Shown one piece after another: positions 1 to 64,000 of a stretch of 64,000 nt of DNA. The notes beneath the pieces are model-generated. The model saw only the letters and a list, made by a program, of their open reading frames with translations, was not told the origin of the DNA and did not search any database. This DNA is from Alphaproteobacteria bacterium. Its GTDB lineage: Bacteria; Pseudomonadota; Alphaproteobacteria; UBA8366; Aestuariispiraceae. Where the stretch lies: positions 124,001 to 188,000 of the forward strand of contig JASJDC010000003.1 of NCBI GenBank assembly GCA_030065235.1, read 5' to 3'. The translations under genes and the position numbers were made by a program. Position 1 is the stretch's first letter. Each line of letters opens with the position of its first letter.

Positions 1-145
1 ACTTTTTGGAAAAGCAAATTCATCCTCTTGGCCGGTCTGCCCGCCCCTAGGTCATTGCACAGGTTGAGCAGCGTACTGAGGGCGGGTAAGTGAGTCTAGT
101 CCGGCGGGCGATGCGCGCGTTTCGGTCGGTCCGCAGCGCCTCGCC

Positions 146-173
146 TTGACAGGGGGCGGCCCGAGGGTAGGGT
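146..173 (+). promoter_or_regulatory. Candidate sigma-70 promoter for malate synthase G
   Basis: A perfect -35 hexamer TTGACA (146-151) is followed after 16 bp by TAGGGT (168-173), a weak -10. The placement about 40 bp ahead of the malate synthase start fits a promoter. The -10 is poor and the flanking DNA is GC-rich, so this is a suggestion only. Confidence 0.4.
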
Positions 174-210
174 CTCGCCGCCAATCAGCGGAACGAGCAC
201 TGGGGTGACA

Positions 211-2379
211 ATGACCGACGGCTATAGCGAACGATCAGACCTGCGGGTCTCAAGCCTGCTCGCGGATTTCATCGAGCATGACGTTCTGCCTGGGACCGAC
301 GTTTCGGCGGCGGATTTCTGGTCCGGCCTGTCGGCGCTGATCCATGAGTTCGGCCCGCGCAATCAGGCGCTGCTGGACAAGCGCGCCGATCTGCAGGCGA
401 AGATCAGCGCCTGGCACCGCGCTCGGCTGGGTCAGCCGCACGATCACGCCGCCTATAAGGCGTTCCTTGAGGGGATCGGGTACCTCTTGCCGGAGGGGGA
501 CGCGTTCGAGGTTGAAACCGCCCATGTCGACGCCGAAATCGCACATCAGCCGGGACCGCAACTTGTCGTGCCGGTCACCAACGCGCGCTATGCGTTGAAT
601 GCGGCGAACGCACGCTGGGGCAGTCTGTATGACGCCTTCTACGGCACCGACGCGTTGGGCGCGGCGCCGAAGCCGGGTCCGTATGACCGTGGGCGGGGCG
701 CCCGCGTCGTCGCCCGGGCGCGGGTGTTTCTCGACCAGGCCTTCCCGATTGAAGGGGTCAGCCACGCTGATGCACGTCGCTACTACGTGCATGGCGGACA
801 GCTTCTCATCGACGATCAGCCGTTGTCTGAGCCGGAGAAGTTCGTCGGCTATCGCGGCGATCCGCGCGCGCCAGAGGCGGTGATGCTGCGCAATAACGGT
901 TTGCATGTCTGGCTGGTCTTCGACCGGGCGCATCCGATCGGCGCGCGCGATCAGGCCGGCCTTGCGGACGTCCGTTTAGAAAGCGCGATCTCCGCCATCA
1001 TGGATTGCGAAGATTCGGTCGCCTGCGTCGACGCCGAGGATAAGGTGCTGGCCTATCGCAACTGGCTTGGCTTGATGAAGGGCGATCTTGAGGAGAGCTT
1101 CGAGAAGGGCGGCCAAACCGTCACCCGTCGGCTTAGCCCGGATATCGACTATATCCGACCGGACGGGACGGACGGGAGCGCGGGCGGCGCTTTGAAGGGG
1201 CGCGCCCTGATGCTGGTCCGCAATGTCGGCCACCTAATGCGCAACCCGGCGATCCTCGACCGCGGCGGCCAAGAGGTCTTCGAGGGGCTGATGGACGCGA
1301 TGGTCACCGCGCTGATCGCCAAACACGATCTCGCGAAGACCGAGGGGCCGCGCAACTCGACCGAAGGCTCGGTCTATGTCGTTAAGCCGAAAATGCATGG
1401 TCCCGAAGAGGTTGCGTTTGCTGACGAGGTCTTCACGCATGTAGAAAACGCCCTTGGGTTGCCGCGCTATACGGTGAAGTTGGGGATTATGGACGAGGAG
1501 CGTCGCACCTCAATCAACCTGAAGGAATGCATCCGGGCGGCGAAACACCGTGTCGCTTTCATCAATACCGGTTTCCTGGATCGGACCGGGGACGAGATCC
1601 ACACCTCGATGGAGGCCGGCCCATTCAGCCGCAAGGACTTCATCAAGCGTAAGGGCTGGATCGCCGCCTACGAAAACCAGAATGTCGATATCGGCCTGGA
1701 ATGCGGCCTGTCCGGAAAGGCGCAGATCGGCAAGGGTATGTGGGCGATGCCGGACAAGATGGCCGCGATGCTGGAAGCCAAGATCGAGCATCCGAAGGCC
1801 GGGGCCACCTGCGCCTGGGTGCCCAGCCCGACGGCGGCGACCCTGCACGCGCTGCATTATCATCAGGTCGATGTCCTGTCGGTTCAGGCGGCGTTGAAGA
1901 AAGGCGGGCGCCGGGCCTATGTGGACTCGGTCCTGGAGATCCCGGTCGCGAGTTTCCAGAAATGGTCCGATCCGATGATCCGGCGCGAGGTCGAAAACAA
2001 TGCGCAAGGCATTCTCGGCTATGTGGTGCGCTGGATCGACCAGGGCGTCGGCTGTTCGAAAGTGCCGGACATCAACGATGTCGGCCTGATGGAGGACCGC
2101 GCCACCTGCCGCATCTCGGCGCAGCATATCGCCAACTGGCTCCATCATGGCGTGATCGGCGCCGGTGAGGTGAACGACATTCTGCGCAAGATGGCTGAGA
2201 TCGTCGACCGGCAGAACGCCGACGATCCGTCTTACAAGCCGATGGCGCCCGACTTTGACGGCGTGGCGTTCCAGGCCGCCAGCGATCTGATCTTCAAGGG
2301 CGTCGAGCAACCATCCGGCTATACCGAACCGCTTCTACACGCGCATCGCCTGACGGTGAAGGCGCAGCGCAATACGTAG
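211..2379 (+). CDS. glcB: Malate synthase G
   Basis: Condenses glyoxylate with acetyl-CoA to malate in the cytoplasm, closing the glyoxylate shunt. The 722-residue product matches the G-type length (about 720-730) rather than the shorter A-type. Recognisable blocks include [38 protein letters not shown] and [10 protein letters not shown], the last carrying the catalytic Asp region of the family. I prefer the ATG at 211 to the GTG at 205, because the GGGG at 202-205 sits at ribosome-binding distance from 211 and overlaps the GTG. The gene stands alone; the next gene converges on it. No isocitrate lyase is in this window. Confidence 0.95.
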
Positions 2380-2435
2380 CTAACCGTCTTCAGTCAGTGA
2401 GCATGGCGTACTGCGGCGGCGGAGCGGCGCTAGGC

Positions 2436-2831
2436 TCAAGAAACTTGACCGTTGCGGTCATTTTGTTCGGCCCGGTCAAGCAAATCGCGGACGGCCTGTG
2501 TCAGATGAGCGTATTGCTCGGCGTTGGTGTCGCCGAAAGCCTCGTCCCGATTGCTGGGCATGTCCTCGTACTGGATCGGCGCATCGAACTGGCTTTCGGT
2601 GAAGTCCCACCGTCGCCCGTCGATGACATTGTAGAAATGCCAGATGTCTCGATAAGGCGTTTTCAGAATATCGCCGCCAAGCAAGTCATGCGCGACCAAA
2701 GCTGTGACGCCGCAATGACCGGCGGCCGGATTGTCGGCGCGCCAAAGCGAGCTTGATTTCAGGCTCCATGCTGTTGGAAGCACGGACAATAGATCCGCAA
2801 TGCTTGCCTGAAGAGTTGTATCTTTGCTCAT
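2436..2831 (-). CDS. YunG-family protein
   Basis: A 131-residue cytoplasmic protein resembling the small YunG family named after a Bacillus protein of unknown function. The visible block is a Cys in GHCGVTA about 40 residues in, then ILKTPYRDIWHFYN and DGRRWDFTESQFD. A Cys-then-His order is compatible with a cysteine-peptidase-like fold, but that is inference. There is no signal peptide or membrane segment. It converges on glcB with 56 bp between and is separated by 100 bp from the upstream FrhB-like gene. Its codon use looks slightly less GC-rich than its neighbours. Confidence 0.65.
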   Translation of the reverse strand: MSKDTTLQASIADLLSVLPTAWSLKSSSLWRADNPAAGHCGVTALVAHDLLGGDILKTPYRDIWHFYNVIDGRRWDFTESQFDAPIQYEDMPSNRDEAFGDTNAEQYAHLTQAVRDLLDRAEQNDRNGQVS

Positions 2832-2931
2832 ACCCGATCTCGCGGCCGCCGCGGCCCAGCTAGAATTCTGACCGTGTTCTAATGCGCCTGAGGCGCCGTC
2901 ACAAGATCGGCCTATTCTGGGGTCTCCGCCT

Positions 2932-4149
2932 CTATCGTCTATTGGGGTCCACTTCCCGCTCTCCCGACCCGGCGGTCAGTCCGTAAGGCGCGACCAGGTC
3001 CCAGACATGGTTGGGGATCATCGCCTTCATTCGGCGCGGATAGGCACGGCGTAGGTGCAGCACGGTTTCGGCAGCCTTCATCTCCAAACGGGCGCGGGCG
3101 AATTCCAGGCCGCGCGGGCCGATTCTAGGCTGCAGCCAGGCGACCAACGGGCGCAGCCATTTCGGCATGCGGCGCAATGGCAGGCCGCCGGCGGCGCGTT
3201 CCGTATTGGCAATGAAACCCTTCACCGCCGCCGCCCGCTTCCCGGCCTGACCGGGCGGCGCGACGATGACCTCCTGTCCGAGCGTCGCCAGCAGTTCCTC
3301 GCCCCGCGTATTGCGGACAATCAGCCATTGGTCGCCGTCGCCGCCCATATAACCGACCGTGATATCCGCCAGGCTGTTGGTGTAATCGACACAGGTGCGG
3401 CAGGTCAGCGGGAAGAAATCGCTCGGCAGATCGCTGATCGGCAGTTTCAGGAAGGGGATTTCCCGTTTGCTGCCATCCTCGAAGCGCAGCTCCACCTGAT
3501 AGTCCGCGCGGAATTCAAGATAGGTGATCGTTTCTGGACGGTCCGAGAGCAGGGCGAGGAACTTGTGGAAATTCTCAGTCGTCGTGTTATCCGAACATGG
3601 CGTACCGATGACATAGAGTCGGTCGAAACCCAATTCCTTTTCAAGCGCGCGCAACGCGTATATCTGGCAGGGGATGCCGATCACCGCCAAGCGCCTGTGT
3701 CCCGCGGCCAACGCTGGTTCGAGCAAGGCCAGCAGCGGCGCATAGCCCATGCGCATGCCCCGGGCGCGCGCCATGTCCTCCGGCTTGGTGATCAACAGCG
3801 GCTCCGGGCGCCAACGATCTTCTGCGCTGGGTCCCACGGTCAGGACCGCGTCCACCGTCCCTTGTTCGAGCAGCCGTTGTCCGATCCGGGTCGCGATCCC
3901 GGTCCATTGCGCGCCTTCAAGCGGCGGGTTCAGGCGCGCTTGCAGCATCCTGCGCGTCGGCCCGAAGAAACGCTCGTCGGACTCGCCGCCCAACCGCGTG
4001 CGGCCGTGGACCTGCGCCTCCAGTCCCGGATAGTCCGGCGCGATGAACTGACAGGCGCGGCCGCAGCGCTTCGGATCCGCCGTCCGGGAAATCCCGCAAT
4101 CCGTGCAGAGCGAGCGGTGTGGCGCGTCCGGCGCGATTGTGTCGCTCAC
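2932..4149 (-). CDS. FrhB/HCAR-type iron-sulfur flavoprotein (F420 hydrogenase beta-subunit family)
   Basis: A 405-residue protein of the coenzyme F420 hydrogenase/dehydrogenase beta-subunit family, which includes FrhB, plant 7-hydroxymethyl chlorophyll a reductase and the divinyl reductase BciB. The N-terminus carries a Cys cluster (CTDCG, then two Cys within about 18 residues). The central part has IGIPCQIYALR, GTPCSDNTTTENFHKF and LTCRTCVDYTN, typical cluster- and flavin-binding blocks. The GTG start lies 4 bp after the stop of the CaiD-like hydratase, so it is probably the last gene of that operon. That suggests a role as a reductase partner for CoA-ester chemistry, but the substrate and electron donor cannot be read from the sequence. 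Confidence 0.75.
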   Translation of the reverse strand: MSDTIAPDAPHRSLCTDCGISRTADPKRCGRACQFIAPDYPGLEAQVHGRTRLGGESDERFFGPTRRMLQARLNPPLEGAQWTGIATRIGQRLLEQGTVDAVLTVGPSAEDRWRPEPLLITKPEDMARARGMRMGYAPLLALLEPALAAGHRRLAVIGIPCQIYALRALEKELGFDRLYVIGTPCSDNTTTENFHKFLALLSDRPETITYLEFRADYQVELRFEDGSKREIPFLKLPISDLPSDFFPLTCRTCVDYTNSLADITVGYMGGDGDQWLIVRNTRGEELLATLGQEVIVAPPGQAGKRAAAVKGFIANTERAAGGLPLRRMPKWLRPLVAWLQPRIGPRGLEFARARLEMKAAETVLHLRRAYPRRMKAMIPNHVWDLVAPYGLTAGSGEREVDPNRR

Positions 4150-4153
4150 AGCG

Positions 4154-4948
4154 TCACTTTCCTCTCCAGACCGGTTCGCGTTTTTCGGCGAAGGCGCGGG
4201 CGCCTTCCAACTGATCCTCGGACCGGTAGAGCCGCTCCACGGTTTCGAACTGACTGCGGGTGATCTTATTGAGCGCGTCCTGAAATTTCATATCTTCCGC
4301 CTCGCGCACCACTTCCTTAATCGCCGCGTAGACCAGAGGCGGGCCGGACGCTAAATGGGCGGCAAGGGCGCGCGCTTCCGGCATCAGGTTAGCCGGCTTG
4401 TGGATCCGGTTTATTAGACCCCAGCGCGCCGCCTCTTCTGCGTCGAGCCAGCGCCCGGTCAGCAGCATCTCCATGGCGATATGATAGGGGATGCGCTTCG
4501 GCAGTTTGATCGAGGCGGCGTCAGCCACTGTGCCGGAACGAATTTCCGGCAGGGCGAAGGTCGCCGTGTCCGACGCCAGAATGATGTCCGCGGAAAGCGC
4601 GAGCTCCAAGCCGCCGCCGCAGCAAATCCCATTCACCGCCGCAATGACCGGTTTGTTCAGGCCGCGCAATTCCTGCAGCCCGCCGAAACCGCCGACGCCA
4701 TAATCCCCATCGACCGCGTCGCCCTCGGCGGCGGCTTTCAGATCCCAGCCGGGGCAGAAGAACTTGTCGCCAGCGCCGGTGACGATCGCGACCAGGAGCT
4801 CCGCATCGTCGCGGAACTCGGTGAAGACCTGCCCCATGATCCGGCTGGTCGCCAGGTCGATGGCGTTGGCCTTGGGGCGGTTCAAGGTGACTTCCAAGAC
4901 CTTGCCGTCGCGGCGCGTCTCGATTGGGCCAGTCTCCGTATCGCTCAT
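4154..4948 (-). CDS. caiD: CaiD-like enoyl-CoA hydratase (crotonase family)
   Basis: A 264-residue crotonase-fold hydratase. It follows E. coli CaiD (crotonobetainyl-CoA hydratase) through the blocks RPKANAID, GWDLKAAAEG, KPVIAAVNG, ALPEIRSG and the C-terminal AFAEKREPVW. Both glutamates of the crotonase active site are present, one in LELAL and one in ALPEI. The usual GAGG loop after the second Glu reads DAAS here. The ATG overlaps the stop of the upstream acyl-CoA synthetase by 4 bp (ATGA). CaiD-like proteins are also annotated as general enoyl-CoA hydratases, so carnitine as substrate is plausible but unproven. caiB is not present. Confidence 0.8.
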   Translation of the reverse strand: MSDTETGPIETRRDGKVLEVTLNRPKANAIDLATSRIMGQVFTEFRDDAELLVAIVTGAGDKFFCPGWDLKAAAEGDAVDGDYGVGGFGGLQELRGLNKPVIAAVNGICCGGGLELALSADIILASDTATFALPEIRSGTVADAASIKLPKRIPYHIAMEMLLTGRWLDAEEAARWGLINRIHKPANLMPEARALAAHLASGPPLVYAAIKEVVREAEDMKFQDALNKITRSQFETVERLYRSEDQLEGARAFAEKREPVWRGK

Positions 4949-7047
4949 CTACACTCGCCTTGCCGTTGCGGGGCTTGAATGACCAGCGCGTCGGCGGCGA
5001 CCGCGCGGTCCGGCCCGCAGATCAGTGGGTTGATCTCGACCTCCGACACCGCGCCGATGTGGTCCTGAACGTAGGCTTGCACGGCTAACACCGCGGCGAC
5101 AATGGCCTGTTGGTCGACCGGCGGCGCGCCGCGATAGCCTTCCAGGATCGGCGCGATCTTCAAACGCCCCAGTGCGGTCATGATATCATCCTCGGCGACC
5201 GGCAACAGCAGATGCGTCTTGTCCCGCCAGATCTCCGTCCGGACCCCGCCGGCGCCGAGCGTCAGCAGATAACCGTGGGCCGGGTCGAGGGTGACGCCGA
5301 TCAAGAGCTCCAACACGCCTTCCCCGATCATCTCCTCGATCAGGAACGGAGCGCCCGTCATTGCCTCCGCAGCCGCCCGAACCGCGTCTGCGTTGGTCAG
5401 GTTCAGGCGCACGGCCCCGCTTTCGGTCTTATGCGCTGCGCCTTCCTGTTTCAGGACGACCGGATAGCCTAGGCGCTCGGCGGCGGCGACCGCGCCATCG
5501 ACCGAGTCCGCGCGTTCCGATCGGGGGATCGCAACGCCTTGCGCCGCCAGAGCGGCCTTCGCCTGCGCCTCATTGAGCGGGAAGCCTCCTGGGGTCGGTG
5601 CGGGAAGCAGGATCGGCGCCGGCTGCACCCACGGCGCGCCCAACCAGGCGGCGGATTCGGCGGCGATTAAGGCCTCGGCCATGCCGCAGAGCGGCGCGAC
5701 GCAAGCCGCTGTCATCCGCGCGGCGACTTCTTCCGGCAGGTTTTCCGGCAGACTGACGACCAGCGCCGTTGGTACGCCGCTCTGTTCATACGCGTCGATC
5801 ACAGCTTTCAGGCCCGCCTCCCACGCCTGCGCGGAACAGCGGTCGGTCCGCGGCAGGTCCATCACGATCATCGCCAGCGCGAGATCGGCGCTCGCATCCA
5901 TCATCGCGGCGAACGCCGCCGCCATCGCCCTTCGGTCGTTCCAGATATAAGTGTGGTAGTCGAGCGGGTTGGCCAGCGCCACCATCGGGCCGAGGGCCGC
6001 GCGCAACCGTTTCTCCTGGCGCTTGGTGATCGGCGGATAGGTAAGAGCGCGGCTGACGGCGAGATCGGCCATCAAACTGGCCTCGCCGCCCGAACAGGAA
6101 AGTGAGGCGATCCGGTTCGATATCAGCGGTCCGCCGACATGCAGCAGCTTCAATGTCTCGAGAAACTCTGGCAGCGTAGCGATCCGCGCGATTCCCAGGC
6201 GTTCCAACAAAGCGGATCCCGCCGCGTCGTCGCCGGCCAAGGACGCGGTGTGCGAGATGGTCGCGCGCCGCGCTTGTTCCGAGCGTCCGATTTTCAGCGC
6301 GACAATGGTTTTGTCCAACCGGCGCGCGTCCGCCGCCAGAGTCTCGAAGGCGCGGACGTCGCCGATCCCCTCGATATAGAGGCCGAGGGCGGTGACACGC
6401 GGATCATCCAGCATCGCGCGCCCGATCTCAGCGATCCCGGTTTGCGCCTGATTGCCGCAAGTAACGACATAGGCCAAGGGCAGGCCGCGCCGCTGCATCG
6501 TAATGTTGAGGGCGATGTTGGAGGATTGGGCGACGATGGCCACGCCGCTCTCGACCCGGGCGCCGCCATGCTGGTCCGGCCAGAGCAGCGCGCCGTCGAG
6601 ATAGTTGATCAGCCCGTAGCAGTTGGGCCCGATGATGCGCATCTCCCCCGCCGCCTCGAGAAGAGCGTCGGTGAGGTCTGCGCCATCCTTAGCCTCCGCC
6701 CGCGCCTCGAGAAAGCCGGAGGCGAAACAGACCGCGCCGCCCGCGCCCCTCTTGCGAAGGCTCCTGACCACCTCAATGGTGGCGTGCCGGTTGACCCCGA
6801 TGAAGGCGGCGTCTGGCGCGGCCGGCAGGGACTCGACCGTCGCAAAGGCGGCGCGGCCTTGGATTTTTCGGCGCGTGGGATGAACCGGCCAGATCGGACC
6901 CGAAAACCCGATCTTTTCGCACTGATCGATCACATTCTCGCACCAGGCGCCGCCGCCGATCACGGCGATCGATTTGGGCCGCAAGAGCCGATCGAGGGCG
7001 CCCGCCACCGTCGGCGCCCTAGGCCCCGAGCGGGCGCAAGAGCTCAC
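4945..7047 (-). CDS. NDP-forming acyl-CoA synthetase (acetate-CoA ligase family)
   Basis: A 700-residue fused NDP-forming acyl-CoA synthetase. The N-terminal CoA-binding domain contains LLRPKSIAVIGGGAW. A ligase domain follows with ISHTASLAGDD, whose His is the phospho-carrier of the family, and the C-terminal ATP-grasp half starts near residue 490 (PVVLKQEGAAHKTESGAV). It activates a carboxylic acid to its CoA ester using ATP with release of ADP and phosphate. The GTG start at 7047 overlaps the dehydrogenase by 29 bp; another GTG lies inside, near 7008, just before the conserved domain, so the start is unsettled. It takes the place an AMP-forming CaiC ligase has in enteric carnitine operons. 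Confidence 0.85.
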   Translation of the reverse strand: MSSCARSGPRAPTVAGALDRLLRPKSIAVIGGGAWCENVIDQCEKIGFSGPIWPVHPTRRKIQGRAAFATVESLPAAPDAAFIGVNRHATIEVVRSLRKRGAGGAVCFASGFLEARAEAKDGADLTDALLEAAGEMRIIGPNCYGLINYLDGALLWPDQHGGARVESGVAIVAQSSNIALNITMQRRGLPLAYVVTCGNQAQTGIAEIGRAMLDDPRVTALGLYIEGIGDVRAFETLAADARRLDKTIVALKIGRSEQARRATISHTASLAGDDAAGSALLERLGIARIATLPEFLETLKLLHVGGPLISNRIASLSCSGGEASLMADLAVSRALTYPPITKRQEKRLRAALGPMVALANPLDYHTYIWNDRRAMAAAFAAMMDASADLALAMIVMDLPRTDRCSAQAWEAGLKAVIDAYEQSGVPTALVVSLPENLPEEVAARMTAACVAPLCGMAEALIAAESAAWLGAPWVQPAPILLPAPTPGGFPLNEAQAKAALAAQGVAIPRSERADSVDGAVAAAERLGYPVVLKQEGAAHKTESGAVRLNLTNADAVRAAAEAMTGAPFLIEEMIGEGVLELLIGVTLDPAHGYLLTLGAGGVRTEIWRDKTHLLLPVAEDDIMTALGRLKIAPILEGYRGAPPVDQQAIVAAVLAVQAYVQDHIGAVSEVEINPLICGPDRAVAADALVIQAPQRQGECR

Positions 7048-8179
7048 GGCTGATGATGTGGCGCTGGATCTCCGAGGTGCCGTCCCAGATTCGCTCGACC
7101 CGCGCGTCGCGCCAGAAGCGCTCGATCGGGAAATCGTCCATCAGGCCCATGCCGCCGAAAATTTGCAGCGTCGCGTCGGTGACGCGCGCCAGCATCTCGG
7201 AGGCGTAGAGTTTGGCGCTGGCGATCTCGCGGTTCGCGGGCAGGCCCTGATCCAAGCGCCAGGCGGCGGCCAAGGTCAGCCAGTCAGCCGCGTCGATCTC
7301 GGTAATCATGTCGGCCAGTTGGAAACTCACCCCTTGGAACTTGCCGATCTGCTGGCCGAACTGTTTTCTTTCAGAGGCGTAGTTGAGACCCAGATCGAAG
7401 CAGCGTCGGGCGCGGCCGACGCTCATCGCCGCAACCGTAATGCGGGTCGCATACAACCATTCGTTCATCACGGCGAAGCCGCCATCGACGTCGCCCAGCA
7501 CCTGTTCTTTCGGCAGGCGGCACTCCTCGAAATACAGGATCTTGTTCGTGTAGCCGCGGTGCGAGACAGAGTTGTATCCGTCCCGGACCTCAAAACCGGG
7601 CGTCCCGCGATCGACGAGAAAGGCGGTGATGCGTTTCTTGGGCCCCTTGTCGGTCTCATCGACCCCGGTCGCGACGAAGACGATGAAAAAATCCGCATGC
7701 TCGGCGCCGGAGATAAAGTGTTTCGAGCCGTTGACGATCCAGTCGGCCCCGTCCGGAAGCGCCGTACATTTCATCCCGCGCACGTCTGAGCCCGCATCCG
7801 GCTCGGTCATCGCCAGTGCGTCCATCCGCTCGCCGCGCACTGCGGGCAAGAGGTAGCGTTCGCGCTGGTCGCCTTCGCAGGCCATCAGGATGTTTTGCGG
7901 CCGTCCGAAGAAATGCGTCAGCGCCATCGACCCTTGGCCCAATTCGCGCTCGACCAGGGCGAAATCGAGATGCGACAGGCCGGCGCCGCCGACCGTTTCG
8001 GGGAAATTGCAGGCGTAAAAGCCCAGCTCCAGCGTCTTGCGCTTGATCTCGTCCGCGATTTCCTGCGGGACCGCGCCGGTGCGTTCGACCAGCGCCTCAT
8101 GCGGATAGATCTCGTTCTCGACGAAACTGCGCACCGTCGAGACGATCATCTCCTGCTCTTCGCTGAGACCGAATTGCAT
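7019..8179 (-). CDS. Acyl-CoA dehydrogenase, CaiA-like context
   Basis: A 386-residue FAD-dependent acyl-CoA dehydrogenase with the standard three-part fold: MTEPDAGSDV in the middle domain, QIFGGMGLM and RFWRDARVERIW near the C-terminus. In medium- and short-chain members the base is the Glu of IYEGT; here the equivalent reads IWDGT, so residue 366 is Asp. It is first in an operon with the NDP-forming synthetase, the CaiD-like hydratase and the FrhB-like protein. It could oxidise an acyl-CoA or, like CaiA, work in the reductive direction. Overall similarity looks nearer to general acyl-CoA dehydrogenases than to CaiA, so the substrate is unknown. Confidence 0.85.
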   Translation of the reverse strand: MQFGLSEEQEMIVSTVRSFVENEIYPHEALVERTGAVPQEIADEIKRKTLELGFYACNFPETVGGAGLSHLDFALVERELGQGSMALTHFFGRPQNILMACEGDQRERYLLPAVRGERMDALAMTEPDAGSDVRGMKCTALPDGADWIVNGSKHFISGAEHADFFIVFVATGVDETDKGPKKRITAFLVDRGTPGFEVRDGYNSVSHRGYTNKILYFEECRLPKEQVLGDVDGGFAVMNEWLYATRITVAAMSVGRARRCFDLGLNYASERKQFGQQIGKFQGVSFQLADMITEIDAADWLTLAAAWRLDQGLPANREIASAKLYASEMLARVTDATLQIFGGMGLMDDFPIERFWRDARVERIWDGTSEIQRHIISRELLRPLGA

Positions 8180-8285
8180 CGCCGCTTCTCCCCGGACTGC
8201 TTACGGCGATCTTGTCCCCTTAAGGCATGATGCGCGACCGGAAAAAGCGACAGGCTTGGGCGCTCCAGCGACTTGGGCGGAGGCG

Positions 8286-9404
8286 TCAGCCGTCGGGATT
8301 GGGGCGCGGTTTGCCGACGGCGCCCCGGTCGAAGGCGATGGATTTGATAAGGCAATAAACGGCCTGGTCCGTGCGAAGGCCCAAGTCGGCGATGGCGTGG
8401 CGGGTGATCCGGGCGCGCAGCCTCTGGCCGCCAATATCGATCTTCAACTCGGCGAAAGCGGTCTTTGGCTCCGCAGCGATCTCGGTGATAACCCCGGTCA
8501 GGATATTTCGGATGCTGACGCCGCGCGGCCGCTCCGTCGCGACCGAAACGTCGCGCGCCCGAATGCGCAGCCGCACCGTCTCGCCGGGGATCAGATGCGC
8601 GGCGGGCGCGACGACCTGCTGGCCGGACACATCCAGCGTGGAGGTCAGATAGGTCAGGTTGTTGGATTGGACTTGGGCGGTAAGGACCACGCCGGCTTCG
8701 AAACGGCCAAGCTCCGGTCCCAGATCCAGGCGCTCGAAGATCTCGCTGACCGGACCCTCGGCGGTGATCTTGCCCTCGGACAGCACCATCACGCGGTCGG
8801 CCAGGCGCGACACCTCGGCGATGTCGTGGCTGACATAAATGATCGGCGCGCGGAAGGACGTCGCCAGTTCCTGCAAATAGGGCAGGATTTCTTCCTTGGC
8901 CCGGCGGTCGAGCGCCGCCAAAGGCTCGTCCATCAACAGGACCGACGGCTGGGACAGCAAGGCGCGACCCAACGCCACCCGCTGCCGCTCTCCGCCTGAA
9001 AGGGTTGCGGGCGACCGGTCCAACAGCTTCGGCAAGGCGAGCGTCTCGATCACTTGATCGCGGTCAATCCTGTGGCCGCCTTTGGTCCGGTTGCGGCGGC
9101 GCCAGGCGTAATCCAAGTTGCCGGCGACGCTGAGATGCGGAAACAGGCTGGCTTCCTGGAAAACATAGCCGACGGGCCGCTTGTGGGCCGGTCTAAACCG
9201 GCGCTTGGCGTCGTCCTGCCAAGTCGCGCCCCCCACTTGCACCCAACCCGACAAGCGCCGAAGCCCTGCCAACGCGCGCAGAACCGTCGTCTTGCCGCTG
9301 CCCGAAGCCCCGAACAGAGCGGTGACGCCCGACGGCGCCGTCGACATCGCCAGATCGATCTTCAGGGCGCCGACCGACCCTCTCAAAGCGGCGTCGATGC
9401 TCAC
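8286..9404 (-). CDS. modC: Molybdate ABC transporter ATP-binding protein ModC
   Basis: The 372-residue ATPase of the molybdate importer. It shows Walker A (GASGSGKTT), the signature LSGGERQRVALGRAL, Walker B (VLLMDEPLAALD) and the switch His in YVSHDIAEV. The last third, from about residue 290, is the molybdate-binding MOP/TOBE domain (LRIRARDVSVATERP), which separates it from generic ABC ATPases. It starts at a GTG with one base between it and the modB stop, so the two are almost certainly co-translated. Confidence 0.95.
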   Translation of the reverse strand: MSIDAALRGSVGALKIDLAMSTAPSGVTALFGASGSGKTTVLRALAGLRRLSGWVQVGGATWQDDAKRRFRPAHKRPVGYVFQEASLFPHLSVAGNLDYAWRRRNRTKGGHRIDRDQVIETLALPKLLDRSPATLSGGERQRVALGRALLSQPSVLLMDEPLAALDRRAKEEILPYLQELATSFRAPIIYVSHDIAEVSRLADRVMVLSEGKITAEGPVSEIFERLDLGPELGRFEAGVVLTAQVQSNNLTYLTSTLDVSGQQVVAPAAHLIPGETVRLRIRARDVSVATERPRGVSIRNILTGVITEIAAEPKTAFAELKIDIGGQRLRARITRHAIADLGLRTDQAVYCLIKSIAFDRGAVGKPRPNPDG

Positions 9405-9405
9405 C

Positions 9406-10083
9406 TTAGCGTCCCACCATGTCGAGGCGGCGGTTCAGCATCATCATCGCCAGAATCACGACAAAGGCGAAGCCGGCCATGCCGCCCGCCAGGATATGCG
9501 CCTTCTCCCATTGCAGGGTCTCGACGAAGCCGTAGATCGAGACCGATAGAACTTCGGTCTCGCCGGGGATCGCGCCGCCGATCATCAGGACGACGCCGAA
9601 CTCTCCCATCGTGTGCGCGAAGCCAAGCACCGCGCCGGTCAGGAAGCCCGGCCGCGCCATCGGAACCGCGACTGTGAAGAAGGCGTTGAGCGGCGAGGCG
9701 CGCAGGGTCGCCGCGACCTCCAGCGGCCGGTCCCCAATCGCCTCGAACGCGTTGCGCAAGGGCTGGACGACGAAAGGCAGGGAATAGAGGATCGATCCGA
9801 AGACCAGCCCCTCGAAGGTGAAGGCGAAGCTGCGCATGCCGAAATAGGGGGCCAGCGCGCCGCCGGGCCCGTCCGGCCCCAGGAACAGCAGCAGATAGAA
9901 ACCGAGAACGGTGGCCGGCAGGACCAGCGGCAGGGCGACCAGTGCGGCCACCGCTTCCTTCCACCGGGCCTGCGATCGCGCCAGCCACCAGGCCAACGGC
10001 GTGGAGAGGACCAGCAGGCAAAGGGTCGAGACCGTGGCCAGGGCCAAGGTCAGTCGGATGGGCGACCAGAGTTCTTCCATCAC
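9406..10083 (-). CDS. modB: Molybdate ABC transporter permease ModB
   Basis: A 225-residue inner-membrane permease with about five hydrophobic helices and the EAA loop that docks the ATPase ([21 protein letters not shown], followed by HTMGEFG). Length and the [11 protein letters not shown] block match the ModB family. It lies 21 bp downstream of modA and one base upstream of modC in a standard modABC order. Confidence 0.93.
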
Positions 10084-10104
10084 GGTACGGGCGGTTCCCT
10101 GTTC

Positions 10105-10896
10105 TTATTCTTCGCCGACGCTGTAGCCGAAGCGGCGCAACACCCGCTTTGCTTCGTCGGATTTCAGGAAATCGAGAAAGGCCAGGGCCGCTTGCTTGTC
10201 AACCGCGCCCGCCAGCAGCACGGCGTCCTGGGCGATCGGAGCGTGATGGTCTTCGGGCGCGATCCAGTATCGGTTCGGATCGATCGGCGCCTCCCCGATA
10301 GCTCGGATTTGCGACAACGCGACGAAGCCGAACGCGGCGGCGCCGGAGCGGGTGAATTGAAAGGCCTGCGCCGCCGTCTTGCCCCGCACCAGACGCGGTC
10401 CCAGGGCTTCGGTCAGCCCGAGCCGGGCGATGACTTGCGCCGCCGCGCGTCCATAGGGCGCCAACCGCGGATCGGCCAGGGCGACCTTTTCCGATTGGCT
10501 CTTGGTGAGTTCTTCGGGTGTGGCCTGCCGGTTCGCCAGACCACTTAGCAGCGCAAGGCGACCATGAGCGTAGGTGAAACGGGTCTCCGCCAAGGCCCAG
10601 CCATTCTCGACGGCTTGGATGGGCCGCGCCTGATCCGCCGCCAGGAAAACGTCATAGGGCGCCCCTTGGCCGATCTGGGCGAAGAGCTGGCCGGTGGCGC
10701 CGGCGCTGATCCGCAAAGTGTGGCCGGTGACCGCGGCGAAATCCGGTTCCAGCGCACGCAGCGGCGCCAGGAAGTTGGTCGCGACTGCGACGCGCACCGT
10801 CCCGGCGGACGCCTCGACGGCGCCGACGAGCGCGATGGTCAAAGTTGCGACGCCAAGGCGCAGCGCGGCGCGGCGGATTTGGCTGGTGCGGACCAT
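10105..10896 (-). CDS. modA: Molybdate ABC transporter substrate-binding protein ModA
   Basis: A 263-residue periplasmic binding protein. An N-terminal export signal (basic start, hydrophobic core LGVATLTIALVGA, small-residue cleavage zone near ASAG) is followed by VAVATNFLAPL and GATGQLFAQIGQGAPYDVF, the oxyanion-binding loops of ModA. It is the first gene of modABC. The 165 bp between it and the divergent cupin gene must hold the promoter; I could not define a ModE-type operator there. Confidence 0.92.
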   Translation of the reverse strand: MVRTSQIRRAALRLGVATLTIALVGAVEASAGTVRVAVATNFLAPLRALEPDFAAVTGHTLRISAGATGQLFAQIGQGAPYDVFLAADQARPIQAVENGWALAETRFTYAHGRLALLSGLANRQATPEELTKSQSEKVALADPRLAPYGRAAAQVIARLGLTEALGPRLVRGKTAAQAFQFTRSGAAAFGFVALSQIRAIGEAPIDPNRYWIAPEDHHAPIAQDAVLLAGAVDKQAALAFLDFLKSDEAKRVLRRFGYSVGEE

Positions 10897-11061
10897 GCCC
10901 GCTTATACACGGCGCGGCCGATGGCTCAAAAGCCAGGCCAGGATCACGGCGTCGGCCGCCAAACATCGCTGAATGCGCGCTATTCGAAATGGTGGGGTTC
11001 ACCCAATCCTATCGTGAGCTAAAGTCACAGTTGCAAACCATTCTTAACCAGGAGAAGCGCC

Positions 11062-11466
11062 ATGCCTAAAGTAGCCAATTTCGAAGAGACGCTCGCCGGT
11101 CTGAACTTTCTGCACGGACGGCGGCCGGATATGGACGAGGAAAAGTTCGATAATGTCTTCGCCTGCCTTTCGGACTATCGCGATGGCGGAATCTATTTCG
11201 GGTCTTTTGACGGCGAGAGCCAATGGGAACGCCATCGGAACGGGGACGAAGTCGTGCAGATCATCAAGGGCGAAACCGATGTCAAAGTCCTTGTCGGCGA
11301 CACGGTCGAGACCCTGTCCATGAAGGCCGGTGAGTTGACGGTCGTTCCCAAAGGCGCGTGGCATAAATTCATTGCGCCGAACGGTGTGACTGTGATGACC
11401 GTGACGCCCTCTCCGACGGACCAAAGTTTCCTCAGTGATCCGAGGAATGAGCCCGACGACGTCTGA
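11062..11466 (+). CDS. Small single-domain cupin protein
   Basis: A 134-residue cytoplasmic cupin. Motif 1 is recognisable in WERHRNGDEVVQIIKGE and motif 2 in VPKGAWHKF; the His and Glu residues there could bind a metal ion. A clear Shine-Dalgarno (AGGAGAAG) precedes the ATG. It diverges from modA and is 89 bp ahead of the aminotransferase. Cupins this small have many roles, so no substrate is proposed. Confidence 0.75.
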   Translation: MPKVANFEETLAGLNFLHGRRPDMDEEKFDNVFACLSDYRDGGIYFGSFDGESQWERHRNGDEVVQIIKGETDVKVLVGDTVETLSMKAGELTVVPKGAWHKFIAPNGVTVMTVTPSPTDQSFLSDPRNEPDDV

Positions 11467-11555
11467 ATCGCGCCGATCGGCGGGGGCTGACGCAGGCGCC
11501 GCGCCGCGCTACATGACTCTCGGTCACACGGTTTCTGTCAGCCGAGGAGAGCATC

Positions 11556-12491
11556 ATGGCGCGGACCCCATCCGGCGTATCCACCCATGACAGCGACGAC
11601 GACGCGCGCAACGACTCGCTGCTGATCTACGTAAACGGCGCGATCGTGCCGAAATCCGAGGCGAAAGTCTCGGTCTATGACGCCGGCTTCATGCTGGGCG
11701 ACGGCGTCTGGGAGGGACTGCGGCTCTATAAAAGCGGTTGGTCCTTCTTGCAGGATCACATGGACCGTCTGTTCGAGGCGGCGCGGGCCATTGATCTCGA
11801 TATCGGCATGAGCCGGAAACAGGTGATCGCCGCGCTCGACGAAACCGCGGCGGCGAACGGCATGGTGCAAGACGCGCATGCCAGGCTGATGGTGACGCGC
11901 GGGCGCAAGGCGAAACCGTTTCAGGACCCGCGCCTTTCCAAGACCGGGCCGACGGTTGTGATCATCGCCGAGCACTCGGTCCCGACCGACGCGATGTTGA
12001 ACAAAGGGATCGTGCTGCACACGGTTCCGATCCATCGCGGCCTGCCGATCACCCAGGACCCGAAGCTGAATTCGCATTCCAAGCTGAATTGTATCCTGGC
12101 TGGGATCCACGCTCAGAAAGCCGGCGCGGATGAAGCCCTGATGCTCGACCCGCATGGCTTCGTGAACACCACCAACGCCTGCAATTTTTTCATCGTCCGG
12201 GGCAGCGCGGTTTGGACCTCGACCGGCGATTATTGCATGAACGGGATCACCCGTCGGAAGACGATCGAGATTTGCCGCGACAACGGCATTCCGATCTTCG
12301 AACGGAATTTCTCTCTGGTCGACGTCTACAGCGCAGACGAAGCGTTTCTGACCGGCACGTTCGGCGCGCAGACCGCCGTTTCCGAAATCGACGGGCATGC
12401 GATCGGCTATGGCGACGCGCCGCGGTTTGAGGGGCCCGGCCCGGTGACGCTGAAGATCCGTGAATTGTACAAGGAATTGGTGGGAGCTTGA
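11556..12491 (+). CDS. Class IV PLP aminotransferase (branched-chain or D-amino-acid type)
   Basis: A 311-residue PLP enzyme of fold type IV. The Schiff-base lysine is K176 in LNSHSKLNC. Other family blocks are YDAGFMLGDGVWEG, RLMVTRG, ADEALMLDPHGFV and the phosphate-binding TSTGDYCMNGITR. The family includes branched-chain aminotransferase, D-alanine aminotransferase and aminodeoxychorismate lyase; the sequence resembles BCAT-like paralogues but does not decide between them. GAGGAG precedes the ATG. Its stop is followed within 6 bp by the esterase start, so it leads a three-gene unit. Confidence 0.8.
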   Translation: MARTPSGVSTHDSDDDARNDSLLIYVNGAIVPKSEAKVSVYDAGFMLGDGVWEGLRLYKSGWSFLQDHMDRLFEAARAIDLDIGMSRKQVIAALDETAAANGMVQDAHARLMVTRGRKAKPFQDPRLSKTGPTVVIIAEHSVPTDAMLNKGIVLHTVPIHRGLPITQDPKLNSHSKLNCILAGIHAQKAGADEALMLDPHGFVNTTNACNFFIVRGSAVWTSTGDYCMNGITRRKTIEICRDNGIPIFERNFSLVDVYSADEAFLTGTFGAQTAVSEIDGHAIGYGDAPRFEGPGPVTLKIRELYKELVGA

Positions 12492-12496
12492 GCGCC

Positions 12497-13369
12497 ATGC
12501 GTCTTCTTTTTCCGCGCAGCCTGTCTCTCTTGCTTCTGTCCGCCTTCTGTCTGGTCTGGCCGCCGGGCTCGGCCGCAAGCGGCGAGACGCCGGGTGAGAA
12601 GGTCGATTGCGACCAGGGCGGGCGTTGCACGGTCGCGGGCGGCTACTATCTGGCCTCGCCGCCTCCCGATTGGGATGGGGTCAGTAAGCTGCCTGTCATC
12701 GTCTATTTCCACGGCTGGAACGGCTCGCCGGAAGGCGCGTTTCGTAACCGCGCTATGATCCGAAGCGTGCATGCGCGCGGCGCGCTTTTCGCGGCGCCCT
12801 GGGCGCAGACCGGCTATTGGCGACAGATCGGGGAGGGAAGGGCCGAAGGCGGCCGCGATGAGAAAGCCTATGTCGAGGCGGTAATGGCCGATATCCGGGC
12901 GCGCTGGCCGATTGACGATGCGCTCACGCTGGCCAGCGGTTTTTCCCGTGGCGCCTCAATGGTCTGGAATGTCGCTTGCTATGCCGGCGACCTGTTTTCC
13001 GGATATGCGCCGATCGCCGGCGGGTTCTGGCGCAGCACGCCGGAAGACTGCCCCAGCAGCCCGGTCAATCTACGCCATATTCATGGGCTGAAGGATCGGG
13101 TCGTCGCCTATGATGCGGTCGGGGTCTACAACTCCATGCCGATCCCGGACGGGCTGGACCTATACCGCCGCATCAACGGCTGTGCGCCGGGAGAGATCCG
13201 GCGCAGCGCGTATCGACGCTACGCATGCGAGGACCGCACCGGTTGCCAGTCCGGAAAGACCTTGTCGATCTGCCTGCATCCACGCGGCCACAGCATTCCA
13301 GCGGAATGGGTGGCGGAAGGGTTGGATTGGTTACGAACCGTTCAGAACGGGGCGACGGAGCGCAGATGA
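12497..13369 (+). CDS. Secreted alpha/beta-hydrolase, PHB depolymerase/LpqC-like esterase
   Basis: A roughly 290-residue exported hydrolase. A signal peptide (RSLSLLLLSAFCLVW, cleavage near SAASG) leads into an alpha/beta-hydrolase with oxyanion strand VIVYFHGWNGS, nucleophile elbow GFSRGAS, acid in GLKDRVVAYD and His in HPRGHSIP. This layout matches the polyhydroxybutyrate depolymerase/feruloyl esterase family. I chose the ATG at 12497 because GGGAG at 12482-12486 is 10 bp upstream; a TTG at 12488 overlaps the previous stop but is too close to that site. Several Cys may form periplasmic disulfides. The natural ester is unknown. Confidence 0.75.
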   Translation: MRLLFPRSLSLLLLSAFCLVWPPGSAASGETPGEKVDCDQGGRCTVAGGYYLASPPPDWDGVSKLPVIVYFHGWNGSPEGAFRNRAMIRSVHARGALFAAPWAQTGYWRQIGEGRAEGGRDEKAYVEAVMADIRARWPIDDALTLASGFSRGASMVWNVACYAGDLFSGYAPIAGGFWRSTPEDCPSSPVNLRHIHGLKDRVVAYDAVGVYNSMPIPDGLDLYRRINGCAPGEIRRSAYRRYACEDRTGCQSGKTLSICLHPRGHSIPAEWVAEGLDWLRTVQNGATERR

Positions 13370-13887
13370 CTCTGTCCCGCCTCGCATATTCGACAATTTG
13401 GCGCGCGCTGATCATGGCGATGGTCCTGATGGCGGGCGCCGCCGACGTGTCCGCGGACAATCATGACCAATGGGCCTATAGCGCCGGCAAACAGTCGCGC
13501 GCGGCGACGCTGAGTTTCTTCTGGTACAACTACAACGATCTCGGCACGTTCGAGGCGGACCGCACCGGCGCCTTGACGGTCCGGTCGGACGAGGAAGCGC
13601 TGTCCGTAACCCTGGACCTGGGCGAGGGCGCGATCTGCTCGCCAACGCGTGTGCTGGTGCCGATCGAGATGACCTTCGATGACGGACCGGTCCGGCGCAC
13701 CGTTTGGCGGGTGCTCGAAGACCGGCGGCGCGTCGAGGCGGAGGCGCCGGCCGCAATGATCGAGGCGCTGTTGGCGCATCAAGCGATCTGGATGGAGGCC
13801 GATGACGGCTGTGGCTGGCCCTGGCGCGCCGAGATATGGATCGCCGAAGGGCGCAAACCGATCCGCCGCGTGACCTCGGCCTGGTGA
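13366..13887 (+). CDS. Secreted protein of unknown function
   Basis: A 173-residue product starting at an ATG that overlaps the esterase stop by four bases (ATGA). An in-frame upstream extension into the esterase gene is possible but less likely. The N-terminus is a signal peptide (IWRALIMAMVLMAGAADVSA). The mature part is rich in Trp, Arg and acidic residues, with FFWYNYNDLGTFEADR and DDGCGWPWRAEIWIAEG, and contains two Cys. I do not recognise the family. Translational coupling to the esterase suggests that both act in the periplasm. Confidence 0.7.
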   Translation: MTLSRLAYSTIWRALIMAMVLMAGAADVSADNHDQWAYSAGKQSRAATLSFFWYNYNDLGTFEADRTGALTVRSDEEALSVTLDLGEGAICSPTRVLVPIEMTFDDGPVRRTVWRVLEDRRRVEAEAPAAMIEALLAHQAIWMEADDGCGWPWRAEIWIAEGRKPIRRVTSAW

Positions 13888-13897
13888 ACCAGCGCCG

Positions 13898-14356
13898 TTA
13901 GGCGCTGTCATCCTCGTCGTAGAGCGCGTCTTCGGAATAGGGAAAGGCGGCGTCGTCGGTATACGGCCAGCGGAACACATGCAGCACCGGTTCGTCGCTC
14001 TCGATCTTGCCGGCGCGATAGGCGTCGAGCGCGATGTCCGAGACTTCGCTGGCGAATTCCGTCGCCAATTCCGCCATCGGCGCGCCCTTCTTCAGGATAA
14101 AGTCGCGGCTATAGGCGGCCTTCTGGATGGAGATCAGCCGCTTGCGCACGAATTGCAGCAGTTGCGCCGCCATCTGCTCCTTTTCGATCACCGGCGGAAT
14201 CAATTCGCAGCCCGAGGCCAGAAGCATGATCATCCAGTGGCGGTGAGCGTCGAAATGGCTTTTCTCTTCGATGAACAGGCCCAAATCCGTGAAATAGCCG
14301 GCGCGCTCGGCCGGCAGACCGGCCAGGGCGGATTTCAGGACTTGTTGATGGTTCAT
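13898..14356 (-). CDS. Conserved-looking cytoplasmic protein of unknown function
   Basis: A 152-residue protein without signal peptide or membrane helices, starting at MNHQQVLKS, where GAGG precedes the ATG. An in-frame ATG at 14389 would add 11 residues but has no ribosome-binding site. The sequence is mostly helical in character, with FIEEKSHFDAHRHWMIMLLASG and a very acidic tail (EDALYDEDDSA). I cannot place it in a family. It converges on the secreted unknown with only 10 bp between stops. Confidence 0.6.
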   Translation of the reverse strand: MNHQQVLKSALAGLPAERAGYFTDLGLFIEEKSHFDAHRHWMIMLLASGCELIPPVIEKEQMAAQLLQFVRKRLISIQKAAYSRDFILKKGAPMAELATEFASEVSDIALDAYRAGKIESDEPVLHVFRWPYTDDAAFPYSEDALYDEDDSA

Positions 14357-14595
14357 GGACGCCTCTGACGCCGCGTCTATGACGCGCATGCCCGAAGAAC
14401 GGGCCCTTTCTTTAGGATCGGCTTAACTGGGCGGGAGCCTATCCTGCTCAGCGGATTCGGCAAGCCTCGGCGGGCCGTTCTCGGCCGCCGGCGCATGGTC
14501 GTGGAACCGCTGTATTCGATCTTGCAAGCGCGGGGCGGCTCGGTAGGGTGCGGCTCGGGCCGCAGGCGGAAGACGCCGCCGGTCCGGTCTGAATG

Positions 14596-14609
14596 GGCGC
14601 TGCAGCGCC
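14596..14609. promoter_or_regulatory. Perfect 14-bp palindrome before the ferredoxin gene
   Basis: GGCGCTGCAGCGCC is a perfect palindrome ending 20 bp before the ferredoxin start and is followed by GTTTT. It could be an operator or, as RNA, a five-pair hairpin with a TGCA loop and a short U run. No regulator is identified. Confidence 0.35.
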
Positions 14610-14628
14610 GTTTTACTGAGAGTGCGCC

Positions 14629-14952
14629 GTGCCGAAAATCATCTTCAACCATCCCGATGGAACCAGCGAAACGGTCGAAGCGAAGGCCGGGACCAGCGTC
14701 ATGCTGGCCGCCCTAACTTCCGGCGTTGACGGTATCGAGGCGGAATGCGGCGGGTCCTGCATGTGCGCCACCTGCCACGTCTATATCGATGAAGCCTGGC
14801 TCGACCGATTGCCGAAAGTGCAAATCCTGGAGGATGAGATGCTCGACGATACGGCCGCGGAACGTGCGTCGAACAGCCGTCTTTCTTGCCAGATCGAGAT
14901 GACCGAGGATCTGGACGGGTTGATCGTGACTCTGCCGGACATGCAGATTTGA
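14629..14952 (+). CDS. [2Fe-2S] ferredoxin, putidaredoxin/adrenodoxin type
   Basis: A 107-residue electron carrier. The four cluster ligands fit the vertebrate/putidaredoxin pattern: C40, C46 and C49 (C-x5-C-x2-C) plus C87 in SRLSCQIE. One additional Cys (C44) lies inside the loop. It starts at GTG. The reductase gene follows after 25 bp, so the two form an NAD(P)H-to-acceptor chain. The acceptor, often a cytochrome P450 or a dioxygenase, is not encoded nearby. Confidence 0.9.
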   Translation: MPKIIFNHPDGTSETVEAKAGTSVMLAALTSGVDGIEAECGGSCMCATCHVYIDEAWLDRLPKVQILEDEMLDDTAAERASNSRLSCQIEMTEDLDGLIVTLPDMQI

Positions 14953-14977
14953 CTGAGAGAGATCGGAGAGCGTCGCC

Positions 14978-16219
14978 ATGACCGAAGCGACAGCCGGGTT
15001 GGTCGTGATCGGCGGCTCGCATGCGGGACACCAGATCGCCATCGCCGCGCGCAACGCCGGCTATGAAAAGCCGGTGACGATCCTGTCCGACGAAGACACG
15101 GCGCCCTATCAGCGGCCGCCGCTCTCCAAGGCGTATCTCTTGGGCAAAGTCGACGCCGAAGCTCTGTTGTTTCGACCGGTCGCCTACTATGAGGGCCAAG
15201 GGATCGATCTGCGTCTCGGGGCGCCCGCCATATCCATCGACCGGCCTGGAAAGACCGTGACGACTGCGGCTGGCGAGGCGATTCCATACGAAAAGCTCGC
15301 TTTGGCGACGGGCGCGCGGGTCCGGGAAATTCCGATCCCCGGCGCCGACCTGCCCGGCGTTCACTATATCCGGACGCTGGCGGATATTGACGGAGTCGCG
15401 GCGGAACTCGACCGCGTCGAAACCGTGTTGGTCGTCGGCGGTGGTTTCATCGGCCTTGAGGCGGCTGCAGCGCTGCGCGTCTTGGGCAAGAAAGTCCTCG
15501 TCGTCGAGGCCCTGGACCGGTTAATGGCGCGCGGCGTCGGACAGACCATATCCGACTATTTCGCCGACTATCATCGCGCACAAGGCGTCGATCTCAGGCT
15601 CTCGACGGGGGTTCAAGCGCTGACCGGCGGTGAGAGGCTGTCTGGCGCGCGTCTCGGCGACGGGTCTGAGGTTCAGGCCGAATTGGCGATCATCGGCATC
15701 GGCGTCCTGCCGAATGAGGAACTGGCCTCAGCGGCGGGCCTGGACTGCGACAATGGCGTGCTGGTGGACCAATTCGGAACCACCAGCGATCCCGATATCT
15801 TCGCCGCAGGCGACTGCACCCGGTTTGTGCATCCGTTTACCGGCGAACCGGTGCGTCTGGAATCGGTTCAGAACGCGTCCGATCAGGCGCGCACCGTCGG
15901 CGCCGCCATCGCCGGGAAACCGTCAGCCTACGATGCGGCGCCCTGGTTCTGGTCCGACCAGTTTGACCTGAAATTGCAGATGGTCGGATTGACCCAGGGC
16001 CATGACCGGGAAGTCCTGATCGGGTCGCAAGCGGAAAATGCTTTCAGCGTCTTCTATTTCGGAGGCGAGACTTGGCTGGGCGCGGACAGCGTGAACCGGG
16101 CGGGCGATCATATGGCGGCGCGGCGTCTCTATCAGCAACGCTATCCCCTGACCGAGGCGGAACTGCGCGAGAACGCGGATAATCTGAAAGGCCTCGTGAA
16201 GGCCCTGCGCAAGGGCTAG
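14978..16219 (+). CDS. FAD-dependent ferredoxin reductase
   Basis: A 413-residue pyridine-nucleotide-disulfide oxidoreductase-fold protein like putidaredoxin reductase. It has an N-terminal FAD site (VVIGGSHAGHQIA), a second dinucleotide site (VLVVGGGFIGLEAAAAL), the FAD-closing block DIFAAGDCTRF and a C-terminal reductase domain. It presumably passes electrons from NAD(P)H to the ferredoxin encoded immediately upstream. GAGAGATCGGAGAG precedes the ATG. Its end overlaps the convergent YcaQ-like gene by 4 bp. Confidence 0.88.
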   Translation: MTEATAGLVVIGGSHAGHQIAIAARNAGYEKPVTILSDEDTAPYQRPPLSKAYLLGKVDAEALLFRPVAYYEGQGIDLRLGAPAISIDRPGKTVTTAAGEAIPYEKLALATGARVREIPIPGADLPGVHYIRTLADIDGVAAELDRVETVLVVGGGFIGLEAAAALRVLGKKVLVVEALDRLMARGVGQTISDYFADYHRAQGVDLRLSTGVQALTGGERLSGARLGDGSEVQAELAIIGIGVLPNEELASAAGLDCDNGVLVDQFGTTSDPDIFAAGDCTRFVHPFTGEPVRLESVQNASDQARTVGAAIAGKPSAYDAAPWFWSDQFDLKLQMVGLTQGHDREVLIGSQAENAFSVFYFGGETWLGADSVNRAGDHMAARRLYQQRYPLTEAELRENADNLKGLVKALRKG

Positions 16220-17448
16220 AGCCGCACCGGATCGGGAAACCGGTCCGGCGGCGCGACGCCGGCGAAGCGCGCCTGCCGCTCGACCTCCGACCGGATCGCC
16301 GCCAGCCGACCGGCCGAGGGCCGGACGCCGGGTTCCAGCCACAGTCCCTTCACTGTCATGGCGTCCGATCCTGCAGCGGTCATATCAATTCGTCCAATCA
16401 GTCGGTCGCCCTCCAGCAGCGGGAAGACGTAGTAGCCGAATTTCCGTTGCGCCTCGGGTACGAAGATTTCGATCCGATAATCGAATCCAAAAATATGGGC
16501 GAGGCGCTTTCGGTCGCGGATCACCGGGTCGAACGGGCTTAAGACGCGGACCCGTTTCGGCGGCGCCGGCGCTGCGGCGACCAGCGCCTCAATCTCTGGA
16601 ACCGCGAAGGCGGGCTTGGCCTTACGGCCGCCGACGCCCTCCACCGTCACAGGGACGATCACGTCAGCGCTCTGCCGTGCGCACCAAGCCTTCGCCTCCG
16701 CCGGGCTGATCAGGTCGAAAAAGCGGGCGATATCGCCCGGCGCGCCGAAACCGAGGCGGCGGATCGCTTCGCGGCAGGCCCAGTCGATTAGGGCGTCATC
16801 TTCAGGCGCCTCTGTCCGGTGCGCCTCGGGAATCACCCGTTCCGTCAGATCGTAGACCTTTTGAAACCCGTCGCGCTTGGCCACCGCCAAACCGCCGGTG
16901 CGCCAATGGAATTCCAGGGCGATCTTGCTGGCGCGCCAGTCCCACCAACCTTGGCTGGCCTTCCTGGGGCCGGGCCCGGCCTCCTCCTCGAAATGCCGCG
17001 CCATCAGCGGCCCTTCCTTGGCGATGCGCTCGGCCACATGATCGAGCGCCTTGTGGAAGTCCTTGCCGTGCCAGCGGCGATAGCCGGCCTCCAGCCGGGC
17101 CGCCTCGCGCCGAAACCGGGCGCGCCAATAGGGGAAGAATTCGACTGGGATCAGCGAGGCGTCATGAGTCCAATTTTCGAATAGACGCGCGGCGCCGGGC
17201 GCTTTCGGCGCATGCAGCGTGCTGAGCAATCTTGGGCGATAGGTCTGGCTACGCCCGTGCAGGATCATATGGTGCGCGCGCTCGACCGTCTTCACGCTGT
17301 CCACCTGGACATAGCCCATGCGCCCGATCAGCCCGTCCAATCCGTCTGCGTCGATCTTCCGATAAGGCGGGTCCGACAGGCCCTGTAGCCACAGGATCAG
17401 GCGGCGGGCTTCGGCGGCGGTCAAGGTCAATGGCGTGGCGGCGGCCAT
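16216..17448 (-). CDS. YcaQ-family winged-helix DNA glycosylase
   Basis: A 410-residue protein of the HTH_42/YcaQ family, whose characterised members unhook DNA interstrand crosslinks. Supporting features are the length, the N-terminal LTLTAAEARRLILWLQGL, IGRMGYVQVDSVKTVERAHHM and the C-terminal LSPFDPVIRDRKRLAHIFGF, YYVFPLLEGDRLIGR. The frame stays open upstream to 17643, but the conserved start is MAAATPLTL at 17448 and the extension would run past the divergent Uup start, so I use 17448. Confidence 0.82.
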   Translation of the reverse strand: MAAATPLTLTAAEARRLILWLQGLSDPPYRKIDADGLDGLIGRMGYVQVDSVKTVERAHHMILHGRSQTYRPRLLSTLHAPKAPGAARLFENWTHDASLIPVEFFPYWRARFRREAARLEAGYRRWHGKDFHKALDHVAERIAKEGPLMARHFEEEAGPGPRKASQGWWDWRASKIALEFHWRTGGLAVAKRDGFQKVYDLTERVIPEAHRTEAPEDDALIDWACREAIRRLGFGAPGDIARFFDLISPAEAKAWCARQSADVIVPVTVEGVGGRKAKPAFAVPEIEALVAAAPAPPKRVRVLSPFDPVIRDRKRLAHIFGFDYRIEIFVPEAQRKFGYYVFPLLEGDRLIGRIDMTAAGSDAMTVKGLWLEPGVRPSAGRLAAIRSEVERQARFAGVAPPDRFPDPVRL

Positions 17449-17577
17449 AGGGTCTTGGCGGCTTTCCTGGCTAATCGGTTGTGAGGCGACGGTCCTGTCG
17501 CTAGGTAAGCGTCGGCCGGTCGAAGGATCAAATCCGATTCCGGCGCGTGTTGCATCTTGAGGCCGACGATCCCGACC

Positions 17578-19407
17578 ATGGCGCCGCCGATCCTGCATTT
17601 GAAAGACATCCGTTTGTCCTTCGGCGGCGAACCGCTGTTGCAAGGCGCGGAATTGGCGGTCGGGGAGGGTGCGCGTATCTGTCTGGTCGGGCGAAACGGC
17701 TCAGGCAAATCCACTTTGTTGAAGATCGCCGCCGGGGTCTTGGCGCCCGATGACGGCGAGATTTTCCGCCAGCCGGGCAAGACCGTCGCCTATCTCGCCC
17801 AAGAGCCGGACCTATCGGCCTTCAAGACGACCCTGGAAGCGGCGGAGGCGGACCTGGTCGATCCAGGCGAAGCGTATCGCGCCCGCCAGCTTCTTGAAGA
17901 CTTGGGTCTCAATGGCGCGGAGGACCCGGCGACCTTGTCCGGCGGCGAGGCGCGGCGCTGCGCCTTGGCCCGTATCCTGGCGCCGCGGCCCGACATCCTG
18001 TTGCTCGACGAGCCGACCAACCATCTCGATCTCAGCGCCATCGAATGGCTGGAAGGGGAACTGAAATCCTTGCGCTCGGCGCTCGTTCTGGTCAGCCACG
18101 ACCGCCGCGTCCTTGAAACCCTCTCGACGGAGACGGTCTGGCTTTTCAATGGCGTCTCTCGGCGTTTGGCGCATGGGTTCAAATACTTCGAACCCTGGCG
18201 CGACAAGCTAGCGGAAGAGCAGGCGCAAGAGGAGAAGCGCCAAGACAAGCTGCTGCAGCGCGAGTTGCAATGGCTGGCCAAGGGCGTCACCGCACGCCGA
18301 AAACGCAATCAGGGCCGGTTGCGGGCGCTGAAGAAACTGCGCGCCGAACGGCGGGAGGCCTCGGGCCCCAGCGCGGCGCGGGCGATGACGGCGGCGGCGG
18401 GCGGCCAGTCCGGCAAACGGGTCCTGGAACTGACAGCGGCCGCGTTCGCCTATGATCCGAGCGCGCCGGTGGTCACCGACTTGTCTCTCCGCGTCTTGCG
18501 CGGCGACCGGTTGGGCGTGGTCGGACCGAACGGCGCCGGCAAGACGACCCTGCTGAAACTGCTGCTCGGCGATTTGCCGCCCATCGACGGGGCCGCGCAT
18601 CAGGGCGCGGGGCTGGCGGTCGCTCGGCTCGACCAGACGCGTGAAGCGCTGAAGCCTGATTGGACCCTGGCCGAGGCGCTGACCCAGGGAACCGGCGACA
18701 CAGTCGAGATCAACGGCCAGAAGCGCCATGTCATGGGCTATCTGCAGGATTTCCAGTTCACGCCGGCCCAGATCCGCACGCCGGTCGCGGCGCTGTCGGG
18801 CGGCGAGCGCGGGCGCCTGGCCTTGGCGCGCATCCTGTCGCTGCCGTCCAATCTGTTGGTGCTGGACGAGCCGACCAATGATCTCGATCTGGAGACGCTC
18901 GACCTGTTGCAGGAGATAATCGCTGACTATGCCGGGACGGTGATCCTCGTCAGTCACGACCGGGACTTCCTTGACCGCACCGTGACCTCGACCCTCGCTT
19001 CGGAAGGCGCCGGCCGCTGGATCGAGTATGCCGGCGGCTATTCGGACATGTTGGCGCAGCGAGCGGCGGGTGCAGCGGACGCCCTATCCACGCCCACCAA
19101 GACCAAGGCTGAAAAACCGAAAGCGTCAGGGACCGGCAATCAGAAACCGGCGCCCAAGAAACGACTATCGCCGAAGCAGCAGCACGCCCTGAAAATCCTT
19201 CCCGCCGAGATCGAGCGGCACTCAGCCCGGATCGAGAAGCTGGAGGCTGTCATCGCCGATCCCGACCTTTATCGCCGGGACCCCAGTCTGTTTCAGAAGA
19301 CCGCCAACGATCTGGATAGCGCCCGGGCGGCACTGGACGCGCTTGAGACCGAGTGGCTGGAGATTGAAATCCTGCAGGACGAAATCGCCGCCCAAGCAAA
19401 GGGCTGA
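17578..19407 (+). CDS. uup: ABC-F family ATPase Uup
   Basis: A 609-residue soluble protein with two ABC domains in tandem and no membrane segments. Walker A motifs are GRNGSGKST and GPNGAGKTT, signatures LSGGEARR and LSGGERGR, Walker B motifs ILLLDEPTNHLDLS and LLVLDEPTNDLDLE. The linker between domains is the basic, helical ABC-F arm. The C-terminus has a Lys/Pro-rich stretch and a coiled coil (EIERHSARIEKLEAVIADPD), the mark of Uup among ABC-F proteins. Uup acts on ribosomes or branched DNA. I chose the ATG at 17578 over an in-frame TTG at 17557. Confidence 0.92.
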   Translation: MAPPILHLKDIRLSFGGEPLLQGAELAVGEGARICLVGRNGSGKSTLLKIAAGVLAPDDGEIFRQPGKTVAYLAQEPDLSAFKTTLEAAEADLVDPGEAYRARQLLEDLGLNGAEDPATLSGGEARRCALARILAPRPDILLLDEPTNHLDLSAIEWLEGELKSLRSALVLVSHDRRVLETLSTETVWLFNGVSRRLAHGFKYFEPWRDKLAEEQAQEEKRQDKLLQRELQWLAKGVTARRKRNQGRLRALKKLRAERREASGPSAARAMTAAAGGQSGKRVLELTAAAFAYDPSAPVVTDLSLRVLRGDRLGVVGPNGAGKTTLLKLLLGDLPPIDGAAHQGAGLAVARLDQTREALKPDWTLAEALTQGTGDTVEINGQKRHVMGYLQDFQFTPAQIRTPVAALSGGERGRLALARILSLPSNLLVLDEPTNDLDLETLDLLQEIIADYAGTVILVSHDRDFLDRTVTSTLASEGAGRWIEYAGGYSDMLAQRAAGAADALSTPTKTKAEKPKASGTGNQKPAPKKRLSPKQQHALKILPAEIERHSARIEKLEAVIADPDLYRRDPSLFQKTANDLDSARAALDALETEWLEIEILQDEIAAQAKG

Positions 19408-19469
19408 GATTTCAAGCTTCTGATCCGCCGGATTGTGACCTGCGCCCGGCGCATGCTAGGCCAGACCCC

Positions 19470-21047
19470 ATGACGCGCGGATCCAACTTCTCGAAATCGC
19501 AGCAGGTGCGGAAACCGGCGCTGCGCACCTCCGACGGCGTGGTCGCGGCGCAGCATCGCAAGGCGGCTGAGGTCGGCGCGGCGGTCCTGGCCGATGGCGG
19601 GAACGCGGTCGATGCGGCGATCGCGACCTCTTTCGCGCTGGGCGCTGTCGAGCCGTGGATGAGCGGCGCGGGCGGCGGCGGTTATATGCTGATCCGCCGC
19701 CCGGACGAAGAGACGGCGACAGTTGTGGATTTCGGCATGCGGGCGCCCGGCGCGCTCAATCCGGCCGACTATCCGATCACCGGCGAGGGCGTCTCATCCG
19801 ATCTCTTTCCATGGCCGTCGGTCTTCGAGGATCGCAATGTGCTCGGTCCGACGGCGATCGCCGTTCCCGGCGTCATCGATGGCATGCGCGTCGCACTCGA
19901 GCAATTCGGCGGCGGCGCCTGGGACTGGGCGCGGCTGATTGAACCGGCGATCGCGCTGGCGGAGCAAGGCCTGACCGTCGATTGGCCGACGCAACTGATC
20001 ATCTCCGGCGCGGCCCGCGATCTGGCGCGCTATCCGAAATCGAAAGAAACCTTCCTGGAGCCCGACGGTCTGCCGAAATCGAGCGCCTGGACCGCTTTGG
20101 GACTTCAGACATGCGACATGAGCGCCCTGGCCGCGACCCTGCGCCGAATCGCCGAGGGCGGCCCGCGTGAATTCTATGAGGGGGCTCTGGCCGCCGATCT
20201 GACCCGCCAGATTCAGCAGGATGGCGGTTGCCTGTCAAAGGACGATCTATCCGCTTATCGGGCGCGCATTTACGATTGCGGCGTCATCGAGCATGAGCAG
20301 GGGCGTTTGTTCATGGCCCCGGAACTGACCGCCGGACCGACTCTTAAACGCGTCTTCGAGTTGTTGCAAAAGAACGACCTGGGTGACCGGTTCCTGGGCG
20401 GCGACGCCTATGTCGATTACGCCAATGCACTCTTCACCGCCTATGCGGAGCGCCTGGCCCGGATGGGCGATGTCGAAGGCCATCGCGGCAGCACCACCCA
20501 TTTCAATGTCGTCGACCGACAGGGGACGATGGTGGCGGTGACCCAAACGCTGCTCTCGATCTTCGGGTCGCGCTACATGACGCCGGAGTCGGGTCTGTTG
20601 ATGAATAACGGCGTGATGTGGTTCGACCCGGAGCCGGGCAAGCCGAATTCGCTCGCGCCCGGCAAGCGCTGCCTGTCGAACATGTGCCCGGTGCTCGGCG
20701 AGCGAGTCGACGGTTATCGGTTCGCGTTGGGCGCCTCGGGCGGGCGCAAAATCATGCCGGCGGTGGCGCAGCTGGCCTCCTTTATCTTGGATTTTGGGAT
20801 GGATATCGAGGCCGCCTTCCACACGCCGCGCATCGACGTCAGCGGCGGCGATACGGTGGTCGCCGACGACAAACTGCCGCCCAGCGTCCTCAACCCGCTC
20901 TCCGAGCGGTTCCGCTATGTGACCGCCCCGCGCACGGTCTATCCTTATAATTTCGGCTGTCCCAGCGCCGTCGCCCGCGCCAACCGGCAAAACCAAGGCG
21001 TGACCGAGATCATGTCCCCCTGGGGCGATTGCGCGGCGGGATCCTGA
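19470..21047 (+). CDS. ggt: Gamma-glutamyltransferase family Ntn-hydrolase
   Basis: A 525-residue member of the gamma-glutamyltranspeptidase family. The autoprocessing nucleophile is T342 in STTHFNVVD, so cleavage would give a large chain of about 341 and a small chain of about 184 residues. Other blocks are GGNAVDAAIAT, GAGGGGYML and FALGASGGRKIMPAV. No signal peptide is visible, unlike periplasmic glutathione-degrading enzymes, so a cytoplasmic enzyme or a different gamma-glutamyl or acylase substrate is possible. It is 62 bp downstream of uup and convergent with the LysE gene. Confidence 0.85.
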   Translation: MTRGSNFSKSQQVRKPALRTSDGVVAAQHRKAAEVGAAVLADGGNAVDAAIATSFALGAVEPWMSGAGGGGYMLIRRPDEETATVVDFGMRAPGALNPADYPITGEGVSSDLFPWPSVFEDRNVLGPTAIAVPGVIDGMRVALEQFGGGAWDWARLIEPAIALAEQGLTVDWPTQLIISGAARDLARYPKSKETFLEPDGLPKSSAWTALGLQTCDMSALAATLRRIAEGGPREFYEGALAADLTRQIQQDGGCLSKDDLSAYRARIYDCGVIEHEQGRLFMAPELTAGPTLKRVFELLQKNDLGDRFLGGDAYVDYANALFTAYAERLARMGDVEGHRGSTTHFNVVDRQGTMVAVTQTLLSIFGSRYMTPESGLLMNNGVMWFDPEPGKPNSLAPGKRCLSNMCPVLGERVDGYRFALGASGGRKIMPAVAQLASFILDFGMDIEAAFHTPRIDVSGGDTVVADDKLPPSVLNPLSERFRYVTAPRTVYPYNFGCPSAVARANRQNQGVTEIMSPWGDCAAGS

Positions 21048-21073
21048 TCTTTCGTTTTAGGTGGGCGCCGACT

Positions 21074-21700
21074 TCAGCGTTCTTGAAAAGCCAACCGAAT
21101 TCCGAGGGCGCAATAGAGGCCTCCGACGGCCTTACCCTGCCACTTGAGCACGACTGGGTTTCGACGCAGGAAATTCCCCAAGCTTCCCGCGCTTACGGTG
21201 AAGATGATGGTGCTGAAAAAACCGATCAGCGCAAACAGAATACCGAGGATTGTGAGCTGCATGACCACGGAGCCGTTCTCTGGTCGCACAAACTGGGGCA
21301 GAAACGCCAAGAAGAAGAGCGCGGTTTTCGGGTTTAAGACTTCCGCCAGCACCGCTTGCCGAAACGCCTGCGGCGCGGTGATGAGAGTCCGCCCTCCGCC
21401 AAGGTCGTTTGGCGCTTTTTCGAGGATCGCCCTGATCCCCAGATAGACGAGATAGGCGGCCCCGAGATATTTTACGATACTGAAAAGCACAGCAGAGGTC
21501 GCGATGATGGCCGAAATTCCAACGACCGCCAGGAATGTGTGAATAATGTCGCCTACGGTGATTCCCGCGCCGGTCGCGATCCCCACCCGCGTTCCTGACG
21601 TCGTAGCGCGGGCGACGGTGAGCAAAGTCGCCGGGCCAGGAATAAATACAAAACCCAACACGATCGCAATGTAAGTGATGAGTGTTGCTTGGTCGATCAT
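21074..21700 (-). CDS. LysE/RhtB family exporter
   Basis: A 208-residue inner-membrane protein with six hydrophobic segments, typical in length for the family that exports lysine, threonine or homoserine lactones. The family marks FIPGPATLLTVARATTSG near the N-terminus and LNPKTALFFLAFLPQF in the middle are both present. Substrate cannot be read. It is divergent from fadH, with 181 bp between starts. Confidence 0.85.
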   Translation of the reverse strand: MIDQATLITYIAIVLGFVFIPGPATLLTVARATTSGTRVGIATGAGITVGDIIHTFLAVVGISAIIATSAVLFSIVKYLGAAYLVYLGIRAILEKAPNDLGGGRTLITAPQAFRQAVLAEVLNPKTALFFLAFLPQFVRPENGSVVMQLTILGILFALIGFFSTIIFTVSAGSLGNFLRRNPVVLKWQGKAVGGLYCALGIRLAFQER

Positions 21701-21881
21701 CTACGCCCTCCTTGCGCCTCGCCGAAAATATAAGGGCACAGGTCCCATCACGACGCAATCGGTATCGTGGCTACGGTCGTTCTAGCTGTTGGCGCGGCCC
21801 ACACGCATCGCTGAATTGTCCGACGGCTGAATTATTGCTCTAACAGCATTGTGACGTCCGTTTTTAGAGTGGGAGCGCGCC

Positions 21882-23930
21882 GTGGCGACCGATCAATTCT
21901 ATTCCTCGTTGTTCACCCCTTTGGATATAGGGCCGTTCAGTCTGCCGAACCGGATCATTATGGGCTCGATGCATACCGGGCTGGAAGGGTCGGCGGCGGG
22001 GATGGCGCGTCTGGCGCGCTTCTATCGCGCGCGGGTCGAGGGCGGCGCCGGTCTCATCATCACCGGCGGCCATTCGGTCAATTTCGACGGCAATCTGGGC
22101 GAACTGCGCGAGGAGATGGCGAGCGAAGCGGACGCCGTTCTGCACCGTCCCGTGACGGCTGCGGTTCATGAGGCGGGCGGGCGCATCGCGCTGCAACTTC
22201 TGCATGCAGGGCGCTACAGCTATCACGATCATGCAGTCGCGCCCTCGGCCCTGCGGTCGCCGATCAACAAGGCGACGCCGCGCGCGCTGACCGAGGACGA
22301 CATTGCGCAGACGATCGAGGATTTCGCCAACGCCGCCGCCCTGGCTCAGGAAGCGGACTATGACGGTGTCGAGATCATGGGGTCGGAGGGCTATCTGATC
22401 AGCTCTTTTCTGGCCCCGCGCGCCAACCAGCGGGAGGACGATTGGGGTGGGTCGTTCGAGAATCGGATGCGGTTTCCGCTCGAGATCATACGGCGCTGTC
22501 GCGCCCGGACCGGCGCCGGTTTCCTGCTGATCTTCCGCCTCTCGGTGCTGGAGTTGGTCGAGGGCGGTATGAGTGGCGCAGAGGTGCTGACCCTGGCGCG
22601 GGCGGCGGAAGAAGCGGGCGCCGATATATTGAATTCCGGGATCGGCTGGCACGAGGCGCGCATCCCAACCATCGCCCAGCCGGTGCCGCCCGCCGCCTTC
22701 GTCTGGGCGACCGAGCGGGTGAAAGACGCCGTTTCGATCCCGATCGCGGCGGCGAATAAGATCCATACGCCGGCAGATGCCGAGGCCGTGATCGCCGAAG
22801 GCCGGGCTGATCTGGTCTCGATGGCGCGCCCCTTTCTCGCCGACCCCGACCTGCCGGCCAAGGCGAAACGGGGCGAGGCGGGCCGGATCAACATCTGCAT
22901 CTCCTGCAATCAGGCCTGCCTGGACCATTATTTCGAAGGCAAGTCGGTGAGCTGTCTGGTCAATCCCGCCGCCGCGCGGGAAGCGGAGTTCGACCTAATG
23001 CCTGCCCGGAGTCCGCTGCGACTTGCTGTCGTCGGCGGCGGCGTCGCCGGCATGAGCGCCGCCCTGACAGCCGCCCGCCGCGGCCATTTTGTCACCCTCT
23101 ATGAGGCGAGCGGCGCATTGGGTGGGCAATTCAAACTAGCCGCCGAAATTCCCGGAAAAGAGGTGTTCGAGAAGACCATCGGCTATTTCGCCGCCGAGAT
23201 GACGGCGGAGGACGTGACGGTCAAGACCGGGGCCTCGGTGACGACCGCATCGCTGGCGGCGGACGGCGCAGAAGCGGTGATCGTCGCGACCGGCGTCGTC
23301 CCGCGCCGGCCTGAGATTCCGGGTCTGGAGTCCCATCCTAATGTGCTGACCTACGCCGAGGCGCTGACGGCGCCGGAGCGGATCTTCGGCGATGTCCTGG
23401 TGCTGGGCGCCGGCGGGATCGGCCATGATGTTTGCCTGTTTTTGCTCAACCGCCAGCAGGCGCACCACCGGGATATCGCCGCCTTCAACCGGCATTGGGG
23501 CGTCGACCCGACCGGCGAGGCCTCGGGTGGGTTGGCGCCGGGCGCGGCGAAAGCGCGCCTGGAAGAGGCGCAGGGTCCGCGCATCACGATGATGAAACGC
23601 TCGCCCGGGCCGTTCGGCCGAAGCCTCGGCCGCACCACCGGCTGGGTCCATCGGCTGGAGATCCGCAAGGCCGGGATTGCGACCATCGCCGGTGCTGACT
23701 ACCGCTCGGTCGATACGCAGGGCTTGACCTATGATCATAGTGGCGAGGCGCGGACGCTGGCAGCCGACACGATCATCCTTTGCACAGGCCAAGTCGCCGT
23801 CGATGCTCTGGCCGTGGATTTGGCCGAGAGCGGCCTGCCGGTTCAAACGGTCGGCGGGGCTCGTCTCGCCGGCGAACTCGACGCCAAACGCGCGATCGAA
23901 GAGGGCATGCGCGCGGCGATGGCGATCTAG
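21882..23930 (+). CDS. fadH: 2,4-dienoyl-CoA reductase (NADPH), FadH type
   Basis: A 682-residue flavoprotein that reduces 2,4-dienoyl-CoA esters made from polyunsaturated fatty acids. The N-terminal TIM barrel binds FMN (NRIIMGSMHTGLE, GRYSYHDH, DGVEIMGSEGYLISSF). A [4Fe-4S] motif follows (CISCNQACLDHYF plus a later Cys in SCLVNP), then FAD/NADPH domains (AVVGGGVAGMSAA). It follows E. coli FadH over its whole length, which favours it over TMA dehydrogenase-type relatives. It starts at GTG with GGGAG 7 bp upstream. Its end overlaps the convergent oxidase by 4 bp. Confidence 0.9.
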   Translation: MATDQFYSSLFTPLDIGPFSLPNRIIMGSMHTGLEGSAAGMARLARFYRARVEGGAGLIITGGHSVNFDGNLGELREEMASEADAVLHRPVTAAVHEAGGRIALQLLHAGRYSYHDHAVAPSALRSPINKATPRALTEDDIAQTIEDFANAAALAQEADYDGVEIMGSEGYLISSFLAPRANQREDDWGGSFENRMRFPLEIIRRCRARTGAGFLLIFRLSVLELVEGGMSGAEVLTLARAAEEAGADILNSGIGWHEARIPTIAQPVPPAAFVWATERVKDAVSIPIAAANKIHTPADAEAVIAEGRADLVSMARPFLADPDLPAKAKRGEAGRINICISCNQACLDHYFEGKSVSCLVNPAAAREAEFDLMPARSPLRLAVVGGGVAGMSAALTAARRGHFVTLYEASGALGGQFKLAAEIPGKEVFEKTIGYFAAEMTAEDVTVKTGASVTTASLAADGAEAVIVATGVVPRRPEIPGLESHPNVLTYAEALTAPERIFGDVLVLGAGGIGHDVCLFLLNRQQAHHRDIAAFNRHWGVDPTGEASGGLAPGAAKARLEEAQGPRITMMKRSPGPFGRSLGRTTGWVHRLEIRKAGIATIAGADYRSVDTQGLTYDHSGEARTLAADTIILCTGQVAVDALAVDLAESGLPVQTVGGARLAGELDAKRAIEEGMRAAMAI

Positions 23931-25234
23931 CCCAGCACGGAAAAGCTGCTGTCTTTATTGATCGCTCGTTTGCGCGAGAAAAAGCCGACATTCAGCGGAC
24001 GGTCGATATAGGGCAGGTGGAAGACGAGCGGCGTCGCATCGTGATCGCCGCCATTTTCGCAATAATCAACCAAGGCGGTCATCATCTTCCCCGCGATCGG
24101 CGCGTTCTTGTATTGGTTGCCGCTTGAGCCGCAGGCCATGTAATAGCCCTTTAGCGAGGACGCGTCATAGATCGGGATCCAGTCGTCCGACACGTCATAG
24201 AGATCGACGACGCCTTTGGCCTGGCCGGGCACGCCGAGCGTCGGCACGCGTTGGGCGTAGCGCTGGGCCTGATGCGTCCATTGCTCTGTGAAGGACCGGT
24301 CGTAATCCTCATCATCCTCGACCCAGACTTTGGGGTCGCATTCCGGGTCTTCGCTGCCGACCAGGATGTTGCCGCCATGTTCGGGCCGGCAATAGCAGGC
24401 GATGTCGCTATCGGAGACGACAAACCCGTCCCTTTCGAAATTGAAACCGGGCGGCGAGGGGACATGCGTCACTTCCTGCTTCAGCGCGCGGGTGGAGATC
24501 GTCATCTCATCCAGAACGCCGGCCATGCCATTGATCTTGGCTGAGGCCGGGCCGGCGACATTCACCACGATCGGCGCGTGGATTTCGCGCCCGTCCTCGA
24601 GCGCGACGCCGGCGGCTGCGCCATTTTCCTGCAGGATCGCCGTCACCCGCGCGCCGTAACGCGCCCGGGCGCCATGGCGGATCGCCGCATCCATCAGGTT
24701 CTGCGCCGACAGCGCCGGGTCGGTGACATAGCCCGCCGTTGGGAAGAACACGCCCCCCGACACCGTCCCGCCGGTCGGTTCGCCGAAGCCGGTATCGTCC
24801 ATGCGTTTCGCCGGCCAATAGCGCTTCATCTCATAGACCGGCAGGCGCCGCATCACCGCCTCCGCGCTCCAAACCTCGTACGGAATGTGAAGCGCGTTAC
24901 AATGGGCCATGTGCGATTCCATCATCGCGTTCTGGTCGGTTCGCATCACCAGACAGCCGGTCTCGAGGAACTTCGCCAGTTCAGCGCTTGCCGGGGCCTC
25001 AAGATAGTCCGCCCAGTCGCGCCAATAGTGATAGCCCTCATAGGCGAACGCGGTGCCTTCCAGCGTCGAATAATGCACCCGAATGATCGCGCAGGACCCG
25101 CTGGTCGAACCATGTCCCGCCACTTTGTTGCGATCGAGCGTCAGGGTCTTGTAGCCCGCCTTGGCCATCTCATAGGCGGTCGCGGCTCCGATCACGCCCG
25201 CCCCGATGATGATTGCATCCGCCGTCTCGGCCAT
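23927..25234 (-). CDS. DAO-family FAD oxidoreductase (sarcosine/dimethylglycine oxidase type)
   Basis: A 435-residue flavoenzyme of the D-amino-acid oxidase superfamily. The FAD-binding site is at the very N-terminus (IIIGAGVIGAATAYEMAKAG), with VNVAGPAS and the C-terminal ACGSSGNQYKNAPIAGKMM typical of sarcosine or dimethylglycine oxidase relatives. It would oxidise a secondary or tertiary amine. I chose MAETADAI at 25234, which begins directly at the flavin fold; the frame is open for 22 further codons upstream without good start support. Confidence 0.82.
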   Translation of the reverse strand: MAETADAIIIGAGVIGAATAYEMAKAGYKTLTLDRNKVAGHGSTSGSCAIIRVHYSTLEGTAFAYEGYHYWRDWADYLEAPASAELAKFLETGCLVMRTDQNAMMESHMAHCNALHIPYEVWSAEAVMRRLPVYEMKRYWPAKRMDDTGFGEPTGGTVSGGVFFPTAGYVTDPALSAQNLMDAAIRHGARARYGARVTAILQENGAAAGVALEDGREIHAPIVVNVAGPASAKINGMAGVLDEMTISTRALKQEVTHVPSPPGFNFERDGFVVSDSDIACYCRPEHGGNILVGSEDPECDPKVWVEDDEDYDRSFTEQWTHQAQRYAQRVPTLGVPGQAKGVVDLYDVSDDWIPIYDASSLKGYYMACGSSGNQYKNAPIAGKMMTALVDYCENGGDHDATPLVFHLPYIDRPLNVGFFSRKRAINKDSSFSVLG

Positions 25235-25339
25235 CTCTTTGATCCTTATCTCCACCCGACACCCGACAGGGAGTTGGCCAGCGCCGCCCGGATCGATCAA
25301 GCCGTCAATGACGACGTTGCGCGGTTTCTTCGCAACTCC

Positions 25340-26191
25340 TCACCCCGGCGGCGGAGATATCTCGCGGACCGTACCGGAGACCTCTACCGATGCGCCCGGC
25401 GTGTCGGTGAGACGGACATTGATGATCGAGCGCACGCCCATATCCTCGCCCTGGATGATCCGAAACGCGCCGCCATGCGGCCAGGAGCGATCGCGCAGAT
25501 AACCTGCGAAAGCCGCAGCCGCAGCGCCGGTCGCTGGGTCTTCGAATACGCCGCCCGAGGCGAAAGCGTTGCGCACATCGAATTCTTGATCGCCTTTGAT
25601 ATGAACCAGCATGATCGTGATCAGGCCGTGACGGTTCATGATCTCTCGTCCTTTGGCAAGGTCGTAGGCCATAGTGCGCTGGCTTTCCCGGTCCCGCAGC
25701 GCCAGCATCAAATGGTCCGCCCCGGCGTGAATGCGTGCGGCTGGGAGACGCGGATCAAGGTCGGCTTCGGTCAAGCCAAACAGACGAAGCGCGTCCGCAC
25801 GTTCGCTCTCTTCCGCTGCGCGGCTGTGGGTCGGCGGCGAGGAAAGGGTGGCGTTCAGCGCGCCATTCTTCGTGGCGCCCTCGACCTGGATCGCGGCGGC
25901 GTTCAACTCTAAGCGGTAGGCGTTGGGACCAAAGCGTTTGGCGAGAACGGCGCCGAGCGCGATGGTCGCGTGACCGCAGAACGGCACCTCGGATTCCGGC
26001 GAGAAATAGCGAACGCGCCAAGCCCCGTCGCTGCTTCCCGACGGCCACGCAAAAGCTGTTTCCGAATAACCAATTTCGGCGGCGATCCGTTGCATGTCCA
26101 TCGGGTCCGGCGATGCCTGCAAGATAGCGACCCCGGCGGGATTGCCGCCACTCTCTCCATCGCTGAACGCGGCGACCCTGTTTATTTCCAT
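25340..26191 (-). CDS. PhzF-family isomerase
   Basis: A 283-residue protein of the PhzF/diaminopimelate-epimerase fold. Typical blocks are NPAGVAIL near the N-terminus, the catalytic Glu in EIGYSETAF, VPFCGHATIALG and DPATGAAAAAFAGYL. The start is MEINRVAAF at 26191, with GGAG about 8 bp upstream; the frame runs further but lacks a site. It is divergent from a LysR regulator, a frequent arrangement for regulator and target. Isomerase substrate unknown. Confidence 0.85.
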   Translation of the reverse strand: MEINRVAAFSDGESGGNPAGVAILQASPDPMDMQRIAAEIGYSETAFAWPSGSSDGAWRVRYFSPESEVPFCGHATIALGAVLAKRFGPNAYRLELNAAAIQVEGATKNGALNATLSSPPTHSRAAEESERADALRLFGLTEADLDPRLPAARIHAGADHLMLALRDRESQRTMAYDLAKGREIMNRHGLITIMLVHIKGDQEFDVRNAFASGGVFEDPATGAAAAAFAGYLRDRSWPHGGAFRIIQGEDMGVRSIINVRLTDTPGASVEVSGTVREISPPPG

Positions 26192-26425
26192 GAACTGTCT
26201 CCAAATTGCGCGACCGAGCGGCCCTACGTGTGCGTCGCCGTGGCCGATCTTTATAAGGACGCCCATAACGTCGGGGTTTGTGAGCGTGATTTCTAGACCC
26301 TTCGTTCGGTGAGCAACCGCTCAGGGCGTTGCCGCCACCCAAACTAGATTGGCGCGCGACGGAAATTATTGCTGTTTTGCCCAGAATGGCGCGGCCTAGT
26401 CCAGATTAATGTGCTAAACGAAAGA

Positions 26426-27346
26426 ATGGATCTTGCGACCCTTTCTCTCTTTGTCGATGTCGCGCGGCTCGGCGGATTTTCGGCGGCGGCCAAGGCGCGG
26501 TCGGTCGATCCGTCTTCGGTCTCCCGCGCAATCGCCGGATTGGAGGCGGATATCGGCTTCCGCCTGTTCCAGCGCACCACGCGGCGGCTCTCTCTGACCG
26601 AGGCCGGCGCTCACTATCTTGCTCGGATCGAGCCGCTTTTGTCGGAGCTGCGCCAAGCTCAGGACGCAGCCGCGAGTCTGACCGGCGCGCCCCGGGGCGT
26701 CTTGCGCCTGACCGCGTCGGTCGCCTTCGGCGTCACCTGTTTGACGCCGCTTCTGTCCCACTTTCGCGCCGCCTTTCCAGAGGTGCGGTTGGAATTGCTG
26801 CTGACCGATTCCGTCGTCGATCTGGTCGCCGAACGGGTCGATCTCGCCATTCGTCTCGGCCGGGCGCCGAGCGGCGACGTCGTCGCGGCGAAATGGTTCG
26901 AGACCCGCTATCGCGTGGTCGCCAGCCCGGACTGGGTCGCCGCGCATGGCGAGCCGGAATCGCCGGAGGTCCTGTCCGAGTTGGATTGCCTGAGATTCAA
27001 CCTGCCCGACTACAAGACCGAATGGCGGTTCGCGGATCGGTCCGGCGTAGTCCGGCGCGTGCCTGTCGATGGGTCGATCACCGCCTCGAACGCGCTGGCC
27101 GTGCGCGACGCTTGCCGCGAAGGCCTCGGCCCGGCCCTGCTCGCGGATTGGCTGATCGGTGCGGATATCGACCAAGGCCGGTTGACCCCGCTGCTGCCGG
27201 ACTGGCGCGCCTCGGCCAGCGAGGACGCCACCGCCGCCTGGTTCATCTACCCCTCCCGCGCATACCTCCCCGCCAAAGTCCGCGCCGCCATCGATTTCCT
27301 GCGCGCAACGCGGCTTCCGGGCGGGGTGGATAGTTCGCCCGTCTAG
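26426..27346 (+). CDS. LysR-family transcriptional regulator
   Basis: A 306-residue LysR regulator. The winged helix-turn-helix occupies residues 1-60 (FVDVARLGGFSAAAKA, SVSRAIAGLEADIGFRLFQR) and the substrate-binding domain the rest (GVLRLTASVAFGV, DLAIRLG). The ATG at 26426 gives the standard N-terminus. It diverges from the PhzF gene across 234 bp, so that gene is the likely target; no T-N11-A box stood out clearly. Confidence 0.88.
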   Translation: MDLATLSLFVDVARLGGFSAAAKARSVDPSSVSRAIAGLEADIGFRLFQRTTRRLSLTEAGAHYLARIEPLLSELRQAQDAAASLTGAPRGVLRLTASVAFGVTCLTPLLSHFRAAFPEVRLELLLTDSVVDLVAERVDLAIRLGRAPSGDVVAAKWFETRYRVVASPDWVAAHGEPESPEVLSELDCLRFNLPDYKTEWRFADRSGVVRRVPVDGSITASNALAVRDACREGLGPALLADWLIGADIDQGRLTPLLPDWRASASEDATAAWFIYPSRAYLPAKVRAAIDFLRATRLPGGVDSSPV

Positions 27347-27381
27347 GCAAGGGACAGCGGCGCCAAGGTACACAGCAAGAT

Positions 27382-27410
27382 TTGAGTTGTATTGCGTTTT
27401 GCATTACATT
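27382..27410 (+). promoter_or_regulatory. brnTA promoter with an overlapping inverted-repeat operator candidate
   Basis: TTGAGT (27382-27387) and TACATT (27405-27410) are separated by 17 bp, a good sigma-70 arrangement. An imperfect inverted repeat, TGTATTGC (27388-27395) and GCATTACA (27401-27408) with one mismatch and a 5-bp spacer, fills the promoter spacer and half of the -10. BrnA-type ribbon-helix-helix antitoxins repress their own promoters through such repeats, so this is a likely operator. The ATG of brnT follows 20 bp after the -10, with GGTGGAG as ribosome-binding site. Confidence 0.7.
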
Positions 27411-27430
27411 TGCGATTGGTGGAGATTCGT

Positions 27431-27721
27431 ATGCGCTTTGAATGGGATGATGAAAAGAACCGCGCGAATATCGAAAAACACGGCATTTCCTTCGAACAAG
27501 CCAGTTCGATATTCGACGGAATCACCCTCGGCCGCGTGGATGATCGTTTCAACTACGCAGAAACCCGTGAGCTCAGCATCGGTTTAATGCAAAGCGTTGC
27601 TGTCATCGTCGTCGTTCACACCGACAGAAAAGGCGTGCGCCGGATCATCTCCGCGCGACAGGCAAACCGAACCGAGAGACGCAGATATGAAGAAGAAATC
27701 CGAAAAGCCGCCTTACGATAG
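27431..27721 (+). CDS. brnT: BrnT-family toxin (RelE-like ribonuclease)
   Basis: A 96-residue type II toxin. The signature N-terminus FEWDDEKNRANIEKHGISFEQA, and RRIISARQANRTERRRYEE near the C-terminus, define the BrnT family, ribonucleases with a RelE-like fold that stop translation. The ATG at 27431 has GGTGGAG upstream. The toxin gene comes first and overlaps the antitoxin gene by 35 bp, the usual BrnTA order. Base composition is less GC-rich than the neighbours, compatible with recent acquisition. Confidence 0.9.
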   Translation: MRFEWDDEKNRANIEKHGISFEQASSIFDGITLGRVDDRFNYAETRELSIGLMQSVAVIVVVHTDRKGVRRIISARQANRTERRRYEEEIRKAALR

Positions 27722-27983
27722 GGCGCTGACGCCCAACGAACTAGCGCGCCGCCCAGACAGCGAAATCGATTACAGCGACATTCCGGCGCTGGACGCGGAT
27801 TTCTGGGCTGATGTGAACGTCAAGCCGCCGAGAACCAAACCCACGGTCAGCCTGCGCCTTCCTGAAGAGGTCATCGCATATTTCAAAGCGCAGAACCCGA
27901 AGGGCTATACCGGACGTATGGCCGCCGTGCTCGCCGCCTATGTGGCGGCGCGGAAAGGCGAAGATGATCAGCGAAGTCTTTGA
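27687..27983 (+). CDS. brnA: BrnA-family antitoxin
   Basis: A 98-residue antitoxin. The N-terminal half (ELARRPDSEIDYSDIPALDADFW) would wrap the toxin, and the C-terminal half (KPTVSLRLPEEVIAYFKAQ, GYTGRMAAVLAAYV) is a ribbon-helix-helix DNA-binding fold as in BrnA. It starts inside the end of brnT at 27687 and stops 7 bp before the 3' end of tRNA-Phe on the opposite strand. It likely represses through the repeat at 27388-27408. Confidence 0.88.
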   Translation: MKKKSEKPPYDRALTPNELARRPDSEIDYSDIPALDADFWADVNVKPPRTKPTVSLRLPEEVIAYFKAQNPKGYTGRMAAVLAAYVAARKGEDDQRSL

Positions 27984-27990
27984 AAAGGAA

Positions 27991-28066
27991 TGGTGCCCAG
28001 ACCTGGAATCGAACCAGGGACACTACGATTTTCAGTCGTATGCTCTACCAACTGAGCTATCTGGGC
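27991..28066 (-). tRNA. tRNA-Phe (anticodon GAA)
   Basis: Read on the minus strand, the 76-nt sequence folds as a cloverleaf. The acceptor stem GCCCAGA pairs with TCTGGGC, followed by A and an encoded CCA end. The D arm contains GCTCAGTTGGTAGAGC. The anticodon arm has ACTGAAAATC with anticodon GAA, and the T arm has GGTTCGATTCC. It lies 177 bp downstream of yacG and faces the BrnTA pair. Confidence 0.97.
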
Positions 28067-28243
28067 GCCGGGGCCTCGCGCGTCAGAAAGTGCGGGCGCG
28101 GGCCGATGACGGCGGGGCCGTCTTGTTGGCAGCCTGTGTCTTAATCAAAGCGCTGCGGCCTGTCCAGGGATTTCACGCCGATTTCCGTCCGCGCTGGATC
28201 TCGATCCTCAGGGCTCGTCTACGCCGCCCGGCCCGGCGTCCGG

Positions 28244-28423
28244 TTAGTCACTTTCGATCCGGTATTTCTCACCGAGCCAGCGGCTGAGATCGACATCGGC
28301 GCAGCGTTTCGAGCAGAAGGGCCGGAACGCAGGCAGGCTGGGGCGGCCGCAGATGACGCAGGGGCGGCCTTCCGGCGCCGCCGCCGTCTCGGTTTTGGGC
28401 CTGTTCGCCGAGGGGTCATTCAT
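28244..28423 (-). CDS. yacG: DNA gyrase inhibitor YacG, zinc-finger protein
   Basis: A 59-residue protein. The zinc ligands are two CxxC-like pairs in CVICGRPSLPAFRPFCSKRC (C-x2-C-x12-C-x3-C), followed by DVDLSRWLGEKYRI, the YacG signature. YacG binds GyrB and inhibits gyrase in E. coli. The ATG at 28423 overlaps the RNase E/G stop by 3 bases inside an ATGA, so the two are translationally coupled. Confidence 0.92.
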   Translation of the reverse strand: MNDPSANRPKTETAAAPEGRPCVICGRPSLPAFRPFCSKRCADVDLSRWLGEKYRIESD

Positions 28424-29847
28424 CTGTCACGCTCCAATGTCGCCGTCGGGACGGGACTATCACCGGCGACGAGACGCAGCTCCTGGCCAAGACGCTGATT
28501 GGTCTCGGCCAGCGCCTCCGACAGCGGCCCTTCCAGGCAGGCGATGACGGCGGGGTCGGCGGTCAGGACCGGCCGACCGGCTCCGCGTAGGCGCAGCGCG
28601 TCGCGCAGGGCGGCGAGGGCCAGGCTCTCGGGGCTCAGGCGCCGCGCCATCGACATCGGCGCGCCGGCGATCTCATCCAGCCGCCGACCGGTCCGCTGCC
28701 GCACGATCTCGATCAGCCCGCCCGGCGTCAGGCCGAGAATATCGACCGCGACGGGGGAGCCTTTGAAGCCGCGGCGCAGAGCCTCCAGCACCTTCTTCGC
28801 TTCACCACGGTTGCGCATCGTGACGCAGTCGAGGACGATTTGGCCGGCGATGTTGCGCAGTTGGATCTGCCGCGCCGCCTCGGTCGCCGCCCGGACATTC
28901 AGGCGCACCGCCGCGTCGCCTCCCGCACCTGCGCCGCCCGCCGCGCCGACGCTGTCGCCCATATCGATATCGATCACGGTCAGCGCCTCGGTCTGGTCGA
29001 TCACCAGGGCGCCGCCGCCGGACAACGGGACGCGTCGGGCGAAAGCCTCCTCGATCTGATCCGCCAGTCCGACCGTTTCGAACAGGTCGCCGCGCTGGCC
29101 CGCATCGTGGAACAGTAGGTCTTCCAGCAAGTCCGGCGCCTGCGCCGCCGCCAGGTCAAGCAGCGCGGCATAGGCCTGCCGATCATCGACGGCGATCCGG
29201 CAGCCGGGCGCGGCCTCGACCAGCAGGCGCTGCAGGCTGTCCGGCGGCGGGGCCAGGCGCCGCGGCTTGGGTCCGTCATTCGCCGCCTGTATCTCCGCCC
29301 AACGCGCGGTCAGCGCCTGCGCCTCGCGGGTCAGCGCCTCCGCCGCTAAGCCGGCCGCGCCCGCGCGCACCAGCCACCCGCCGCCCGTGGGCAAAGGATT
29401 GTCGGCGACAGCCCGCTCCAACTCCCCCCGCGCCTTGCCTTTGCCCAGCGCGCGCTCGAACTCGACGTCGCGCCCATAGGGCCGATAGGCGAGCGCGCGG
29501 CCGGTGAGCATCGGTTTCGCGGTGACCGCCGGTCCCTTGGTCCCATGCGCCTCTTTCGAGACTTGCGCCACCAGCCATTGGCCTTCGGTCAGCGGCCGGC
29601 CCTTGGCGTCCTTCGCGCGCGGCAGCAGCGCCTCGCCGCCGCCGGCACTGTCCAAGGAGCCGAGATCGAGGAAGGCGCCGCCCATGCCTTTCTCGATCCG
29701 CGCCACGCGCGCGCGAAAAATCGCGCCGTGCAGACGCGCCGTCGTCGGCCGGTCGATCTCATAGCGCCGCAACACGCCGTCTTGATCGGCCCAGGCGATC
29801 CGAGTCTCGCCGGGCGAGACGGACAGGAAGACATCCCACTCATTCAT
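28420..29847 (-). CDS. rng: RNase E/G family endoribonuclease, short form without zinc-link
   Basis: A 475-residue RNase E/G-family protein. An N-terminal S1-like domain is present (GAIFRARVARIEKGMGGAFLDLG), then the sensor region (GGWLVRAGAAG) and the DNase I-like catalytic part with VIDQTEALTVIDIDMGD and IAGQIVLDCVTM, which hold the two metal-binding Asp positions. The zinc-link motif CPRCxGxG that joins RNase E/G dimers is absent; after RQRTGRRLDE the sequence continues as IAGAPMSMARRLSPES. The 5'-sensor Thr of VRT also reads Ala. A Gly/Ala-rich insert follows the first Asp. The ATG overlaps the maf stop by one base. Confidence 0.82.
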   Translation of the reverse strand: MNEWDVFLSVSPGETRIAWADQDGVLRRYEIDRPTTARLHGAIFRARVARIEKGMGGAFLDLGSLDSAGGGEALLPRAKDAKGRPLTEGQWLVAQVSKEAHGTKGPAVTAKPMLTGRALAYRPYGRDVEFERALGKGKARGELERAVADNPLPTGGGWLVRAGAAGLAAEALTREAQALTARWAEIQAANDGPKPRRLAPPPDSLQRLLVEAAPGCRIAVDDRQAYAALLDLAAAQAPDLLEDLLFHDAGQRGDLFETVGLADQIEEAFARRVPLSGGGALVIDQTEALTVIDIDMGDSVGAAGGAGAGGDAAVRLNVRAATEAARQIQLRNIAGQIVLDCVTMRNRGEAKKVLEALRRGFKGSPVAVDILGLTPGGLIEIVRQRTGRRLDEIAGAPMSMARRLSPESLALAALRDALRLRGAGRPVLTADPAVIACLEGPLSEALAETNQRLGQELRLVAGDSPVPTATLERDR

Positions 29848-30449
29848 CAGGGCGCGATCCCCAGCGATTTCAGCACCTGGCGGGTCTCGAAAAGCGGCAG
29901 GCCGACAACATTGCTGTACGAGCCGTTTATGAAGCGCACCAGCCCCTCGGCGCGGCCCTGGATCGCGTAGCCGCCGGCCTTGCCGTCCCATTCGCCGCTT
30001 TCGATATAGGCGTCGATCTCGCCTTGGTCCAAGCGTTTGAAGGCGACGGCGGTCTGCACAAGCCGTAGATGCTCTTTGCGGCCGCCCGCCTGCGCCGGGG
30101 CAAGAACGCAGACCCCGCCATAGACCCGGTGACGACGTCCGGACAGCAGGCGCAGGCAGGCCCGCGCCGTCGTCGCATCTTCGGCCTTGGGCAAGATCCG
30201 CCGGCCGACCGCGACCACTGTGTCGGCCGCCAGGATCGCGGCGTCGTCCGTCGCGCCGGATGCGGCCACGGTGGCCGCCTTCTCCCGCGCCATGCGCTGG
30301 GCGTATTGCGCCGGCGGCTCATCCGGGGCGACGCCCTCGTCGATATGGGCGGGGATGACCGACACTGGCTGGACGCCGATCTGGGCCAACAGGTCCAGAC
30401 GGCGCGGACTGGCCGAACCGAGAACCAAGGATGGCGGATCAGCGCTCAT
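29847..30449 (-). CDS. maf: Maf-family nucleotide pyrophosphatase
   Basis: A 200-residue Maf protein, a house-cleaning pyrophosphatase acting on non-canonical or canonical NTPs. Typical blocks are LVLGSASPRRLDLLAQIG at the N-terminus, REKAATVA, ILAADTVVAVGRRIL and the end block AGGYAIQGRAEGLV. The ATG at 30449 overlaps the phosphatase stop (ATGA); a longer open frame upstream is only read-through of the phosphatase gene. Confidence 0.92.
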   Translation of the reverse strand: MSADPPSLVLGSASPRRLDLLAQIGVQPVSVIPAHIDEGVAPDEPPAQYAQRMAREKAATVAASGATDDAAILAADTVVAVGRRILPKAEDATTARACLRLLSGRRHRVYGGVCVLAPAQAGGRKEHLRLVQTAVAFKRLDQGEIDAYIESGEWDGKAGGYAIQGRAEGLVRFINGSYSNVVGLPLFETRQVLKSLGIAP

Positions 30450-30901
30450 GATTCTCCATCCGTCAGGTCGAAACGCTGGCGAATACGTTTCGAGAGCTGC
30501 TCCCGGACCAACCGATAGGCCTCCAGCCGGGTCTCGCGTTGGCCTTCGACCATGGTCGGGTCGAACGTATTCCAGAATTCGACCTCGCAGGCCATGGTGC
30601 GGGTCATCTCCACCGCATGATGCTGGGCTTCTGGCGACAGGGCCACGATCAGGTCGTAGTAGGTGTCCTGTAGCTCGTCGAAGACTTTTGGCGTGTGTTG
30701 GCTCATATCGACGCCGATCTCGCCCATACTCTCGACCATGAAACCGTCGAGATGGCCTTTCCGGACGCCGACTGAATCCACATAGACGCGCGTGCCGACT
30801 AGCTGTTTCATAATCCCTTCCGCCATTGGCGAACGCACCTGATTCAAGGAACAACAAAAGAGAACCGCGTCGGGCGCGTCGGGATCGTCGAAATAGCTCA
30901 C
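30446..30901 (-). CDS. Low-molecular-weight protein-tyrosine phosphatase family protein
   Basis: A 151-residue cytoplasmic phosphatase or arsenate-reductase-like enzyme. The phosphate loop is C17-SLNQV-R (C-x5-R) followed by SPMAEG, and the general-acid Asp is in WNTFDPT near residue 120. An additional Cys precedes the catalytic one (FCCS). It lies in the block UPF0262-phosphatase-maf-rng-yacG, coupled to maf by a 4-bp overlap. Whether it acts on tyrosine phosphate or arsenate is open. Confidence 0.85.
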   Translation of the reverse strand: MSYFDDPDAPDAVLFCCSLNQVRSPMAEGIMKQLVGTRVYVDSVGVRKGHLDGFMVESMGEIGVDMSQHTPKVFDELQDTYYDLIVALSPEAQHHAVEMTRTMACEVEFWNTFDPTMVEGQRETRLEAYRLVREQLSKRIRQRFDLTDGES

Positions 30902-30966
30902 GGACCGACCCTGGCGGCGATGGTGCTCGGGACGGGGCGTGCGGGGCGGATCATGCGGGGCGTCGC

Positions 30967-31455
30967 TCAGCCGCGAATATGCAGGACGCAGACGAGGGTG
31001 AAGAGACGGCGGACAGTCGCCTTATCCATCAAGGCGTGCTCGGCCAGCCGTTCGCGCAGCATGTCGGCGCCGTCATTATGCAGACCGCGCCGCGCCATAT
31101 CGATGGTCTCGATCTGGCTCGGGCTGTGTTTCTTGATCGCGTCGTAATAGCTTTCACAAATCTGGAAATAGTCGCGAATCAGGCTTCGGAACGACCGGAT
31201 CGAAAGCTGAAAGCCGGCCAGTTCCGATACGTCTTCTTGATCGCGGACATTGAAGACTAGGCGCTTGCCATCGGTATCAATCGACAGATGCACCGTGTAG
31301 GGTCCCGGCGTTCCGTCGGTCAGACGGAACCGGTTCATATCCAAGAGGTCGTAGAGCGCGACGGCGCGCTCATGCTCGACCTCCGGGCTGCGCCGGATGA
31401 CGTTCTTCTCGTCGAGCCTGAGATTGGCGATCCGGTCTGTTTCGGAAAACTCCAA
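30967..31455 (-). CDS. UPF0262 family protein
   Basis: A 162-residue protein of the uncharacterised UPF0262 family, known mainly from alphaproteobacteria and found between hisD and the phosphatase gene. Visible blocks are RIANLRLDEKNVIRRSPEVEHERAVA (in part), LVFNVRD and FRSLIRDYFQICESYYDAIK. The start is a TTG at 31455, supported by AAGGAG six bases upstream and by no better ATG. No function is known. Confidence 0.85.
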   Translation of the reverse strand: MEFSETDRIANLRLDEKNVIRRSPEVEHERAVALYDLLDMNRFRLTDGTPGPYTVHLSIDTDGKRLVFNVRDQEDVSELAGFQLSIRSFRSLIRDYFQICESYYDAIKKHSPSQIETIDMARRGLHNDGADMLRERLAEHALMDKATVRRLFTLVCVLHIRG

Positions 31456-31517
31456 GTGGGACTCCTTCGAGGGCGGGCCGGAAAGGCGCGCTCAGGGCGG
31501 GCGCCGGTCCTGTGAGC

Positions 31518-32813
31518 TTATAGAGGCGCGTTCAGCCTTACACTGACCGATCGCGCGTGCGCGTCCAAGCCCTCCGCCTCGGCCAAGGTGACCGCCGCGC
31601 CGCCGATGGCCGCCAGACTGTCCGGATTACAGCCGACGATCGATGTGCGTTTCAGGAAGTCATGCACGCCGAGGCCGCTGGCGAAGCGGGCGCTGCGGGC
31701 GGTCGGCAGCACATGATTGGCGCCGGCGACATAATCGCCGATCGCTTCCGGCGTGTAGCGCCCGAGAAAGATGGCGCCGGCGTGCCGCACCTGTTGGGCC
31801 AGCGCCTCCGGCTCGGCGACGGCCAGTTCCAGATGCTCGGGCGCCAGCCGATTGACCAGGTCCGGCGCCTGCGCCAGGTCTTTGACGGTAACCACTGCGC
31901 CGAAATCGCGCCAACTCGCGCCGGCGATCTCACGCCTCGGGGCGGTCTTCAGGCGCGCCTCGACCGCCTCTTCGGCGGCCTGCGCAAAATCCGCGCTGTC
32001 GGTGATCAGGATCGACTGCGCCGCCGTGTCATGCTCGGCCTGGGACAGCAGATCGACGGCGATCCAGTCCGGATCGTTGTTCTCATCCGCGACGACCAAG
32101 ATCTCCGAAGGCCCCGCAATCATGTCGATGCCGACCCGGCCGAAGACCCGGCGCTTGGCGGCGGCGACATAGGCGTTGCCCGGTCCGACAATCTTGTCCA
32201 CCGGCGCGATGCTTTCGCAGCCATAGGCCAGAGCCCCGACGGCCTGTGCGCCGCCGATCCGGTAGACCTCGTCGACGCCCGCCAGTTGGGCCGCCGCCAG
32301 GACCAGCGGATTGATTTCCCCATCCGGCGTCGGAACCGTCATCACCACGCGAGGAACGCCGGCGACCTTGGCCGGGATCACATTCATCAGAACCGAACTG
32401 GGGTAGGAGGCGAGCCCGCCCGGCACATAGACCCCGACCGCGTCGATCGCCGTCCAGCGCGAGCCGAGCCGCACGCCGGCCGCGTCGGTAAAGTCGAACC
32501 CTTCGGGCATTTGCCGTGCGTGATAGGCGCGGATGCGTTCCGCGGCCAGACGCAGCGCGTCCAGCGTTTCAGGGGCGCATTGGGCCGCGGCCGTTTCAAT
32601 TTCCGTTTGGTCGATGCGCAGGGTTTCGGATGCGTCGAACCGGTCGAACTTGGCGGTATAGTCCACGACCGCCGCATCGCCGCGTTCGGAGACATCGGCC
32701 AGGATATCCCGCACGATCGCGTCGACATCTTCCTCCAACTCGCGTTTGGAGTTGAGAAGCGCCTGGAAACGCTGTTCGAAATCCGCGTCTTCGGTCGAAA
32801 GTCTAAGCGGCAC
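31518..32813 (-). CDS. hisD: Histidinol dehydrogenase
   Basis: A 431-residue enzyme catalysing the last two steps of histidine synthesis, L-histidinol to L-histidine with two NAD+. Zinc-site residues are visible: Gln and His in [13 protein letters not shown], Asp in [13 protein letters not shown] and His near the C-terminus in [20 protein letters not shown] and IDMIAGPSE are NAD and substrate blocks. It starts at GTG and overlaps the hisG end by 11 bp, so it is translated from the hisG message. Confidence 0.95.
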
Positions 32814-33582
32814 GGGCGGCCTCCTCGAAACGGCCGATCCACGGCTGAAGCTCGGTCGGGCGTGTCTTCAGCGCCGTGCGATTGACGATCAGGCGGCTGG
32901 TGACGTCGGCGATTTTCTCGATCTCGACCAGGCCGTTATCTTCCAGCGTCCGACCGGTCGAAACCAGATCGACGATTCGGCGGCAAAGACCCATGCCGGG
33001 CGCCAGTTCCATCGCGCCGTTCAGCTTGATGCACTCGGTCTGCACCCCGCGCGCCTGGAAATGCCGTTCGGTGACGCAGGGGTATTTCGTGGCGATACGA
33101 ATATGGCTCCAGCGCGCCGGATCGTCCGAGCCGATCATCTCGGCGGGTTCGGCGACGCTCAGCCGGCAATGACCGATATTCAGGTCCACCGGCGCGTAAA
33201 TCTCCGGATAGTCGAACTCCATCAGGACGTCATTGCCGGCGACGCCCAGATGCGCGGCGCCGAAGGCGACGAAGGTCGCCACGTCAAAGCTGCGCACCCG
33301 AATCAGGTCGAGGCCCGCGATCGAGGTCGTGAAACGCAGTTGACGCGCGTCCGGATCGTCAAAGGCCGGCTCCGGCGTGATCCCGGCCAGGTTCAGAATC
33401 GGCAGCAGCTCCTTCAGGATACGCCCTTTCGGCACGGCCAGCACCAACGGGTCGTTGGCGCGCGACGACACTGGTGGTGCAACCAAATTGAGATCGGTCA
33501 CGGCGGTAACAATTCCTTCTTCGCCTCCGACCGAACGCGGCGGTCTGAGGTTTGTTCCTTCCAATTTCGAGGGTTTTGACAT
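32803..33582 (-). CDS. hisG: ATP phosphoribosyltransferase, short form (HisG)
   Basis: First enzyme of histidine synthesis, joining ATP and PRPP. The core [18 protein letters not shown] starts near residue 46, with [11 protein letters not shown]-like and [25 protein letters not shown] blocks. There is no C-terminal ACT-like regulatory domain, so it is the short HisGS form that needs HisZ, encoded at 59935-61122. The ATG at 33582 gives 259 residues, with a tail of about 43 residues ahead of the core. A GTG at 33501, 12 bp after AAGGA, would give 232 and is a serious alternative. Confidence 0.92.
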
Positions 33583-33645
33583 ACCGGACCCGCAGTTTCC
33601 AGCCGCGCGGCCTCAGCGGTTCTTGGCTGGCGATCTGTACTCTAA

Positions 33646-34554
33646 TTAGCGTAGCTCTATCCTCGGGCTAAGGGCGTCGCTCCAGAGATTGCTGTTCCGA
33701 AGACATGCGTCTTCGATGGCGCTGCGCATTGCATCTGTGAGATGCTTTGGCGCGTCGGGGCGAACGAGAATCGTTCGGTAGGACGCCGGTAGCGCTGGAA
33801 AGCCGTCGGCGGCGGTCAGCGTATTCATGTCCTCAGCCAAGCTGGATTCCGGCAGAACACCGATGGCGAAGCACGCACGGATCGCCGCTTTCAGACTCGC
33901 AAAGCTGCTGCTTCGAAAAGCGACGACATAGCGGCGGCCTTGCCTGTTCAACGCCTCAACGGGCAGGTCGCGCCACCAACAGTTTCGATCGAGCACCGCG
34001 AGAGGTATCGGTTCATCGTGAGCCAAGACGGCTGTTCGGCCGGCCGCCCACACGGTTCTTTCCTTCGAAAACCAACCGGGTGCGACGCCTTCTGGACTCG
34101 AACGAACAGCGACATCCAGAGCACCGCTATCGATGGCTTCTCGAAAGCTTGATGTACATCCAGAGGTGGCAATCACGTCAACGGCTGGATGCCGCCTCGC
34201 GAAAACGGCGAGCGTTCGCGCCAACACAGTGTCGTCGAAATCGTCCGGTATCCCGATGCGGATTCGGCCCATCAACGGCTCGCGGAACAGGGCGCGTGCC
34301 CGGTCTAATTCGACGAGGACATTCCGCGCGGCGGGAAGCAGCTTTTCTCCCGCTTCCGTCAAGACCATTCCCTTCGGGTTTCGATGAAACAGAGATGCCG
34401 ACAGCTCTGCTTCAATCTTGCGAAGTTGGACGCTGATCGCCGATTGCGTGCGGTGTAAACGCCGTGCGGCCAACGTCAGGCTGCCGCTTTCCGCGATAGC
34501 GACGAACGTTCTCAGCAGATCGCTGCTCAATCTGTTTCGTTCGATTTCATTCAT
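33646..34554 (-). CDS. LysR-family transcriptional regulator
   Basis: A 302-residue LysR regulator with the winged helix-turn-helix at residues 9-68 (LLRTFVAIAESGSLTLAARR, TQSAISVQLRKIEAEL) and an effector domain starting near GRIRIGIPDDFDD. It diverges from the TauE/SafE permease gene across about 80 bp and is its likely regulator. Base composition of the pair is visibly lower in GC than the flanking his and pyrimidine genes. Confidence 0.88.
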   Translation of the reverse strand: MNEIERNRLSSDLLRTFVAIAESGSLTLAARRLHRTQSAISVQLRKIEAELSASLFHRNPKGMVLTEAGEKLLPAARNVLVELDRARALFREPLMGRIRIGIPDDFDDTVLARTLAVFARRHPAVDVIATSGCTSSFREAIDSGALDVAVRSSPEGVAPGWFSKERTVWAAGRTAVLAHDEPIPLAVLDRNCWWRDLPVEALNRQGRRYVVAFRSSSFASLKAAIRACFAIGVLPESSLAEDMNTLTAADGFPALPASYRTILVRPDAPKHLTDAMRSAIEDACLRNSNLWSDALSPRIELR

Positions 34555-34634
34555 GCGTTTGATAATAGATATTCATTTTGCTTCACACAATCACGCGCGT
34601 AGGTTCGATGAAAGTTAGATAGAAGGACGTGCGG
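34555..34634. promoter_or_regulatory. Divergent AT-rich promoter region between LysR and the TauE-type permease
   Basis: An 80-bp AT-rich spacer with a short inverted repeat AATA-GA-TATT (34564-34573). AGAAGGA at 34621-34627 serves as the permease ribosome-binding site. LysR regulators usually bind in such spacers, but I could not single out a convincing T-N11-A operator. Confidence 0.4.
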
Positions 34635-35396
34635 ATGGCTGTTGAAACGATCTTGTTTCTTGTTTGTATCGGTGTTTTTGGAGGCGCTTGGAACGCTGTT
34701 GCTGGCGGCGCGACTCTGTTCACGTTTCCAGCCCTTATGGCGACGGGACTACCCCCGGTCGTGGCAAACGCCACCAACTATCTTGCCTTGCTTCCGTCGA
34801 ACGCCGCAGCCCTCCCTGCGTACCGTTCGGAGCTTCGGCGTGTCGGAGCGACGATCTGGCCTTTGCTTGTTGTTTCCGGATTGGGGGCGCTTGCGGGCTC
34901 ACTATTGCTGACGGTCTCAGACCCAAGGATATTTGTCGTTCTCGTCCCGTTCCTGATTCTGCTGGCGACGGGTCTGTTCGCTTTTGGCGGGGCGCTACGC
35001 GCCGTCTTGCTGTCTTTTGCAGGCGAGTCAAAAGGCAGCGCCTTGATCTACGGCGCCCTGTTCCTGTCATCCATCTATGGCGGGTATTTCGGGGCTGGCT
35101 TGGGGATTATCTTGCTTGCAATCGCTCAAATCCAGGGCTTTAGGGACTTCGATACCGCAAACAGCATCAAAAACCTGCTCGCCACGAGCTTTACTGTGCT
35201 CAGCATCATTGTGTTTGGGGTTGGGGGACTGATCGCATGGCCGGAAGCCGTTGCGATGATGTCAGGCAGCACGCTCGGCGGTTATCTGGGCGCACGTATG
35301 GCGAAACGTGCGAATGAACGGTATCTCCGAATGGTGGTCATTGTGTTCGGCGTCGTCCTTTCAGCCGTCTACTTTTACCGAACATTTATTGAATGA
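34635..35396 (+). CDS. TauE/SafE (TSUP) family permease
   Basis: A 253-residue inner-membrane protein with seven to eight hydrophobic segments. GVFGGAWNAVAGGATLFTFPAL at the N-terminus and GGYFGAGLGIILLAIAQ in the middle are the two family repeats. Such permeases export sulfite, sulfoacetate or related organic anions. The ATG at 34635 has AGAAGGA 7 bp upstream; a GTG at 34629 is less well placed. The divergent LysR gene is the probable regulator, which would also define the substrate. Confidence 0.85.
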   Translation: MAVETILFLVCIGVFGGAWNAVAGGATLFTFPALMATGLPPVVANATNYLALLPSNAAALPAYRSELRRVGATIWPLLVVSGLGALAGSLLLTVSDPRIFVVLVPFLILLATGLFAFGGALRAVLLSFAGESKGSALIYGALFLSSIYGGYFGAGLGIILLAIAQIQGFRDFDTANSIKNLLATSFTVLSIIVFGVGGLIAWPEAVAMMSGSTLGGYLGARMAKRANERYLRMVVIVFGVVLSAVYFYRTFIE

Positions 35397-35467
35397 TCTC
35401 TGAGCCACGCTGCGTCGCCCGGTCCGAGACCTTGCAATCTCGGACAGCGCTGATCTCGGACGGGCGG

Positions 35468-36790
35468 CTAGAGCGTTTCCCGGAAAGATACCGGGCGGCC
35501 CTGGGGCGGGCCGATTAACTCGTCATCGCGCATTACGGTGCGGCCGCGGATAATGGTGGCGATGGGCCAGCCTTGTACATCCATCCCATCGTATGAGGTC
35601 CAGCCGGATTTCGATTGGATCCAATCGTCGGTAATCGTCCGCCGCGCCTTCAGATCGACAATGGTGAAATCGGCGTCATAGCCCACCGCGATGCGGCCCT
35701 TGCCGGCGATGTTGAAGACGCGTTGCGGACCGGCGCTGGTCAGTTCGACGAACCTTTCCAAAGTCAGCCGACCTTCATGCACATGGTTCAGCATCACCGG
35801 CACCAATGTCTGAACGCCGGTCATGCCGCTGGGGCTCTGTGGATAGGGGCGCGCCTTTTCCTCCAACGTATGCGGCGCGTGGTCGGTGGCGACGACATCG
35901 ACAACGCCCGATTGCAGCGCTTTCCAAAGCGCGGCGACCTGGTCGGCGTCGCGGATCGGCGGATTCTGCTGCGCCCGCGTTCCGATTCGGCGATAGGCCT
36001 CGTCGCTCAGGGTCAGATGCTGCGGCGTCACCTCGACGGTGGCGATCTTCTTGTGCTGGGCCAGAAAGGCCATTTCCTCGCCCGTCGTCACATGCAGGAC
36101 ATGCACCCGCCGTCCTGTCTCCTCCGCCAGCGCCACGACGCGTTGGGTCGCTTTCAGGCAGGTTTCGACATCACGCCAGATTGGATGCGCCGAGCAATCC
36201 TCGGCCTCCGCTGCGATATGGGCGCGTTCTTGCAGTCGATCATTGTCCTCCGCATGCACCGCGACGACGCGCGAGCCATGTTTCAGGATTTCGCGAATGG
36301 TCGGATCGTCCGGCGAGAGCAGGTCGCCGGTCGAGGCCCCCATAAAGATTTTGAGGCCGCAAAGCCCCTTCAGCCGCTCGAGCCTGGGAAGCTCCGCGAT
36401 ATTCGCCGCCGACCCGCCGAGATAGAAGGCGTAGTCGGACCAGCAACGGCCGTCGGCGAGGGACAGTTTCTGGTCGATCGCCGCCTGATCGATGGTCAAG
36501 GGATTGGTGTTCGGCATCTCGAAGAACGCCGTCACGCCGCCCGCCGCCGCGCCGCGCGAGCCGCTCTCCAGATCCTCCTTGTGGGTCGCGCCGGGCTCGC
36601 GGAAATGCACCTGACTGTCGATCACGCCGGGCAGGACATGCAGGCCGGCGCAGTCCATGCGCGCGTCAGCCTCATCCTGGGACAGGTCGCCCAACGCGGC
36701 GATTTTCCGATCACGGACCCCGATATCGATGTCGGCGCGCCCGCCGGGCGTCATCGCCACCCCGCCGGTCAAGATCATATCGTACTTCAT
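35468..36790 (-). CDS. pyrC: Dihydroorotase, type I-like
   Basis: A 440-residue amidohydrolase. Metal-binding HxH appears as QVHFREPG. The carboxylated lysine is probably in GLKIFMG, further metal His residues are in AVHAEDN and VLHVTTG, and the catalytic Asp is in VATDHAPHTLEEK. Dihydroorotase closes carbamoyl-aspartate to dihydroorotate in pyrimidine synthesis. The SGMTGVQTLVPVML block and length fit class I dihydroorotase; allantoinase or hydantoinase is a less likely alternative. It stands alone, divergent from the dehalogenase gene. Confidence 0.85.
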   Translation of the reverse strand: MKYDMILTGGVAMTPGGRADIDIGVRDRKIAALGDLSQDEADARMDCAGLHVLPGVIDSQVHFREPGATHKEDLESGSRGAAAGGVTAFFEMPNTNPLTIDQAAIDQKLSLADGRCWSDYAFYLGGSAANIAELPRLERLKGLCGLKIFMGASTGDLLSPDDPTIREILKHGSRVVAVHAEDNDRLQERAHIAAEAEDCSAHPIWRDVETCLKATQRVVALAEETGRRVHVLHVTTGEEMAFLAQHKKIATVEVTPQHLTLSDEAYRRIGTRAQQNPPIRDADQVAALWKALQSGVVDVVATDHAPHTLEEKARPYPQSPSGMTGVQTLVPVMLNHVHEGRLTLERFVELTSAGPQRVFNIAGKGRIAVGYDADFTIVDLKARRTITDDWIQSKSGWTSYDGMDVQGWPIATIIRGRTVMRDDELIGPPQGRPVSFRETL

Positions 36791-36966
36791 GGTGCTTCCT
36801 CTCGCTGCGCCGCCGGATAGAGATTAGCGAAGGGGCGCCGGTCTGCAAATCCGATCCCGCGCCGCCTTTGTTTTGGGTCGACAGGCGACGGGCCGACGCG
36901 GAATAGTGTTGTCCATAGTTCGCCGCTTGCGCGCGGCCTTGATGACCAATCCGAGCGGAGATCGCC

Positions 36967-37839
36967 ATGACCGAATCCGTTTTGCCGAAATCCTTCGCGA
37001 CCGTGCTCGGCAAGCGCATGGCCTATTTCGAGGCCGGCGAGGGCGATCCCATCGTCTTTCTGCATGGCAATCCGACATCGAGCTATCTCTGGCGCAACAT
37101 TATCCCGCATGTCACAGGTCTCGGCCGGGTGATCGCGCCGGATCTGATCGGCATGGGGGACAGCGAGAAGCTCGACAATCCGGGGCCCGACTCCTACCGC
37201 TTTGTCGAGCACCGGCGATATCTGGACGCTTTGTTGGAACGGCTCGGGGTCGTGGAGAATGTGACTCTGGCGATCCATGATTGGGGCAGCGCGCTGGGGT
37301 TCGATTGGGCCAACCGACATCGCGCCGCGGTCAAGGGCGTCTGTTATATGGAGGGGATCGTCCGGCCCATGGCGTGGGACGATTTCAATCAGCAGGCGCG
37401 GCCGGTCTTCGAGGGTTTTCGCTCCGAGGCCGGCGAATCCATGGTCTTGGAGAAGAACATCTTCATCGAGCGCGTCCTGCCTGGCTCAATCCTACGGAAA
37501 CTCAGCGAGGCGGAGATGGATGAGTATCGCAGGCCTTTCGCCGAACCGGGCGAGGGGCGGCGGCCGACCCTGACTTGGCCGCGCCAGATTCCGCTTAATG
37601 GCGACCCGGCCGACGTGACCGAGATCGTCCAGGCCTATGCCGATTGGTTCGCCGAGAACGACCTGCCGAAACTGCTCATCGACGCCGATCCGGGCGCTAT
37701 CCTGATCGGGCCGCAGCGGGACTTTTGCTTGGGCTGGCGGAACCAGACCGTCATCCGCGTTCCAGGCGCGCATTTTATTCAGGAAGATTCGTCTGAGGAA
37801 ATTGGAACCGCCCTACGAAACTGGCTTTCCGCCCTTTAA
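36967..37839 (+). CDS. Haloalkane dehalogenase, subfamily II type
   Basis: A 290-residue alpha/beta-hydrolase with the complete haloalkane dehalogenase active site. The nucleophile is D105 in HDWGSALGF. The halide-binding pair is W106 next to it and N35 in HGNPTSSYLWRN. The acid is E129 in CYMEGIVRP and the base H269 in VPGAHFIQED. It hydrolyses carbon-halogen bonds to alcohol and halide without cofactor. The pattern and length match the LinB/DhaA group. No further haloalkane genes lie beside it, so the natural substrate is open. Confidence 0.92.
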   Translation: MTESVLPKSFATVLGKRMAYFEAGEGDPIVFLHGNPTSSYLWRNIIPHVTGLGRVIAPDLIGMGDSEKLDNPGPDSYRFVEHRRYLDALLERLGVVENVTLAIHDWGSALGFDWANRHRAAVKGVCYMEGIVRPMAWDDFNQQARPVFEGFRSEAGESMVLEKNIFIERVLPGSILRKLSEAEMDEYRRPFAEPGEGRRPTLTWPRQIPLNGDPADVTEIVQAYADWFAENDLPKLLIDADPGAILIGPQRDFCLGWRNQTVIRVPGAHFIQEDSSEEIGTALRNWLSAL

Positions 37840-37890
37840 GCCGGGTCTTTTGGGCCTTTTCCAGGCGCTGCGGTTCGGCGACAGTCGCGC

Positions 37891-38631
37891 ATGATGGAGA
37901 TTCTTCGGTTTCTCGCTGACGATATTGGGCCGATCGGCCTGATCATCTGGGCTTCTATCGCGATGCTTGTCATTCGGCCCGGCCTTGCGCGTTGGCTCGG
38001 CGCAGCGCTATGGCTCGCCGCGACGCCGGGGCCGGCCATCTTGGTCTGGCAGGCCATCGATCAGGCGACGGTCGGGTCGATCGACGATCTGTCGCCTGAC
38101 AGCGGCGCCGGCGCGGTCGTCGTCCTGGGCGGCGGCGCCTATTTCGACGGGCTTGGGTTGGTTTGGCCACGCGAAGCGGCGAGCCTGAGGGCCTTGGTAG
38201 GGGTCTCCGCGGCGCGGCGCCTCAACCTACCGATCCTCTACTCGGGCGGCGTTCCCCGAGCGGATATGCCGGTCGAAGCGCCGGCTTTGGCGCGTCTTCT
38301 TCCCGGGCCGGTTGAGACGATCATCGAAGATCGATCCCGCAACACCTATGAAAACGCGATCCAGACAAAAGCGCTTCTGGCGGAGCGCGGGATCGACCGG
38401 ATCGTTCTGGTCACCAGCGCCAAGCATTCTTGGCGCGCCGAGGCTACTTTTCTCAGCGCCGGGCTCGATCTGGCCGAAATCGTGACGGTCGATCCACAAC
38501 GGCCGCCGAAAGCCGCCGATTGGGCGCCGCGACCGGCTGGGATTGAAGCATGGTACGACCTGTCTCGCGAATGGGTTGGGGCTGCGTGGTACGCAGCGAG
38601 AGGATGGATCAGGCCCGATTTGCTGCTGTAG
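37891..38631 (+). CDS. YdcF/SanA-like DUF218 membrane protein
   Basis: A 246-residue protein with two N-terminal hydrophobic segments (PIGLIIWASIAMLVI and WLGAALWLAATPGPAILVW), then a soluble DUF218 domain. Family blocks are AVVVLGGGAYFDG, LYSGGVPRADM, EDRSRNTYENAIQTK and IVLVTSAKHSWRA. Members are linked with cell-envelope integrity, but the biochemical activity is uncertain. It starts 51 bp after the dehalogenase and converges on the zinc-ribbon gene. Confidence 0.8.
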   Translation: MMEILRFLADDIGPIGLIIWASIAMLVIRPGLARWLGAALWLAATPGPAILVWQAIDQATVGSIDDLSPDSGAGAVVVLGGGAYFDGLGLVWPREAASLRALVGVSAARRLNLPILYSGGVPRADMPVEAPALARLLPGPVETIIEDRSRNTYENAIQTKALLAERGIDRIVLVTSAKHSWRAEATFLSAGLDLAEIVTVDPQRPPKAADWAPRPAGIEAWYDLSREWVGAAWYAARGWIRPDLLL

Positions 38632-38654
38632 CTCTGGCGGCGGGGCGGATTGGG

Positions 38655-38682
38655 CAAAAGAAAAGGGACGGCGAACCGTCCC
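38655..38682 (-). terminator. Rho-independent terminator of the zinc-ribbon gene
   Basis: Read on the minus strand, a 7-bp perfect stem GGGACGG / CCGTCCC (38665-38671 and 38676-38682) with a TTCG tetraloop is followed by TTTTCTTTT. This is a textbook terminator. It lies 27 bp after the small gene's stop and could also slow read-through from the convergent ydcF. Confidence 0.9.
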
Positions 38683-38709
38683 TCTAAGAGTTTTCGCTGC
38701 AGCCTGCTG

Positions 38710-38880
38710 TTACGCGGCGAGCGAAGAATCGTTCCAGGCGCTGGTCTGCTTGCAGTTCGAGCAGACGCGTTCGCCCGGCCAAGAGCTCTTGAATTCGTTC
38801 CGGCACATCAGGCACTTGCGCGCCTTCACTTCATACTGCCGGTCCGAACGTGGTTTCTTGTTCTTCTCGGAATCGCTCAT
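38710..38880 (-). CDS. Small zinc-ribbon protein
   Basis: A 56-residue basic protein with two CxxC pairs (RKCLMCRNEF and RVCSNCKQT, 14 residues between), enough for one zinc ion. The N-terminus is Lys/Arg-rich (SDSEKNKKPRSDRQYEVKAR). It ends at a strong terminator and has its own 285-bp upstream spacer, so it is likely an independent transcript. Small proteins of this kind occur in many alphaproteobacteria with no assigned function; nucleic-acid binding is inference only. Confidence 0.8.
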   Translation of the reverse strand: MSDSEKNKKPRSDRQYEVKARKCLMCRNEFKSSWPGERVCSNCKQTSAWNDSSLAA

Positions 38881-39132
38881 GAAAAAACCCTCTAGTTTAC
38901 CCGTGACGCTCCCTCGCTAGACAGACAATAGGATTACCGCGATTGGTTCCTAAGCACCCATCGAGTGAGATTGTTCTGGACCTGATTGTTGTTTCCTGAG
39001 GCGGCTAAATCGACGCCCCATGCGCCCGTCTATATAGCCCGCCTGTCACATAAATGCAAAGTATTTTGCGCCTGCGAAGGACCGAAACATCGCGTCAACG
39101 CGCAAGGTCGAAGGTTTTTAATAAGAGATGAT

Positions 39133-39160
39133 CCCCAGATGGCGGTTCCTTTGTCTGGGG
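39133..39160 (-). terminator. Possible weak terminator after the DMT exporter gene
   Basis: Seven-base perfect arms CCCCAGA / TCTGGGG enclose a 14-base loop, 6 bp beyond the exporter stop on the minus strand, followed by ATCATCTCTTATTAAAA. The loop is long and the U tract interrupted, so termination is only likely, not certain. The rest of the 38881-39165 spacer holds no gene that I can see. Confidence 0.35.
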
Positions 39161-39165
39161 CGGGT

Positions 39166-40077
39166 TCAAGGCGATGACGACAGTCTTGTATAGATCAGCA
39201 CGGCACCCAGCACCACGGCCCCGCCGGCATATTGGTTCGGCGTCAGGATTTCCGACAGCAGCACGGCCCCGGCGATGATCGAGATCACCGGCTCAAGATT
39301 AAACAGCAGAGCCACCGTGCGCGCTTCGGTGATGCGAATCGCCGCAAGCTGGGTCATCAGCGCCAACACGAAGAGCACGCAGAGCGCGGCGACGCCGGCC
39401 CAGCCGATATCGGTTTGCGGCAAGATCAGGCCTCCGAACAAGGGGGCGGCGGCGAGGCCGGCGAGCATGCCGATGCCGTTTGTGGTGACGATGGCGGCGG
39501 CCAGCGAGGTTGTTTGCATGAAACGCCTCGACATCAGGATATAGGCGGCGACACAAAGCGAACCGCAGCACACCAACGCCAGTCCGCGCCAGTCGAGCGC
39601 CGCCAGATCCGGACCCAAGGCCGACGCCAAACCCGCAAAGGCGACCAGGAAACACAGCCATTGCGCTCGGCTGGGCGCGGCCCCGCCAACCAGCGGCGAT
39701 AGCGCGGCGACGATCATAGGCCAGGTGTAGAAGACCAGCGCGGCCAAACCGACAGGGATGTAGGCGACCGAAGCGAGATAAAACACGCCTTGCGCCATGA
39801 GCAGTACGCCGCCAATCGCCAACGGTGCGCTCAGGCAGTCGCGCAGACCGGGGCCGCGCGTTAGCGCATGAAAGGCCAGGAAAACAAAAGCGGCGGTAAA
39901 GGCCGAGCGAAGCACGACCAAAGCGATTGGGGTGACGCCGCTGTCATAGGTCAGGGCCGCGATCGGCGTGTTCAAGGCGAAGGCGCTGGCCGACACCAAC
40001 GTCAGGGCAGGGCCAAGAACGGTCCCTTGGGCCGCCGTGCGGGCGCCTTGGTTCGGCCCGGCGCCGTTATCGGTCAC
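39166..40077 (-). CDS. DMT/EamA-family transporter
   Basis: A 303-residue inner-membrane protein with ten predicted hydrophobic segments in two EamA repeats (LTLVSASAFALNTPIAAL at the start of the first, WRGLALVCCGSLCVAAYILMS at the second). The family exports metabolites such as amino acids. It starts at GTG one base after the ankyrin gene stop, so it is likely co-translated with that gene. A motif near the end, LFNLEPVISIIAGAVLL, is characteristic. Confidence 0.85.
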   Translation of the reverse strand: MTDNGAGPNQGARTAAQGTVLGPALTLVSASAFALNTPIAALTYDSGVTPIALVVLRSAFTAAFVFLAFHALTRGPGLRDCLSAPLAIGGVLLMAQGVFYLASVAYIPVGLAALVFYTWPMIVAALSPLVGGAAPSRAQWLCFLVAFAGLASALGPDLAALDWRGLALVCCGSLCVAAYILMSRRFMQTTSLAAAIVTTNGIGMLAGLAAAPLFGGLILPQTDIGWAGVAALCVLFVLALMTQLAAIRITEARTVALLFNLEPVISIIAGAVLLSEILTPNQYAGGAVVLGAVLIYTRLSSSP

Positions 40078-40078
40078 A

Positions 40079-42949
40079 TCAGCCGACCCGGAACGGGTTC
40101 CCGATCAGAACCCGATAAAACCCTTCGCGCGCCGCATGTCCGATCATCTTCAAATGGATATAGACCGGCAGCGCCCCGTCCTGATCGGGCCAATAGTGAT
40201 CGTAGTCCGAACTCCCGACGCTCGGCTTGAGGCCCTCAAAGAAGGGCTGCTCCAAGGCGGTTTCGCGCACCGGGAAACCGGTTTGTCTGGACGGCAATGC
40301 ATTATCGATGATCGCGACCACGTCGTCGAAGCGTTGTCTGGCCTCCAGCTCGTTCGCGAAAAGCCTACTGTCGAGCTGGATGGCCACGAGACGGCCGCCC
40401 GACCGCATGTCAAATTGCGCGACCACGGCGGCTGTATCCTCAAGCCAGGACTCGGCGTTCAACTTGCAGGCCACAAAACCGTCGATGACATCGCGGCAGA
40501 CTTCCGTCTTCGGCTTCGCCGTATCGAGCGTGTCGCGCCAGGTCAGGCCGAACATCAGCGGTTCATAGGCGGGGCCAACGGCGGCGATGGCGATCCGCTC
40601 CCGAACCCCGGTGACGCCGCTTTCGCGGGCGAAGGCGACAGCCGTCCGGCCATCCGCGGACCGTTGCGTCGGATCGGCGCCGTTCGCCAACAGCGCCGCC
40701 ACAGCCGTCTCCGACCCGGCGCGGGCGGCCGTCATCAGCGGCGTCTCTCCGTCCCGTCGGCTGTTCACATCAACGTCGCCTTGCAAGACCAAGGGCAGGG
40801 CGCTGAGCAGGCGCGCATTCGACGGCTCTTCGGCGATGATATGCAGCAAATCGTCTGACGGCGGCACACCCGCCGAGATCATAGCAGCCGCATGATCCAG
40901 TTTGCCGCTGAGCACGGCGTGATCGACCGGCGGGCGCGGTCCTCGACCCCATCGGTCATCCGCCGCCACGGTCAGCGCTGAGAGATCGACATCCGGCGCC
41001 ACGCGGCGCAGCAGGGCGCTGACTTCGTCGGCGCCGCCACTCTCAATCAGGTCCGCCAGCGCCTCCTGGATCGTCTCTGGATCGATCAGGCGCGCGCCGG
41101 TTTCCAACCCCGCCGTTTGAGAGCCTGGAAGCCCGCCGGTCGTGTCGGAGCGCAGCGCGATTTTTGTCGGGGCGGTCGGCGCCGGCGGGCGCGGATAGGC
41201 GGTGCGATCCTCGGCTGGCGTGGACGCTGGAGCGGGCGGGCTCGACAGGTTGGCGGCCAGCGCTATGACCGCGCCCTCTTCAAGCGCGCTCACCATCGGT
41301 GGGACCAGCGGCGCGGTCTCTAGGGTTTGGACGCGTTGGCCGGCGTTCGTCAAATAGGCGGCCAGGGACGGGTAGGCGGCGGCCAAGGCGCGCGGATCGG
41401 CGTCGCAACCCGGCAACGCCGCCACACGCGCCCCGGCATCGGTCAGTATTTTCGCCGTCCCAGATTGGCCATGCGACGCGGCGGCGCCGAGCGGCGTCAG
41501 ACAACCATAGGGGCCGCCCGGCGCGTCGACCGGCGCCCCGGCGGCCAGCATCAGGCGTGTTGGGTCTGTCAGACCCTCCGCCGCCGCCGCGTGCAGCACC
41601 GTTTCGCCCGAGCCGACAGCCTGCATTGGGTCGGCGCCATGCAGCAACAGCGCGTCAACCAGGCTCGGCCCGCCGCCGCGCGCCGCCGCCAACAGCAGCG
41701 GTTCGCCGTCGGCGGTTCGCCCATTCGCATCCGCGCCAGCCTCCAGCGCCGCGCGCAGCCCGGCTAGGTCGCGTCTCTCGATCAGCGCGGCTAGGCCGCC
41801 ATTCTCGGAATGCTCTGCACCTGCCGGAGTCCGGCCGGTCGAAGCATCCTGCGGATCCGTTGGGACCGATGCGACGCTCGGAAAAACGGGGTAGTCGATG
41901 GTCGCTCGACGGTCTGCGTCGCCGCCGTCGCCGGCCGTGACGGCGGCGTAGAACCGGATCGCCGCATCCGGGTTCAAGGCGGCGATGCCGAGCCCGACGA
42001 TGAAGGCGCCCGCCAGAACGCCGCCAAGCCAGACGCCGCGACGACGCCCCGGCCAGACCCGTTCAGTTCGCGCGCCCTGCGGCGGGCGTAGGGCGGCGTT
42101 CTGAGGTCGGGATTTCGGTATCAACGCAGCGTTTGAAGCGCCCGTCGACCGATCGAGCATTGTCAGCCTGTCGGCCGCCTGGGAGTCAGCGCCATTGCCC
42201 CCGCCGTCGGTGCGAGGCTCGGCGTCGCGTTTGAGGAAAGGGGCCGAGGCCGACGAATCGGCTTCATGGTCGGGGTTCGCGGTCGAGGTGTGAGGCGACG
42301 CGTCGTCTTCGCTGCGTGCATTGCGTGGGGCCGCCAACAAATCGCGTATTTCCGGATGTTCGGCGCTCAGCCGATCGAACGCCTCGCGCAGCATGGGCGC
42401 CATCACCCCAGGCGTCTCCAGGTCAGCCGGTTGTCTTTCTTTAGCCACTTGGTCGGCGGCCCTCTTCGTGGAGGCCCCTCGTTCGGCGGTCTCGTTTCGA
42501 CGCCATGGGTCCAAATCGAGATATGAATCTGCGTCCCGTCTGGACGCGCTGTATCGGACCGTATCGAGGAGCTGCTGGGCGATCGGACCAACGCCGGACT
42601 CGACCACAGCGTAACCCTCAATACAGATGAGGGGGTTATAGTCGGTCCGACCGGTGGTCGGCGACAATCGCGCTTCGACCAGCTTCAATTCGTCGTAGGC
42701 GCCGTCTGCGACCAAATCGCCGATCCGGGAGACGGCGTCTTGCGGATCGGACAGGCTTTCCAGGTTCCGCCAATGATCGCCGGCGCGCGCCTGGATCCAA
42801 TAAGACGTTGCGCCGCTGTCCTTGCGGAGGCCCGCATCGCCGACTTGGCCGTCGAACTCCCCGCCGCTCTGGTCGCCCGCGAAGCCATCGGTCTGGTTAT
42901 TGACGTTTGCAGCGACAGGCGGCGTGTATCGATCATAAGATTCTGGCAT
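40079..42949 (-). CDS. Large single-pass membrane protein with ankyrin repeats
   Basis: A 956-residue product. Residues 1-300 form a hydrophilic N-terminal part that includes SYWIQARAGDHWRNLESL, a block I cannot assign. An Arg-rich stop (PGRRRG) precedes one membrane helix at about 304-325 (VWLGGVLAGAFIVGLGIAAL). By the positive-inside rule the N-terminus is cytoplasmic and the remaining 630 residues periplasmic. That part has ankyrin repeats at about 382-511 (DGEPLLLAAARGG, GETVLHAAAAEG) and again before 800 (DGETPLMTAARAGSETAVAALLANGA in part), then a unique C-terminal domain of about 150 residues. The ATG at 42949 has GGAG upstream. Function unknown. Confidence 0.75.
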   Translation of the reverse strand: MPESYDRYTPPVAANVNNQTDGFAGDQSGGEFDGQVGDAGLRKDSGATSYWIQARAGDHWRNLESLSDPQDAVSRIGDLVADGAYDELKLVEARLSPTTGRTDYNPLICIEGYAVVESGVGPIAQQLLDTVRYSASRRDADSYLDLDPWRRNETAERGASTKRAADQVAKERQPADLETPGVMAPMLREAFDRLSAEHPEIRDLLAAPRNARSEDDASPHTSTANPDHEADSSASAPFLKRDAEPRTDGGGNGADSQAADRLTMLDRSTGASNAALIPKSRPQNAALRPPQGARTERVWPGRRRGVWLGGVLAGAFIVGLGIAALNPDAAIRFYAAVTAGDGGDADRRATIDYPVFPSVASVPTDPQDASTGRTPAGAEHSENGGLAALIERRDLAGLRAALEAGADANGRTADGEPLLLAAARGGGPSLVDALLLHGADPMQAVGSGETVLHAAAAEGLTDPTRLMLAAGAPVDAPGGPYGCLTPLGAAASHGQSGTAKILTDAGARVAALPGCDADPRALAAAYPSLAAYLTNAGQRVQTLETAPLVPPMVSALEEGAVIALAANLSSPPAPASTPAEDRTAYPRPPAPTAPTKIALRSDTTGGLPGSQTAGLETGARLIDPETIQEALADLIESGGADEVSALLRRVAPDVDLSALTVAADDRWGRGPRPPVDHAVLSGKLDHAAAMISAGVPPSDDLLHIIAEEPSNARLLSALPLVLQGDVDVNSRRDGETPLMTAARAGSETAVAALLANGADPTQRSADGRTAVAFARESGVTGVRERIAIAAVGPAYEPLMFGLTWRDTLDTAKPKTEVCRDVIDGFVACKLNAESWLEDTAAVVAQFDMRSGGRLVAIQLDSRLFANELEARQRFDDVVAIIDNALPSRQTGFPVRETALEQPFFEGLKPSVGSSDYDHYWPDQDGALPVYIHLKMIGHAAREGFYRVLIGNPFRVG

Positions 42950-43382
42950 GGACGCTCCGGCCCTCCGGCCAAACACTCACCATCAGCAGACGCAGGCTAT
43001 AAGCAGGGACGAAATGAAATCAACGGCCAGTACTTTAAACAGTTATTTCATTAGATGGCGGTTTTTCTTTAACCACTATTTGACCACAGCTAAATATCCC
43101 TTATGGGTATTTGAGGCAGCAGGTCAGCCATGCGCGCTTGTCGCTTGAAATTAAATACTTATCCGATTCGAAGGCGCTGGCCAGAATAAGCGGTGCGGGA
43201 CGGTGTTGAGACAAGGTCGGCGACCTCAACCAGCGGGCTTCACGATATCGCGCGTGATCAGCCACCGCACGAAAACGGCTGCGCCAGGGGCGAAACCGCG
43301 AATCGAATCTTGCGGGCGGGCGTATCGCGGCCTACTCACCGACGAAAGATATGGCGCATACAGGAGATAGCGGGGCTTCCGC
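42950..43382. promoter_or_regulatory. 433-bp divergent spacer with an AT-rich core
   Basis: The longest gene-free stretch of the window, between the ankyrin gene and folP. The part at about 43000-43170 is far richer in A and T than its surroundings and should hold the ankyrin-gene promoter. Nearer folP there is an inverted repeat GTTGAG / CTCAAC (43205-43210 and 43225-43230) around GGTCGGCGACC. I found no convincing ORF or RNA gene. Confidence 0.45.
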
Positions 43383-44315
43383 ATGCAGGATCGATTACGG
43401 GCCTTGTGGCGGGACCGCTGCGCCATCATGGGTGTCGTGAATGTGACGCCGGACTCCTTCTCCGGCGACGGGGTGCTCGGCGATCAAACCCGTCGGGCCG
43501 AGACAGGCCCGGTCGATCAGGCGGTCGATCAGGCGTTGCGCTTCTTGGCGGACGGCGTCGCCATCTTGGATGTCGGCGGCGAAAGCACGCGCCCCGGCGC
43601 CGACCCGGTTGACGCGGAGACCGAATTGGCGCGTGTCGTGCCGGTGATCCGCGCGATCCGGCGCGCGGCTCCGGACGCCGTGATCTCGGTGGATACCTAT
43701 AAGGCGCGGGTGGCGGCGGCCGCGCTCGACGCGGGCGCCTCAATCATCAATGACGTCTGGGCCGGGCGGGCCGATCCTGACATGACCGCCCTGGCGGCCG
43801 AGCGCCGGGCGCCGATCGTGCTGATGCATAATCGTGCGCAATGGGGCGCAGTCGATAGGGACCCGAAATTGGGCGCCGCCTATCGCGCGCCGGCGGCGGA
43901 GACCGGCGGCTCGGGCGCGGCTGCGGGGTCGTTTATTGACCAAGTCCTGGCGGAGACCGAAGCGCTGATCGCAGAGGCGGAAGCGGCAGGGGTCGATCGC
44001 GCAGACATTATCGTCGATCCCGGAATAGGGTTCGGCAAAACGGTGGCGCAAAATCTCGCTTTGATCCGCGAGGTCGGGCGATTCAAGCGGATCGCGGCGA
44101 CGGTTCTGCTCGGCGCCAGCCGGAAGAACTTCATCGGAAAAGTGCTCGACAAGCCGGTCTCGGAGCGCTTGATGGGCACCGCCGCGACGGCCGCCATCGG
44201 CGCTTATGGCGGCGCCGACATCCTGCGCGTCCATGACGGCGCCGAGATGGTGCAGATGGCGGTCATGGCGCGGGCCATCCGGGACGCGGATCCGGGCGCG
44301 GAGGGCGATACATGA
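43383..44315 (+). CDS. folP: Dihydropteroate synthase
   Basis: A 310-residue TIM-barrel enzyme joining p-aminobenzoate and dihydropterin pyrophosphate in folate synthesis, the sulfonamide target. Motifs are GVVNVTPDSFSGDG, DVGGESTRPGAD, ISVDTYKARVA, DPGIGFGKT and GASRKNFIG. AGGAGATAG precedes the ATG. The stop overlaps the folK start by 4 bp. Confidence 0.95.
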   Translation: MQDRLRALWRDRCAIMGVVNVTPDSFSGDGVLGDQTRRAETGPVDQAVDQALRFLADGVAILDVGGESTRPGADPVDAETELARVVPVIRAIRRAAPDAVISVDTYKARVAAAALDAGASIINDVWAGRADPDMTALAAERRAPIVLMHNRAQWGAVDRDPKLGAAYRAPAAETGGSGAAAGSFIDQVLAETEALIAEAEAAGVDRADIIVDPGIGFGKTVAQNLALIREVGRFKRIAATVLLGASRKNFIGKVLDKPVSERLMGTAATAAIGAYGGADILRVHDGAEMVQMAVMARAIRDADPGAEGDT

Positions 44316-44815
44316 GCGACCCGGTCACCGTCCTGATCGCCCTCGGCGCGAATCAGGGCGATCCGGCGGATGCGATCCGGCGCGGCGTCGAAGCCATCGC
44401 GGCGCTGGACGGGGTGCGGGTGACGGCCGTATCCGCCCTCTACGCCAGCGCGCCAATGTATGTCGAAGATCAGCCGGAATTCATCAACAGCGCGCTGTTG
44501 GCGGAAACGGCGCTCACGGCTTTGGATTTGCTTCGAGCGCTGCAGGCGATCGAAAGGCGGATCGGCCGGGTCGCCACCTATCGCAACGGTCCACGCGTTC
44601 TCGACCTGGACATCATCTATTACGGCGACGCCATAATCGAGACAGAAGCCCTGGCGGCGCCGCATCCGCGCCGGCTGGAGCGGCGCTTCGTCTTGGCTCC
44701 CGCAGCCGAAATCGCCCCGGATTTTCTCGATCCGCTCGAACGGCGGCCTCTGGCGGCGTTGCTGGCGGAGCTCGACTCGCGACCCGATGGCGGAGGTCGC
44801 GTGACGCGCTTGTGA
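44312..44815 (+). CDS. folK: 6-hydroxymethyl-dihydropterin pyrophosphokinase
   Basis: A 167-residue HPPK, transferring pyrophosphate from ATP to the pterin alcohol one step before FolP. Diagnostic blocks are IALGANQGDP, YVEDQPEFINSALLAET and NGPRVLDLDIIYYG with the metal-binding DLD. PHPRRLERRFVLAPAAEIAP is the C-terminal signature. It overlaps folP by ATGA. Confidence 0.95.
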   Translation: MSDPVTVLIALGANQGDPADAIRRGVEAIAALDGVRVTAVSALYASAPMYVEDQPEFINSALLAETALTALDLLRALQAIERRIGRVATYRNGPRVLDLDIIYYGDAIIETEALAAPHPRRLERRFVLAPAAEIAPDFLDPLERRPLAALLAELDSRPDGGGRVTRL

Positions 44816-44941
44816 GCGCGCCTCCGGCGAGCGCCGGGCCGATCGCACCTCTCTTGTTCCGCGTTTCTATCGTCCTTTTCCGCAGGCCCGTTAGGCATTT
44901 GTTCACTGCATGCCGGCCATGATGGGAACGCAATGGCGTTT

Positions 44942-44981
44942 TTGCGAATGCGCAACAAGTATGCTGCAACGCAACAGCATA
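44942..44981. promoter_or_regulatory. Two inverted repeats upstream of the XRE-like gene
   Basis: TTGCG-AATG-CGCAA (44942-44955) is followed by TATGCTG-N8-CAGCATA (44960-44981), the latter with perfect 7-bp arms. Both lie 115-150 bp ahead of a small helix-turn-helix gene in a 279-bp spacer with no other gene. They could be operators for the regulator itself; not tested. Confidence 0.4.
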
Positions 44982-45094
44982 GTGCATCCGAGGGCGCGCC
45001 GAAATTTTCGCGATCGTGCGATCGGTCGGCCCCTTTGGAACGTAGAGTCTAGTGAAGCAAGTCGATCCCGATCAGGGTCACGGAGGATTTTGAT

Positions 45095-45409
45095 ATGAGT
45101 GAAATTAGAGCCATCGCGTCGACAGCCGCGCCGTGGGGCCGAGGCGGGGCGTGGATTTCGCACCTGCGCCGATCGTCTGAAATCACACTGCGCGAATGTG
45201 CGGAGCAGATTGGCGCGCCGTCCGTGCGTTGGGCTGAAGATGTTGAAGCCGGCCTGCGCCCGGTTCCGTCATCGATGTATGCGGCCTATGCGAAGGTTTT
45301 CGGTTTGGACCTGCGCGACTTCGCGGCGACCTGCCTGCGCCATTACGACCGCAAGGCGTTCGAAGCCTTGTTCGGCGTCGAATCGCAAGAGTTCAGCGCG
45401 GCGGCCTGA
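45095..45409 (+). CDS. Small XRE/Cro-type helix-turn-helix protein
   Basis: A 104-residue protein with a single XRE-like helix-turn-helix (HLRRSSEITLRECAEQIG, VRWAEDVEAGLRPVPSSMY) at residues 24-70 and a short tail. GGAGG sits 7 bp before the ATG. It is alone between folK and the convergent VWA gene. The VEAGLRPVP segment matches the usual XRE core where E-x-G-R-x-P is expected. Confidence 0.7.
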   Translation: MSEIRAIASTAAPWGRGGAWISHLRRSSEITLRECAEQIGAPSVRWAEDVEAGLRPVPSSMYAAYAKVFGLDLRDFAATCLRHYDRKAFEALFGVESQEFSAAA

Positions 45410-45435
45410 GACAAGCCCATCGGCTGCGTTTGGCT

Positions 45436-46263
45436 CTAGGAAAGCTGATTGACGCCGCAGGACCGCAGGATCGTTATCAACGCCTCCGCCGTGCCGGCGC
45501 CGCCCCATTCCGTGACCACGAATAGGCCGCTGGTGACCGAGGGCGGCCCGCGTAACACCCCGGCGATCGCTTCGTCAGGTTCCAGCAGCAGGCCGGATGT
45601 CGGGATATAGATCGTCGAGATTCGAATGCCGCGCGCCGCCGCTTCCGCCGCGTAGCGCATAAAGCGCCGATCATCGATCCCTGGCGCAAACGTGTCATCG
45701 AACCCGCCGGGGACATTGTCGGTAATCAGCACTAAGATACGGCTATGCCCGGTCCAAGGGCCGCGAAAATCCCCAATCTGACTGCGGCCCGATTGGTCAA
45801 GGCTGTTGATCGCCGTGTTCAAAGCTTCGTCAGAGGCTTCCGGCCCGCCTTGACCGCCTTCCGCCCGGAGGCCTCGGATTGCGCTGCGCACCCTGTTCGC
45901 CTTGGTCGACGGGTCGGGGGCGTCGCCCAGATCTTCGACAACGCGCACAGTGTCGTCGAAGGTGAGCAGCCCAACGCGGAATTGGCCTTGGCTGACCTCC
46001 TCCAGCAGGTCGGTGATTTCCACAGCCTGCCGCTTCAGCTCGCGGATCGCCTTAGCCAGACTGTAGGTCGTATCCAGCGCCAGGACCAAGTCGACGCTGC
46101 CGCAGAGTGCGACCTCATCCGATTGGGCGTTGATCACCCGTCCGTGCGCCGATGCGGAAGCGGCGGCGCCGAACAATGACAGAGCGAGGAGCGGCGTCGC
46201 ACAGGCGATCCGAAACAGCGTCCGGACGCCGAATCGGGACCGACGCGCAGAACTAGAAGGCAT
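45436..46263 (-). CDS. Secreted von Willebrand factor A-domain protein
   Basis: A 275-residue exported protein starting at MPSSSARRSRF. A signal peptide (TPLLALSLFGAAASASA) leads into one VWA domain. The metal-ion-dependent adhesion site is present but altered: DTTYS where the family has DxSxS, so the first Ser is Thr; the later Asp lies in LITDNVPGG. Two Cys, one in ALCGS and one in RSCGV near the C-terminus, could bridge. The gene overlaps the end of the acyl-CoA dehydrogenase gene by 11 bp, so it is in that operon. Periplasmic location is inferred from the signal peptide. Confidence 0.75.
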   Translation of the reverse strand: MPSSSARRSRFGVRTLFRIACATPLLALSLFGAAASASAHGRVINAQSDEVALCGSVDLVLALDTTYSLAKAIRELKRQAVEITDLLEEVSQGQFRVGLLTFDDTVRVVEDLGDAPDPSTKANRVRSAIRGLRAEGGQGGPEASDEALNTAINSLDQSGRSQIGDFRGPWTGHSRILVLITDNVPGGFDDTFAPGIDDRRFMRYAAEAAARGIRISTIYIPTSGLLLEPDEAIAGVLRGPPSVTSGLFVVTEWGGAGTAEALITILRSCGVNQLS

Positions 46264-48043
46264 CGTCCGCCAGCGCCATGACCGTTGTGTGCGTCGTCGT
46301 GATCGGGGCCGCCAAGCCGGGCGCCGTCGCCAGGATGGATTCCGCATAGAACCGGGCGACCGTGAGTTTGGCGTCGTAGAAATCGGCGTCCGCCCCGTCC
46401 TCGTCGCGTCGCGCGAGGGCGGCGACGGTCGATCGCGCCATCATCGCGCCGCCCGCGGTCACCCCGAACAGTTTGAGATAGGCGGCAGAACCGGCGAGCG
46501 CCGCGTCCGGGTCTTTCGCCCCTTCACCGACGATCCAGTCGCTGGCGTTCTCCAAAGCGTCGACGGCGGCGGCCAAGTGTTTGCGGATGACCGTGATCGG
46601 CTCGCGGTCGGTTTCATTCAGCCGGTTGATCAGCGAATGCAACTCTTCGATATATTCGTCGACCGCGGCGCCGCCGTCGCGCAGAATCTTGCGCCCGATC
46701 AGATCCGCCGCCTGGATCCCGTTCGTGCCTTCGTAGATCGGCAGGATGCGCGCGTCACGGAAATGCTGAGCGGCGCCGGTTTCTTCGATGAAGCCCATGC
46801 CGCCATGCACCTGAACGCCCAGAGAGGTCATCTCGACGGCGGTGTCGGTGAACCAGGCCTTGATCACCGGCGTCAACAGATCGACCCGGCGCCGCGCCCA
46901 GACCCGCCAGGATTCGTCCAGATGCCGGTGCTGGATGTCCAACAACGCCATCGTATCGAGCGCCAAGGCCCGCATCGCCTCCGCATAGGCCCGCATGGTC
47001 AGCAGCATGCGCCGCACGTCGGCGTGCTGAATAATCGACGCCGCCGCGCCGTTCGATTGGGCGCTTTTGCCCTGCTTGCGGTCGCGCGCATAGTCGCGGG
47101 CCTGCTGATAGGCCCGCTCGGTCATCGCCAGGCCCTGCATGCCGACCGACAGCCTTGCGTTGTTCATCATCGTGAACATGCATTCCAGGCCGCGATTTTC
47201 CTCTCCGACCAGATAGCCGATCGCGCCCTCATTATCGCCATAGGCCATCACGCAGGTTGGGCTCGCGGCGATCCCCAATTTGTGCTCCAGAGAGACGCAG
47301 CGCAGATCGTTGCGCTCGCCCAGCGCGCCATCCGCGTTGACCAGGAATTTCGGCACCAGGAACAGCGAGATGCCGCGCGTGCCGGCGGGCGCGTCAGGCA
47401 AGCGGGCGAGGACGAGATGGACGATATTGTCCGTCATGTCATGCTCGCCATAGGTGATATAGATTTTCTGGCCCTTGATACGGTAGCTGTCGCCGTCGCG
47501 CTCGGCCTTGGTCTTGATCAGGGACAGGTCGGACCCGGCCTGCGGTTCGGTCAGGTTCATGGTGCCCGACCATTCGCCGCTGATCATCTTGCCGAGATAG
47601 CGTTCTTTCAGGGCGTCGGAGCCATGGGCGCTCAAGGCCTCGACCGCGCCTTGGTTCAGCAGCGGGCACAGCGCCCAGGCCATATTCGCCGAGTTCCACA
47701 TTTCCTGAACAGCCGTCGCGACCGCCCAAGGCAGGCCCTGGCCGCCATGATCGACATCGAACGGGATCGAATTCCAGCCGCCTTCGACGAATTGATGATA
47801 GGCCTCCGTCCAGCCGCCGGCGGTGCGCACGACGCCATTCTCGAACACCGCGCCCTGCTTGTCGCCCGTATGATTTATCGGCGCCAGGACGTCCCGCGCC
47901 AGCTTATTGGCCTCTTCGAGAATCTGCTCGATCAGTTCGGGGCTGACATCCTCGCAGCCCGGCAACGCCTGCACCTGCGCGCCGAGACCCATGTCGGAGA
48001 ACAGGAAAGCGAAATCGCGGGTCGGGGCCGAGTAGGGTATCAC
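46253..48043 (-). CDS. Large acyl-CoA dehydrogenase (FadE/DmdC type)
   Basis: A 596-residue flavoprotein with an N-terminal extension, the ACAD core (NLTEPQAGSDLSLIKT, VHGGMGFIEETGAAQHF, the catalytic Glu in LPIYEGTNGIQAADLIGRK) and an additional C-terminal domain. That architecture and length match DmdC (3-methylmercaptopropionyl-CoA dehydrogenase) and related long-chain enzymes. Which acyl-CoA it uses is not decided by the sequence; a DMSP-related role needs DmdB and DmdD, not seen here. It is downstream of the FAD-linked oxidase with 44 bp between. Confidence 0.85.
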   Translation of the reverse strand: MIPYSAPTRDFAFLFSDMGLGAQVQALPGCEDVSPELIEQILEEANKLARDVLAPINHTGDKQGAVFENGVVRTAGGWTEAYHQFVEGGWNSIPFDVDHGGQGLPWAVATAVQEMWNSANMAWALCPLLNQGAVEALSAHGSDALKERYLGKMISGEWSGTMNLTEPQAGSDLSLIKTKAERDGDSYRIKGQKIYITYGEHDMTDNIVHLVLARLPDAPAGTRGISLFLVPKFLVNADGALGERNDLRCVSLEHKLGIAASPTCVMAYGDNEGAIGYLVGEENRGLECMFTMMNNARLSVGMQGLAMTERAYQQARDYARDRKQGKSAQSNGAAASIIQHADVRRMLLTMRAYAEAMRALALDTMALLDIQHRHLDESWRVWARRRVDLLTPVIKAWFTDTAVEMTSLGVQVHGGMGFIEETGAAQHFRDARILPIYEGTNGIQAADLIGRKILRDGGAAVDEYIEELHSLINRLNETDREPITVIRKHLAAAVDALENASDWIVGEGAKDPDAALAGSAAYLKLFGVTAGGAMMARSTVAALARRDEDGADADFYDAKLTVARFYAESILATAPGLAAPITTTHTTVMALADDAF

Positions 48044-48087
48044 TTGGTCACTCCTGCCGCCGACGCTCGGGCGGCGCGTTTGGCGTC

Positions 48088-49551
48088 CTAGCCGTCTTTC
48101 AGGACTTTGCCCGGGTTCATTAAGCCTATCGGGTCCAGCGCTTGTTTCACCTTGCGCATCATCTCCAGCTCCAAGGCGCTTTTGTAGAGCGGCAGTTCAT
48201 CGCGTTTAAGCTGGCCGACGCCATGTTCGGCGCTGATTGAGCCTTCAAGATCGGCGGTGATCCGGTGCACCGTCTCGTTGATCCGCTCTTTCCAGGCGAC
48301 GAACTCGGCGTCCGAGGCGCCGACGGGCGGGCTGACATTATAGTGAATGTTGCCGTCGCCGACATGGCCGAACGGATAGGGGCGCACGCCTTCGATCATC
48401 TCTTCAAGCGCGGCGTTTGACCGGCGAATAAACTCCGGCACCCGCGAGACGGGGACGGAGACGTCATGCTTGATTGAGGCGCCTTCCTTTAACTGCGCCT
48501 CGACGATCGCCTCGCGCAGGAACCAGATATCGGCGCGTTGCTGTTCCGATTGGGCGATCACCGCATCGATCACCAATCCGTCCTCGAAGGCCTGTTCGAG
48601 CAGCGTCTCCATCGCCTGATTCATCATGTCGCCGGCTTCGAGCCCCGAGAACTCAAGCAGTACTTGCCAGTCATACTCTTCGCCTAAGGCGCGTTTCGCC
48701 GTGTCGATGTGGCGATATGCGAAATTCAGCGTGATCCCCGCCAGCAACTCAAAACTGCTGAGCGCATCGCCGCTGGCCGCCCGCGCTCGGGTCAGAAGCT
48801 CGAGACAGGCGTCGAGGTCGCGCAGGGCGCAGAGGGCCGTCGCCTTTTCCTTCGGCAGCGGGAACAGTTTCAACACCGCCTTGGTGATCACGCCCAGGGT
48901 GCCTTCCGATCCGATGAACAGGTGCTTCAGGTCATAACCGGTATTGTCCTTGCGCAGGCGACGCAGACCGTTCCAAATCTGGCCGTCGGCGGTGACAACC
49001 TCCAGCCCCAGGACCAGATCACGGGTGTTGCCATAGCGCAGCACATTGATCCCGCCGGCGTTCGACGCGATGTTGCCGCCGATCATGCAGGACCCTTCGG
49101 CCCCGAGCGACAACGGGAAAAGCCGGTCCGCCGCGGCGGCCTTGTTCTGGACATCCTGCAATACGCAGCCGGCTTCGACCGTCATCGTGTAATCGACCGG
49201 ATCGATTTCCAGCACCCGGTTCATACGGGCGAGGGATAGCAGCACCTGGGCGCCGCTTTCGTCCGGCGTCGCCGAGCCGACGCGGCTGGTGTTGCCGCCC
49301 TGCGGCGTGACCGGGATACCGGCCTCATGGCAGATCTTGAGGACCTCGGCGACTTGCTCGGTCGTTTCCGGCCGCGCCAGGATGGCGGCCTTGCCGTGAT
49401 AATAGTCTCGCGTATCGACCAGCAGCGGGGCCAGGACGGACGGGTCCTGAGACCAGCCTTTATCGCCCAGCGCCTGCTTGATCTGCTCAATGGCGTCGCG
49501 GTGGCGCGGGCCCGGCGCGCCGGGCGTGTTAAGCGGCAAAGGGTCGGCCAT
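48088..49551 (-). CDS. FAD-linked oxidase, D-2-hydroxyacid dehydrogenase type
   Basis: A 487-residue VAO-fold flavoprotein like D-lactate dehydrogenase (cytochrome), GlcD or D-2-hydroxyglutarate dehydrogenase. The FAD domain spans about 40-220 (VTPQGGNTS, PLSLGAEGSCMIGGNIASNAGG), and the cap domain ends in the metal block PFGHVGDGNIHYN and the C-terminal ISAEHGVGQLKRDEL, DPIGLMNPGKVL. It would oxidise a D-2-hydroxyacid to a 2-oxoacid. The start MADPLPL at 49551 gives the normal N-terminus; the frame is open upstream. The GlcE and GlcF partners of glycolate oxidase are absent. Confidence 0.82.
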   Translation of the reverse strand: MADPLPLNTPGAPGPRHRDAIEQIKQALGDKGWSQDPSVLAPLLVDTRDYYHGKAAILARPETTEQVAEVLKICHEAGIPVTPQGGNTSRVGSATPDESGAQVLLSLARMNRVLEIDPVDYTMTVEAGCVLQDVQNKAAAADRLFPLSLGAEGSCMIGGNIASNAGGINVLRYGNTRDLVLGLEVVTADGQIWNGLRRLRKDNTGYDLKHLFIGSEGTLGVITKAVLKLFPLPKEKATALCALRDLDACLELLTRARAASGDALSSFELLAGITLNFAYRHIDTAKRALGEEYDWQVLLEFSGLEAGDMMNQAMETLLEQAFEDGLVIDAVIAQSEQQRADIWFLREAIVEAQLKEGASIKHDVSVPVSRVPEFIRRSNAALEEMIEGVRPYPFGHVGDGNIHYNVSPPVGASDAEFVAWKERINETVHRITADLEGSISAEHGVGQLKRDELPLYKSALELEMMRKVKQALDPIGLMNPGKVLKDG

Positions 49552-49716
49552 CCGCCTTCCTCGCGGTCGTTGATCAAAAGCGAACCGGCGTTTTAGACCA
49601 AGGCGACGGGCTTGGCGAGCCGCCCGCGCCTGTCGGCGCGCGCGACCATCCGTCACTCTTAACCAGGGCCGGCGCCGGCTGGTGTCCAACCGCCGCCGGA
49701 TTGCGTAAAGACCCGG

Positions 49717-50916
49717 CTAAGCCGCCTTGACGTTGACCTTGGTCCCTTCGGGCGCGGGCTGGCCGCCGAAGCGCAGCACACAGAACCCGATGATGCCGGC
49801 GATCGTAGAGCCGGTCAGCACGCCCAAGCGCACCGTCGCTGCGTAGGACGGATCTTCGAAGGCCAAGCCGCCGATAAACAGACTCATCGTAAAGCCGACC
49901 CCGCAGAGACAGGCGACTCCATAGATCTGCAGCCAGGTCGCCCCTTCTGGTTTGGACGCCAGTCCCAGTTTGACGGTCAGCCAGGCGAAGCCGAATACGC
50001 CGATCATCTTGCCGGCGACCAGGCCGGAGATGATGCCGAACGTGACCGGATGGCCGAAACTGTCCAGACCCATGCCTGCGAATGAGACGCCGGCATTCGC
50101 GAATCCGAAGATCGGCAACACCATGAAGGCCGCCCAGGGATGCAGCGTATGTTCGAGATGCAGCAGCAGGCTGTGGCCGTCCTCGTCCTTCGTCTTCAAC
50201 GGGATCGACATGGCCAGTGCGACGCCGGCGAGCGTCGCATGCACGCCGGACTTCAGCACGCAGACCCAGAGGAAGATGCCTACGAGGACATAGGCCGATA
50301 CCCGGCGCACGCCGAAAAAGTTCAGGAGCGCCAAGGCGGCGACCCCAACGGCCGCAAGACCAAGAGAGACAAGAGAGAGTTCCGCCGTGTAGAACAGCGC
50401 GATGACGATGATGGCCCCCAAATCGTCGATGATCGCAACGGCCGTCAGGAATACCTTCAGCGACAGCGGCGCCCGTGAACCGACCAAGGCCAGCAAGCCC
50501 AACGCGAAGGCGATATCGGTCGCCGCCGGGATCGCCCAGCCGCGGATGCCGATCGGATCGCCCCAGTTGAAATAGGCGTAGAAGAGCGCCGGAACCGCCA
50601 TACCGCCGGCGGCGGCGATGAACGGGAGGAGCGCTTGGTCGCGGGTGGACAATTCGCCTTGCAGAAATTCCCGCTTGATCTCCAAACCGACCAGCAAGAA
50701 GAACACCGCCATCAGGCCGTCATTCACCCACAAGAGCAGCGGTTTGGAGATATCCAGCGCACCAACTTGGATGACGACGGGGGTGTTGAGAAGGCCGATA
50801 TAGAGATCCGAGAGCGGCGAGTTGGCGATGATCAGCCCGATCGCCGCCGCCACGATCAAGACGATGCCGCCGGCCGCCTCGAACTTTAAGAACTCCTGGA
50901 TCCGACTGAGCGGCAT
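49717..50916 (-). CDS. nhaA: Na+/H+ antiporter NhaA
   Basis: A 399-residue, twelve-helix inner-membrane antiporter. The two adjacent transport aspartates are in [16 protein letters not shown], as in E. coli D163-D164. Family blocks [33 protein letters not shown] and [16 protein letters not shown] are all present. It exchanges sodium for protons and supports pH and salt tolerance. Confidence 0.95.
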
Positions 50917-50958
50917 CGACCTGTCCCCTACATGGATGGTTAAGACATATATTTTTGG

Positions 50959-50980
50959 CCCCGAGGCTCTCGCCCCGCGG
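50959..50980 (-). other. Stable hairpin in the nhaA leader
   Basis: On the minus strand, CCGCGGGGC pairs with GCCTCGGGG (one mismatch, one G-T) around a GAGA tetraloop, 43 bp before the nhaA start. The following CCAAAAATATATG is not a U tract, so this is not a terminator. It may be a structured leader element. Confidence 0.4.
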
Positions 50981-51089
50981 CTCTAATCTTGGAACCCTAT
51001 CTGGCGCCGCCAACGACGGGATCAAGGCCGCTCGGGCTTAAAACGCACCATTTCAATGGGATTAACGGTGTTGTCGTCGGATCGCGGCG

Positions 51090-52052
51090 CTAGGCGGGGC
51101 GCGGCGCAGCCGCTCGGCGCAGCCGGTCGTTGATGGCGATCCCAAGCCCTTGCTCGGGAATAGGCGAGACGGCGATATCGGTGACGCCGAGCGCATCCAG
51201 CTCATGGAGCATCGAAAACAGATTGGCGGCGGCCTCCGCCGGGTCCCCGCTCGGGCTCAAGTTCAGGCTGGCGCCGGGGACCGGGCCGAAGCCAAGCAAC
51301 GCCTCGCCATTGACGCTGCTTTTGGCGTTAAGCCGGACGGCCGCGCGCGGTGCGTAGTGGCTCTGCAACAGGCCAGGGGCCGATCGTGGCGCCGAGCCGC
51401 TCTCGTCTTCAGGCTCGGGCCGCGCTAGCGGCGCGCCCAAAACGGCTTCGAGCTCTTTGGGCGGGACCCCGCCGGGGCGCAAGAGCGTCGGCCTGTCGGT
51501 CGAGACATCGACGATGCTGGATTCTAGGCCCAAAGCGCATGGGCCGCCATCAATCACCGCGTCGATCGTCTCACCCAAATCGCCCAATACATGCTGCGCG
51601 GTGGTCGGCGACAGCCGTCCCGATTGGTTGGCGCTGGGCGCAGCGATCGGCCGGCCCGCCGCCCGCAACAGGCGCGCCGCCACAGGTCCCGCCGGCGCGC
51701 GCACCGCCGCCGTCGGCAGACCGGCGCTGACCAGAGGCGAAAAACGGCAGGTTCCGCTGCGCTGCAGCACGAGGGTGAGGGGGCCAGGCCAGAACGCCTG
51801 CGCCAGACGCTCGGCGCTCGGCGTCAGCACGACCTCGTTGCGCAGCGCCTCGATCGTGGGCGCATGGACGATCAGCGGGTTGAAGTCCGGCCGACCCTTC
51901 GCTTCATAGAGCCGCGCCAGGGCCGCGCTGTTCGTCGCGTCAGCGCCCAAGCCGTACACCGTCTCAGTCGGAAACGCGACCAGGCCGCCTGCGCGCAGGA
52001 TGTCGGCGGCGTCCTTGATGCTTTTATCGTCTGTTTCCAACAGCTTAGCCAT
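51090..52052 (-). CDS. L-threonylcarbamoyladenylate synthase (Sua5 form)
   Basis: A 320-residue TsaC/Sua5 enzyme that makes threonylcarbamoyl-AMP for the t6A base at position 37 of ANN-decoding tRNAs. The YrdC domain (about 1-200) has GGLVAFPTETVYGLGADA, KGRPDFNPLIVH and APSANQSGRLSPTTAQH. The C-terminal Sua5 domain (about 215-315, starting SAPGLLQSHYAPRAAVRL) makes it the long form. It diverges from the ParA-like gene. Confidence 0.93.
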   Translation of the reverse strand: MAKLLETDDKSIKDAADILRAGGLVAFPTETVYGLGADATNSAALARLYEAKGRPDFNPLIVHAPTIEALRNEVVLTPSAERLAQAFWPGPLTLVLQRSGTCRFSPLVSAGLPTAAVRAPAGPVAARLLRAAGRPIAAPSANQSGRLSPTTAQHVLGDLGETIDAVIDGGPCALGLESSIVDVSTDRPTLLRPGGVPPKELEAVLGAPLARPEPEDESGSAPRSAPGLLQSHYAPRAAVRLNAKSSVNGEALLGFGPVPGASLNLSPSGDPAEAAANLFSMLHELDALGVTDIAVSPIPEQGLGIAINDRLRRAAAPRPA

Positions 52053-52139
52053 AGGGCCTATATGTGGCGGCGAGGCGCCGGCGGCAAGGCCCCCGCCGCA
52101 TCTGTGGGGTCGGCGTTCGCAACTCTGCTATGGGCAACT

Positions 52140-52159
52140 CTTTTCGCATGTGCGAAAAG
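52140..52159. promoter_or_regulatory. Inverted repeat upstream of the ParA-like gene
   Basis: Perfect 9-bp arms CTTTTCGCA and TGCGAAAAG, separated by only TG, lie 50 bp ahead of the ParA-like start and 88 bp ahead of sua5 on the other strand. A two-base gap disfavours an RNA hairpin and favours a dimeric protein-binding site. The binding protein is unknown. Confidence 0.5.
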
Positions 52160-52209
52160 ACGGAATCGGCTTTTCTGTAGCAACGCGGGACGCAAGAAGG
52201 GGCTTGGCG

Positions 52210-52839
52210 ATGGCGGTTTTTGCGATAGCGCAACAGAAGGGTGGCGCGGGTAAATCGACTCTCGCCGCGCATTTGGCGGTGGCCTGGTCCCGCGCCGGCA
52301 AGTCGGTCGGGCTGGTGGATATCGATCCGCAGGGCAGCCTCTCTTTCTGGCATCGCATCCGGGCGGAGCGGCTTGGCGCCGCGGAGACCGGTCTCGACTT
52401 CGCCGATGTCACCGGCTGGCGGACGCAGAAGACCGTGGACGATCTGGCGCGGCGCAATGAGATTGTCGTCATCGACAGCCCGCCGCATGCGGAGACGGAA
52501 GCCAAGATCGCGATCCGCGCCGCGGATTTGGTGATCGTGCCGTCCCAGCCAAGCCCGCTCGATGTCTGGGCCACGACCCCGACCCTGGAGCTTGCGGCGA
52601 AAGAAAAGTCGCCGGTCTCGATCGTTCTTAACCGGGTGCCGCCGCGCGCAAACCTGACCGCGCGTATGATCACCAAACTCGGCGAATATGAGGTCCGGGT
52701 CGCCAAGGCGACGATCGGCAACCGGGTCGCCTTCGCGGAGTCGATGGCGATCGGCCTGACGGCGCTGGAGGCGAAGCCGCGCTCAACCGGATCGCTGGAG
52801 CTTCAGGCGCTGGCCGACGAGTTGCTCAGATCGGTCTAG
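52210..52839 (+). CDS. Orphan ParA-family ATPase
   Basis: A 209-residue deviant Walker A ATPase: QQKGGAGKST with the signature Lys, then GLVDIDPQGSLSFW and VVIDSPPHAETE. It is shorter than chromosomal ParA (about 260), lacks an N-terminal DNA-binding domain and has no ParB gene beside it. Such orphan ParA-like proteins position cellular cargo or cell-division factors. It is followed by the MaoC gene after 13 bp. The ATG at 52210 has AAGAAGG upstream; the frame is open earlier, through the inverted repeat. Confidence 0.8.
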   Translation: MAVFAIAQQKGGAGKSTLAAHLAVAWSRAGKSVGLVDIDPQGSLSFWHRIRAERLGAAETGLDFADVTGWRTQKTVDDLARRNEIVVIDSPPHAETEAKIAIRAADLVIVPSQPSPLDVWATTPTLELAAKEKSPVSIVLNRVPPRANLTARMITKLGEYEVRVAKATIGNRVAFAESMAIGLTALEAKPRSTGSLELQALADELLRSV

Positions 52840-52852
52840 GGCGTCCAACGCC

Positions 52853-53311
52853 ATGCACACCCGCTATTTCGACGATCTGAGAGTCGGCGATCGGTTCAAG
52901 ACGCGCGGCATGACCCTGACCGAGGGTATGATCGTTGATTTCGCCTTCCACTACGATCCGCAGCATATGCATGTGGACAAGGCGAGCGCCGAATCCGGGC
53001 CCTTCGGCGGACTGATCGCGAGCGGTTTCCAGACCATGGCGCTGGCCTTCCGCCTGTTCTACGAACTGGGGGTGGTAACCGAAAGCAACATCGTCGGCCC
53101 CGGCGTGGACAAGCTGCGCTGGCTCGCGCCGGTCTTCCCCGGGGACACAATCCGGTCGGAGTGGGAAGTGATCGACGCGACCCCGTCGCGCAGCAAACCC
53201 GACCGAGGAACCGTCACCTGGCGCTGCACCGCCTATAATCAGGACGGTCGGGAAATCATGAGCTACGAACCGATCATGATCCTACGGAAGCGCCCGACCG
53301 CCGTGGTCTGA
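52853..53311 (+). CDS. MaoC-like hot-dog dehydratase
   Basis: A 152-residue hot-dog-fold protein. YDPQHMHVDKASAESGPFGGLIASGFQTM carries, in part, the D-x4-H active-site pattern of R-specific enoyl-CoA hydratases (MaoC/PhaJ). These hydrate enoyl-CoA in fatty-acid or polyhydroxyalkanoate metabolism. The substrate is not determined. It follows the ParA-like gene by 13 bp, so both are probably on one transcript. Confidence 0.85.
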   Translation: MHTRYFDDLRVGDRFKTRGMTLTEGMIVDFAFHYDPQHMHVDKASAESGPFGGLIASGFQTMALAFRLFYELGVVTESNIVGPGVDKLRWLAPVFPGDTIRSEWEVIDATPSRSKPDRGTVTWRCTAYNQDGREIMSYEPIMILRKRPTAVV

Positions 53312-53469
53312 ACCGCCGCCGAGCCCTTCAGAACAGGGCCCCTCACACCGAATCGCTTTCGCCTTCCGTGTCTCGTGCTAGTGTCCACGTTTGACCGTAA
53401 AGCGGCTGGGGTCATTGGCCGGCCTGTTCACGTCTGCGGTCGGGCCAGCATGGGGGATGGCGCGGGACG

Positions 53470-55317
53470 ATGACCGGGGAAATTATGGTCTTCCAGATGT
53501 CGATCGTCTTCGCGATGATTGTCGTCGCCCTGGCGCTGTACGCGACGGAGAAAGTCCCGCTGGAACTGACTTCCTTCGGCGTCGTGTGCCTGCTGTTGGC
53601 GCTGTTCTATTTCTTCCCCGTCCCGGGCCCGACTGGCGAGAACCTGTTATCGCCAACCGTGCTGTTGGCGGGCTTCGCCAGCCCGGCCATGTTGACGGTC
53701 TTGGCGCTTCTGGTCCTGGGCGACGGGTTGGCGCGGACCGGCGTGCTCGACCGTGTCGCCGTCCTCGTGCACCGCGCCGCCAAGGGCCAGGCCAAGGCGG
53801 CGGTCGCCATCGCCTTGATCGTCGTCGCCCTGACCAGCGCGGTCCTCAACAACATTCCGGTCGTGGTGATTTTCGTGCCGATCATGCAGTCCCTGGCGAC
53901 GCGGACCGGCCGCTCGGCGGGACGCTATATGATGCCGCTTAGTTTTGCGGCGATTCTGGGCGGCATGACGACGCTGATCGGTTCTTCGACGAACCTGCTG
54001 GTGTCGAACGAACTGACGGCGCTTGGCGAGCCGGGATTCGGCTTCTTTTCCTTCACCATCCCGGGTCTCGTCGTCGCCGGTGTCGGCATGGTCTATGTCC
54101 TGCTCGTCGCGCCGCGCCTGTTAGGCTCGGCCCGGCCGGCGTCCGAAGGTCAGACCGCCCGCAGGAAACAATTTATCGCCGAGATTACGATCCAGGAAGA
54201 CAGCGCCTTGTGCGGCGCGACGGCGGTCAGCGGCTTTTTCCCGAAACTCCGCGATCTGACTGTCTTGGCGCTGGAACGCGACCGCAAACGTCTGCTGCCG
54301 CCCTATGACGACATCACCCTCAGCCCGAACGATACGCTGATCGTGGCGGCGGAGCGTGAGGCGTTGCGCGATGCGGTGAAGGATGCGCCTACCAGCCTCT
54401 ATCCCAGGCTGCTCGCCCCGCTCGACGGCGCAAGGCCGGATTTCAGCCGCTGGGGGGGCGCGGAGCAGACCGAGGCCGAGGTGATGATCACGCCGAACAG
54501 CCGCATGGTCGGGCGGACCCTTAAACAGGTCGGGTTCCGCTATGTCTATGAATGCGTTGCGGTCGGCCTGGAACGCCGCCAGCGGATGACGCGCGGCCGG
54601 ATCACCGAAACGCCGCTCGAAGCCGGCGACATTCTGCTGGTTCAGGGCCGAAAGAGCGATGTCGAGGCGCTGCGTGGCCAGAAGGACGTGATCCTGATGG
54701 AATGGTCGACGGAATCGGTGATTGAGCCGCATCACGCCAAACGCGCCGCGTTGATCTTCCTCAGCGTTGTCGCCTTCGCGGCGTCCGGGATCCTGCCGAC
54801 GGAAATCGCCGCCCTGGGCGGCGCGGCCTGCATGGTCCTGGTTCGCGCGCTGACGGTGGAGCAGGCGGTGCGGGCGCTGGATAGTAAGATCGTGTTTCTC
54901 ATCGCCGCGGCCCTGGCGTTGGGGGCGGCGATGCAAGAGACGGGCGGCGCGCTGTTCCTGGCGCGCGGGATGCTCGGCGCGCTGGGCGATGTTTCGCCGG
55001 CGGCGATCCTGTCCGTGTTCTTCCTGCTGGTCGCCTGTCTCGCCAATGTACTCTCGACCAAGGCGACCGCCGTGCTCTTCACGCCGATCGCCGTGGGGGT
55101 CGCAAGGGAATTGCAGGTCCCGGTGGAGGCCTTCGCCGTCGCAGTCGTCTTCGCCGCGAATTGCAGCTTCGCCAGTCCCGTCGGCTATCAGACCAACCTG
55201 CTGGTCATGGGCCCCGGCGGCTACCGGTTCTTCGATTTCGTCCGGGTCGGCGCCCCGCTTCTAATCGTCTGTTGGGTTGCGTTCAGCCTGTTCGCACCCT
55301 GGTGGTACGGGCTGTAG
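53470..55317 (+). CDS. SLC13-family permease with two TrkA-C domains
   Basis: A 615-residue inner-membrane transporter. About five helices are followed by a cytoplasmic insert (about 230-420) containing two TrkA-C (RCK-C) regulatory domains (ALERDRKRLLPPYDDITLSPNDTLIVAA and VGLERRQRMTRGRI in part), then about five more helices. Typical blocks are SAVLNNIPVVVIFVPIM, GSSTNLLV and FASPVGYQTNLLVMGPGGY. The family moves dicarboxylates, sulfate or related anions with sodium. Substrate unknown. It stands alone before serC. Confidence 0.85.
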   Translation: MTGEIMVFQMSIVFAMIVVALALYATEKVPLELTSFGVVCLLLALFYFFPVPGPTGENLLSPTVLLAGFASPAMLTVLALLVLGDGLARTGVLDRVAVLVHRAAKGQAKAAVAIALIVVALTSAVLNNIPVVVIFVPIMQSLATRTGRSAGRYMMPLSFAAILGGMTTLIGSSTNLLVSNELTALGEPGFGFFSFTIPGLVVAGVGMVYVLLVAPRLLGSARPASEGQTARRKQFIAEITIQEDSALCGATAVSGFFPKLRDLTVLALERDRKRLLPPYDDITLSPNDTLIVAAEREALRDAVKDAPTSLYPRLLAPLDGARPDFSRWGGAEQTEAEVMITPNSRMVGRTLKQVGFRYVYECVAVGLERRQRMTRGRITETPLEAGDILLVQGRKSDVEALRGQKDVILMEWSTESVIEPHHAKRAALIFLSVVAFAASGILPTEIAALGGAACMVLVRALTVEQAVRALDSKIVFLIAAALALGAAMQETGGALFLARGMLGALGDVSPAAILSVFFLLVACLANVLSTKATAVLFTPIAVGVARELQVPVEAFAVAVVFAANCSFASPVGYQTNLLVMGPGGYRFFDFVRVGAPLLIVCWVAFSLFAPWWYGL

Positions 55318-55455
55318 CGTCTGCAGAGCGACGAGTTGTCCTAAAGCGGCTTTTCTTGGCGATTCCGCGACCGGCGGATTGACGCGACGCGGCCGGTTGG
55401 CTAAGCGCTCCCCTCGCGACAAAACCCGGTCCGCCGCCCGTCCTAGGAGTCCTCC

Positions 55456-56631
55456 GTGATCGACGCCCAAGCGCCCGTTGTTCCGAAACCGGAGCAGCGC
55501 CCGAACCGTCCGCATTTCTCGTCCGGGCCCTGCGCCAAACGCCCTGGCTGGACCGCGTCCGCGCTGGACGGGGCGGCGTTGGGACGCTCGCACCGCTCCG
55601 CGCCGGGGAAGGCGAAGCTGGCTTCCGTAATCGAGAAGTCGCGTGCGTTGCTGGGCATCCCAGAGGATTATCGTCTGGCCATCGTGCCTGCCTCGGACAC
55701 CGGCGCCGTCGAGATGGCGATGTGGTCGCTGCTGGGCGCGCGCGGCGTTGACATGCTGACCTGGGAGAGCTTCGGCGCCGGCTGGGTCAGCGACGCGGTG
55801 AAGCAATTGAAGCTGTCTGACTTGCGGACGCTGGATGCTCCCTATGGCGCGCTGCCGGATCTCAGCGCCGTCGATTCAGATCGCGATGTGGTGTTCACCT
55901 GGAACGGCACGACCAGCGGCGTCCGCGTCCCCAACGGTGATTGGATCGAAGATGACCGCGCCGGACTGACAATCTGCGATGCGACCTCCGCCGTGTTCGC
56001 CATGCCGCTGACTTGGCCGAAGCTGGATGTGGTCACCTGGTCCTGGCAAAAGGTGCTGGGCGGCGAGGGCGCGCACGGCATGCTGGCCCTGTCGCCGCGC
56101 GCCGTCGAGCGCTTGGAGAGCTATACGCCGCCCTGGCCGCTGCCGAAGATTTTCCGGCTGACCAAGGGCGGGAAATTGATCGAGGGTGTCTTCAAGGGTG
56201 AAACCATCAACACGCCCAGCATGTTGTGCGTCGAGGATGCGCTGGACGCGCTCGATTGGGCCGAGTCGGTCGGCGGCCTGTCAGGCATGATCGCCCGCAG
56301 CCAGGCGAATTTCGAGGCGATTGCGGGCTGGGTCGCCGCACGCCCCTGGGTCGATTTCCTGGCCGCAGACCCTGCGACGCGCTCGAACACCTCGATCTGC
56401 CTGAGTTTCGTCGAGCAGCCCTATCTCAGCGGCGACGCCCTGGCCGCCGCGCCGAAGAAGGTCGCCAAGCTGTTGGAAGAAGAAGGCGTCGCCTTCGACA
56501 TCAACGGCTATCGCGACGCGCCGCCCGGCCTACGGATCTGGGGCGGGGCCACGGTCGACGCTTCCGACATGCAGGCGCTGACCGGCTGGATCGACTGGGC
56601 CTATGGCCAGGTCGCCTCTGGGAACGCCTGA
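55456..56631 (+). CDS. serC: Phosphoserine aminotransferase (SerC, alphaproteobacterial type)
   Basis: A 391-residue PLP fold-type I enzyme converting 3-phosphohydroxypyruvate to phosphoserine. [12 protein letters not shown] is the conserved N-terminus, [11 protein letters not shown] and [15 protein letters not shown] the core, with the PLP Lys in the latter. [10 protein letters not shown] and [16 protein letters not shown] are typical of this subgroup. The GTG start has AGGAG 7 bp upstream. serA follows after 43 bp. Confidence 0.93.
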
Positions 56632-56674
56632 CCTCAACGCTTCACGATACCGATTTTCAAATACGGAATACGCC

Positions 56675-58252
56675 ATGCCTAAAGTGCTGATCTCCGACAA
56701 ACTCTCGGAACGCGCCGTCGATATTTTCAAGGAACGCGGCGTTGAGGTGGATTATCGTCCCGGCCTCTCCGCCGAAGAACTGGCCGCCGAGATCGCCGCC
56801 TATGACGGCTTGGCGATCCGCTCGGCGACCAAGGTCACCGCGGAGGTCCTTGAGAAGGCGGAACGTCTGAAAGTCGTCGGCCGGGCCGGGATCGGTGTCG
56901 ACAATGTCGACCGGGACGCCGCGACCGCGCGGGGCGTCGTCGTTATGAACACGCCTTTCGGCAACTCGATCACCACCGCCGAGCACGCGATCGCGATGAC
57001 GATGGCGCTGGCGCGGCAAATCCCGATGGCCGATCAATCGACCCATGCCGGCAAATGGGAAAAGTCCCGCTTCATGGGGGTCGAACTGTTCGGCAAAGTC
57101 TTGGGCCTGATCGGTGTCGGCAATATCGGCTCAATCGTCGCGGATCGGGCGCAAGGCCTGAAAATGCGGGTCGTCGCCTATGATCCGTTCCTGTCGGACG
57201 AACGCGCGGGTGAGATGGGCGTCGAGAAGGTCACGCTGGACGCCCTCTTGGCGCGGGCGGATTTCATCACTGTCCACACGCCGCTGACCGACCAGACCCG
57301 GAATCTTCTGAACGCGGACGCGATGGCCAAGATGAAAGACGGCGTGCGGATCGTGAACTGCGCGCGGGGCGGCATTGTCGACGAGGCGGCGCTTTTGGCG
57401 GCGTTGGAGTCGGGCAAGGTCGCCGGCGCCGCGCTCGATGTTTTCGCCGAAGAACCGGCGACGGAAAACCCGCTCTTCGGTCGTGACGATGTGGTCGCCA
57501 CCCCGCATCTCGGCGCTTCGACGACCGAAGCGCAAGAGAATGTGGCGCTGCAGGTGGCAGAGCAGATGTCGGATTATCTGCTCACCGGCGCCGTCACCAA
57601 CGCGCTCAACATGCCGTCGGTCAGCGCCGAAGACGCGCCGCGCCTGAAACCCTATATGAAGCTGGCCGAGCAGTTGGGCAGTTTCGCGGGTCAGGTGACC
57701 GAGACCGGCCTGAAGGCCGCGACCATCGAGTTCGAGGGCCAGGTCGCCAGCTTGAATATCCGGCCGCTGGTTCAGGCGGCGATCGCCGGCCTGCTGAAAC
57801 CCTTCTCGGATGCGGTGAACATGGTGAACGCGCCGATGATCGCGCGCGAGCGCGGGATCGACATTACCGAAGTGAAGCATGACCGCGCCGGCGCCTATCA
57901 GACGCTGATCCGCCTGACGGTCGAGACCGAACGGCTGACCCGCTCGGTCTCCGGCACGCTGTTCGCCGGCGACAAGCCGCGCATCGTCGATATCAAAGGC
58001 ATCCAGGTCGAAGCGGCGCTCGCCCCGCATATGTTGTATATCACCAATCAGGACCGGCCCGGTTTCATTGGCGCGCTTGGCGCGCTGTTCGCCGACAAGG
58101 ACCTGAACATCGCGAGTTTCCATCTTGGGCGGACCGGCCCCGGTGAAGATGCGATCGCGCTTTTGGAGCTGGACGAGGCGATGTCTGACGAATTGTTGGC
58201 CCATGTTCAGTCCCTGCCGCTGGTGACTCAGGCGAAACGTTTGGCTTTCTGA
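56675..58252 (+). CDS. serA: D-3-phosphoglycerate dehydrogenase
   Basis: A 525-residue enzyme, the committed step of serine synthesis. The catalytic and NAD domains show [26 protein letters not shown], the catalytic Arg in [12 protein letters not shown] and the His in [13 protein letters not shown]. An intervening domain follows, and a C-terminal ACT domain ([21 protein letters not shown]) supports serine feedback. Length matches the long, type I form. It follows serC by 43 bp. Confidence 0.95.
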
Positions 58253-58264
58253 CTGGGTCTCCTC

Positions 58265-58299
58265 TCGCCGCCCCCCACAGAAGCGTGACTTGGCGGCGA
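58265..58299. other. Hairpin after serA
   Basis: Eight-base perfect arms TCGCCGCC / GGCGGCGA with a 19-base loop lie 12 bp after the serA stop. There is no U tract, so it may be a message-end stabiliser or nothing. Confidence 0.25.
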
Positions 58300-58355
58300 A
58301 CGCAGCCTCATGCGATACTTCAGCTCTGGTTTGAAGTCAGGATGGAGGCAGACGC

Positions 58356-59765
58356 ATGGCTTTGGTCGATCGGTGCGGAGTCGCGTTGACCGGTGATTGT
58401 TCGACCCTGGTGGATCGCCTGCAGGCCGCGCATGATGAGTTGCTGCATTATCGCGGCGACCCGGTCGGTATGGTGGACGAGATCCTGGCGGAACGCCCCG
58501 ATTTTGTGATGGGCTGGGTCTTTAAGGCCGCTGTCCTGACCCAGGCCATGGAAACCCGCATCTATGACGATATGGTGCACGCGCTGCAGCGCGCCGAAGC
58601 TTTGTGGGACAAGGCGAACGAGCGCGAGCGCGGTCATATTCTGGCCATCCGCAAATGGGTCGACGGCGATTTCTATGGCGCGGTCGAGCAATGGGATGCG
58701 GTGCTGGTCGACCACCCGCGCGATCTGTTGGCGCTGCAATTGGCGCATCTCTCGGATGTCCTGCTGGGCGACACGCTGAACCAGCGCGACCGGGTCGCAC
58801 GCGTGCTGCACGCCTGGGACGAGAGCGCGCCTGGCTATAATTTCGTGCTCGGCTTCCATTCCTTCGGTCTCGAGGAATGCGGCGATTACGCCCGGGCGGA
58901 AGAGGCGGGCCGACGCGCCGTCGCGATGGACCCGCAAGATTCCTACGCGATTCATGCCGTCGCCCATGTGCTGGAGATGATGGGGCGTCAAGGCGGCGGC
59001 GTCTGGTGGCTGGGCAGCCGCACGGCCGACTGGGCGCACAGTAATTTCGCCAACCATCTCTGGTGGCATAAGTCGCTCTATCATCTGGACCTCTGCCAGT
59101 ATGATGCGGTCTTCGAGATTTTCGACAATCACCTGCAATCGGACGCCAAGTCGGGCGACAAGTATGAGGAGCTGGACGCGGCGGCGCTGCTTTGGCGGCT
59201 CAATCTTTACGGCGTCGATGTGCAGGGCCGCTGGGATCGTTTGGCGGACAAATGGGAGCATGCGGCCGAAGACACGCTCTACGCCTTCAACGACGTGCAT
59301 GCGATGATGACTTTCGTCTCCGACAACCGGCTCGACCTGGCGCAGCGTGTGCTGGACGCGAACGAGCGTTATGTGCGCAGCGAAGACGAGGCGAATGTCG
59401 CGATGACGCGCGAGGTCGGCCTGCCCTTCTGTCACGCCATCGCCGCTTTCGCGGCCAAGGATTATGAGAAGGCCGTCGATTTGCTGCATCCGATCCGGCA
59501 TCGCACGGCGAAGCTCGGCGGCAGCCATGCGCAGCGAGACGTCATCCATCTCACCTTGATCGAGGCGGCGCTGCGCTGCGGCCGCTACAAGCTGGCGCGC
59601 GCTTTGGTCTCGGAACGGACCGAGTTGAAACCGACCAGTCCGCAGAACTGGCTGATGCAGGCCCGCGCCCTGCGTGGGGCGGGCGACGCCGCCCGCGCTG
59701 AAGCGGCCCAGGCCCAGGCCGTGGCGCTGCAAACCCTGCGTCTCGCCGAACAGGCGGTCGCCTAG
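58356..59765 (+). CDS. TTC38-like tetratricopeptide-repeat protein
   Basis: A 469-residue soluble protein with degenerate tetratricopeptide repeats, resembling the TTC38 family found in bacteria and eukaryotes. Typical parts are FVMGWVFKAAVL, DHPRDLLALQLAH, SFGLEECGDYARAEEAGRRAV, DSYAIHAVAHVLEM and WWHKSLYHLDLCQYD. No catalytic domain or signal peptide. It sits between serA and hisZ with GGAGG before the ATG. The function of TTC38 proteins is not known. Confidence 0.8.
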   Translation: MALVDRCGVALTGDCSTLVDRLQAAHDELLHYRGDPVGMVDEILAERPDFVMGWVFKAAVLTQAMETRIYDDMVHALQRAEALWDKANERERGHILAIRKWVDGDFYGAVEQWDAVLVDHPRDLLALQLAHLSDVLLGDTLNQRDRVARVLHAWDESAPGYNFVLGFHSFGLEECGDYARAEEAGRRAVAMDPQDSYAIHAVAHVLEMMGRQGGGVWWLGSRTADWAHSNFANHLWWHKSLYHLDLCQYDAVFEIFDNHLQSDAKSGDKYEELDAAALLWRLNLYGVDVQGRWDRLADKWEHAAEDTLYAFNDVHAMMTFVSDNRLDLAQRVLDANERYVRSEDEANVAMTREVGLPFCHAIAAFAAKDYEKAVDLLHPIRHRTAKLGGSHAQRDVIHLTLIEAALRCGRYKLARALVSERTELKPTSPQNWLMQARALRGAGDAARAEAAQAQAVALQTLRLAEQAVA

Positions 59766-59934
59766 CCGGCCTCCCGCCGCGCCATCCCAAACCCAGGCCC
59801 GCCCTCGGCCAGGCGGGCGGGACCGCTTGTCCAATCGGGCCAATTCGCGTATCGAGCCTTCGCAACGGGCGGGCGCCGGTCCGCGCGGACGCTCTGTTGC
59901 GCGTGTTGGATCGATTGTTTGACTGGGACGCGCC

Positions 59935-61122
59935 ATGAGCGAGGCTAACGCCGCCTTCCGCACATCGCTTTTGCCGAACGGCCTGCGCGATTTGCTGCCG
60001 CCGGATGCGGCGCATGAGGCGTCGGTGCTGCAGAACCTGCTGACGGTTTTCCAATCCTTTGGCTATGAGCGCGTCGACCCGCCGCTGGTCGAATTCGAGG
60101 ATAATCTCCTGCAGGGCGTCGGCGCCGCAGCCGCGCGCCACACGTTCCGGCTTATGGACCCGGTCAGCCAGCGCATGATGGGGCTGCGCGCCGATATCAC
60201 GCCGCAGATCGCCCGGATCGCCGCGTCTCGCCTGGGCGGTGCGCCGCGCCCGCTCCGCCTGACCTACGCCGGCGCGGTGCTTCGGGTGCGCGGCGCGCAA
60301 CTGCGCCCTGAACGACAGTTCCAGGAGGCGGGCTGCGAGCTGATCGGCGTCGATTCGCCGGAAGCGGACGCGGAAGTGATCGTCGCCGCTGCGACCGCGT
60401 TGGACGCGGTCGGCGTTCAGGGCCTGTCGATCGACATCACGCTGCCGACGCTGACGCCGCATCTGTGTCATGAATTGGGCGTCGATCCGGAACGCGCCTA
60501 TGAGGCCCTGGACCGCAAGGACGCCGCCGCCGTTCTGGCTTTGGACCCGGCGGCCGGACCGATGCTGCGCGACCTGTTGGCGGCGTCCGGCCCGGCTGAG
60601 CAAGCGATTCCGACCCTGAAGGCGCTCGATCTGCCGGAGATTTGCCGCGCCGATTGCGCCCGGCTAGAGGCGGTCGTCGCCGCCGTAGCCCGGGATCTGC
60701 CGGACTTGGCGATCACCGTCGATCCGGTCGAGCATCGCGGTCTCGAATATCAGCAAGGGGTCAGTTTCACGCTGTTCGCCCGGGCCGCGCGCGGCGAGTT
60801 GGGACGCGGCGGACGATACCGGATCGGCGCGCCGATTGGGGACGGCACGGGCGCGGAAACGGAAGGCGAACCCGCTACCGGTTTCACCCTCTATCTCGAT
60901 ACGATCCTGCGCGCCGCCGCAGCGCCGGCCTCGATAACCAGGGCGTTGGCCGCGCCCGATACGCCGATGGCGGTTTTGGACCGCCTGCGCGCCGAGGACT
61001 GGGTCGTCGCGCGCGACCTGCAGGACGGGGATGCGGATCTCAAGGCTCGGGCGCGGGCGCTCGGCTATTCGCATATTGTGGTCGGCGATACGCCGGTCGC
61101 CGTTTCTGACGTGGGCGTCTAG
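59935..61122 (+). CDS. hisZ: ATP phosphoribosyltransferase regulatory subunit HisZ
   Basis: A 395-residue class II aminoacyl-tRNA synthetase-like protein without histidyl-tRNA synthetase activity signatures. LLPNGLRDLLPPDA, RLMDPVSQRMMGLRADITPQIARIAA and LRPERQFQEAGCELIG fit HisZ. It forms a complex with short HisG (at 32803-33582) and confers histidine feedback. The two genes are 26 kb apart. A GC-rich hairpin, GCCCGCC / GGCGGGC (59797-59818), lies upstream after the TTC38-like gene. purA follows after 30 bp. Confidence 0.93.
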   Translation: MSEANAAFRTSLLPNGLRDLLPPDAAHEASVLQNLLTVFQSFGYERVDPPLVEFEDNLLQGVGAAAARHTFRLMDPVSQRMMGLRADITPQIARIAASRLGGAPRPLRLTYAGAVLRVRGAQLRPERQFQEAGCELIGVDSPEADAEVIVAAATALDAVGVQGLSIDITLPTLTPHLCHELGVDPERAYEALDRKDAAAVLALDPAAGPMLRDLLAASGPAEQAIPTLKALDLPEICRADCARLEAVVAAVARDLPDLAITVDPVEHRGLEYQQGVSFTLFARAARGELGRGGRYRIGAPIGDGTGAETEGEPATGFTLYLDTILRAAAAPASITRALAAPDTPMAVLDRLRAEDWVVARDLQDGDADLKARARALGYSHIVVGDTPVAVSDVGV

Positions 61123-61152
61123 TTCGAGCGGTATTTTGGAAAGGGGCGCGGC

Positions 61153-62445
61153 ATGTCGAATGTCGTTGTGGTCGGCTCTCAATGGGGCGACGAAGGCAAA
61201 GGAAAGATCGTCGATTGGCTATCAGCGCGCGCGGATGTCGTCTGCCGATTTCAAGGCGGTCACAACGCTGGCCATACGCTTGTGGTGAATGGCGAGGTCT
61301 ACAAGTTAAGCTTGCTCCCCTCCGGCGTCGTGCGGCGCGGTAAATTGTCGATCCTGGGCAATGGCGTCGTGATCGATCCGTGGGCCCTGATGGAGGAGAT
61401 CGAGCGGATCCGCGCTCAAGGCGTCGAGATCGGGCCGGACAATCTGATGGTCGCCGAAAACGCCGTCTTGATCTTGCCGGTGCATCGGGAGCTGGATCTG
61501 GCGCGCGAGAAGGCGCGCGGCGCGGCGAAGATCGGGACCACCGGGCGCGGCATCGGGCCCGCCTATGAAGACAAGGTGGCGCGGCGGGCGATCCGCGTGT
61601 GCGACCTGATGGATCCTTCGACGCTGGATGAGCGGGTCGACGCCTTGTTGGCGCACCATAATGTCCTGATCGCCGGTCTCGGCGGCGCGCCGATCGCGCG
61701 CGACGCCCTGATGGCCGAGCTGCAAGACATCGCCCCGAAACTGGCCCCCTATGCGACGGTTGTCTGGAAGGCGATGGAGCAGGCGCGGCGCGACAGCAAA
61801 CGCGTCCTCTTCGAAGGCGCGCAGGGGACCATGCTGGATATCGACCATGGCACCTACCCGTTCGTGACCTCATCCAACACGGTCGCCGGTCAGGCTGCGA
61901 CCGGCGTCGGGACCGGCCCGCGCTCATCGGGCTATGTGCTGGGGATCACCAAAGCCTATACGACGCGTGTCGGGTCGGGACCCTTTCCGTCTGAGCTGTT
62001 CGATGCGGACGGAGAACGGCTCGGCGAGCGCGGTCATGAATTCGGCGTGGTGACCGGCCGCAAACGCCGCTGCGGCTGGTTCGATGCGGCGCTGGTCCGG
62101 CAATCCTGCAAGGTCGGCGGCGTCGACGGGATCGCCTTCACCAAGCTGGACGTCCTGGACGGGTTCGCGCGGCTGAAGATCTGCATCGGCTATGACATTG
62201 ACGGGAGGCGGTATGATTATCTTCCCGCGGCCGCTGGGCTTCAGGCGCGGGCCGAGCCGGTCTATGAGGAGATGGAAGGCTGGTCCGAAAGCACGCAAGG
62301 CGCTCGTCGCTGGGCCGATCTCCCGGCGCAGGCGATCAAATATGTCCGCCGCGTCGAAGAGCTGATCGAGACTCCCGTCGCCTTGCTCTCCACCAGTCCG
62401 GAACGGGAAGACACCATCCTGGTCCACGATCCGTTTGACGGCTAG
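61153..62445 (+). CDS. purA: Adenylosuccinate synthase
   Basis: A 430-residue enzyme converting IMP and aspartate to adenylosuccinate with GTP. The P-loop [13 protein letters not shown] with its catalytic Asp, the IMP-site His in [10 protein letters not shown], and [36 protein letters not shown] and RRCGWFDA are all present. It is 30 bp downstream of hisZ. Confidence 0.97.
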
Positions 62446-62671
62446 CGGCCGGCTGCGCGCGCTTTCGCGCCGTTCCATCCGGCGCCGCGGCGGCGCGCTC
62501 TGGCCTGAACGGACCTGAATCGTGCTAGCCTGACGGCACAGGGCTTGCTTCAGCGGTAAACCGGATGGTCAGGATATCGCGGGGCGCATCTTGCTTGGCC
62601 GTCGAAACCGGCTTGGGCGCGCCGGTCAAGAGGCGAAAGGCTGGTCGCCCTGACGACTTCGGGAATGCTGA

Positions 62672-64000
62672 ATGGCGCTGAAGATATCAAGTGGCGAAGG
62701 AGCACAACCGGCCGAACCGGCGCCGAGCGCGGCCGGTATGGTGTCGGTGAAGGACCGCTACGACATCAGCATGAATGCGCCGCTGCCGGCCTTTGATACG
62801 CAGCCGGCCTTCGCCTACAAGGCGACGGCGCGCCGCGATAAACGCGATCTCATCGCCCTGATTTGCGATCCCAAACTGCCGCCGCGCATCGATCTGGTTC
62901 CGACGATGCAACAGCTGGATCAGTCAGGGACGCTCCGGGTCGTCGACTGGGATATTGTGGACTGGGCCCCGGAAAACCGACGCTGTCCCGTGATCCTGTT
63001 CGAACGCCCGAAGGGCGGGCGTGTGTTCGCGTCCAAGACCCAATCGCGGGCGCCGATCAGCGAAGATATGGTGACGCGGAATTTCCTGCATAACGTGGCG
63101 CCGACGCTGCATGACCTGCATCTCTTGAACGAGACGCACCGCGCGATCCGTCCTGAGAATCTATTTTTCGCCGATGAGAAGGAGACCCAGATCGTCCTGG
63201 GCGAATGCCTGTCTGCACCGCCCGCGGTCATGCAGCCTTTGGTGTGCGAGACGATTGAGAATTGCCTGGCCGCGCCGGGCGGGCGCGGCGAGGGATCCAA
63301 GCATCATGACATGTACTCGCTGGGCGTCTGCATTCTGGCGCTGCTGACCGGCGAGTATCCCTGCCTCACGATGTTGGACGATCAGTTGATCCGCGACAAA
63401 TTCGCGCTCGGCTCTTACGCGGCGGTCGTGCAACAGCATCGCGTCTCGTTGACCATGATGGAAGTGCTGCGCGGTCTGTTGAACGATGACATGAACGAGC
63501 GTTGGACGATCGACGACCTGGCGTTGTGGATCAATGGTCGGCGCCTGTCGCCGAAACAGCAGGTCCTGCCTGGCAAGGCGACCCGTCCGTTTGTCGTGAA
63601 CGATCAGGAATATCAGACCGCACGGGAACTGGCCTATGGTTTCTGGCGGCATTGGGATCACGCCGCCGAACCGATTACCGACGGCTCGCTGGACGGATGG
63701 TTGCGCCGAAGCTTGGGCGACGAAGCGAAAATCGAGGCGATCAATCTGGCGAAAGCCGCCGGCGAGGCCGATCAGGACCGTCTGGTCGCACGCGCCATAA
63801 TCGGATTGGACCCGGGCGGGCCGATCCGGATGCGCGCCTTGTCCACAACGGCCGGCGGGATGGGGGCCTTTATCGGCGTCTACGCCGACGATGCAGAGGC
63901 GAGAAAACTATTCGCGCAGGTTGTCACGATGGGCCTGACCGGCTTTTGGATGGAACAGCAGCTCGTCACGCGGCCGGAGAATGTTGTCGCCGCGGCGCGG
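62672..64000 (+). CDS. Protein-kinase-like protein, apparent pseudokinase (5' part only)
   Basis: An open frame of 443 codons from the ATG at 62672 to the window end with no stop. It carries a kinase-like fold: HRAIRPENLFF at residues 156-166 stands where a kinase has HRDxKPEN, and DMYSLGVCILALLTGEYP matches subdomain IX. The catalytic Asp of HRD is Ala (A158) and the DFG position reads GEC, so phosphotransfer is unlikely. A hydrophilic segment continues after about residue 300. It follows purA by 226 bp. How the protein ends is unknown. Confidence 0.7.
   Translation, partial: MALKISSGEGAQPAEPAPSAAGMVSVKDRYDISMNAPLPAFDTQPAFAYKATARRDKRDLIALICDPKLPPRIDLVPTMQQLDQSGTLRVVDWDIVDWAPENRRCPVILFERPKGGRVFASKTQSRAPISEDMVTRNFLHNVAPTLHDLHLLNETHRAIRPENLFFADEKETQIVLGECLSAPPAVMQPLVCETIENCLAAPGGRGEGSKHHDMYSLGVCILALLTGEYPCLTMLDDQLIRDKFALGSYAAVVQQHRVSLTMMEVLRGLLNDDMNERWTIDDLALWINGRRLSPKQQVLPGKATRPFVVNDQEYQTARELAYGFWRHWDHAAEPITDGSLDGWLRRSLGDEAKIEAINLAKAAGEADQDRLVARAIIGLDPGGPIRMRALSTTAGGMGAFIGVYADDAEARKLFAQVVTMGLTGFWMEQQLVTRPENVVAAAR

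Follow-up and report, generated by a model that had tools for sequence, protein, structure and literature searches.

A carnitine-type gene trio beside a probable BciB gene in one operon-like run of an alphaproteobacterial genome

In a 64,000-nucleotide stretch of an Aestuariispiraceae genome (the window), four consecutive genes of the minus strand appear to bring two unrelated functions into one operon-like run. The first three, here called the trio, would turn gamma-butyrobetaine into L-carnitine, while the fourth, a gene of the FrhB family, would encode BciB, a reductase of bacteriochlorophyll synthesis. We hold this reading of the sequences with good confidence. It is built on gene order, conservation, neighbours and co-occurrence, all of which were observed directly.

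Layout of the four genes and their surroundings

The run occupies positions 2932-8179 of the window. The first gene, in the direction of transcription, encodes an acyl-CoA dehydrogenase, putatively acting on gamma-butyrobetainyl-CoA (7019-8179, minus strand; 386 aa; Pfam Acyl-CoA_dh). It is followed by the gene for an NDP-forming acyl-CoA synthetase, a putative gamma-butyrobetaine (and/or carnitine/crotonobetaine)-CoA ligase (4945-7047, minus strand; 700 aa; Pfam CoA_binding_2/Succ_CoA_lig/ATP-grasp_5), by that of a CaiD-like, putative crotonobetainyl-CoA hydratase (4154-4948, minus strand; 264 aa; Pfam ECH_1), and by that of a putative BciB-type (FrhB-family) 3,8-divinyl-chlorophyllide 8-vinyl reductase (2932-4149, minus strand; 405 aa; Pfam FrhB_FdhB_N/C). 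The Pfam domains of all four proteins exceed their gathering cut-offs, in agreement with the domain guesses of an earlier note on this DNA. The dehydrogenase and ligase frames overlap by 29 bp, a figure that hinges on the choice of ligase start, as the R. leguminosarum homologue has 684 aa and the true start is perhaps further in. The ligase and hydratase frames overlap by 4 bp, and 4 bp separate the hydratase gene from the FrhB-family gene. Coordinates and spacing thus match the note's description of four tightly coupled minus-strand genes with overlaps of 4-29 bp or a 4-bp gap.

Directly upstream, on the same strand, are the molybdate transporter genes modABC (8286-10896), with modC about 106 bp from the dehydrogenase gene; a YunG-family gene (2436-2831) lies downstream. 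Scanning 2300-8700 gave one promoter-like and three terminator-like sites, no more than the shuffle means (1.3 and 4.8, respectively), which is uninformative on the limits of the operon. Elsewhere in the window (16562-16650), ARAGORN calls an 89-base tRNA-Ala with the anticodon agc, a call that is odd in a bacterium and may be false.

The trio and the probable carnitine route

The ligase query matched 51 of the 59 genomes of relatives, many of them at about 30% identity and likely through paralogues. The best, high-scoring place was taken in 18 genomes, 13 from the same family and five from one other family of the order. The order and strand of dehydrogenase, ligase and hydratase are kept in 17 of these 18 loci, and the contig of the 18th starts inside the ligase; the conservation of the first three genes is more than chance. 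A carnitine dehydrogenase homologue adjoins the trio in 15 of the 18, a GlxA-type regulator stands beside it in 13, and a beta-keto-acid cleavage enzyme (BKACE) in 12. Several of the missing neighbours are due to contig ends (L131 and L147 are cut short). At L140, which has long flanks, the trio and the regulator are present and the carnitine dehydrogenase is not adjacent.

The same genes are found on plasmids of other bacteria; the ligase matched 473 plasmid records, and four loci were chosen among the best 25. The annotations on the plasmid of R. leguminosarum 248 run from a GlxA regulator through a BKACE-type protein (named a 3-keto-5-aminohexanoate cleavage protein), carnitine 3-dehydrogenase, dehydrogenase, ligase and carnitinyl-CoA dehydratase to an ABC transporter. 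The carnitine dehydrogenase of this cluster scores 938.6 bits, where the cut-off is 592, and the window proteins are 75.1% (dehydrogenase), 54.5% (ligase) and 75.8% (hydratase, to the carnitinyl-CoA dehydratase) identical to their counterparts. A Paracoccus plasmid and Sinorhizobium sp. K101 carry the same gene set. In Ruegeria pomeroyi, the trio is accompanied by a GlxA regulator, with no carnitine dehydrogenase nearby. On the megaplasmid of this species (L165), a DJ-1/PfpI family gene (10029-10634) separates the ligase gene from that of the carnitinyl-CoA dehydratase.

From this context, the trio very probably serves the aerobic conversion of gamma-butyrobetaine to carnitine, by a route that has a precedent in soil bacteria. 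The NDP-forming ligase would convert gamma-butyrobetaine to gamma-butyrobetainyl-CoA, which the acyl-CoA dehydrogenase would oxidise to crotonobetainyl-CoA. The CaiD-like hydratase would then yield L-carnitinyl-CoA, and release of CoA would give L-carnitine. Finally, a carnitine dehydrogenase, a BKACE and a thioesterase, for which there are unlinked candidates, would lead from carnitine to glycine betaine. The trio of this genome stands apart from such carnitine genes. The candidate carnitine dehydrogenase (C2:803729-804682) is 56% identical to a cluster enzyme and scores 373 bits, below the cut-off of 414; the BKACE candidate (C12:320664-321530) shares 68.7% identity with one of the cluster BKACEs, and the thioesterase candidate (C15:48249-48692) shows 41% identity. 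The substrates and the direction of the trio are proposals, as are all the enzyme activities.

The individual proteins were compared with characterized families. The best NCBIfam model for the hydratase is crotonobetainyl-CoA hydratase (PRK03580), at 319.8 bits and under the curated cut-off of 500; a search pattern for its active site matched none of the sequences scanned. The motif RIWDGTSEIQ is common to the window dehydrogenase and its relatives. Within it lies the position of the usual catalytic Glu; Asp is found there in the window protein, as in eight of 17 relatives, the other nine having Glu. The ligase retains the SHT(A/S)S motif. At 42-50% identity to the ligases of the 18 relatives, it is the least conserved member of the trio, so its substrate could differ. 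This low conservation would suit a trio whose substrate is another small acid, such as DMSP (the substrate of DddX) or a phenylpropanoid acid, the CoA ester of which would be dehydrogenated and hydrated; over residues 24-689, the ligase also matches a DMSP lyase of known structure from its superfamily. That match reaches 184 bits, however, against 624 for the ligase of the R. leguminosarum carnitine cluster (a rough comparison, as the scores come from different programs), and the neighbours of the trio in other genomes are carnitine genes. We therefore regard another acid as an unlikely substrate.

The carnitine route resembles two known systems. The enteric cai operon is CaiTABCDE, and it shares with the window a CaiD-like hydratase and an acyl-CoA dehydrogenase. 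In the window, however, an NDP-forming ligase stands in for CaiC, CaiB is absent, and the dehydrogenase is far from the crotonobetainyl-CoA dehydrogenase (CaiA) model (165 bits for a cut-off of 540). The CaiD-like hydratase would fit a trio running reductively, as in enteric bacteria, with carnitine or crotonobetaine as electron acceptor. This is highly improbable given the dehydrogenase score and the carnitine-oxidising genes that lie beside the trio in other genomes, and the direction of the trio is probably oxidative, unlike that of cai. The earlier note had proposed a variant carnitine/crotonobetaine route lacking CaiC and CaiB, and for the trio this proposal very probably stands, with the NDP-forming ligase replacing CaiC and carnitine genes as neighbours elsewhere.

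The closer parallel is in S. meliloti, where Bazire et al. in 2019 reportedly found, by gene context, five enzymes leading from gamma-butyrobetaine to glycine betaine. Its gamma-butyrobetaine/L-carnitine pathway is likewise reported to use a CoA ligase, a dehydrogenase and a hydratase, then a carnitine dehydrogenase/thioesterase and a BKACE, and the same gene neighbourhood occurs in the related Sinorhizobium sp. K101. It differs in that the ligase of the window is one fused protein, whereas BcoAB is two by name, and in that the downstream candidates are scattered here. The S. meliloti BcoAB has been used as an ATP-dependent gamma-butyrobetaine:CoA ligase (PMC8364193). A single S. meliloti enzyme oxidises carnitine to 3-dehydrocarnitine and also forms glycine betaine from betainyl-CoA (PMC12482172, citing Bazire et al.). 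The route of the trio is most likely the one already described in S. meliloti.

The FrhB-family gene and its probable role in bacteriochlorophyll synthesis

Structural match, cysteines and distribution all point to BciB, the ferredoxin-dependent 8-vinyl reductase, as the most likely identity of the fourth protein. Its task in bacteriochlorophyll synthesis would be to reduce chlorophyllide at the C8-vinyl group, with ferredoxin as the electron source. Among solved structures, it matches best the plant 7-hydroxymethyl chlorophyll a reductase, HCAR, with 247.7 bits along residues 9-389 and 81 bits for the next match, and the BciB and HCAR identities cannot be told apart by the tests run. The NCBIfam models for the F420-reducing hydrogenase beta subunit (FrhB) and FpoF give it 66-78 bits, far below their cut-offs of 269-475. 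Eight Cys are invariant in 83 of 83 sequences, enough for two [4Fe-4S] clusters, and this fits the two such clusters reported for BciB (PMC4214422, PMC13297055). The BciB gene of Acaryochloris was likewise annotated frhB (PMC4836224).

In the genome collection, 205 relatives of the protein were found, and the best 80 (67-78% identical) come from Roseobacter, Hyphomicrobium, Rhodocyclus, Acetobacteraceae and others. Genes of reaction-centre L/M proteins (PF00124) are present in 76 of 79 genomes analysed among those bearing these 80 homologues (37 of 39 and 39 of 40); one of the 79, G073, is apparently the same genome as G002 of the relatives set, with matches at identical coordinates. The three genomes without them are all MAG-type records, and in one of these the contig of the homologue (L063) also bears bchI/bchD-type matches. 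Strong matches (>600 bits) occur in three of the 59 genomes of relatives, all three with PF00124, which is itself found in eight; the chance of this by random placing is 0.0017, relatedness being ignored. The genome of the window has two PF00124 genes, and BchI, BchY and BchZ above curated cut-offs, all on contig C1, while the window is on C12. A photosynthesis gene cluster that includes these genes lies at about 176-229 kb of C1 (L122-L124 of G000), its other members being named by eye.

A BciA-type query had no match in this genome, which leaves the FrhB-family gene as the only conventional 8-vinyl reductase candidate found there. Four phototrophic relatives (G008, G012, G013 and G021) have reaction-centre genes and neither a strong BciB nor a match to the same BciA query, so 8-vinyl reduction is not always carried out by BciB or BciA enzymes. 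In some bacteria, chlorophyllide oxidoreductase can do it (PMC4214422).

The neighbourhood of bciB is variable. Among 82 loci, no neighbouring gene recurs in most; the largest cluster elsewhere has 10 loci, and the position of one 14-locus cluster marks it as BciB itself read in antisense. In 11 of the 80 homologue loci, tblastn matches to bchI/D/C/X/Y/Z-type proteins (D, C and X named by eye) lie within the DNA examined, which indicates that BciB is usually outside the main photosynthesis cluster. Only one plasmid record matched over 80% or more of the query; in it, from the purple sulfur bacterium Thiodictyon, bchI, bchO and a gene for magnesium chelatase subunit D are close to the bciB homologue. 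The window protein is thus like BciB and its plant relative HCAR in its FrhB family, its best match, its eight invariant Cys and its phototroph distribution, and it is unlike BciB in that its gene ends a carnitine-type operon and is not beside photosynthesis genes.

Place of the fourth gene in the run

The 4-bp gap makes co-transcription of the hydratase gene and the putative bciB plausible. This gap and the shared strand would also suit a single pathway in which the FrhB-family protein partners the acyl-CoA dehydrogenase, handing its electrons on to ferredoxin or some other carrier. Such a pathway is extremely improbable, however, as none of the 18 other trios has an FrhB-family gene, the distribution of this gene tracks that of the reaction-centre genes, and no trio lies beside any of the 80 collection homologues or of two from family members, on contigs that are in some cases short. 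Stated by locus, the trio is found at none of the best 80 of 205 BciB homologue loci (some contigs being too short for the flank), where some weak matches to trio proteins, at 25-34% identity, are generic; nor is it near the bciB genes of the two family members (L148 and L149), and BciB is in none of the 18 trio loci of relatives.

The four-gene linkage expected in other genomes thus held for the first three genes (17 of 18 relatives) and failed for the fourth (0 of 18 trio loci and 0 of 82 BciB loci). The earlier suggestion that the FrhB relative serves as electron partner of the dehydrogenase can be set aside: the protein is of BciB/HCAR type, occurs almost only with reaction-centre genes, and is unlinked to the trio elsewhere among the loci examined. 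On this evidence, bciB stands outside the CoA route. Its adjacency to the trio is seen only in this genome and looks lineage-specific. That the position of bciB, last in a carnitine-type operon, links the maturation of bacteriochlorophyll to the supply of quaternary amines, as a regulatory coupling of pigment and osmolyte metabolism in this lineage, seems very doubtful.

A hybrid pathway, as this run illustrates, can be suggested by a neighbour present by chance together with a family name as generic as F420 hydrogenase beta subunit. In phototrophic proteobacteria, bciB should not be taken for an F420 gene. Where a gene annotated "acetate--CoA ligase family protein" adjoins that of a CaiD-like hydratase, it is a good candidate for a gamma-butyrobetaine-CoA ligase gene.

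Follow-up and report, generated by a model that had tools for sequence, protein, structure and literature searches.

The ankyrin gene and its neighbours

The window, i.e., the whole stretch of 64,000 nucleotides that was analysed, belongs to the 4.18 Mb genome of a marine-type alphaproteobacterium and carries on its reverse strand a gene for a 956-residue protein with ankyrin repeats. The features of this gene and of its surroundings are as follows.

39166..40077, minus strand: EamA/DMT exporter gene, directly downstream of the ankyrin gene (Pfam)
40079..42949, minus strand: coding sequence of the bitopic ankyrin protein, 956 aa (ORF call; orthologues)
40082..40591, minus strand: C-terminal domain, predicted periplasmic, residues 787-956, alpha/beta, with the Cys pair C818/C828 and a conserved IGNPF tail
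40592..41086, minus strand: ankyrin-like block 2, residues 622-786 (Pfam)
41405..41785, minus strand: ankyrin block 1, residues about 389-515, with the conserved Cys pair C483/C515 (Pfam)
41978..42034, minus strand: single transmembrane (TM) helix, residues 306-324, preceded by WPGRRRG (hydropathy)
42050..42598, minus strand: linker, predicted cytoplasmic, residues 118-300, of low complexity and poorly aligned
42599..42820, minus strand: N-terminal module, predicted cytoplasmic, residues 44-117, beta-beta-alpha-beta-beta, very probably of a broad alphaproteobacterial family
42950..43382, no strand: spacer between the ankyrin gene and the divergent folP, 433 bp
43383..44315, plus strand: folP (dihydropteroate synthase), divergent from the ankyrin gene and near it in 17/17 loci of relatives

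Inspection of the sequence places the start at the ATG at 42949, with GGAG five bases upstream, and a GTG located nine codons before this ATG is a possible alternative. The stop codon (40079-40081) lies one base from the GTG of the EamA/DMT gene. The protein matches PF12796 with 67.2 bits (cut-off 27.3; 1.9e-18) over two stretches and PF00023 with 53 bits (cut-off 21.1), and it aligns over its full length with proteins of other genera at 26-37% identity. The C-terminal domain shares 36-54% identity between relatives, and 22% in the copy of genome G006. Since the coding sequence is kept across genera, it is no chance ORF, and the sequence-only reading was right to take it as a real protein. The spacer has 54.5% GC, compared with 67% in the ankyrin gene. 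A scan of 42950..43382 for sigma-70-like promoters was empty, no terminator-like site was found there, and the ankyrin locus had no match in Rfam.

The divergent gene, whose product is taken to be dihydropteroate synthase by its sequence, has relatives or orthologues of the ankyrin gene beside it in all 13 other genomes of the family and in four more of the order. The genes between both differ among relatives: in several of them the intervening gene is presumably folB, in f2 it appears to us to resemble a secreted MlaC-like protein, and in f3 we assume it to be a small lipoprotein gene. The f3 genes (L046:8669-9250 and L047:11569-12150) encode lipoprotein-like proteins of 193 aa directly upstream of a short relative of the ankyrin gene; they are 61% conserved between the two genomes, and the one copy scanned against Pfam gave no match. 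No conserved partner gene of the ankyrin protein was found except the folate genes, which may be close by simply through common descent.

Membrane topology and the part following the helix

Only one hydrophobic segment stands out in the protein (306-324), and it was assigned as a TM helix from hydropathy, without a dedicated topology program. A clear TM segment is present in 15/15 homologues. The 25 residues before and after it contain seven and three K+R, respectively, in the window protein; the count before the helix exceeds that after it in 14 of the 15 homologues and equals it in the other one. Cysteines provide stronger evidence on topology than this bias. On the C side of the helix, the 9056 residues of the 15 proteins include 52 Cys, and 52/52 fall in four alignment columns, filled in 15, 15, 11 and 11 sequences. 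The spacing is constant within the 483/515 pair (32) and within the 818/828 pair (10), and the four homologues without block 1 lose exactly the pair of that block. On the N side, 19 Cys are scattered over 14 columns, a count that takes in residues upstream of the true starts. Among neighbouring proteins used as controls, Cys were mostly scattered; a secreted-looking VWA protein showed two invariant Cys columns in addition to scattered ones. The pattern after the helix points to an oxidising compartment, and the ankyrin repeats are very probably periplasmic. Thus, the arrangement proposed by the sequence-only reading, i.e., a cytoplasmic N-terminal part, one helix and periplasmic repeats, is backed by both the Cys pairs and the K+R bias.

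Pfam recognises in this protein nothing but ankyrin repeats, and the PADLOC and NCBIfam matches are confined to the same stretches. The first part of block 2 (622-720) is degenerate; it is retained in the short relatives G015 and G026. In the alignment, long Pro/Ala-rich stretches flank the helix on both sides. Linker lengths vary greatly, and linkers are partly absent in the short relatives.

The C-terminal domain, analysed as residues 787-956, was confidently modelled by AlphaFold2 as an alpha/beta fold (pLDDT 88.3, pTM 0.86). No Pfam or NCBIfam model and no PDB sequence matched it significantly, in agreement with the sequence-only reading, which did not recognise this end, and PHROGs gave nothing either. 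Foldseek against the PDB gave a best E of 0.05 with a TM score of about 0.37, and nothing below 0.001. The best nonsignificant structures include PsbP, TiME, SciW, DcrB and Tsi3 (E 0.05 to 0.4), several of which are Mog1p/PsbP-like. Against predicted viral structures, the sole significant match was an Erwinia phage lipoprotein (E 9.5e-6, TM 0.59), and the second match (E 2.8e-3) is likewise annotated as a lipoprotein. This likeness between models fits an exported domain and gives no function. The two Cys, numbers 32 and 42 of the modelled domain, take opposite positions of one hairpin (strands 29-35/39-44, joined by a tight turn), making a cross-strand disulfide possible. Conserved residues are aromatics and the IGNPF tail, and they do not look catalytic.

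The taxonomic distribution, which the sequence-only reading had proposed to check, confines this domain to its own lineage and one distant family. It was found in 14/14 genomes of the family, in 2/30 other genomes of the order and, elsewhere in the class, in two genomes of a distant family (f91) among 385 sampled. Genome profile searches gave one copy per genome. Named carriers of the domain include Hwanghaeella grinnelliae, Marivibrio halodurans, Pacificispira spongiicola and Aestuariispira insulae; the NCBI taxonomy assigns Hwanghaeella to Aestuariispiraceae, Rhodospirillales, Alphaproteobacteria. These relatives were found with a C-domain alignment as query, while a single-protein query against genome contigs returned none. 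A phylum-wide sample yielded no further credible match; those in G780 (E 0.005) and G715 (E 0.008) were judged to be chance.

The fuller of the two f91 proteins contains, in the same order, the N-terminal module, a low-complexity linker, the helix, ankyrin repeats and the C-terminal domain, and lacks the second block; the other is cut at its N terminus by a contig end. The f3 proteins of G015 and G026 have the N-terminal module, the helix and the degenerate part of block 2 and no C-terminal domain, that of G026 being split over two ORFs. The G006 protein is reduced to the helix and the C-terminal domain, without module or ankyrin repeats. These three short relatives also lie near folP and, therefore, the protein is modular and its parts have been gained or lost in place. 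Moreover, since G006 lacks the module and G015 and G026 lack the C-terminal domain, neither end is always needed.

The N-terminal module and its family

The sequence-only reading treated the first 300 residues as a single unassigned domain. Instead, they comprise a module of about 75 residues and a poorly conserved linker of about 180 residues, and reciprocal profile searches place the module in a wide, unnamed family, so that it is not an orphan. AlphaFold2 modelled residues 44-125 as beta-beta-alpha-beta-beta (pLDDT 84.7). Foldseek of this domain against the PDB gave nothing significant (best E 0.31), the PDB sequences gave no significant match either, and neither Pfam nor NCBIfam has a model for the module.

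A starting profile made of the N-terminal domains of the ankyrin proteins, one f91 protein and one bridging protein matched 58/385 genomes of the class (E up to 0.05). A second profile (A6), built from the larger family alone and with no ankyrin protein inside, matched 89/270 class genomes (33%) at E up to 1e-4. Among 4312 ORFs, it ranked several ankyrin-type N-terminal domains at the top, together with the bridging protein; the window copy was weak (E 0.16). A profile of the modules of six cNMP proteins did match the window copy (E 0.0021) in the same 4312 ORFs, along with ten further ankyrin proteins at E 0.03 or better, and these 11 rank right after one bridging module protein. In the reverse direction, the top six matches of an ankyrin-only profile in 450 ORFs are cNMP-type proteins (E 1.5e-7 to 0.23).

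Profile-profile comparison related the ankyrin N-terminal module to the broad family with 96.7% probability. In hhalign, the ankyrin and cNMP modules scored 42.9, compared with at most 17.9 in 60 column shuffles, and the cyclase and cNMP modules scored 59.4. The direct score between ankyrin and cyclase modules (15.8) is at noise level, as shuffles reach 22.3; since the cyclase-cNMP and ankyrin-cNMP links are both strong, the ankyrin proteins are tied to the cyclases by transitivity. Homology of the N-terminal module to the broad family is thus very probable and, judging by these profiles, the domain represents a diverged branch of a module that is found in the Alphaproteobacteria and has no name.

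This module (consensus YEvqt...G.W.i...f.d...A...A..l....R...vRV..E) is found at the N terminus of one-TM proteins in many Alphaproteobacteria. Most members of the family have 135-175 aa, beginning with the module and ending with one TM (e.g., at L098, L100, L103, L111-L114 and L116), or else about 560-880 aa. Within the module proteins examined, Pfam recognised cNMP_binding in eight, FliL in one, and Guanylate_cyc, the class III cyclase domain, in nine; the cyclases mostly have two TMs. One of the nine is encoded in the genome of the window itself, a 683 aa protein with the module, two TMs and a class III cyclase (L132:4122-6173, G000:C7; Guanylate_cyc 1.4e-13). Genome G014 carries the ankyrin protein, and a module cyclase was not detected there. 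The FliL member (L135:5710-6498, also L099) combines the module, a TM and PF03748 (E 5.5e-7); L108 may hold a similar fusion and gave no FliL match. At L143:1172-3823, one ORF of 884 aa joins the module, cNMP_binding and a short-chain dehydrogenase. In G248, two module copies lie about 1 kb apart, flanking a gene of 166 aa (L134). At L085:8035-9543 (G195), the module ORF switches frame after the module and continues in another one, which suggests a frameshift or an assembly error.

Possible functions and comparison with known systems

We tentatively propose a one-pass receptor or scaffold of the inner membrane. Outside, the two ankyrin blocks and the C-terminal alpha/beta domain, which disulfides probably stabilise, would bind a partner in the envelope; inside, the module of about 75 residues, carried on a long flexible tether, would dock to cytoplasmic signalling proteins. 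This layout suggests that the protein reports envelope events to the cell interior or anchors them to it. Such an envelope receptor or scaffold with cytoplasmic docking is a plausible reading, which we hold with less than even confidence. Ligand binding, docking and any cAMP/cGMP link are all inferred from this architecture. An actual tie of the ankyrin protein to cyclic-nucleotide signalling seems unlikely at present. We also give a low probability to the wider idea that the module is an undescribed domain of cyclic-nucleotide signalling and the ankyrin protein its envelope-facing member; if true, the latter would wire a periplasmic signal into the cyclic-nucleotide network through its module.

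The main rival is a structural tether between the inner membrane and the peptidoglycan or the outer membrane, in which the inner module would be just an anchor or oligomerisation piece. The long Pro/Ala-rich stretches around the helix would suit such a role, as would a C-terminal fold common to a phage lipoprotein, the conservation of aromatics and the IGNPF tail rather than of catalytic-looking residues, and the same-strand neighbour in f2 and f3, which resembles a secreted protein or lipoprotein. However, no peptidoglycan-binding domain was detected with Pfam and the libraries searched, and linkers of such variable length, partly lost from the short relatives, speak against a tether; we regard this alternative as somewhat unlikely. 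The downstream exporter offers another reading, in which the protein would regulate the DMT exporter or form a partner subunit for it, and the one-base gap had led the sequence-only reading to suggest that both may be coupled. The exporter adjoins the ankyrin gene in three of 17 assessable loci, namely the window, Hwanghaeella grinnelliae (L036) and G006 (L045), but none adjoins it in the remaining 14 (L032 is outside this count, as the locus ends too early to judge). With adjacency in just 3/17 loci, the gap is no evidence of a conserved shared function; the proposed coupling was therefore abandoned, and a role in the exporter appears quite improbable.

A periplasmic chaperone or partner of a redox or haem enzyme is conceivable by analogy with AnkB of Pseudomonas aeruginosa, an ankyrin-like protein of the periplasm that the catalase KatB needs for optimal activity; similar proteins are described in other bacteria (PMC10294975). 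However, catalase (PF00199) is absent in the window genome and in G002, G003, G004, G006, G008 and G014, although each of them encodes the protein in full or in part, and there is no catalase beside the gene at the loci examined. Because the window genome has no catalase, an AnkB-like role is disfavoured, and we consider it very unlikely. A secreted ankyrin effector aimed at eukaryotic hosts is hardly credible: the matches to models of Dot/Icm effectors that could speak for it are weak, far below the cut-offs and derived from the repeats alone, and they concern a membrane-anchored, single-copy protein with a fixed chromosomal place, encoded in a genome that has just one other ankyrin gene.

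Returning to the receptor or scaffold that we favour, the module is its more general aspect. About a third of the sampled Alphaproteobacteria genomes encode this unnamed domain, which gains its first architectures pointing to membrane signalling. A narrow literature search on ankyrin repeats with cyclase/cNMP signalling in Rhodospirillales found nothing. The alphaproteobacterial cNMP-binding and class III cyclase proteins share a homologous N-terminal module with the ankyrin protein, but here it is followed by periplasmic ankyrin repeats and the C-terminal domain instead of a cytoplasmic cNMP_binding or Guanylate_cyc domain. The C-terminal domain resembles in its predicted fold the phage lipoprotein A0A5Q2F5G3 (Erwinia phage Midgardsormr38; TM 0.59/0.55), although the identity is 13% and the phage protein is a stand-alone lipoprotein. 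Its resemblance to the Mog1p/PsbP-like fold (PsbP, DcrB, Eag/SciW, Tsi3) is weak, repeated and below significance, with no sequence match. The ankyrin protein has its repeats in the periplasm, as AnkB does, but unlike AnkB it is anchored in the membrane, has a module on the cytoplasmic side and an alpha/beta domain at its C terminus, and occurs in a genome without catalase. Since AnkB already made periplasmic ankyrin proteins known, what is new here is that the protein is bitopic and has at either end a domain absent from the libraries. It is a further, clear example of periplasmic ankyrin repeats held at the membrane, and its C-terminal domain, probably stabilised by disulfides, is described in no library.
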